IMG/VR virus record: IMGVR_UViG_3300035665_000232
Coordinates: 1-24,395 of that record
Strand: one strand, 5' to 3'
Source: a virus
Length of the DNA: 24,395 nucleotides
Shown here: piece by piece, positions 1-24,395 of the stretch
Layout: each line of letters begins with the position of its first letter
How positions within the stretch are numbered: the stretch's first letter is position 1
The notes under the pieces: model-generated
What the model saw: the letters and a program-made list of their open reading frames with translations, nothing else
Databases searched by the model: none
Told to the model about the DNA's origin: nothing
Program-made: the position numbers and the translations under genes

Positions 1-2
1 CA

Positions 3-200
3 ATTGAAGAAGAAAAGCAATGGAAACAATTTGCCGTCGACCATGATTGCGTCAAGGTTGAGCAAATAAGAGGCAACGTTTTAACTGGTCTTGGCTACGG
101 AATGACAACAAATGGCACAATGGGAACAGTTGTCACTACGACAGTGGAGCCTGACAAGATCGGCTGGCGCTGCAATGATGGGGTCACTTATTGGCGCTGA
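3..200 (+). CDS. Small phage protein, 3' part only
   Basis: This is an open frame from the window edge to TGA at 198-200: 65 residues with no start in view, so the gene begins upstream. The C-terminus reads GWRCNDGVTYWR. A very similar ending (CDDGVTYWR) is, from memory, common in small uncharacterised phage proteins, which supports a real gene. The preceding part has a Gly/Thr-rich stretch with GYGMTTNGTMGTVVTT and no membrane segment. The stretch is visibly less GC-rich than most of the window. It is transcribed towards the minus-strand operon, and its stop codon abuts the stop of the 201-410 gene in the palindrome TGATCA. Function unknown. An ATG at 112 opens another frame through this region, which I regard as a shadow. 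Confidence 0.6.
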   Translation: MEEEKQWKQFAVDHDCVKVEQIRGNVLTGLGYGMTTNGTMGTVVTTTVEPDKIGWRCNDGVTYWR

Positions 201-410
201 TCACACCCCCGGCTCATCACACTCCGAAGGCCCCCGCCGCGGCTGCTCACTCCCTGCTGGGAGCTGCAGTCCGCGGCGTTGGCATTTCCAGCGAAACGAC
301 CGCAGCGCCGCGTGACGGCTGGCACTGACGGCCTCGACTCCCCACCCCTGGATCAGCCAAACGGGAATCCCGTTGCGGATGACCAGTTCGCTAGTGGGGA
401 GGTGCTCCAT
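201..410 (-). CDS. Hypothetical protein, last gene of the minus operon
   Basis: A 69-residue frame with ATG at 410, 29 bases after the stop of the PP-loop gene. The N-terminal half (MEHLPTSELVIRNGIPVWLI) has an ordinary mixed composition. The C-terminal half is Arg/Pro/Ser-rich and could be non-structured. I see no Shine-Dalgarno sequence, motif or membrane segment. It is the last possible gene of the long leftward operon, and its TGA (203-201) touches the stop of the convergent plus-strand gene. I do not recognise a family. It is plausible because it fills the only free space before the convergent gene, but it could be a chance frame. Confidence 0.45.
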   Translation of the reverse strand: MEHLPTSELVIRNGIPVWLIQGWGVEAVSASRHAALRSFRWKCQRRGLQLPAGSEQPRRGPSECDEPGV

Positions 411-439
411 GGCTTAGGCTATAGCTGGAACAGATTGAA

Positions 440-1243
440 TTACGTCATGCAGTAACCAGACTCGCAGCCATCCTGCTCGTCGATCCATTCAGGGAACAGC
501 CCAAGTTGATCGGGAATTGCAGCGGCCAGCGGTTGCCCACGTCTTGCGCCAACTCCTGACATGAAAACCCGATCCTTGCCGATCGCCTTGCGCCTGGCGT
601 TGAGCTGATCCTCCAGCCCCGCAGCGCTGGCGAACAGCTCGGGCCGCTCGCGGCGCATCGTGATCCACTGATCGGTGGTCTTGTAGGGGCAGAACCAGCA
701 GCTGGACTTTGGCGGCTGCGGCAGCCCAGCTTCGGCCACTATCCGCAGGCAGTCTTGGCGGCTGTAGCCCAGCTCAATCAGTGGGTAGGCACTGCTGTAG
801 CAGTCGGACTCGCGGCTGGGCGTAGCGCGGTGCGGCTCATCCGTGCTGATGCCCTTTCCTGGCACGCAGCCCGGCGCGTTGGCCTTAATCCATCTGGCAA
901 TGGGCTTAATTTTGAACTCAACTGTGCAGTTGCGATTGCCTGGCGAGCCGTTAGCCATCCGCACAGGAATGTTGATCGCACGCAAGGGCCGACGCAGATC
1001 GTCGTATAGATCAACTGGCGTGCCATCGCGTCGGCGACGCTGGATCTCCACCCACTCAATCCCGTGCCGTGCCGCGCAAGGCTTGAGTACTTCTGCGACG
1101 TAGGCGATGGTGCGGGGATCTTCGGCTTTGTCGCCGACGTTGGCGAAGATGAAGGTGCGATAAGGGATGACGCCCTGAGCCGCCAGTGCTAGGCATGCCG
1201 TGGATTGCACTCCGCCGCCGCAGCTGAATACATGGTCGGTCAT
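440..1243 (-). CDS. PP-loop ATPase, PAPS-reductase-like phage enzyme
   Basis: The 267-residue protein has an N-terminal PP-loop, SCGGGVQST at residues 7-15, which binds ATP in adenine-nucleotide alpha-hydrolases such as PAPS reductases, tRNA thiolation enzymes and DndC. A Cys at 106 (NRNCTVEFK) is followed by KPIARWI. The block YPLIELGYSRQDC (153-165) leads into SSCWFCPY with a CxxC at 182/185, an arrangement typical of phage proteins annotated as PAPS reductase/FAD synthetase. The cysteines could hold a metal or carry sulfur. The real substrate in phages is unknown: activation of a nucleotide or sulfate, or base/tRNA/DNA thio-modification, are all possible. ATG at 1243 lies 3 bases after the upstream gene's TAG, so it belongs to the operon. 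A role in sulfate assimilation as such is unlikely, because no partner genes are visible. Confidence 0.85.
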   Translation of the reverse strand: MTDHVFSCGGGVQSTACLALAAQGVIPYRTFIFANVGDKAEDPRTIAYVAEVLKPCAARHGIEWVEIQRRRRDGTPVDLYDDLRRPLRAINIPVRMANGSPGNRNCTVEFKIKPIARWIKANAPGCVPGKGISTDEPHRATPSRESDCYSSAYPLIELGYSRQDCLRIVAEAGLPQPPKSSCWFCPYKTTDQWITMRRERPELFASAAGLEDQLNARRKAIGKDRVFMSGVGARRGQPLAAAIPDQLGLFPEWIDEQDGCESGYCMT

Positions 1244-1246
1244 TGG

Positions 1247-1726
1247 CTATGCATCCTGGAACAACGCGCAGTCCCGAGCGAACCCGGGGCCCTCGATGAC
1301 GGGATCAGGAAAACCCATGCGGCAGGGGTGCTCAGCGTCTGGGCCCTGCCACTCGCGGCACCGCTCACACGACGGGTCGCCGGGTCGCAGCGGCGGCCGG
1401 TAGCTGATCCCGGTCCAGTCGCTGTAGGCCCGCCCGGCCCAAATCTGTCGCACCATCTCACCACTGCAGCCGAACTGCTGCGCCGTGAACCGCTGGGTCT
1501 GATGGCCTTTCAGCATGACGATCTGAGCAATCTGCTCCCGGGTGAATCGCCGTGTCCAACCAGGCCGACCCGGTGCCTGTATCGGCTCGCCGTCAAGATC
1601 AACCGTGAGAAAGCCGCATGACTTGCAGTGCCTACGCCGGCGGCGCTGCCCACGAATCATGCGGCTGTAAATGATGCAGAACGACGAAGGGTCGCCGCAC
1701 TCTGGGCACTGCTGGCCTTTCTTCAC
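1247..1726 (-). CDS. Zinc-ribbon / HTH DNA-binding protein
   Basis: I place the start at GTG 1726 because it overlaps the stop of the upstream gene as GTGA, the spacing used all along this operon; an ATG at 1771 is an alternative giving 174 residues. The 159-residue product begins with a zinc ribbon, CPEC at 7-10 and CKSC at 34-37, around a very basic stretch (RGQRRRRRHC), as in NrdR-type ribbons. Next comes a helix-turn-helix region at about 62-97 (FTREQIAQIV ... FGCSGEMVRQIWAGRAY). A second Cys cluster follows (C120, C123, C135, C153) in a segment ending FPDPVIEGPGFARDCALFQ, a tail I associate with cyanobacterial phage proteins. It is probably a sequence-specific DNA-binding regulator. Its target is unknown. 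Confidence 0.8.
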   Translation of the reverse strand: MKKGQQCPECGDPSSFCIIYSRMIRGQRRRRRHCKSCGFLTVDLDGEPIQAPGRPGWTRRFTREQIAQIVMLKGHQTQRFTAQQFGCSGEMVRQIWAGRAYSDWTGISYRPPLRPGDPSCERCREWQGPDAEHPCRMGFPDPVIEGPGFARDCALFQDA

Positions 1727-1935
1727 GGCACAACTGGTGAGCTGCTTAAATGAATCTGCGGCACAAGCCATTCGTGACCATCGGCATCCACTAGGTAGTA
1801 GTGCGGCCAGTCGGCGGCGCCGCGGCCAAGGGCTGAGGTGATGATCGCCGGTTCCTGAGGGCGACCGGCGATGTAGACGTGATCCCCTGGGCTGAATCGC
1901 CAGGGGTTGGCGGTACGGGTGGCGGTTAGAGCCAT
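1723..1935 (-). CDS. Small SH3/KOW-like protein
   Basis: A 70-residue protein with ATG at 1935, only 2 bases after the TAA of the upstream membrane protein; its TGA overlaps the GTG of the next gene. After a short N-terminus it reads as a small beta-barrel: FSPGDHVYIAG, then AIITSALGRG, then HYYLVDADGHEWLVPQIHLS. The pattern of a 'GD-V-I' strand followed by a 'DG-E-W-V' strand resembles KOW/SH3-type folds found in many small phage and cyanobacterial proteins. The family is inferred from the pattern only. Function unknown. Confidence 0.65.
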   Translation of the reverse strand: MALTATRTANPWRFSPGDHVYIAGRPQEPAIITSALGRGAADWPHYYLVDADGHEWLVPQIHLSSSPVVP

Positions 1936-1937
1936 GG

Positions 1938-2105
1938 TTATTTGGCGATGGTGAAGACGTTGAAGGCGATCCCGACGGCGTTGACAATCGCCAGGAACAT
2001 GAATGCCACTGGATCAATTGCTCCAGTGTTGATCCAGTGCACACAAAAAGCAATCAATGCCGAATGGACGATGATGAGTAGAAACGCCGGAAGTCTCATA
2101 GCCAT
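1938..2105 (-). CDS. Small membrane protein, two TM segments
   Basis: Hand translation gives 55 residues from ATG 2105 to TAA 1940-1938; a second in-frame ATG lies at 2099. Two hydrophobic helices are clear: PAFLLIIVHSALIAFCVHW near residues 6-24, and PVAFMFLAIVNAVGIAFNVF near 32-51, separated by a short polar turn (INTGAID). It sits between two confident genes of the operon, 39 bases after the preceding stop and 2 bases before the next ATG, with no other frame filling the space. It is probably an inner-membrane protein. Small phage membrane proteins of this type can act in superinfection exclusion or host takeover, but nothing here shows which. Confidence 0.7.
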   Translation of the reverse strand: MAMRLPAFLLIIVHSALIAFCVHWINTGAIDPVAFMFLAIVNAVGIAFNVFTIAK

Positions 2106-2144
2106 GGTGTGGATCTCCGAGACAGGATGGTGATCGAGCTGGCA

Positions 2145-2327
2145 TCAGGATGCCAGCTCAGCGAACTGGTACGCCTGCCGTTTGCAGGTGGCGCGGATGG
2201 TGCAGCGCATCGGCCGGCAGCCGGGCCAGTGGATCTGCACCGGCCAGAACCTGGCGCCGGGCTCGCTGGTCCTGGTGATGCCCTCGCCAGCGGACTGGCA
2301 GGCGTCGTCGCCGGGGGTGAAGGTCAT
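2145..2327 (-). CDS. Hypothetical Cys-containing small protein
   Basis: A 60-residue frame whose ATG at 2327 overlaps the upstream stop as ATGA. It has four Cys (residues 10, 37, 42, 48); the last three form the cluster PGCRPMRCTIRATCKRQ, which might bind a metal. The central part (PGARFWPVQIHWPG) looks like a beta-strand. There are no membrane segments and I recognise no family. The position and the overlap are the main support for it being real. Confidence 0.55.
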   Translation of the reverse strand: MTFTPGDDACQSAGEGITRTSEPGARFWPVQIHWPGCRPMRCTIRATCKRQAYQFAELAS

Positions 2328-2578
2328 TGGTTGGCCTCCAGTTCGCGGGCAGAGAATTGGGCGACAACCTGGCCGGCGTCATGCCGCCGATGCCTGGCGT
2401 GATCAGCGCATAGCTGACGGGCGCTTTCAATCGTGTAGTTGCTGTTGCATTCGACTCCACTGCCGCCACGCTCGCACGGCCTAAAGAACGGCCACCACCA
2501 CACCTTGTACTGAGCTTCATAGCCCAGCCATCCATCCCGCACAACGCGGTAGCGGGTCGGGGGGAATCTGAGTTTCAT
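2324..2578 (-). CDS. Hypothetical protein
   Basis: 84 residues; ATG 2578 overlaps the preceding TGA by 4 bases (ATGA), and its own stop overlaps the next gene the same way. The N-terminus is rich in aromatic and basic residues (RFPPTRYRVVRDGWLGYEAQYKVWWWPFF is broken here only as a description of positions 4-32), followed by a Cys-bearing stretch (C35, C44, C57) and a helical C-terminus (ESARQLCADHARHRRHDAG). The aromatic run is reminiscent of short phage proteins that recast numerical parameters or bind DNA, but no family is recognised. Function unknown. Confidence 0.6.
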   Translation of the reverse strand: MKLRFPPTRYRVVRDGWLGYEAQYKVWWWPFFRPCERGGSGVECNSNYTIESARQLCADHARHRRHDAGQVVAQFSARELEANQ

Positions 2579-2901
2579 TGCTGGGCCTCCGGTTTCAATA
2601 GATACACATTGATTCGTTCTTCCGTCATCCAGTCGGCGATGCCGTCAATTTCATCTTCAGCAAGCATCCGAACGACAGTCATTTCGGGCCAGTTGTAGCC
2701 GCTGATCCTGATTTCCGCCGAGACAGTCAACGGATGAAGTTTCAGCGCCTTGATTAGCCGCCGCATGGATGCGTTGTGGGGAGACGCTGGCGCGGGGGGT
2801 CGCTGCCTGGCGCTGGAGATCGCTTGTCTGATCTGAATGCTGGTCATCGCTGGCAGCGTGGCCAGCAACGGCAGCAGCAGGGGTGGGAGCAGGTCGGTCA
2901 T
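2575..2901 (-). CDS. Hypothetical protein with N-terminal hydrophobic stretch
   Basis: 108 residues from ATG 2901, which overlaps the upstream TGA (ATGA). The first 18 residues contain a Leu/Pro-rich hydrophobic stretch (LLPPLLLPLLATLPAM) that could be a short membrane or signal-like segment. Internal Met 19 or Met 46 (MRRLIKALKLHPLTV) could be the real start of a soluble core. The rest, with NWPEMTVVRMLAEDEIDGIADWMTEERINVYLL, looks like a small alpha/beta domain with an acidic helix. No family recognised. It is part of the ATGA-coupled series, which makes it likely to be expressed. Confidence 0.6.
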   Translation of the reverse strand: MTDLLPPLLLPLLATLPAMTSIQIRQAISSARQRPPAPASPHNASMRRLIKALKLHPLTVSAEIRISGYNWPEMTVVRMLAEDEIDGIADWMTEERINVYLLKPEAQQ

Positions 2902-3335
2902 TGCTGGGCCTCCAGTTCGGCGAGGCGGTTGAGGGCTTCCTCTAAAACATTGAGTTGCTGCTTGGTTTCTGCGCCTTCTAGGTCCACTACGCTTCCTAGG
3001 TTTTTCAACTGGCGGACCACCGCCAGCCCCTGCTCCGCCAGCGTCGGCGGCTTGGGGCGCATGGCGGCGCGGAGATCGGCAATAAGAGTTGGCGCTGATC
3101 CAGCGATTGATGCCCCGTATGGGCCAGTAATCAGCCAGTGCTCGACCGCCTCCAGTTCCTGGTCCGCTTGCTCCTGCACTTCATGCTCGCGCTGGTCCCA
3201 GCCCCACTGGGCAGCCCTGTCGGCCATTATTGCGGCGACTGTCCCAGGCTTGGCATTGAGTGATGTCTTTGCCATCGCTTCGTTTAGCCATTCGGTGAAC
3301 AGCTCCAGCGGCAGCTTCACAGGATGATCAGTCAT
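2898..3335 (-). CDS. Phage hypothetical protein with C-terminal coiled coil
   Basis: 145 residues, ATG 3335, overlapping the end of the upstream membrane gene by 8 bases. The N-terminus (TDHPVKLPLELFTEWLNEA) followed by AAQWGWDQ and a helical ELEAVEHWL block resembles, from memory, a family of small cyanobacterial-phage proteins with 'HPITPPPELVQQW ... QWGADQELEACCEWL'. The C-terminal third (LKNLGSVVDLEGAETKQQ then EEALNRLAELEAQQ) reads as a coiled coil. No catalytic motif is seen. Function unknown; the family resemblance supports a cyanobacterial host. Confidence 0.7.
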   Translation of the reverse strand: MTDHPVKLPLELFTEWLNEAMAKTSLNAKPGTVAAIMADRAAQWGWDQREHEVQEQADQELEAVEHWLITGPYGASIAGSAPTLIADLRAAMRPKPPTLAEQGLAVVRQLKNLGSVVDLEGAETKQQLNVLEEALNRLAELEAQQ

Positions 3336-3486
3336 GATGAATCATCAAATAGGAAATGAAAGGAATACCTGAGATCAAGGCAAACAGAGCTGCAAGAAAA
3401 CCATCGCCGTACAAAGCAACTACAAAAGCTGCAGAGCCAAAGAGAAGGGTGACGGTTATCAGGCATGTGGCTTCAGTCCGACTCAT
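3328..3486 (-). CDS. Small membrane protein, two TM segments
   Basis: I choose ATG 3486 because it overlaps the upstream TGA as ATGA; a longer frame opens at 3561 but its extra residues are Gly/Arg-rich and out of character. The 52-residue product is almost entirely membrane: CLITVTLLFGSAAFVVALYG at about 8-27 and FLAALFALISGIPFISYLMI at about 30-49, then HHD. It is one of several tiny membrane proteins in this operon. Function unknown. Confidence 0.7.
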   Translation of the reverse strand: MSRTEATCLITVTLLFGSAAFVVALYGDGFLAALFALISGIPFISYLMIHHD

Positions 3487-3644
3487 CGCCGCACCTCCAC
3501 CTGCTGAATCCCCACCTCCTGAACCAGCACCACGGCGCCAGCCACCATGCCCAGCAGGCACAGCGCCAGGCAGATCACGGCTCGGCGACCGGCAGCGGCC
3601 TGGGCAGCAGCCTGAGCGCGGCGGGCCTGGGCCTGGCGGAGCAC
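3483..3644 (-). CDS. Small single-TM protein, start uncertain
   Basis: The supported part is the C-terminal about 53 residues: a basic, Ala/Gln-rich helix (RQAQARRAQAAAQAAAGRR), one membrane helix (AVICLALCLLGMVAGAVVLV) and a short tail ending VEVRR. The TGA overlaps the ATG of the next gene. No ATG lies between the previous gene's stop at 3661 and the TM, so I use GTG 3644 as the most likely start. The frame stays open to an ATG at 3866, but that would overlap the 3661-3849 gene completely. The topology suggests a positively charged cytoplasmic side followed by one helix. Function unknown. Confidence 0.55.
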   Translation of the reverse strand: MLRQAQARRAQAAAQAAAGRRAVICLALCLLGMVAGAVVLVQEVGIQQVEVRR

Positions 3645-3660
3645 AGCAGCCAGGCGGTGA

Positions 3661-3849
3661 TCAGATGAAGAAGGAGCATGGGGCCTCCTCCATGCTGAGG
3701 ATCTCGGCGCCGGGGAACTGAGCGTAGAAGGCCTCGCGAACGGCAGTACGACCCCACCCCTTGGGGCAGCTCCATTCAAGTTTGTGGATTGTGTCATCGG
3801 TGGGACGGCGATAAGTGATCTTGTGGGTGATTCCGGTGAATACAGGCAT
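3661..3849 (-). CDS. Hypothetical 62-residue protein
   Basis: ATG 3849 lies 20 bases after the stop of the upstream 39-residue membrane protein; the frame is open to an earlier ATG at 3921, which would overlap that gene. The product has a compact alpha/beta look: PVFTGITHKITYRR, HKLEWSCPKGWGRTAVREAF, then FPGAEILSMEEAPCSFFI. The strand-helix-strand pattern resembles small phage proteins of unknown role. No metal-binding or catalytic set is obvious. Confidence 0.6.
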   Translation of the reverse strand: MPVFTGITHKITYRRPTDDTIHKLEWSCPKGWGRTAVREAFYAQFPGAEILSMEEAPCSFFI

Positions 3850-3869
3850 GGGTTGCGGAGATTCATTGG

Positions 3870-3989
3870 TCAGTGCAAAAAAGCAAGAACGCCGTAAATT
3901 AAGCCCAATGCGGTTTTCCATGGTTTGTTGTCAATTACGGATGCACAAAAAATCATTGAAATAATAAGCATTGTATCGTGAGTAAACAT
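3870..3989 (-). CDS. Very small membrane protein, two TM segments
   Basis: Hand translation gives 39 residues, ATG 3989 to TGA 3872-3870, 3 bases after the stop of the upstream gene. The sequence has two short hydrophobic helices (MLIISMIFCASVI and TALGLIYGVLAFL) flanking a polar turn with DNKPWK. The DNA is clearly more AT-rich than its neighbours. Two-helix mini-proteins of this kind recur in this operon (1938-2105, 3328-3486), suggesting a class of membrane-acting phage peptides. Function unknown. Confidence 0.6.
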   Translation of the reverse strand: MFTHDTMLIISMIFCASVIDNKPWKTALGLIYGVLAFLH

Positions 3990-3992
3990 GGC

Positions 3993-4298
3993 TCAGAAAG
4001 CGTCACAGGCAGAGGTGATGAGCTGGCGAACAATCTCCAGCTCAGCGAGCAGGCTGTCTGCCAGACCCGTGGGCAGCGCTGGGCCCGAGTCCCAGGCGTT
4101 GTCGTTGATTGCGCTGGCCGTGACCTTCGCCGCATCGATCAGCCCCACCAGCAGGGGCATGAGCGGGCGGTTGCGCTCGCCGCAGTCGGGCAGCTCAATC
4201 AGGGAGTCCACGTGTGCCGGCAGCGCCTGGCGGGCGGCCTGAAGGATCAGGTCCGACAGGGCGCCGTCACAGGAGAGGGGTGGGGTGGGGGTGGGCAT
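3993..4298 (-). CDS. Hypothetical helical protein
   Basis: 101 residues; ATG 4298 shares a base with the upstream TAA (TAATG). Mostly helical: ALSDLILQAARQALPAHVD, LMPLLVGLIDAAKVTASAIND, LADSLLAELEIVRQLITSA. It has two N-terminal Cys (10, 39) and no motif I recognise. A GAGAG stretch lies about 4 bases upstream of the start. Its place just after the Gp157-type block suggests an early accessory function, but this is only context. Confidence 0.6.
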   Translation of the reverse strand: MPTPTPPLSCDGALSDLILQAARQALPAHVDSLIELPDCGERNRPLMPLLVGLIDAAKVTASAINDNAWDSGPALPTGLADSLLAELEIVRQLITSACDAF

Positions 4299-4645
4299 TA
4301 GCTCTCTGTTTTTGTGGGCTGGTAGGTGCTAGTGGCTCGCTGTTTTACCCATGCAATCGCTTCGCCGAGAGTTACAGCACCCGAAAGGCGGACATCTTGA
4401 TCACCCGATGCCAGCCAAAAGGAGCCGCTGGGCTCTCTAAAGGCCGTTTCAGTATCGCGGTAGCCAAACCCTGTCATTCGATCCAATACGGTCAGGCTTC
4501 CAACGTCTGTATGCAATGCCCATTGGCGGCGATTCGTGTCATGCTGATTAGGGACTGTTTCAAACATGGAAGGGTCAAAGTGGGCGTCAAGTGTTGCCCC
4601 AACCCAAAAGGGTTTTCCGCTTTCGGCGTGAACTTGTCTTTTCAT
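4298..4645 (-). CDS. Hypothetical protein downstream of Gp157-like gene
   Basis: I place the start at ATG 4645 (ATGA overlap with the Gp157-like stop) rather than the ATG 4 codons upstream. 115 residues. The N-terminus (KRQVHAESGKPFWVGATLDAH) and central part (WALHTDVGSLTVLDRMTGFGYRDTETAFREPSG) look like a beta-rich domain with a conserved-looking GFGYRDTETAF motif. The last part (TLGEAIAWVKQRA) is a helix. It contains no Cys and no membrane segment. No family is recognised; tight coupling to the Gp157-like gene suggests co-expression in the early phase. Confidence 0.65.
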   Translation of the reverse strand: MKRQVHAESGKPFWVGATLDAHFDPSMFETVPNQHDTNRRQWALHTDVGSLTVLDRMTGFGYRDTETAFREPSGSFWLASGDQDVRLSGAVTLGEAIAWVKQRATSTYQPTKTES

Positions 4646-5247
4646 TTGATACTCCAACTGCGGCGCTCGACCAGGGAGCAGCCGGGCACGGTTTTGACCG
4701 TGGCAACAGCAGCGGCCTTGGCGGCGGCTTCGTCGCTCGGCGCGACCGCCACGGCTGCGGCCACGGCGGTTTTGATCGCGTCCTTGATCGCGGTCTTGTT
4801 GGCTTCGATCTTGGTGCGCTGATACAGCTTCGGTAGATCCTCCGGCTCGCAGTCCACCACCACAACCGTAGACTTCCGGCTGGCCAGCTTGTGCTCGGGC
4901 AACTGATAGGAGGTCTCATCAGGGATGGCCTTCTGCAGCGCCGCCACCAACCGATCTTGCAGCGCATCGGCCTGCTGCTCATCACTAGCGGCCAGCTCTG
5001 CCAGCGCCTGAGCGCGAGCTTTGCGGGCAGCGTGGCGGGCCCGGAGCGAGTCGATCACCCAACACCAGGCGTCGGCCTTGGCGAGGATGGCCTGTTTGTT
5101 GTCGGACTCGGCGGAGATCAGGCCTTCCAGCGTGGCAGTGGCCGCGGCCACCACGGCGGGGTCGTCGCTGAACAGGTCGGCGGCGGCCTCGTCGATCTGC
5201 TGCTGCAGGCGGAGGGCGTCGCCGGTGAGGTGAAAGAGGGTAGTCAT
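4642..5247 (-). CDS. Gp157-like siphophage protein
   Basis: 201 residues, ATG 5247 overlapping the upstream stop as ATGA. The architecture matches the siphovirus Gp157 family, known from Streptococcus thermophilus phages: N-terminal LFHLTGDALRLQQQI, a long helical/coiled-coil middle with the typical DNKQAILAKADAWCWVIDSL and RARHAARKARAQAL stretches, and a C-terminal domain with LASRKSTVVVVDCEPEDLPK, then LYQRTKIEANKTAIKDAIKT and a final VPGCSLVERRSWSIK. These blocks are the conserved end of the family. An Ala-rich insert of about 25 residues (161-185) separates the last two blocks and is longer than I expect. Family members usually sit with phage recombination/replication genes; the biochemical role is not settled. 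Confidence 0.85.
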   Translation of the reverse strand: MTTLFHLTGDALRLQQQIDEAAADLFSDDPAVVAAATATLEGLISAESDNKQAILAKADAWCWVIDSLRARHAARKARAQALAELAASDEQQADALQDRLVAALQKAIPDETSYQLPEHKLASRKSTVVVVDCEPEDLPKLYQRTKIEANKTAIKDAIKTAVAAAVAVAPSDEAAAKAAAVATVKTVPGCSLVERRSWSIK

Positions 5248-5738
5248 TGGCCGGCCTCGACCAGATTGGCTTGAGCCAGAAGTAGTGCGGCTTGGCTCCG
5301 CAACTGCTCTGCCTTGGCACGCTGATAGGAAAGCTCGGGCTGTTCAAACGTCTCAGCGGTTGGGCGCATCTGCGCTTCCAGCCCCGCCACCCGTTGCTCC
5401 AGCGCGGCGATGCCACCCGGAACACCACGCCCACCCTCGGGAATAGCGCCATCGGGCGGAAGGCCCTCCAGCGCTTCCAGTCGCTTAACCAGAGCGGATG
5501 CCAGCACGGACTGCGCTCTGATGTGTTCCTTTAGTTGTTGCTCCAGCGCGGCGATGCGGTTGAGCGTCCACTTGGGCGCAGAGCCATCGTCTTGGGCTCC
5601 TTCTAGCTTCGCTAGCCGAGATTGGAGATGCGAATAGAGCAGTCCAACCGCATCTTCACCGCGCTCCAACTCCGCCACCCGCTGCTCCAGGTCGGGGAGG
5701 CCACCCGGCAGCTCAGCGACACCTTCCAGCTCCCCCAC
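5244..5738 (-). CDS. Coiled-coil protein; probable 3' part of a frameshifted gene
   Basis: The frame runs from an upstream stop at about 5780 to TGA at 5244-5246, with GTG 5738 as the first conventional start. It encodes heptad-like repeats: LEQRVAELE, LEQRVAGLEAQM, RIAALEQQLKEH, KRLEALEGLPPDG, then a long helix to QANLVEAGQ, so it is likely an extended trimeric or dimeric coiled coil. Upstream of the GTG the same frame already reads PTEPDRIAALEQRVGELEG, coding-like sequence with no start. Adding one base to the run of five G at 5775-5779 joins this frame to the ATG-started frame of 5956 into one 237-codon gene. I therefore think it is the second half of a single protein. Confidence 0.65.
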   Translation of the reverse strand: MGELEGVAELPGGLPDLEQRVAELERGEDAVGLLYSHLQSRLAKLEGAQDDGSAPKWTLNRIAALEQQLKEHIRAQSVLASALVKRLEALEGLPPDGAIPEGGRGVPGGIAALEQRVAGLEAQMRPTAETFEQPELSYQRAKAEQLRSQAALLLAQANLVEAGQ

Positions 5739-5956
5739 CCGCTGCTCCAGCGCGGCGATGCGGTCGGGTTCGGTGGGGGTTCAGCAGGTGGCTGCCAGTG
5801 GTTGGTGTGCTGCCATGGTGCGCCGGCAGCGACGTGGCTCCAGTAAATACGGCAGAAGCTGCCGCCGCGAGGGTGCATCTTCACATGCACCGACCCGATG
5901 TGATCCCCATCCGCCTCTGTCGGCAGACGGTCTGTGATCCATTCGGCGTTGCTCAT
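5612..5956 (-). CDS. N-terminal part of the frameshifted coiled-coil gene
   Basis: ATG 5956 overlaps the upstream TGA (ATGA). The first 60 or so residues look real: SNAEWITDRLPTEADGDHIG, a conserved-looking domain with SFCRIYWSHV and WQHTNHWQPPAEP. The phrase 'ITDRLPTEADGD' is typical of small proteins of cyanobacterial phages and prophages. After PPAEPPP the frame turns into low-quality sequence rich in Trp/Ser/Arg (RWSSGWGSWKV, WSSGWRSWS), which is simply the coiled-coil region read out of frame. So residues after about 60 are probably not native, and the protein should continue in the frame of 5244-5738. Confidence 0.6.
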   Translation of the reverse strand: MSNAEWITDRLPTEADGDHIGSVHVKMHPRGGSFCRIYWSHVAAGAPWQHTNHWQPPAEPPPNPTASPRWSSGWGSWKVSLSCRVASPTWSSGWRSWSAVKMRLDCSIRISNLG

Positions 5957-6162
5957 TGCCCAGCCTCCACGCGCAGCTCAACCCAGAGGGCGTCCCAGGT
6001 GGGGGCCTTGGGGCCGGTGGTGAAGCGGTTGAAGGCGGCGGGCTCCTGATGGGCGTGGAGCCAGATGGAGAGCGCGGCAACGGCTGCCAAGGGGCTTAGG
6101 CCGATGACTATAGCCGCCGTGCCTAGGGCAAGCTCCCTGAGCAGGTCCTTGAAATCGTCCAT
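5953..6162 (-). CDS. Small membrane protein heading the minus operon
   Basis: 69 residues, ATG 6162. After an acidic/basic N-terminal helix (MDDFKDLLREL) comes a long hydrophobic segment (LALGTAAIVIGLSPLAAVAALSIWL, residues about 11-36), long enough for one helix or a hairpin around Pro, followed by HAHQEPAAF and a polar C-terminus. It is the first gene of the leftward operon and diverges from the sigma gene. Its leader carries CACTCGC 7 bases before the ATG and a TATGGT -10-like hexamer further up. Function unknown. Confidence 0.7.
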   Translation of the reverse strand: MDDFKDLLRELALGTAAIVIGLSPLAAVAALSIWLHAHQEPAAFNRFTTGPKAPTWDALWVELRVEAGQ

Positions 6163-6252
6163 GGTCGTAGCGAGTGGTGAACGCCCCCACACCATACCGG
6201 ATCGGTTCCCCTTTCGCACCCTATGATGGGGGCAAATCGTCACACTCGATCC
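6163..6252. promoter_or_regulatory. Divergent promoter region between sigma gene and minus operon
   Basis: Ninety bases separate the ATG of the leftward operon (6162) from the GTG I prefer for the sigma gene (6253). On the plus strand TATGAT (6222-6227) is followed by GGGGGC and, 15 bases after the hexamer, CACTCG (6243-6248), 4 bases before GTG. On the minus strand TATGGT (6193-6198) is followed by GTGGGGGC and, 14 bases after the hexamer, CACTCGC (6176-6170), 7 bases before ATG. So both directions share TATGRT, a G-run near the expected transcription start, and the start-associated CACTCG. Neither has a good TTGACA-type -35. The similarity is direct; promoter function is inferred. Confidence 0.6.
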
Positions 6253-7314
6253 GTGCCGGCCAGCAGCAACCAGTCCTGGTGGCTCGACTCGATCGGGCGC
6301 ATCCCCCTGCTCTCCCCAGCCGAGGAAATCGAACTCGGCACGGCAATCCAGCGGTGGCAGACCCATCCCGACCCGTGCCCGCCAGGCATCCGGCGCCGGG
6401 GCATGCGGGCGCGGGATCGGTTCGTATCGGCGAATCTGCGGCTGGTGGTCGCCTACATCTCCAAGCGCTGCCACCGGCTGGCCAAGTCCTACGGGGTCGA
6501 GGATCTGACCCAAGCCGGGAATATGGGCCTGATCACCGCCGCTGAGCGGTTCGATCCGGCGAAGGGCTACCGATTCTCCACCTACGCCTATTGGTGGATA
6601 CGGCAGGCCATCAACCGCTGGGTTGATCAGCACGGCCGCGCCATCGCCATCCCCGGCAGCCACTGCCAGCACCTGGCGAAGCTGGACGCCATCACCCGGC
6701 GGCTGGAACGGGAGCTGAACCGATCGCCTACGCAGGCGGAGATCGCCGCAGAGCTGGGCGTGTCGCTGCGGGTGCTGGAGCAGGTGATTGAAAACGGCCG
6801 GCCGGTGGCCTCGCTGGATCAGGTCGTGACGGACGACGGGCTGGAGCTGGGCAGCCTGTGCGCCACCTACGACCGCACACCAGAGGATGAAGAGGAACAG
6901 CGCGAACGGTGGCGGCAGGCGGAGCAGCTGCGGGGCCTGATCGCCAGGCTGGCGCCGCAGGATCGCAGGTTGCTGTCCCTGGCCTGGGGCCTCGACGGGG
7001 TGGAGATCCCCCGGGGCGAGCTGGCCCAGCAGGAGGGGCTTTCGACACGGGCGCTTGAGGTGCGGCTTGCACGGCTGCAGGCGTCGCTGGCGTCGCAGTC
7101 GGTGCAGTTGGTTTTGGTGGCGGTGGAACGGGGGACGGTGGAGCCGAGGGATCGGAGCAGGCGGAAACGCGAGCGGCCTGATCAGCTGGTGCTGGTGCCG
7201 GTCGAAAGGGCGAAGCCCGCATCCCCGGCGCTGCGCAGGGTTGGGGGATTCCCTCGGAACTGGGTCAGGCTGAGCGAGCGGCTGCGGGTCGCTGCTGCTG
7301 GGGGGAGCTGGTGA
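6253..7314 (+). CDS. Sigma-70 family RNA polymerase sigma factor, phage-borne
   Basis: A sigma factor of group 2/primary-like type. With GTG 6253 the product is 353 residues; ATG 6223 would add 10 residues, but the first ATG lies inside the TATGAT -10-like sequence, so I prefer the GTG. Region 1.2 is WWLDSIGRIPLLSPAEEIEL (8-28). Region 2 runs from RDRFVSANLRLVV through VEDLTQAGNMGL to FSTYAYWWIRQAI (about 54-120), with the -10-reading helix intact. Region 3 has LNRSPTQAEIAAELGVSL (155-172). Region 4 has LAPQDRRLLSLAWGLDG (243-249 on), but the -35-reading helix is EGLSTRALEVRLARLQASL, lacking the usual RERVRQIE. A basic C-terminal extension of about 70 residues holds a repeated QLVLV-VER motif (285-294, 311-320). 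It probably redirects host polymerase to phage promoters. Confidence 0.9.
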   Translation: MPASSNQSWWLDSIGRIPLLSPAEEIELGTAIQRWQTHPDPCPPGIRRRGMRARDRFVSANLRLVVAYISKRCHRLAKSYGVEDLTQAGNMGLITAAERFDPAKGYRFSTYAYWWIRQAINRWVDQHGRAIAIPGSHCQHLAKLDAITRRLERELNRSPTQAEIAAELGVSLRVLEQVIENGRPVASLDQVVTDDGLELGSLCATYDRTPEDEEEQRERWRQAEQLRGLIARLAPQDRRLLSLAWGLDGVEIPRGELAQQEGLSTRALEVRLARLQASLASQSVQLVLVAVERGTVEPRDRSRRKRERPDQLVLVPVERAKPASPALRRVGGFPRNWVRLSERLRVAAAGGSW

Positions 7315-7327
7315 TAGAACTGGCCGC

Positions 7328-7528
7328 ATGAAAGCATCAGAACTGCGAAAGCTAAAGGGCAGGCAAGTTCAGGCTCGCAGGCTGAGCAGGCATTACATCT
7401 ATGAACCGCGCACGGTCACAGTGCTGGATGTCCGAGGCAGGAACGTCTTGATCGACGACGGCGGCATGACTGACTGGCTTTGGATCCCTGATTACAGGTT
7501 CACGCCACCGCCGTCGCCTGAAGAGTGA
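7328..7528 (+). CDS. Small hypothetical protein downstream of sigma gene
   Basis: 66 residues, ATG 7328, 13 bases after the sigma stop, so probably co-transcribed with it. The N-terminus is strongly basic (KASELRKLKGRQVQARRLSR); the rest reads as beta-strands, RTVTVLDVRGRNVLIDDGG, then DWLWIPDYRF, and a Pro-rich tail. The layout suggests a small barrel with a basic arm, possibly nucleic-acid binding or an RNA-polymerase/sigma accessory factor. That is inference from position and charge only. A hairpin follows directly after its TGA. Confidence 0.65.
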   Translation: MKASELRKLKGRQVQARRLSRHYIYEPRTVTVLDVRGRNVLIDDGGMTDWLWIPDYRFTPPPSPEE

Positions 7529-7564
7529 CCCGCCTGTTTGGGCATCGCTGAGATGCCTGGCGGG
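7529..7564. terminator. Hairpin between convergent ends, possible bidirectional terminator
   Basis: Directly after the stop of the plus-strand gene, GGCATC (7541-7546) pairs with GATGCC (7552-7557) around a 5-base loop. The outer CCCGCC (7529-7534) pairs with GGCGGG (7559-7564), with an asymmetric internal loop. The next minus-strand gene ends at 7581, so the hairpin sits between two convergent ends. Neither side has a good T-run, so it may act as a Rho-independent terminator only weakly, or protect 3' ends. Confidence 0.5.
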
Positions 7565-7580
7565 TGTTGCTGGTGGCAGG

Positions 7581-7757
7581 TTAGTCGCCTGTCTTGATCA
7601 CTTCGCAGTTCACCTCCATCCCGATCACCCGTCCCGCCAGCCACATCAGCGCCGTGGCCAGCCAAAGCCGAGCTTAGAACCCGCCGGGTGTGTGCATCCG
7701 AACGGTCAAGGTGGTGTTCCGCACGGCGTCAGCGGTGTTCACGGTGTAAGCGGCCAT
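7581..7757 (-). pseudogene. Small phage gene interrupted by in-frame TAA
   Basis: ATG 7757 opens 27 codons (AAYTVNTADAVRNTT ... MHTPGGF), then TAA at 7676-7674. The same frame then continues for 30 codons (ARLWLATALMWLAGRVIGME ... IKTGD) to TAA 7583-7581. The second half is a basic-hydrophobic helix, and the join 'HTPGGF-x-ARLWLA' reads like one continuous small protein with an N-terminal strand pair and a C-terminal membrane helix. A single change (for example AAA to TAA) would explain the stop. Alternatives are a separate downstream ORF from the ATG in ALMWLAG, a sequencing error, or stop-codon readthrough. The leader before ATG has a degenerate form of the CACTCGC motif (CGTTCGC). Confidence 0.5.
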
Positions 7758-7819
7758 GGTGGTAAGCGAACGATGGGCTAGGCGTGCGGATCAGGGCCTG
7801 GGCTCTGTCGTTTGCAGCC

Positions 7820-7847
7820 TACAGAAAGCCCGGCGCTGGGGCCGGGC
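7820..7847 (-). terminator. Intrinsic terminator after the 7871-8104 gene
   Basis: Read on the minus strand, GCCCGGC (7847-7841), loop CCCAGC, GCCGGGC (7834-7828), a perfect 7-base-pair stem, then TTTCTGT. It lies 24 bases downstream of the stop of the 7871-8104 gene and fits a Rho-independent terminator with a short, impure T-tract. It would isolate that gene from the interrupted gene that follows. The remaining leader (7758-7819) shows no clear promoter to me. Confidence 0.6.
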
Positions 7848-7870
7848 GGGTGGTTGGCGGTGGCGGGGCA

Positions 7871-8104
7871 TCAGCCGAGGTGAGCGTGAGCCATGGGCCG
7901 TGGTGCTATCACGCTAGAGGTGCAGATGACCTTGGGAGCTGCGCGGTTGATTTGGTAGCCGTCTTCCTCAAAGAGGTTGACGTAGAAGCGGCCATTCGGG
8001 CGCTCATCGATGGTGAAGTAGCTGCCAGGCTCGTCGGCCACGTAGTCAGTGCCGAAGGCCTGAGCATCAGTCAGGGTGCGGAAGTCAAACTCAAGGTCGG
8101 TCAT
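7871..8104 (-). CDS. Hypothetical 77-residue protein
   Basis: I set the start at ATG 8104, preceded by CACTCGC and 5 bases; a longer frame opens at 8206 but that stretch is the promoter-leader. The product is acidic and looks like a small beta-sheet domain: LEFDFRTLTDAQAFGTDYV, PGSYFTIDERPNGRFYVNLF, EEDGYQINRA. This is a typical pattern of phage proteins that mimic small host domains. No family is recognised. It has its own promoter-like site and terminator, so it is probably a single-gene unit. Confidence 0.7.
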   Translation of the reverse strand: MTDLEFDFRTLTDAQAFGTDYVADEPGSYFTIDERPNGRFYVNLFEEDGYQINRAAPKVICTSSVIAPRPMAHAHLG

Positions 8105-8175
8105 GGCTGGCGAGTGGCGGTGAAGGTGTTTCCCTCCGATGCCCATACTGTAACCCGTGGGGCACACCCTGGCAA
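8105..8175 (-). promoter_or_regulatory. Sigma-70-like promoter and leader
   Basis: On the minus strand TTGCCA (8175-8170) is followed after exactly 17 bases by TACAGT (8152-8147), then ATGGGCATCGGAGGGAAA and a short leader ending CACTCGC-CAGCC-ATG. A nearly identical site lies at 10574-10546 (TTGTCA, 17 bases, TACAGT) with the same spacer. The duplication and perfect spacing support a promoter. Transcription would start close to the GGGCATCGG, giving a leader of about 35-40 bases. Overlap with the end of the upstream gene (8193) is avoided by 17 bases. Confidence 0.6.
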
Positions 8176-8192
8176 CCACCAGGGCGGACGGT

Positions 8193-8402
8193 TTACAGAT
8201 CGTCACGTTTTCGCTGCCTCGCCACCCTCTCTCGGTTCCACTCCTTGCCCTCTGGCGACTGCTTCCAGCACTGGGAGCACAGCGGCGCGGTGCGGGTGCT
8301 GATCACGCTCCGGCCGCACTGGGGGCAGGTGGGGAGGGCGGGGATGTCCCCCGCCAGGCGGAGGCGATGGCGGGCGATTTTGTCGGCGGGGGTTAGGGGC
8401 AT
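8193..8402 (-). CDS. Small zinc-ribbon protein
   Basis: 69 residues, ATG 8402 sharing a base with the upstream TAA (TAATG). Contains CPQC (residues 26-29) and CSQC (42-45) spaced by 12 residues, a short zinc ribbon, flanked by a basic helix (TPADKIARHRLRLAGD) and a basic tail (WNRERVARQRKRDDL). The charge and ribbon suggest nucleic-acid binding. It forms a two-gene unit with the 8402-8617 gene. Zinc ribbons of this size are common in phage transcription or recombination accessory proteins; the role here is unknown. Confidence 0.7.
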   Translation of the reverse strand: MPLTPADKIARHRLRLAGDIPALPTCPQCGRSVISTRTAPLCSQCWKQSPEGKEWNRERVARQRKRDDL

Positions 8403-8617
8403 TAGTCCCCACCCTGAATCGCATCGGCCAGCGCCAGGAGCTGGGCACGGTGGCGGGCCGTGGTGGGGCGGGTGGCGTCACGGGACGGATCGCCCAGCAC
8501 CACCTCCACGGCGGCGCGGATGGCGAGGGCATGCGATGGCAGGATCAGGCCATAGCCGGCACGCTCCATCGCATCAGCAAACGCTGCGCGGAGCTCGGCG
8601 CGGGTGGGGATGGTCAT
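8402..8617 (-). CDS. Hypothetical helical protein
   Basis: 71 residues, ATG 8617, 10 bases after CACTCGC. Almost entirely helical: TRAELRAAFADAMERAGY, SHALAIRAAVEVVLGD, TARHRAQLLALADAIQGG. It begins MTIPTRAEL, and several neighbours (8674-9039, 7871-8104, 10156-10437) likewise begin ATGACC. Its stop overlaps the start of the zinc-ribbon gene. No family is recognised. Confidence 0.65.
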   Translation of the reverse strand: MTIPTRAELRAAFADAMERAGYGLILPSHALAIRAAVEVVLGDPSRDATRPTTARHRAQLLALADAIQGGD

Positions 8618-8673
8618 GGTTGTGGTGGCGAGTGAATGACTGCCGGATAGGCTCCGGCGGGCCGTGGGGTGGG
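8618..8673 (-). repeat. Start-associated repeat, copy 1 (hairpin plus CACTCGC)
   Basis: The complete gap between the stop of the 8674 gene and the ATG at 8617. In minus orientation it holds ACCCACCCCACGGCCC, the hairpin GCCGGA-GCCTA-TCCGGC (8658-8642) and CACTCGC (8634-8628), then 10 bases to the ATG. Three further copies of the same arrangement lie at 9040-9115, 9485-9536 and 10101-10155. There is no T-run after the hairpin, so it is not an ordinary terminator. Confidence 0.75.
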
Positions 8674-9039
8674 TTAGTAATCCTTTCGCATTGACGCCAC
8701 AAAGGCGTCGGCCATGCGCTCTGATAGCTTTTCTGTATCAGCCGCTAATACCTTATCGGCAGTATTTCTAAGAAGTTGCTGGAGCCTAGCCTTTATGCTT
8801 TCATCTTCTTGCACCAAGCGCACAGCTTGCTCTTGTGCAACACGTTGGACAGCATTCTCAAATGCTAGCTGCAAGGGAGACCTGCCACGGTCATAGCTAT
8901 TAGTGCTAGGCGCAAGAACGGCCTGAATGGCTTTGTCCAGTAGCTCACGCTGGGCTTCAGGAGTGAGCTGGCCAATAATGGACTGAGCAATGGCTTCGCG
9001 CAGAGCGTCACTTTCAAGCTGGAGAGTGAGGCTGGTCAT
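8674..9039 (-). CDS. Hypothetical helical protein, lower GC than neighbours
   Basis: 121 residues from ATG 9039, which directly follows the repeat leader. The composition is helix-forming throughout: LQLESDALREAIAQSIIGQL, PEAQRELLDKAIQAVLA, LQLAFENAVQRVAQEQA, RLQQLLRNTADKVLA, KLSERMADAFVASMRKDY. It has no Cys, TM or recognised motif, and probably oligomerises through helices. The codon third positions include more A/T (cta, gca, aaa, ata) than the flanking genes, hinting that this gene was acquired separately. Function unknown. Confidence 0.7.
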   Translation of the reverse strand: MTSLTLQLESDALREAIAQSIIGQLTPEAQRELLDKAIQAVLAPSTNSYDRGRSPLQLAFENAVQRVAQEQAVRLVQEDESIKARLQQLLRNTADKVLAADTEKLSERMADAFVASMRKDY

Positions 9040-9115
9040 AGCTGGTAAATAGCGAGTGGATGACTGCCGGATTGGGGACGGCTCCGGCGGGCCGTGGGGT
9101 GGGTTGGGCGGGGCA
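9040..9115 (-). repeat. Start-associated repeat, copy 2 (longer loop)
   Basis: Gap between the TAA of the 9116 gene and the ATG at 9039. The hairpin stem GCCGGA/TCCGGC (9088-9083 and 9071-9066) is intact while the loop is 11 bases instead of 5, so the stem is conserved and the loop is not. CACTCGC (9058-9052) precedes ATG by 12 bases. The upstream CCCACCCCACGGCCC is as in copy 1, extended by a further 15 bases. Confidence 0.75.
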
Positions 9116-9484
9116 TTAGGCAGAGGGAAGTGGACTGGTATAGGCCGTTGGCTTAGGAGTCCATTCAAACTGCGGCGGTTCTGGCATACGTCGCCCTAGG
9201 GTTTCTTGCAGCAACTGCTCTGGGGAGCTTTTAGGTTTTGCCATAATTCGCAGTATTTCGCTTTCTTCTTTTTGGATTGAAATCACTATGTAGTCAAAAA
9301 TAGAGCTTGCTTGAGTTCTTGGCTCCGTGTTTTTGTCGTGCGCAATTCTGACGACATCGCCAGGTGCCAAGCATGGATAATCTTGGGACGGAACAGCAAA
9401 CAGGACTAGATCGGTAGATGATCCATCCCAGCTGCCATCTATAATGTTGCAAGCAGTAATGAGATACTTTGGAAGGTTTTCCAT
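9116..9484 (-). CDS. Hypothetical protein, lower GC than neighbours
   Basis: 122 residues, ATG 9484 after the repeat leader. Probably a beta-barrel-like domain: LITACNIIDGSWDGSSTDLV, PGDVVRIAHDKNTE, SSIFDYIVISIQKEESEI, followed by a Pro-rich, helical tail (SPEQLLQETLGRRMPEPP). 'PGDVVRI' suggests an SH3-like fold. The third codon positions are richer in A/T than surrounding genes, as in the 8674-9039 gene. I recognise no family. Confidence 0.7.
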   Translation of the reverse strand: MENLPKYLITACNIIDGSWDGSSTDLVLFAVPSQDYPCLAPGDVVRIAHDKNTEPRTQASSIFDYIVISIQKEESEILRIMAKPKSSPEQLLQETLGRRMPEPPQFEWTPKPTAYTSPLPSA

Positions 9485-9536
9485 GGAAACAGTGGCGAGT
9501 GGGATAGGCGCCGGATAGGCTCCGGCGGGCCGTGGT
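9485..9536 (-). repeat. Start-associated repeat, copy 3
   Basis: Gap between the TGA of the 9537 gene and ATG 9484. Hairpin GCCGGA-GCCTA-TCCGGC (9526-9510) and CACTCGC (9501-9495), 10 bases before ATG. The CACGGCCC part is kept but the CCCACCCC upstream of it is missing, so this is the shortest copy. Confidence 0.75.
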
Positions 9537-10100
9537 TCAGGGCAGCGTGCCGGTTGTAACCAGCTGGCGGAAGGCGGCGGCTTGAGCATCCCAGAATGCC
9601 CGCCAGTCCTCCCATTCGGCGCTTGAAGGGTCCTCTTCCAGCGCATCTGTCCGCGCGGTTTCCCATGCAACGTAAGACGCCACGCTGGCGGCCTGTGCGG
9701 CCCATGCGGCGTTCCGCATGGCGGCCGTTCGCGCGGGGGCCGTCCACACAGCACCCCCTGCAGCCCATGTAGCTGCTTCGGCTGCGGCCAGTTCTTCATC
9801 GCTTGCGTTGCCGCTAGCGTGGCGCTCGGCCACATCGAGCGCGTTTATTAAGCGCTGATCAACTAAGAAGTGCTGCACTCTGCGCGCACACCAAACGGCG
9901 TACCTGCGCCAGATCGGTGAGTGGGAGGGCTCAGCGCGACAACACCAAAGGGCATCGTTAAGCCCGAGCGTGTCTAGCAGTTGCTCGTAGCTGATCAGCT
10001 GATCACTGGGCTCAGTTCCGAGCCGGAATCGGATGGATCTGCCTTGTCCGCAGGGTCCACACGCATCAAGGCGGCTGGTGGTGGTGGTCAGTGGATACAT
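9537..10100 (-). CDS. Ala-rich helical protein resembling putative immunity proteins
   Basis: 187 residues from ATG 10100, directly after repeat copy 4; the frame runs on upstream, but that part lies in the repeat and the preceding gene. The N-terminus has CGPCGQG (14-20). The middle and C-terminus have the pattern WCARRVQHFL ... LDVAERHASGNASDEELAAAEAATWAA, then repeated Ala-rich helices with regularly placed Trp (AAWAAQAASVASYVAWETA, EWEDWRAFWDAQAAAF). The 'ALDVAERHASG-ASDEELAAAEAA' layout resembles, from memory, the Ala-rich helical-repeat family often labelled putative immunity protein, which also turns up in phages. Whether it neutralises anything is unknown. Confidence 0.7.
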   Translation of the reverse strand: MYPLTTTTSRLDACGPCGQGRSIRFRLGTEPSDQLISYEQLLDTLGLNDALWCCRAEPSHSPIWRRYAVWCARRVQHFLVDQRLINALDVAERHASGNASDEELAAAEAATWAAGGAVWTAPARTAAMRNAAWAAQAASVASYVAWETARTDALEEDPSSAEWEDWRAFWDAQAAAFRQLVTTGTLP

Positions 10101-10155
10101 GGCGATAGTGGCGAGTGGATGCCTGTCGGATAGGCTCCGGCGGGCCGTGGGGTGG
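10101..10155 (-). repeat. Start-associated repeat, copy 4 (imperfect stem)
   Basis: Gap between the TGA of the 10156 gene and ATG 10100. Hairpin GCCGGA-GCCTA-TCCGAC (10141-10125) has one mismatch in the stem compared with copies 1-3. CACTCGC (10117-10111) precedes ATG by 10 bases, and CCACCCCACGGCCC is present upstream as in copies 1 and 2. Confidence 0.75.
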
Positions 10156-10437
10156 TCAGGCGGCGCGGTAGCCGACGTAGCCGTAGGCCACGGTGATGTC
10201 GGCGGAAACAGGCACGCGGAGGGCCCGGCACAGACAGGCCTGCCAGAGCCGGCGCAGTTGCGTCGTTTCTGACCATGTGGCGGGAAGTGCCCATAGCTCC
10301 AGCTGCAATTCCTGCCACGGACGGCCTTGCATGTCGAGCTTGAGGCGATGGCGCTCAGCAAAGCGCAGGGCAGATGCAGTCAGCGCTGCGTCATCGTCTG
10401 TAGTGAAGGGGCGGATGATGCCGATTGCGTTGGTCAT
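10156..10437 (-). CDS. Hypothetical 93-residue protein
   Basis: Start at ATG 10437, preceded by CACTCGC and 5 bases (GCT-ATG), as in the other leaders; a longer frame from 10566 would run through the promoter. The product starts MTNAIGIIRPFTTDDDAAL, then ALRFAERHRLKLDMQGRPWQ, ELWALPATWSETTQLRRLWQ, CLCRALRVPVSADITVAYGY. It contains regularly spaced Trp and Leu in the middle and no TM or motif I know. It is probably a small helical domain. It has its own promoter-like site. Confidence 0.65.
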   Translation of the reverse strand: MTNAIGIIRPFTTDDDAALTASALRFAERHRLKLDMQGRPWQELQLELWALPATWSETTQLRRLWQACLCRALRVPVSADITVAYGYVGYRAA

Positions 10438-10601
10438 AGCTGGCGAGTGGCGGTGGAGTGGTGTGCGGGGAATGCCGACGATCTGGCAGGCTCCCCGTGG
10501 GCCAGGGGCCGGAGCCCCGGAGGAGGCTTCCCTCCCGATGCCATCACTGTAACCCGTGGGGCACACCCTGACAACCCATCACCGGGCCAGTTCACGAATC
10601 G
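10438..10601 (-). promoter_or_regulatory. Promoter and long structured leader
   Basis: TTGTCA (10574-10569), 17 bases, TACAGT (10551-10546), then GATGGCATCGGGAGGGAA: near-identical to the site at 8175-8147, including the spacer. Unlike that short leader, about 65 extra bases sit between GGGAGGGAA and CACCGCCACTCGC. They contain GGAGG-GAAG-CCTCC and GGCTCC/GGAGCC inverted repeats. CACTCGC (10449-10443) is 5 bases before the ATG. Promoter function and structure are inferred. The 28 bases upstream of the -35 are the gap to the 44-residue gene. Confidence 0.6.
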
Positions 10602-10736
10602 TCACCGACACAGCCAGATCGCGTGCCACGTGCCAGCCATCAACGCCGCGCCCAGCAGCCCCGACCAGAGCGCCACCCTGAGCTCATGCTCACGGATCGC
10701 CGCGGCCACCAGCCGCTGAACGTCCTCCCGGCTCAC
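10602..10736 (-). CDS. Very small single-TM protein (GTG start)
   Basis: Hand translation from GTG 10736, sharing a base with the upstream TAG (TAGTG), to TGA 10604-10602: 44 residues. An amphipathic N-terminal helix (SREDVQRLVAAAIREHELRV) runs into a membrane helix (ALWSGLLGAALMAGTWHAIWL). The composition and overlap are those of a real gene. This type, with a basic/acidic helix and then one TM, is common in lysis or accessory regions of cyanobacterial phages. Function unknown; it might belong to lysis or membrane exclusion. Confidence 0.7.
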   Translation of the reverse strand: MSREDVQRLVAAAIREHELRVALWSGLLGAALMAGTWHAIWLCR

Positions 10737-11062
10737 TAGCCCAGCATCCGTAGCGCCAGCTCATCGCGACCCAGCCTGGCGGCCCGCAGCAGGTGAGGGC
10801 GCATCACACGCCGCACCCAGCCCTCAGGGCGCTCAGGGCCTGCCTCCAGCACCTCGCGGGCCATCTGCCGGTGCTCATCGCTCACAGCGCCGAACGCCGG
10901 GGCGCCGTCTAGGGCGCTCTGCACCATCAGGTTGGCAGCGCACCGCTGCAGCTCCAGAATCAGGTGCTCTTGCTGGTGGCAGCGCTGGATCAGCTCGTCG
11001 CACCACTGCAACAGCTCATCACGGCTGAGCCTGGCGGCCCTCTGCCGGTGATCAGCCATCAT
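10736..11062 (-). CDS. Hypothetical helical protein
   Basis: 108 residues with ATG 11062 (a second ATG follows at 11059). An earlier ATG at 11104 overlaps the start of a plus-strand ORF and adds 14 residues of unconvincing sequence. The product is helical: RAARLSRDELLQWCDELIQR, HQQEHLILELQRCAANLM, DEHRQMAREVLEAGPERPEG, RRVMRPHLLRAARLGRDELA. Note the near-repeat RAARLSRDEL and RAARLGRDEL at the two ends. No family recognised. It is followed by the 44-residue membrane protein with overlap. Confidence 0.65.
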   Translation of the reverse strand: MMADHRQRAARLSRDELLQWCDELIQRCHQQEHLILELQRCAANLMVQSALDGAPAFGAVSDEHRQMAREVLEAGPERPEGWVRRVMRPHLLRAARLGRDELALRMLG

Positions 11063-11102
11063 GGCCTGACGCGACAGACTGAGGCAAAGATTCAGGCCGA
11101 GC

Positions 11103-11291
11103 ATGACAGCCGCTGCAGTGATCCCCCAGTCTGGCGACGATCGGCCCTACGTCACAGTAGGAACCGATACCAACGGCGGCGTCTGCTGGGTCGTGGTGGG
11201 GATGGGCAAGCGGGTCAGGTGCTACTCAGGGGAGCGAGCTATCGCGGTGCTCAGAATGATGCTTGCCAGCCGGGGGATCCCGACGCCCTAG
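11103..11291 (+). CDS. Lone plus-strand small ORF
   Basis: 62 residues, ATG 11103, the only likely plus-strand gene between 7528 and the right edge. The product reads as a small beta-rich domain: RPYVTVGTDTNGGVCWVVVG, GKRVRCYSGERAIAVLRMML, ending ASRGIPTP. Its ATG overlaps the ATG of a longer version of the opposite gene (CATG), and its stop falls 4 bases from the metallophosphoesterase stop. I see no Shine-Dalgarno or clear promoter. The composition favours a real gene, perhaps a moron added between operons, but it may be chance. Confidence 0.5.
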   Translation: MTAAAVIPQSGDDRPYVTVGTDTNGGVCWVVVGMGKRVRCYSGERAIAVLRMMLASRGIPTP

Positions 11292-11295
11292 GCGC

Positions 11296-12447
11296 TCACT
11301 CGGTGAAGATCGGGAACGATCCGGCAAAGCCCTTGTCGCTGTGCAAAAATCGCATCCCCTGCTGCGGGCGCTCAATCCGGTAGCCGCTTTGCAGGCCGTA
11401 GGGTGCGCATCCTGGCAGGCTGCCATTGCCTGTGGCCCTTGATCCGAAGCTAAGCGTATGAAAATGGCCATGGAAAGTATGGTGTGCCGCTAGCGTCTGA
11501 TCAAGATCCTTTACATATTTGTCCACGTTCCACATTGGGCCCGCAGCGCCACCTATATAACGCACCCGATCACCATGCATGAACCGCAACCGCTTGCCGT
11601 ACACGTCCAGGTAGAGGCAGTCAGCATCGGCAATGAACCACTGCAGCCGTGGCTCATCCCGGTAGTGCCGGCGCATTGAGCAGTACGCCAGGTGTTCGTA
11701 GCTGTTCTCGGTGGCGCTGCTCTGCTGCTTCTTGGTGTTTCGCCCGTGGTTGCCCACGTTGCAGGGGATCAGGATCCTCTCCAGATCGGAATGCTGCAGC
11801 AGGTAGTCCAGGCCCCGCACGATCGCCCGCTCACACCTGACGATCTGCTGCGTCGTGGTGAGCGTCTGATTCTGCACCGCATCACCGTGCAGCTCCCCTT
11901 CGATCAGATCGCCACCCAGCCACACCACCGCCTCGCGCACCACTGCTGTGCTCCGCTGCCCGTTGATCACCTTCAGCGCATTGCGGAACACAGCATCTAG
12001 CCGGTCGTCGAATATCTCGGGGTTGAACTCATTGAGCCCGTTGACGGATGACGGTTTGACGATCTGCCCGCAGTGCAGATCAGACAGCAGCAGGATCGGC
12101 ACCGCCTCATCCTTCTGTGAATCCTCTGGCGGGGTGATGACGCCCTGATCAAAAATGTCTTTGATCTCAAGCGCCACCGTCAGCGCATCCCGCACCGCCT
12201 CCAATTTGGCCAGGGCCCTCTCTGCGCTGGCCTTGGCATCCCGTGTTTCTGCCCGCAGCCGCCGAGCCTCAAGCTGCAGTGCCAGCAGATCTTCAGCCGT
12301 ATCGCTTCGCTTGCCGTTCGGGCAGCACCCCGGCTTGCATAAAGGCCGCCGCTGGCTCGACTGTTCAACCCACTCAACCGACGATTCAGGAATCCACGCC
12401 TTGCAAGCCTTTGACCGGCGACATTGATAGGTGCGTTCGGTCGTCAT
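11296..12447 (-). CDS. Phage metallophosphoesterase (calcineurin-like)
   Basis: 383 residues, ATG 12447, 15 bases after the HNH stop. The N-terminus is Cys-rich (C9, C15, C37, C41, C42), perhaps a zinc-binding module, then a helical linker at 50-100. The phosphoesterase core has all signature blocks: LLSDLHCG (D123, H125), WLGGDLIEG (D180), CNVGNHGRN (N233, H234), RFMHGDR (H291) and TFHGHFH (H328, H330), giving the two-metal site of the family. This version, with NEFNPEIFDDRL and GNHGRNTKK, is one I associate with tailed phages and cyanobacterial prophages. Substrate unknown: DNA, nucleotides or protein phosphate are all possible. It lies between the lysis cassette and the accessory block. 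Confidence 0.88.
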   Translation of the reverse strand: MTTERTYQCRRSKACKAWIPESSVEWVEQSSQRRPLCKPGCCPNGKRSDTAEDLLALQLEARRLRAETRDAKASAERALAKLEAVRDALTVALEIKDIFDQGVITPPEDSQKDEAVPILLLSDLHCGQIVKPSSVNGLNEFNPEIFDDRLDAVFRNALKVINGQRSTAVVREAVVWLGGDLIEGELHGDAVQNQTLTTTQQIVRCERAIVRGLDYLLQHSDLERILIPCNVGNHGRNTKKQQSSATENSYEHLAYCSMRRHYRDEPRLQWFIADADCLYLDVYGKRLRFMHGDRVRYIGGAAGPMWNVDKYVKDLDQTLAAHHTFHGHFHTLSFGSRATGNGSLPGCAPYGLQSGYRIERPQQGMRFLHSDKGFAGSFPIFTE

Positions 12448-12462
12448 CGCTTTAGGGGGTGA

Positions 12463-12807
12463 TCACGACGGGGACGCTTGAGGCTTACCCTCAGTGTGCG
12501 GACTACTACCAATCCACCCATCAATTCGCGCTGCACGATGTACGCAGTGCCAGGCCTGGGCCTTGAACCACTCCCGCCAGTCGGCAGAGCCCTTGGCCCC
12601 GTTGCAGCGTTGGCAGGCGGGCACCAGGTTCTCAGCCACCGTCAGCCCACCACAGGAGCGGGCCAGTACGTGGTCAAGGGTGTCCGCCGGGTCGGTGCAG
12701 TACGCGCAGGCGTGGTTCCATTCGGCGAAGATCCGCCGCCTGAAGCGGGCCTTGGTGATTTTCTTGGGCTGGAGCTGGGTTTCGTCGATCAGGTGATCGA
12801 AGGGCAT
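12463..12807 (-). CDS. HNH endonuclease
   Basis: 114 residues, ATG 12807 sharing a base with the endolysin TGA (TGATG). The HNH core is clear: CAYC (34-37), LDHVLARSCGGLTVAENLVP (44-63, with D45-H46 and N60) and CQRCNGAKG (65-73); the two CxxC pairs hold a structural zinc, and the His and Asn belong to the active site. A helix AEW at the start and a Trp-rich C-terminus frame it. In phage genomes such proteins are either free-standing homing-type nucleases or packaging accessory nucleases. Its place after the lysis genes, away from a terminase, leans to the first, but terminase lies outside this window. Confidence 0.85.
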   Translation of the reverse strand: MPFDHLIDETQLQPKKITKARFRRRIFAEWNHACAYCTDPADTLDHVLARSCGGLTVAENLVPACQRCNGAKGSADWREWFKAQAWHCVHRAARIDGWIGSSPHTEGKPQASPS

Positions 12808-14087
12808 CAGCGGTCAGCGATGACTGCCCATCCCGTATTCGCGCCTTCCACCATCCACCGCGGGCCGAAGTTCCGCCGGCTGTACTTCATAAACCGCGCC
12901 ACGCCGCCCAGGGTGGCGCCGCTCACCAGATCAGCCTCACCGAACGGATCATGCACGATTAGGTGATCCCTCGTGTAGCCCACCACGATTAGCCAATGGC
13001 CGCCGCCGGAGGGTGCCGACACCGGGCCTCGATGCAGGAACCCGACCGGCACGGGCACGCCGCAGTTGATCTGCTGCTCCAGGTCGGCGAACCCGGCCAC
13101 CTTGGTGAACTTCGCCCGGATCCCGAAGCTCGACAGCGCCCGAATCTGCGCGGTGGGGTCGGTGGTGTCGCCGTACTGCTGGACCCGCTTCAGATACTGA
13201 TCGTCGCCGTTCGGGCCGGCGAGGGTCTCGGGCTTGAGGTACTGCAGCAGCATGGCGCAGCTGGAGCTGAAACACATCCGCGCCGCCTGGGCCCGGTCGG
13301 CGCTGTCCATCTGCGCGTACCAGGGCACCTGCAGCGGGTTGCCGTGGCCGCCCTGCTGCTGCAGCTGCACCGCCGGCCGCCCAGCCAGCGAGATCGCCGC
13401 CACTGCCCGGGCGAAGTAGGCCTCCCGATCCGCCAAGCCGTTGGCGGGGTCGCGGCCGTTGACCTTCGCCGACACCTGCCGGCAGCTGGCGCCCTGATCC
13501 ACGAACGCATTGATCGCGTTCAGGTGCCACCAGAATCCGGCGGAGGTGAACGGATACCGGATCGACACGTAGGCCGCCCCGTCCATCACGTCGGGGTCTT
13601 TGATGTAGTCGGCGAAGCGCTGGTAGTTGTATCTGCCGGTGAGCTGGATCGCCCCGGCGCCCTTGAACCGGCGACCGTCACCGGTGCGGGTGTTGCCCAG
13701 GTCCTGCCGGCCTTCGTAGGCGTCGCCGCTGGCGAGCTCCAGCACCCACCGCAGGCCGCCGGATTCATGACCGACCTGGGCCAGGAAGTGCCGGATCCTC
13801 GCCGGGGTGTTGATCGCGAATCTCCGCAGGCAGGAGTTCAGGTCCGCCAGCTGCGACGCGCTGGGCGACCTGGTGAACACCGCCGTGGCCTGAGCCATCG
13901 TCACCAGCTCAGCCACCGGAGCCGGCGCTGCAGGGCTCCCCTGTGCCCGCCAGTCTTCAGTAAACTCCTGCTTTTGCTTATCAGTCTGCCGTTCCCAGTG
14001 CGCTTCCAATGCGGCCAGCTGATGCGGCGTCAAATGGCCTTGGCGGATGGCGTGCTCAAAAGCGGCGCGAAAGGTGGCGAAAGTCAT
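12807..14087 (-). CDS. Two-domain endolysin: GH19 lysozyme/chitinase-like plus C39-like peptidase
   Basis: 426 residues, ATG 14087 overlapping the upstream TGA (ATGA). An N-terminal helical part (AIRQGHLTPHQLAALEAHWE) could be a docking or wall-binding module. The GH19-like domain has the catalytic Glu in AQVGHESGGLRW (E108), FKGAGAIQLTGRYNYQRFA (142-159) and KVNGRDPANG (209-217). After a Gln-rich linker (about 240-248) comes a C39-family-like cysteine peptidase: MCFSSSCAMLLQYL (C272), GGGHWLIVVGYT (H364) and IVHDPFGEA (D380). Together they would cut the glycan chains and the peptide cross-links. No signal peptide is seen, so export needs the holin candidates upstream (14084-14711). It closes the lysis cassette. 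Confidence 0.88.
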   Translation of the reverse strand: MTFATFRAAFEHAIRQGHLTPHQLAALEAHWERQTDKQKQEFTEDWRAQGSPAAPAPVAELVTMAQATAVFTRSPSASQLADLNSCLRRFAINTPARIRHFLAQVGHESGGLRWVLELASGDAYEGRQDLGNTRTGDGRRFKGAGAIQLTGRYNYQRFADYIKDPDVMDGAAYVSIRYPFTSAGFWWHLNAINAFVDQGASCRQVSAKVNGRDPANGLADREAYFARAVAAISLAGRPAVQLQQQGGHGNPLQVPWYAQMDSADRAQAARMCFSSSCAMLLQYLKPETLAGPNGDDQYLKRVQQYGDTTDPTAQIRALSSFGIRAKFTKVAGFADLEQQINCGVPVPVGFLHRGPVSAPSGGGHWLIVVGYTRDHLIVHDPFGEADLVSGATLGGVARFMKYSRRNFGPRWMVEGANTGWAVIADR

Positions 14088-14239
14088 TTCAGATCAGGCA
14101 AGCGGTCGGAAAGGGATTGATCAGCGCGGCGGTAGAGCCGGCGCCAGGCGGGCTTCACCACCAGCTCGGTGAACCCTGTGGTGAACAGCCAGGCCAACAG
14201 GCCGAGGAAAAGATCGGCGGTAGGGTGGATCTTGCTCAT
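14084..14239 (-). CDS. Small single-TM lysis-region protein
   Basis: Hand translation gives 51 residues, ATG 14239 to TGA 14086-14084, with ATGA overlaps at both ends. One membrane helix (FLGLLAWLFTTGFTELVV, about 11-28) is followed by a strongly basic tail (KPAWRRLYRRADQSLSDR). Placed between a two-TM protein and the endolysin, it is a candidate holin component, pinholin or spanin-like factor. No family match is claimed. Confidence 0.72.
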   Translation of the reverse strand: MSKIHPTADLFLGLLAWLFTTGFTELVVKPAWRRLYRRADQSLSDRLPDLK

Positions 14240-14523
14240 GCGTCGGGGTCAGTGGGGAGGCGCCGGGCGCCGGGTGGGGCGTTGTCTTCGCGGCGGTGCA
14301 GGGCGGGGTTCTTGGTCCAGTACCCGACCACCCCGCCCGCAGCCGCGCCCAGGGCCAGGTCAGAGGCGCGGGTGATCATGCTGTGGCCGGTCATCCAGCA
14401 GCTGTCCAATTCCTCGCCCGCCACGCGGCAATCAATGATGTAACCAACGCCGCCGACGATCGCCAGGCCGGCCGTCACGCCTCCTAGCCACGCGGGTGCT
14501 TGGCGGGTCATGCCGGGTTTCAT
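14236..14523 (-). CDS. Two-TM protein, candidate holin
   Basis: 95 residues, ATG 14523 overlapping the upstream TGA. Two hydrophobic segments, LGGVTAGLAIVGGVGYII (about 13-30) and DLALGAAAGGVVGYW (about 55-69), are joined by a loop with two Cys (DCRVAGEELDSCWM) that would lie in the periplasm and could form a disulfide. The C-terminus is charged, as in class II holins. The arrangement next to an endolysin supports a holin role by context; the disulfide-bearing loop, also familiar to me from cyanobacterial prophage proteins, is not proof. Confidence 0.7.
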   Translation of the reverse strand: MKPGMTRQAPAWLGGVTAGLAIVGGVGYIIDCRVAGEELDSCWMTGHSMITRASDLALGAAAGGVVGYWTKNPALHRREDNAPPGARRLPTDPDA

Positions 14524-14711
14524 CGCCCCGCCTCCGCCCGCCGCTCCACGTCCCTAATCCGCTCTTCGTGGTCTCTGAGCATCTCTTGAATCCCCCCAAG
14601 GATGGTGGTGGTGCGGGCCTCAAATCTGCCTAGGCCGTTGGCGATCTTCCAGAGAGCTGTGACCCCTGCGCCGCAGAGGCCAAGAGCGGTAAGAATGAGC
14701 TCGGGTCCCAC
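14520..14711 (-). CDS. TM plus coiled-coil protein, lysis cassette
   Basis: 63 residues from GTG 14711; the frame is open upstream to ATG 14837, but that would overlap the 59-residue gene completely, so a short form is more likely. A TM helix (ELILTALGLCGAGVTALWKI) is followed by a helix with heptads (LGRFEARTTTILGGIQEMLR, DHEERIRDVERRAEAG). The TM-then-coiled-coil form is seen in small proteins next to phage holins (inverse order to XhlA). The start is uncertain: GTG in CDEQGL (-12 codons) is an alternative. Confidence 0.65.
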   Translation of the reverse strand: MGPELILTALGLCGAGVTALWKIANGLGRFEARTTTILGGIQEMLRDHEERIRDVERRAEAGR

Positions 14712-14731
14712 TGGTGCGGAGCGGATCTGCC

Positions 14732-14911
14732 TCAGTCTGCGGAGGCCTTGCTCATCGCACACTCCTCTATCGCCTTGATCAGCCCAGGGTCGTAGCTGTG
14801 CGATGCGTAGGGGTCTGTGTTCATGCTGAGCAGCCACTGATACAACTCACACGCCAGCACCCGATCATCAGTGGTGGCAGGGATGTAGGCAGGATCGGAG
14901 GGGAGAGTCAT
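14732..14911 (-). CDS. Small hypothetical protein after the fibre gene
   Basis: Hand translation gives 59 residues, ATG 14911 sharing a base with the fibre gene's TGA (TGATG), stop at 14734-14732. Sequence features: TLPSDPAYIPATTDDRVL, CELYQWLLSMNTDPYASHSYD, PGLIKAIEECAMSKASAD. Two Cys, no TM, no recognised motif. Similar short proteins with a 'WLLSMNTD-Y' helix may be tail-fibre chaperones in other phages, but this is speculation from position only. Confidence 0.65.
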   Translation of the reverse strand: MTLPSDPAYIPATTDDRVLACELYQWLLSMNTDPYASHSYDPGLIKAIEECAMSKASAD

Positions 14912-17900
14912 CAGAGTACAACGTTAGGGGTGATGTTGAAGCCATGTTCGGGGCTGATCCCCCGCACGTAGGACCTCAGCGCCATGTTCAGGAAGAACGT
15001 GCCATTTGCCTGATCCAGAGCGGCGGCGGTGATCACGGGGTTGTATTCCTTGCCGGTGCCGCCGACCGGGTTTGGTGCGCCGAAGGTGGCAGAGCTAGGG
15101 ACGTACTTAGGCAGGATCTGCGTGGTCTGATTGATTGCCAGTCCTGCCACCTTGAAGATACTTAATGCGGTGTTGTCAGGAGCTCCGCTGCCCAACCTGG
15201 AATCAGCGGCAAGAAACACTGTTGCGCCGCGCTCCTGATCTACCAGGCCCTCATTGCCCAGCAGCACGCCACGGGTCTTGACGGAGTTGTAGCCATTGGA
15301 GCCAAACCGGCCGACAAAGCCCTGCGACACGTTGCCGGTTGACGAACCAGAGAATCCAGTTAAGAACGACTCGCGGACGGTCAGGCTCCGTTTTGCATGG
15401 ATGAACTGATCCAGGAAGGGTCCCGAATCATTGTCGGCAGGCTCGGCGCCTGCACTGGTGAGCAGGTGAATGTGGTTCGCCAGATAGCGCGTATCAGTTG
15501 AGTTCCGGTACCAGCTGCGATCGGCTGTCCCCTGGAGGTAACTGACCCTGCCGCCCATCTGATCAATCACCACGGGCTCATCGGTGATCGATGAAAGGAA
15601 CGTGTGATGGAACTGCCGCCAGGTCCAAGGAGTGGCAACAGATGCGGAGCCGTAGTGCGCGTCACCAGACAGCGGCACGGCATTGGTCACGCCAGCACCG
15701 GCACTGGTGACAGTGGCGCTTCCGCGCAGGTAGATGTTGCTCCACCGCAGCTGCACAAGGCCGTTGGTGGCGATGTACGGGGCACGGGTGGCGCCTAGTG
15801 ATTCCTTGTGCGATGGCAGCGCCGGGCCGAACATGATCCCGCGCAGGTCCGCCACGTCCGTGCTGTTGCCCTCCAGCTGCAGCACCGGTGTGGTGGTCCA
15901 GCTGTCGTAGGACGGGTTGCGGCCATTGCTGATCCTCAGCCGATTCAGGAACGTGTCAACGTTTGTAGTGGTGTTGGTGGTGAATGCACCACTGGGGAGC
16001 GCGACGCTGCCGGAGATGAATTGTGCGGCGGTGATCGCGCCATCGGACACCAGCTTGATCAGCTCGGGCACCCCTAGGAAGTGGAACCCGCCACGGAAGT
16101 CCACGCTACGCTGGCAGCGCATCTGCCGGCCGATAGTGTTCACGTGCAGCTGATTCCCGGCGCTTGCGTTGTCGCGCAGCAGCAGCGTGAATGCCCGGAA
16201 GCTCACCCGCGTGGTGAGGTTGCCGTAGCCCGAGCCGTCAAACCAGGTCTCAGCGGTGGCTGGGTCGCCGGTCTCGGTGAAGATCAGCGGCCAGCCGGCC
16301 TGGGTCGGATCGCTGGCCCTGAACACCACGCTGCACTGCCACACTGACGCCGGGTCGTAGAGCCCCGGCGCGATCCTGATTTCTGCGGTCTGGTTGCCCG
16401 AGCCGATCACAGCATTCGCGTACTCCGCCGCCCGCGCCAGGGTCGGGATCGGATTGGCCGGCGCGGTTGGCGGGCTGTCGAACATCTGATCGAGCGTCCG
16501 GTCTGCCGCCGTGGATTGCACGTAGATCGTGATCGTGCCGGTGGCAGCGCTGATCAGCCGTTGCGCCTGCCGCCAGCGGTTCAGGCCGCCGATCGTCACC
16601 ACCTCCGGGGCGCCCTCCAGCGCTGCATCAGAACTGGCGACCGTGCCAGGCAGTTCGGTCAGCTGGGCGATGCTGGCCAGCTCCACCGCGCCAGCCCTGG
16701 TGGTCTTCGCCTGTGCTTGGCTGCCGAACTCGGCGGTGCCGGTGATCACCACGTCCTGCAGCTGGGCCGTGCTGCCCACCTGGATGCCGTTCGGAAAGTC
16801 CGTCCTTTGCGCCTCGTCCAGCGTCTGGCCGCCGAGTGATTCAGGGCTGATGGTGGCCCCCGTGGCGATGTCTTCGAGGCCCTTGGGTGTCACCTCGAAG
16901 CCGTCTTCGTTGCTGCCCTTGGGCACCACCCGGCCGCCAGCTGCGGAAGTGAAGTAGTAGGTGAACTTGTTGAACTCCGACATATCGCCCTGCACCGCAG
17001 GCATGGCCCTGGAGTAGTTGCCAAAACCGGCCCACTCCCACTGGTGGTTGTAGAGCCTGATCGTCGAAGGCCGCCGAAACTCCACCGCCCAATTCCCCAG
17101 CCCCGTCGCAGCACCACCAGATGGCGCCGTGGGGAAGTCTGTTGCGCTGCTGGGGTCGCGGTCACGACTGCCGGCAGCTTGCGGCACTAGAGCGGCGTGG
17201 GCTGCGGCGTCGGCGAACCCCAGCGCCCGCAGGAAGGCGTACCCGCCCAGGTAGTCCGTGGCGGTGCGATACTGATCTCGCACAGGGCCAGCGCTGGTCC
17301 AGATCGTGGTCCAGTTGATACCCAGGGTGGTTGAATCGTCAACGTCGCTGGTGTCGGTGTCGAGCACCAGGATGGGCGCCTCTTGGCTGATCGAATCCTC
17401 AGGGTTGAAGTCCGAGGGCATGTGAACGAACGTCTCGCCCCAGAACGCCGGATCGGGCGATGCACCGGAGCTGGTGAATGTGCGCGTGGCCTGCCAGTGT
17501 TTGCCGGCGTGTTTTACCACCGTTCCCTGGCGGTAGTACGTGCCTGATGCGTAGGTTTTCGACGCGGCGCCACGGCGGATGGTGATTTCACCGGTTCGCA
17601 GTACACCCGAGCCAGGCAGTGGCCCGGTGCCAGATGCGGTCACCAGCAGCACTTCCTCTCCGCCGCCGGCCAGTACACGGCCAATCGCGCCGTTGCTGCG
17701 AGCCGGGTCGGTCTGGAGCGCTGCATTTCGCTGCGGCAGTCTGGCGCTCGCCGTGTTGTTGAGGATTAGGCTGCAGCGCCGCTCGGCCACAGTGCGGGTG
17801 TCCACTACGCGGCGGATGTAGACCCGGCGGCCCACCACGTCATTACCCGGCGCTTCATTAGTGCCCGACTGCAGCGGGGCGGCGGTGATGCCGATCGATG

Positions 17901-19560
17901 CCGGCGCAGAACTGCTCCAGGCGCTGCTGCTCAGCGTGGCCCGCCAGTCAGCGCCAGCAGGGTTATCGATCCAGATCCTGGTGCCCGAGGCGAACGAATA
18001 ACCCAGAGCCTGCAGCGCTGCAGGGTTGGTGGCGCTGCTCGGGTCGATTGCCAGGCCGTTGGTTAGGGTAATTGTCGAGCTGCTTACGGCAGCTACCACG
18101 CCCAGTTCGACGCGGCGGATGTTGGAGGTTTTCTCGCTGAGGTTCAGCGGCACCCGCACCCGGCCGATCGCCCAGTTCTTGTCCTTGTTGAAGGCGAAGC
18201 CCTTGTAACCCTTCGCCAGGGCAGAGCAGCCGCCGAAGGTTGAATTGCCGCCGTTGTCGGTGATCTCCCCGCCGGAGTCCACCATCGTCACTTCAGACTG
18301 GCCAATCCCGAAGATCGAAACCTTCTGGATGTACGCATTGTTGATCGCCGAGATGTGCCGGGTTTGGCGTGCAGGATCACGGCGCAAGTTGTCGGGCGCT
18401 GCATCGATGTATGCCTGATAGCCCTCCGTAGTGTTGGCCAGGTTTACCCAGTTTCCGCCTTGATACACCTGCCAGCAGCGCATATCCTTCTGCTGGTTGG
18501 TGCCGGTGAAGTTGGCGCACACCATGCTGCGCAGTCCGCTCAGCTTGTTGCCATCCCAGAACGCCCCGCCCATGCCGTGGTCGGAGCGGACCGACACGTT
18601 GAAGATGTACGAGCTGGCGCCCCTGGTGGTGTCCCACTGCGAGCTGGGCGCCTGGCTCTGATCGATCGGGCCGACGATCTCGTGCTCACTGGGCCGGGCC
18701 GTTAGCAAGGCGCTCGCCAGGTCGGCGCCAGTGCCAACGGCAGATTGGATCTTGGCGTAGAACGTGTCGAGCTCTGCCTTGCTGGCGGGATGGAACACGT
18801 CCAGCAGGTGGACAGATTCGGTATGCCCGATCTTGTCCATGGCCGTGAAGTCAAAGAAGAATCCCGTGCCGGAAATCTTCGAGATAGCCCGCCGGTTGCT
18901 GTAGTCCGCGGCCTCATCCGCCACCGCCGGCACCCAGTTCGGGCGGATGGTGGTCTTGCGCAGATCCAGCCCGCGCATTGAGCATCCACGGGGCAACAGC
19001 GCGCCGCCAGTGGAGGGGTTGAACGCGATCAGCTCGGCCGGGGTCGGGTCCTTTGCCGTGCCCCAGCTCGCCAGGCTGGTGGAGCCGCTGCCGGGGTCGT
19101 TCAGAACGATGTGGACGCCACCGCTCAGCACGATGGTCACGCAGTCCACGTGAGCGCGTGGGTCTGAATAGGTGTACCAGTTCTTGCTGGTGATGATCGC
19201 CGCTTCGATTGCGGCGCGGTTGATTGTCTTGAACGGCCGCGCCGAGGTGTAGCCGCACTCCAGGCGCTGCAGCTCGATTCGCCTCAGCTTCTGCGCGATT
19301 ACCTCTTCGTCGGTTGCGCCGGCTTCGTGGCTGTTGTAGGCGCCGCCAACGAACCGGTCAGAGCCGATGTACGGATCAACGTAGAGGGTGAACGGTGCAT
19401 TCAGGGGGTCAGCAACCGCAAGCGCACCCGCCACCACCCGGGCATTACCGCCCAGCTGGCGGAGCATGTCGATCAGGACGGCGATCTGATCCTTTGCATC
19501 CGCCTGGCTGGCAGCCACGTCAAGGGCGCCGCTTTGCCCTGCCCGCTGCAGCTGGCTCAT
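14911..19560 (-). CDS. Giant tail fibre / receptor-binding protein
   Basis: 1549 residues, ATG 19560, 32 bases after the previous stop. N-terminal helix (residues about 10-45), then YVDPYIGSD and ECGYTSARPFKTINRAAIEA (about 100-119), a signature I associate with cyanophage and cyanobacterial structural proteins that fold into parallel beta-helices. Residues 95-480 carry Gly/Asn-rich repeats (GGEITDNGGNSTFGGCSALA, near NKDKNWAIGRVRVPLN). Around 945-995 are tail-fibre type repeats (KTTRAGAVELASIAQLTELP). From about 1010 a second beta-helix-like part (PTLARAAEYANAVIGSG, IRIAPGLYDPASVW) leads to the C-terminus at VVL. The C-terminus follows the tail genes and precedes lysis, the classic place for a receptor-binding fibre. 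Exact domain edges are estimates. Confidence 0.82.
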   Translation of the reverse strand: MSQLQRAGQSGALDVAASQADAKDQIAVLIDMLRQLGGNARVVAGALAVADPLNAPFTLYVDPYIGSDRFVGGAYNSHEAGATDEEVIAQKLRRIELQRLECGYTSARPFKTINRAAIEAAIITSKNWYTYSDPRAHVDCVTIVLSGGVHIVLNDPGSGSTSLASWGTAKDPTPAELIAFNPSTGGALLPRGCSMRGLDLRKTTIRPNWVPAVADEAADYSNRRAISKISGTGFFFDFTAMDKIGHTESVHLLDVFHPASKAELDTFYAKIQSAVGTGADLASALLTARPSEHEIVGPIDQSQAPSSQWDTTRGASSYIFNVSVRSDHGMGGAFWDGNKLSGLRSMVCANFTGTNQQKDMRCWQVYQGGNWVNLANTTEGYQAYIDAAPDNLRRDPARQTRHISAINNAYIQKVSIFGIGQSEVTMVDSGGEITDNGGNSTFGGCSALAKGYKGFAFNKDKNWAIGRVRVPLNLSEKTSNIRRVELGVVAAVSSSTITLTNGLAIDPSSATNPAALQALGYSFASGTRIWIDNPAGADWRATLSSSAWSSSAPASIGITAAPLQSGTNEAPGNDVVGRRVYIRRVVDTRTVAERRCSLILNNTASARLPQRNAALQTDPARSNGAIGRVLAGGGEEVLLVTASGTGPLPGSGVLRTGEITIRRGAASKTYASGTYYRQGTVVKHAGKHWQATRTFTSSGASPDPAFWGETFVHMPSDFNPEDSISQEAPILVLDTDTSDVDDSTTLGINWTTIWTSAGPVRDQYRTATDYLGGYAFLRALGFADAAAHAALVPQAAGSRDRDPSSATDFPTAPSGGAATGLGNWAVEFRRPSTIRLYNHQWEWAGFGNYSRAMPAVQGDMSEFNKFTYYFTSAAGGRVVPKGSNEDGFEVTPKGLEDIATGATISPESLGGQTLDEAQRTDFPNGIQVGSTAQLQDVVITGTAEFGSQAQAKTTRAGAVELASIAQLTELPGTVASSDAALEGAPEVVTIGGLNRWRQAQRLISAATGTITIYVQSTAADRTLDQMFDSPPTAPANPIPTLARAAEYANAVIGSGNQTAEIRIAPGLYDPASVWQCSVVFRASDPTQAGWPLIFTETGDPATAETWFDGSGYGNLTTRVSFRAFTLLLRDNASAGNQLHVNTIGRQMRCQRSVDFRGGFHFLGVPELIKLVSDGAITAAQFISGSVALPSGAFTTNTTTNVDTFLNRLRISNGRNPSYDSWTTTPVLQLEGNSTDVADLRGIMFGPALPSHKESLGATRAPYIATNGLVQLRWSNIYLRGSATVTSAGAGVTNAVPLSGDAHYGSASVATPWTWRQFHHTFLSSITDEPVVIDQMGGRVSYLQGTADRSWYRNSTDTRYLANHIHLLTSAGAEPADNDSGPFLDQFIHAKRSLTVRESFLTGFSGSSTGNVSQGFVGRFGSNGYNSVKTRGVLLGNEGLVDQERGATVFLAADSRLGSGAPDNTALSIFKVAGLAINQTTQILPKYVPSSATFGAPNPVGGTGKEYNPVITAAALDQANGTFFLNMALRSYVRGISPEHGFNITPNVVL

Positions 19561-19592
19561 CTGGTTACGCCGGCTCGATTCCTGCCCTCAGG

Positions 19593-20636
19593 CTATGGAG
19601 CCTCCTTTGCCAGCCTGATCTGGCCGGTCGCCACGAACTGCGCCGAGATCAGGATCACATCGGTGGCGCTGGTGTTCACTGCCGTCTTGCCCAGCAGGAT
19701 GTCGGTTTCGTAGAAGATCCGCTCTCGCACGTGGGTGGCCACGTTGCTGTTGCGCTGGTCCACCAGCTGGAACCGCGCTCGGGCCTTGCTTCCCTGGCTG
19801 GTGAGCAACATTAGCCGGAGCATTCCTAGGCCGCTCTGCTCCCCTACTACGCGGCTGTGATCCATCTCCCCGTTGAACGATCCAGCGCCGCGCAAGGCAC
19901 CCTTGGCGTACTCACCGAACGCCTGGCCGATTGCTTCCTGGTCCAACTGGGCCGCGTCCATCTCGAACACCCACCCAGTCAGATCGCACTGCATCAGCCA
20001 GCCGCGCTCTTCCGCGTCCGCTGCCGTGTCGCTCAAGACCTGCGGCACCGGTGCCAGGTTCTGAGCCGGTTGCTCACCATCGGGGATCTCCAGGTCCTCG
20101 ATGGCCTGCAGCAGAGCCAGCGCTGCGGCCACGTAGCCGGAGCGGCTAGAGGCCGGCAGGATCAGCATTGGGCCAGGGCTCACGTTGCGCAGCGGGATTA
20201 GGCCCTGGCTGCCGCCATTGATCGCGTCGAGCTCGGTGGAGTAGAACCGCACGTCGTCCATCTCATCGCGGTGGATGTAGGCCGTGGCGGTCTGCTGAAA
20301 CCCGACCGTTGCCGCTGACTCCCAGAACGCTGCCGATGAATTGGCGCTCCAAAATGCGCCTCCGGCAGTCCGTGCTGCCAGCGCAGGGCCCACGGCGGTC
20401 TGCCCGCCAGTCCAGAACGCATGGCCATCGGGGCATGGCGCAAAGCCGCTCGTGCCGATGCCCAGTGGCACGCCGCGCAGCCCCACCAGCAGCACCTCAT
20501 CGCCCGACTGAAACGCCAGGTCGGTCAGGTCCAGTGACGGCGAGGTGCCGCGCTGCAGCCGCTGATCGGCTAACGCCGTGGGGGCTGGCCATTCGCGGCT
20601 GAGTTGAACAATTCCCTTGCGGCCTTCGACAGCCAT
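19593..20636 (-). CDS. Phage tail protein with tail-tube-like C-terminal region
   Basis: 347 residues, ATG 20636 sharing a base with the previous TAA (TAATG). The first part is beta-rich (LQRGTSPSLDLTDLAF, GDEVLLVGLRGVPL). The middle has a run of small aromatic/Gly segments (GHAFWTGGQTAVGPAL, GGAFWSANSSAAFWES). The C-terminal third (DAAQLDQEAIGQAFGEYAKG, GAGSFNGEMDHS, GLGMLRLMLLTSQGSKARAR) matches the pattern of phage tail-tube domains, which I recall from cyanobacterial siphophages. Likely a structural component of the tail or its tip. The domain assignment is from pattern only; the sequence of two tail-tube-like genes in a row is notable. Confidence 0.6.
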   Translation of the reverse strand: MAVEGRKGIVQLSREWPAPTALADQRLQRGTSPSLDLTDLAFQSGDEVLLVGLRGVPLGIGTSGFAPCPDGHAFWTGGQTAVGPALAARTAGGAFWSANSSAAFWESAATVGFQQTATAYIHRDEMDDVRFYSTELDAINGGSQGLIPLRNVSPGPMLILPASSRSGYVAAALALLQAIEDLEIPDGEQPAQNLAPVPQVLSDTAADAEERGWLMQCDLTGWVFEMDAAQLDQEAIGQAFGEYAKGALRGAGSFNGEMDHSRVVGEQSGLGMLRLMLLTSQGSKARARFQLVDQRNSNVATHVRERIFYETDILLGKTAVNTSATDVILISAQFVATGQIRLAKEAP

Positions 20637-21031
20637 TAGAACGCCTTGCTGGGCTTGCCGTTGATCACGAACGAGATGCTGACTTGGGTGCTGTCGCCCA
20701 CACTGGTGGCGATGCCCTGCGAATTGATCAGCGCCGGCCCGGAGATGGACTTGCTGCCGCCCTTGTAGATCGTCATTACCAGATCATCAGGCGTCTCGCC
20801 ATCATCAAAGATCCGATTAATCAGGTTTACCGTGGCCTGATCGTCGGTCTTGTAGAGCAGAGTGGCGCTGCCGGACGTGGTGCGCTTGCCGTAGGCAAAC
20901 TCATCATCCATGTCGCCGACGCCGGTCGTCTCCAGGGTCTGCCGCTGGGTTTCCATGCTGATGCTGCGGACCTTGGCCACCTTCTGGCCCTGGAATCGCA
21001 CCTCTCCGTGCGTTGCGTTGGGGACTGTCAT
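20636..21031 (-). CDS. Tail-tube-like protein
   Basis: 131 residues, ATG 21031, with a GAGG about 8 bases upstream. The protein is all beta with VRSISMETQRQTLETTGVGD, EFAYGKRTTSGSATLLYKTD, LINRIFDDGETPDDLVMTIYKG, and ends ISFVINGKPSKAF. 'ETTGVGDMD' followed by 'TSGSATLLY' is a typical tail-tube/major-tail-protein motif. It is surprisingly located downstream of the tail-tip gene, whereas tube genes usually precede the tape measure. It may be a minor tube or tip protein with the same fold. No tape measure is visible in this window. Confidence 0.65.
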   Translation of the reverse strand: MTVPNATHGEVRFQGQKVAKVRSISMETQRQTLETTGVGDMDDEFAYGKRTTSGSATLLYKTDDQATVNLINRIFDDGETPDDLVMTIYKGGSKSISGPALINSQGIATSVGDSTQVSISFVINGKPSKAF

Positions 21032-21051
21032 TGGGCGGCCTCGACCTTTGC

Positions 21052-21438
21052 CTACAGTCTAAGCTCGGCCCTGAATGTGCACCGGCAGGTGATTCGCCGG
21101 CCGCCCTGCACACGGCTGCCCTCAGGGGGGCTGGTCCAGTACCACTTCAGGCCAGGGCCGGGGTTGAACAGGTCCACATCGTTGAGATTCTTGCCGACGA
21201 TCGCGGGGAACGTCACGTCGAACACCTTGCCCCGTGCTGCCGTGTGCGCCGCTCTGATCAGCGCATAGGCCGCCTGGGTGATGTTGGCGAACTCCAGAGT
21301 CATCGGCGCATCGCTGGCGCGGTCGCCCCACTGACGCACCGACCGCACGCCGGACTGTGAGCGCATCTCGGTCACAGGGAAGTCCGGCTCGCCAAACTCG
21401 TGGCCGGTGGGTTGGATCTCGGGGAATTGAACCGTCAT
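21052..21438 (-). CDS. Phage tail protein downstream of the tip protein
   Basis: 128 residues, ATG 21438 overlapping the tip gene's stop as ATGA. It has FPEIQPTGHEFGEPDFPVTE, the motif SQSGVRSVRQWGDRASDAPM, LEFANITQAAYALIRAAHTA and KGLNDVDLF-type segments (KNLNDVDLFNPGPGLKWYWT), then a basic, Cys-bearing end. The 'RSQSG.R.V..WG.R...A...L.F.NI' pattern is known to me from small tail proteins of cyanobacterial phages. It is probably a structural tail-tip partner. Family placement is from memory. Confidence 0.65.
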   Translation of the reverse strand: MTVQFPEIQPTGHEFGEPDFPVTEMRSQSGVRSVRQWGDRASDAPMTLEFANITQAAYALIRAAHTAARGKVFDVTFPAIVGKNLNDVDLFNPGPGLKWYWTSPPEGSRVQGGRRITCRCTFRAELRL

Positions 21439-24395
21439 TGGATCACCCAGGCGCCTGCTGTATCCCAGTCTGCCGCCACCAACAGGACGCCCGCATTGTT
21501 GATCGGCATGTGCACCGCTTCGATGTCATAGACGCCATCCTCGGTCGGGGTTATCCGGCTGATCTGATAGGTCCGCACCTGCGTACTGGTCTGCTTCACG
21601 GTGAACATGATCCCGGCTGGCGATCCCTGCCCGTTGGTGACTGTCAGGGTGCCGGCATCGTTCACTGCCCCGCTGCCGCCCCAGCTCACCACGTCGTAGG
21701 TCCCGTTGGCCAGTGGCGTGGTGCTTACCACCGTGCCATTGCCCAGCACTGCCCCGTTGTTGAACTCGTTGAACGTGGTCACGTCCATTGCCACCCGAAT
21801 CAGATCGCCGGGCCCCACGCCGGTGCTGATGCCCTCCAGCCCGTCGTAGGTGGTCCTGAAGCGGATCGTGTGATCCCTGAATCTCCGCATCCTCAGCGTG
21901 AACTTCGCCACGTCAATGGCGTGGTTTCGGTTGGTGCAGAACGCCGCCAGGTTGATTGACTCAATCGGCAGGCTGTCGCTGCCGTGGGGCGCCGCCTCAC
22001 GTACCAGTACCTCGCGCTCCTCAGGGAACAGGCCCGGACTGGTGGGGTTCGTAGAGCTGCGCTCCTGGCGCCACTTCACGCTGATCCGCCGTGCCGGGCG
22101 CTCATCGGGAGGGATGGTCTCGAACTGGAATGTGCCCTTGGCGATGTTGCCGGCGGTGAATAGCGCCTTGTGGGTGACCGCGCCGAAGGAGATGAATGGC
22201 ACTAGGTCGTACTGGCCGCCCACCTCGCGGAAATCGAGCAACATGGCGCCGGCCGTGTCGGCGATCCATTGCCGCGGCGATTCCTGGCTGATGATCACCC
22301 CGCCGTCAAAGAAGTATTTCCGGTCGTAGCACCACTGAGCTGCCGTTTGGAAGTTGGCCAGCTTCACCAGGTCATCCGGCACAGCGTCGGGGCCGTATTT
22401 GGGGTTGGTAAGCCGGTCCAGCGCCAGGTCTGGCAGCAAGTGGGATGGGCCAGTGGTAAGGCTGTTGAGCAGCCGCCGCACCTCCGTGCCGCCGGTGACA
22501 TAGAGCGACAGCTGGCTGAATTGCCGCCACTCAAACGTTGACCTGGCATTTACGCCCAGCAGGCTGATGCCGGTGTACTGGGGCGCTGCGTCGTTCTCTC
22601 TAATTTCGGTGACGTAGACGATTTCGTGCTCAGGGCCGCCGCTGGCGGTGGACTGGGCCTCTTCGTAGACGAAGGCCTCGGCGAGCTTCCCCCAGGCGTC
22701 GAGGTAGTTGTTGTCATCCGGCCGGGGGATCCCGATCGACGGATCTCGTCGGGTGGTGGTGATGGTGAACTGCGATCGGACGCGGCTTACCACCTCGCCG
22801 CTGCTCCGCCAGGTGACGCCGCCACTGGTGCCGCTCACTGCGCCGGAGAGCTTGGCGTCGAGGATCACCAGGTCGCCGGTGGCCGTGCCGCTGCGGATCT
22901 CCCAGCCGGTCAGGGGCTCGAACCGCAGCTCCCACCGCTTCAGCGATGGCATCTCCAGCCGCAGGTAGTTGAAGGTCGGCTGATCGCTGCCGGAGCGGAT
23001 CCCGAAGCACGGCGCCAGCTGGGTGAATGCACCGTCGCCGAACTCGCGGAACGACACCCGGAAGAACGAGTAACGTTCCTCTGGAGTGCTGATCACACCG
23101 CTCTGATACTGGTCAACGTTGGGTCGTTGGCCGCGCTTGATCTTGTCGTTCTCGCGGAACAGGCAGGCCCTGCCGTCAATATCGGCCAAGGTGAGCGAGT
23201 CGCGGAAGTTGCACAGCCCGCCGATGCGGATCCCGAGCGTCGATCTGATGCCAGCCTCAATGATTCGGCATTCATCTTTGGTCGCATGGTGCGCGATCGC
23301 GCAGCGCATCAGGTGCGGGGCGCTGGTGGCCGTCTGACGGGTCGTGCTGGTGGTCCCAGCTGCCGTGATTGTGCCGGTGCTCACCGTGGCCGCAGTGCCG
23401 GCCCGCACCACGCTGAAGGTGGCATTGATCGTCTGCCCGGTGCCGCCCGCTCCGTCCTCAGAATCGCTGACGAAGATCCGATCGCTGGGGCTGCGGCCGG
23501 AGCAGATCGCCAGGGCTGAGCCGATCTTGTAGAGATCGCCTACCACGATTGCGTCGTCCCAGGCCTTCTGCCGGCCGGCGACGGTGCTGGCCACGTCGGC
23601 AGCGGTTTCCTGTGCTGCGTCAAGACCCTCGATCGGGAACACGATCAGCGCCTGCAGCCGCCGCGGGCTGGTGAGGGCGTTCACCGGGCCGGAGTCTTCA
23701 TCCACGTCGCCTTCAAAGATGTATTGATCGGTGCCTTTTTTCTGGACCGTGATCGTGACGTTGAACCTGGATTGGATCGTCTGACGGCTCTGTCCTGTCA
23801 GGCCGTTGTCCACCTCGATCAGGTACTCCACCAGGTACTGGCCGGCGGCGGCATCCTCGTTGATCAGCAGGGTCCGCACTGAGTCCACGTCGAAGGTGGC
23901 CGTCACCTCTACCTGATCAGTGCCGAGTGTCACGCTGCTCACCGTCATGCGAGCCGCGAAATCAAACCCGGTGATCCGATCCTCGGTGTCTTCCTCGTAG
24001 ATTTTCGGGGCTGACTGCAGCACCACCGCAGAGGTCCAGGTGGCGCCGCCCTGCGTGCTCTGGAACGTGGTCAGATAGTCGCTGCTGCGGTCGAGCCGAT
24101 AGGTGAACGAATCGCCCAGGCCAAACGACCCAGATATCACGCCGGAGCGGGTTGAGTAGAACGCTGATTCCTTCGCCCGCTGCACCACCACGGACTGATC
24201 GATGTCGCAGGCGACGATCGCGTTACCGCTGCTGCCGATGGGCCGCAGCCGGGCGGTGAACTGCGGCCGGGGTTGCGGGTTGAGCTTGAATCCCAGGTTG
24301 CTGCCGATCAGGCCGTAGACGCCAAACGTGGTGGAGGTGCTGGGCTTGCTGGTGGCGCTGAAGACCGCCTGATAGGTGTTGCCCAGGCCTCGGGC
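21435..24395 (-). CDS. Tail tip protein, lambda J-like, 5' end outside window
   Basis: The frame is open to the right window edge: the segment upstream of GTG 24191 also reads coding (NTYQAVFSATSKPSTST, GLIGSNLGFKLNPQP), so the gene begins outside and at least 986 residues are present. The stop at 21435 overlaps the next ATG. The C-terminal half has ISVKWRQERSSTNPT, then AAFCTNRNHAIDVAKFTLRM, RRFRDHTIRFRTTYDGLEGI, GVGPGDLIRV and YQISRITPTEDGVYDIEAV, the pattern of tail-tip attachment proteins of the J type (the 'PGD' strand followed by a fibronectin-like region). The protein would sit at the tail tip and contact the host. It marks the phage as siphophage-like. Confidence 0.82.
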   Translation of the reverse strand, partial: ARGLGNTYQAVFSATSKPSTSTTFGVYGLIGSNLGFKLNPQPRPQFTARLRPIGSSGNAIVACDIDQSVVVQRAKESAFYSTRSGVISGSFGLGDSFTYRLDRSSDYLTTFQSTQGGATWTSAVVLQSAPKIYEEDTEDRITGFDFAARMTVSSVTLGTDQVEVTATFDVDSVRTLLINEDAAAGQYLVEYLIEVDNGLTGQSRQTIQSRFNVTITVQKKGTDQYIFEGDVDEDSGPVNALTSPRRLQALIVFPIEGLDAAQETAADVASTVAGRQKAWDDAIVVGDLYKIGSALAICSGRSPSDRIFVSDSEDGAGGTGQTINATFSVVRAGTAATVSTGTITAAGTTSTTRQTATSAPHLMRCAIAHHATKDECRIIEAGIRSTLGIRIGGLCNFRDSLTLADIDGRACLFRENDKIKRGQRPNVDQYQSGVISTPEERYSFFRVSFREFGDGAFTQLAPCFGIRSGSDQPTFNYLRLEMPSLKRWELRFEPLTGWEIRSGTATGDLVILDAKLSGAVSGTSGGVTWRSSGEVVSRVRSQFTITTTRRDPSIGIPRPDDNNYLDAWGKLAEAFVYEEAQSTASGGPEHEIVYVTEIRENDAAPQYTGISLLGVNARSTFEWRQFSQLSLYVTGGTEVRRLLNSLTTGPSHLLPDLALDRLTNPKYGPDAVPDDLVKLANFQTAAQWCYDRKYFFDGGVIISQESPRQWIADTAGAMLLDFREVGGQYDLVPFISFGAVTHKALFTAGNIAKGTFQFETIPPDERPARRISVKWRQERSSTNPTSPGLFPEEREVLVREAAPHGSDSLPIESINLAAFCTNRNHAIDVAKFTLRMRRFRDHTIRFRTTYDGLEGISTGVGPGDLIRVAMDVTTFNEFNNGAVLGNGTVVSTTPLANGTYDVVSWGGSGAVNDAGTLTVTNGQGSPAGIMFTVKQTSTQVRTYQISRITPTEDGVYDIEAVHMPINNAGVLLVAADWDTAGAWVIQ

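Follow-up and report, generated by a model that had tools for sequence, protein, structure and literature searches.

A siphovirus sigma factor with an altered −35 helix, candidate −10-only late promoters and clamp-binding-like tail motifs

Phage sigma factors and the gene in the window

In phage T4, clamp-binding motifs lie on divergent linkers at the C-termini of both gp55 and gp33, and the late promoters are devoid of a −35 element (PMC2988020, PMC7892883). Clamp-activated transcription has been described as unique to T4-related phages (PMC2988020). Among cyanophages, the sigma factors of P-SS2 and KBS-S-2A have been described (PMC2784084 and PMC3751600, respectively), those of S-CBS1 and S-CBS3 are annotated as group 2, and the S-LBS1 paper mentions an rpoD-like gene (PMC6157547). 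The S-LBS1 sigma (SLBS1_A33) is annotated only as cyanobacterial RpoD-like, and the passages on it propose no mechanism (PMC6157547). With sigmas in these five phages, a cyanosiphovirus that has such a gene is no novelty, and the statement of the original prediction, made from the letters of the present DNA, that a group 2-like sigma is unusual in a siphophage of cyanobacteria is not supported.

The DNA analysed here, called the window, is a stretch of 24,395 bases from a virus record and gave no megablast match to known phages. On its plus strand, the open reading frame at 6253..7314 encodes a sigma-70 family protein of 353 amino acids, as seen with Pfam, PHROG, tblastn and AlphaFold2. A Pfam search for the sigma-70 regions found, above cut-off, region 1.2 (residues 11-35, 6283..6357; PF00140, E 4.9e-8), region 2 (residues 58-129, 6424..6639; PF04542, E 1.2e-17) and region 3 (residues 141-212, 6673..6888; PF04539, E 6.4e-13), all on the plus strand, and no match to Sigma70_r4. 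Region 2, which recognizes the −10 element, reads FSTYAYWWIRQAI and is undamaged, as had been predicted; its FSTY and WW are invariant in the family, and −10 recognition is probably retained. PHROG 351 (phage RNA polymerase sigma factor) matches the protein with an E value of 5.7e-52, and it also matches five further proteins of the phage group called clade A below and the KBS-S-2A sigma. The claim of a phage-borne sigma factor is supported. According to AlphaFold2, regions 1.2 to 4 are mostly confident helices, and a Foldseek search of the PDB matches the predicted structure to full-length housekeeping sigmas, with a sigma fold. Translation most likely starts at the GTG at 6253, since relatives have the same GTG; the in-frame ATG at 6223 was rejected as a start because it belongs to a conserved TATGAT box (6222-6227). 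The gene runs against the late genes, as originally stated, and the same holds for S-LBS1, S-CBS1 and KBS-S-2A.

In tblastn searches of phage records, the S-LBS1 sigma is 77% identical to the window protein over residues 5-293. It shares with it the orientation opposite to the late genes, a two-motif tail and a late box in the genome, but it is 36 residues shorter and does not have the extra C-terminal extension. The sigmas of S-CBS1, S-CBS3, KBS-S-2A and others are about 30-35% identical. Those of the three named phages are likewise encoded close to where the early and late modules meet, but they have a canonical −35 helix and their phages have no TCCRTAGCCTGA boxes; only KBS-S-2A among them has a clamp-like C-terminus (QLPLI).

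A single close relative (57%) was found in a search of 84,980 species genomes of bacteria and archaea; the remaining matches are sigmas of about 40% identity, plus one short match of 46%. A host chromosomal gene was rejected as an explanation, the only close relative lying on a short, 5.6 kb MAG contig, and no copy with conserved synteny was seen in phage-free cyanobacteria among these genomes. A quick, midpoint-rooted tree, built without the tails and with several weak deep branches, separates a set of phage sigmas that includes the window protein from the host sigmas and from other phage sigmas. This clade A consists of 36 dereplicated rows, with a support of 99 for a core of 24 rows and less certain outer members. 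The use of three distant sigmas as extra queries in the viral scans widened the family and added few new sub-lineages.

Region 4 and a candidate late promoter

In E. coli, the residues R584, E585, R588 and Q589 contact the −35 element. Region 4 of the window protein (residues 226-282, 6928..7098, plus strand) is degenerate: it is negative in Pfam, and of the helices predicted by AlphaFold2 (235-245, 254-261 and 265-282) the last does not have the canonical contact residues in the residue table. Residues 261-279 read EGLSTRALEVRLARLQASL, as had been claimed in the original prediction. Within clade A (n = 36), R584 is kept in 2/36, E585 in 1/36, R588 in 2/36 and Q589 in 2/36 proteins, whereas ten host sigmas keep them in 10/10, 7/10, 10/10 and 7/10 cases, respectively; most phage sigmas outside clade A have the canonical residues as well. 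As the four residues are nearly all replaced, the altered helix is, by this comparison, a trait of the whole clade A family. The Pfam profile points in the same direction: of six scanned clade A proteins, five (window, L039, L166, L174 and L171) have no region 4 match or one that stays below cut-off, and the sixth (L050) barely passes, against its detection in KBS-S-2A, S-CBS1 and one host sigma. Furthermore, the −35 helix of the window family is somewhat relaxed (pN/pS 0.40-0.47) when compared with regions 1.2-2 (0.28-0.31). Canonical −35 recognition has probably been lost in the window sigma, which supports the earlier idea of a protein that reads normal −10 but not normal −35 sites.

Because the region 4 profile is unmatched and the −35 contact residues are lost, the window protein is a member of the sigma-70 family but not a standard group 2 sigma. 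It could still be imagined as an ordinary host-derived group 2 sigma that acts at standard host-like promoters and has an unimportant tail. Among NCBIfam models, the cyanobacterial RpoD-like TIGR02997 comes nearest to it, though the score of 182.9 bits stays far below the cut-off of 384.5, and the group 2 sigma of P-SS2 has been interpreted as a reader of canonical promoters (PMC2784084). The lost −35 residues, a tail motif that is more constrained than region 2 and a phage-specific late motif make such a role improbable.

In L039, two sigma genes lie in tandem on the plus strand (7115-7993 and 8001-8948), the first with a canonical −35 helix and the second a clade A sigma that ends in EQLSLFAA; the sequence upstream of this pair is also present in L041.

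Comparison of the regions upstream of the terminase and other late genes gave CCATAGCCTGA. This box was first noticed by eye and tested afterwards, with hold-out loci and a leave-one-genome-out scan as safeguards. All 33 occurrences of CATAGCCTG in 19 contigs of core clade A are on the strand of the virion genes (33:0), and 25 distinct contexts yield the consensus TCCATAGCCTGA-N4-A, with 1.6-2.35 bits per box position. In its general form, TCCRTAGCCTGA-N4-A, the candidate late promoter is a −10-like box. It is not accompanied by a recognisable −35 box, since no position from −50 to −5 exceeds 0.4 bits in these 25 contexts. The best-conserved positions of bacterial −10 boxes are T at −12, A at −11 and T at −7; if TAGCCT is taken as the hexamer, all three fit and the conserved A falls at +1.

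The leave-one-genome-out matrix scan found 63 sites on the late strand and 7 on the other, many of them homologous to each other, and as sites and proteins are kin, p-values overstate their independence. With R allowed at its fourth position, the motif, written as CRTAGCCTGA, occurs 45:0 on the late strand in clade A contigs and 17:0 in 36 further clade A loci that were not used in finding the motif. Its restriction to clade A is apparent from a single copy in 354 kb around other phage sigmas, one in 1.16 Mb of host DNA and none in S-CBS1, S-CBS3 and KBS-S-2A. It counts against the late-promoter reading that contigs G002, G022 and G024 are without exact copies. The window has one exact copy, found by sequence comparison at 19588..19599 on the minus strand (TAGCCT at 19595-19590, predicted +1 near 19583), 27 nt upstream of the gene for a 1549-aa tail fibre protein (14911..19560, minus strand; phrog_529, E 2.9e-68). 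In eight contigs from several sub-lineages, the capsid genes begin directly after the box or a close variant of it, and these contigs include those with sigmas ending in QLALF, QPTLPL and QLVLPL. With the start codon directly behind the box, the capsid messages are probably leaderless. The box is absent before the homologous capsid genes of S-CBS1 and S-CBS3.

Strand-exclusive short motifs can also serve other purposes, and TCCRTAGCCTGA might be a signal for RNA processing or translation, or an operator, unrelated to the sigma; some copies lie within annotated genes, for example at the capsid gene start of S-LBS1. The spacing of T-12, A-11 and T-7 with an A at +1, the position directly before capsid start codons and the absence from phages with canonical sigmas argue for a promoter and leave the other functions a slim chance. 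The combination, family-wide, of a sigma without −35 residues and late boxes without a −35 element is strong circumstantial evidence that the sigma reads these promoters. Taken by itself, the role of a sigma factor that reads −10-only late promoters is likely.

In S-LBS1 (MG271909, 4621-4690), the box falls inside the beginning of the major capsid gene as annotated, and the true capsid start may therefore be further downstream.

The C-terminal tail and a possible link to the host sliding clamp

Beyond region 4, the window protein continues into a basic tail of 71 residues (283-353, 7099..7311, plus strand) with a net charge of +9. The tail has no counterpart in host sigmas, which stop shortly beyond region 4 and whose final 40 residues contain no Q-L-x-L. 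It is predicted to be disordered, with AlphaFold2 pLDDT values below 50 at residues 290-297 and 303-334. The description first given of this extension, about 70 basic residues with two repeats 26 residues apart, is accurate: QLVLVAVERG stands at 285-294 and QLVLVPVERA at 311-320, at a spacing of exactly 26. A beta-hairpin formed by the two QLVLV repeats was considered and rejected, as AlphaFold2 shows no strands and low confidence there. Motif 1 (QLVLVA, residues 285-290, 7105..7122, plus strand) is under strong purifying selection (pN/pS 0.09-0.25), even more constrained than region 2, whereas the linker between the motifs is nearly neutral (0.72-0.80); motif 2 (QLVLVP, residues 311-316, 7183..7200, plus strand) keeps its Q-L-x-L in the core alignment. 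Since motif 1 is strongly constrained while the adjoining linker is nearly neutral, the pattern goes beyond chance, and this is the behaviour of short linear motifs on flexible linkers.

By the published definition, a bacterial beta-clamp-binding motif reads Q-phi-x-[L/M]-[F/L] or Q-phi-x-[L/M]-x-[F/L] (PMC11139829). This strict definition, on which the argument rests, applies to 11/36 clade A tails versus 0.9 in shuffled tails. The pattern Q[LM]x[LF] occurs in 31/36 tails versus 1.4 in shuffled ones, and in two copies in 21/36 versus 0.02. A loose clamp pattern used in some of the counts was partly set after the tails had been inspected. Exact clamp motifs in sister tails are QLSLF, QLELF, QLTLL, QLNLL, QLALF, QLVLPL and QLCLF; the position homologous to window motif 1 is occupied by QLELF in L086 and QLVLL in L042, and that of motif 2 by QLSLF, QLTLL and QLNLL in sisters. 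The motifs of the window deviate at position 5/6, with V for the expected F or L, and miss the strict definition; judged by homology, they appear to be the same element as the clamp motifs of the sisters. Within the final 12 residues, 7/59 viral sigmas have the strict motif, compared with 11/1362 of the other genes on these contigs (Fisher 3e-6, a significance inflated by kinship). The dependence on an extra factor that had been suggested seems well placed, given that the repeats are similar to motifs that bind sliding clamps and that no −35 element accompanies the candidate late promoters.

A phage-encoded clamp was rejected as the partner, none being found in the clade A records searched. 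The host DnaE retains a QGNLF motif, and the host DnaN ends in TYLVMPVQIR; DnaE served as the control for clamp motifs because the C-terminus of the host Y-family polymerase, tried for this purpose, has no clear motif. Since the clade A phages searched are without a clamp gene and the host replicase keeps QGNLF, the partner of the tail, if any, would be the host DnaN, and the presence of two tail motifs would match the two pockets of a dimeric clamp. A DnaN domain is absent from 30 of the 31 phage records searched; the exception, L191 (the record of L181), belongs to the KBS-S-2A-like sigma group outside clade A and itself encodes a DnaN-like clamp (PF00712, E 2.7e-18).

The promoter and −35 evidence requires no clamp, the window motifs miss the strict consensus and their linker is basic, where the flanks of known clamp ligands are mostly acidic (PMC11139829). 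All this would also suit a late sigma whose tail motifs bind core polymerase, a phage co-activator or an anti-sigma, or whose tail is a basic DNA-binding arm. The textbook clamp motifs of the sisters (QLSLF, QLELF, QLALF, QLVLPL and QLCLF), homologous or C-terminal, and the enrichment of strict motifs over other genes of the same phages make a clamp-free late sigma rather unlikely. Twort gp168 is one of the known phage proteins directed at the bacterial clamp (cited in PMC11139829), and the tail might bind DnaN in order to block or redirect host replication, separately from any sigma role. It would be strange for such an activity to be fused to a sigma, and the motif is kept across many lineages on sigmas in which promoter recognition has changed as well, which renders this very improbable.

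Our preferred reading is that the window gene encodes the late sigma of an S-LBS1-like siphovirus of picocyanobacteria, acting at −10-only promoters and tethered to the host clamp, with a probability of roughly 0.5. Early on, the host polymerase would transcribe the sigma gene, using a promoter of the TATGAT type. The phage sigma would then bind the host core polymerase via its conserved region 2 and direct it to the late promoters TCCRTAGCCTGA-N4-A, where the −10 box would be read alone because region 4 no longer has the −35-reading residues. The flexible tail with its two Q-L-x-L motifs may tether the holoenzyme to host DnaN on replicating phage DNA. Such tethering would compensate for the absent −35 contact and couple late transcription to replication, reminiscent of T4 gp55/gp33/gp45. 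The clamp part is weaker than the promoter part and stands at about even odds; it is suggested by the motif identity in relatives, the T4 analogy and the need to replace the −35 contact. In the KBS-S-2A clade, clamp-like C-termini coexist with a canonical −35 helix and no TCCRTAGCCTGA box, and therefore a clamp-like tail, −35 loss and the promoter box need not go together. The association of −35 loss with the tails is not statistically independent either, because both may be a single event within clade A.

With the T4 system, the window system would share a late sigma, promoters without −35 and a clamp-binding-type peptide on a flexible C-terminal linker, clamp binding being predicted for the window. 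However, T4 gp55 is a sigma domain 2 only, with no recognisable regions 3 and 4, while the window protein keeps regions 1.2, 2 and 3 (the last by Pfam) plus a degenerate region 4 (by predicted fold) in one polypeptide. Its motif is of the bacterial beta-clamp type, the −10 box differs and no phage clamp gene was found. The window sigma thus seems to be analogous to gp55 in its proposed working and is not a gp55 family member. It is tempting, if somewhat short of an even bet, to regard it as part of a separately evolved second replication-coupled late transcription system, in which a complete sigma-70-type protein of cyanobacterial siphoviruses has given up −35 recognition and engages host DnaN via paired tail motifs at −10-only, often leaderless promoters. 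In the literature searched, which covers few subscription papers, no link between a sigma factor and the bacterial clamp was found, and this novelty is provisional. If true, this would be an independent case of clamp-activated transcription, in which one sigma polypeptide works with a bacterial clamp, and would show how a sigma can do without a −35 element. The proposed late box would also provide an easy sequence marker for the timing of genes in widespread uncultured freshwater cyanophages, of which S-LBS1 is a cultured member.

Clamp-like ends are present on other genes of clade A or related phages too, for example on a 502-aa protein ending in QLGLFVV and on others ending in GQLALL and QLNLLSVA; these phages may use the host clamp more widely.

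The element upstream of the sigma gene and neighbouring genes

The sigma gene is preceded by a conserved promoter/operator element (6193..6244, plus strand), delineated by alignment of 27 upstream regions and nhmmer, in which the TATGAT at 6222-6227 is −10-like. Within it lies an asymmetric element some 30 nt long, in which approximate TACC, GTTCC and GCACC blocks stand at intervals of 11 nt, followed by TATRAT. The same element recurs before the primase-polymerase gene and in several other places per genome (contigs L200-L222), and at least one copy overlies the end of an opposite-strand gene. A role as late promoter was rejected on the basis of its recurrence before the primase-polymerase gene with TATRAT-like boxes, and in other orientations too; it is probably an early promoter with operator sites. 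Beside the primase-polymerase gene of S-LBS1 (MG271909, 34240-34641) there are many copies of CTGCCTAACCT and AGGTTGGGCAG, like the iterons of replication origins.

Immediately 3' of the sigma gene, the window has a 66-aa open reading frame (7328-7528, plus strand) that is conserved only in L012 (95%) and L011 (53%). A phosphoadenosine phosphosulfate reductase-like gene (440-1243, minus strand; phrog_424, E 4.6e-35) is a possible auxiliary metabolic gene.
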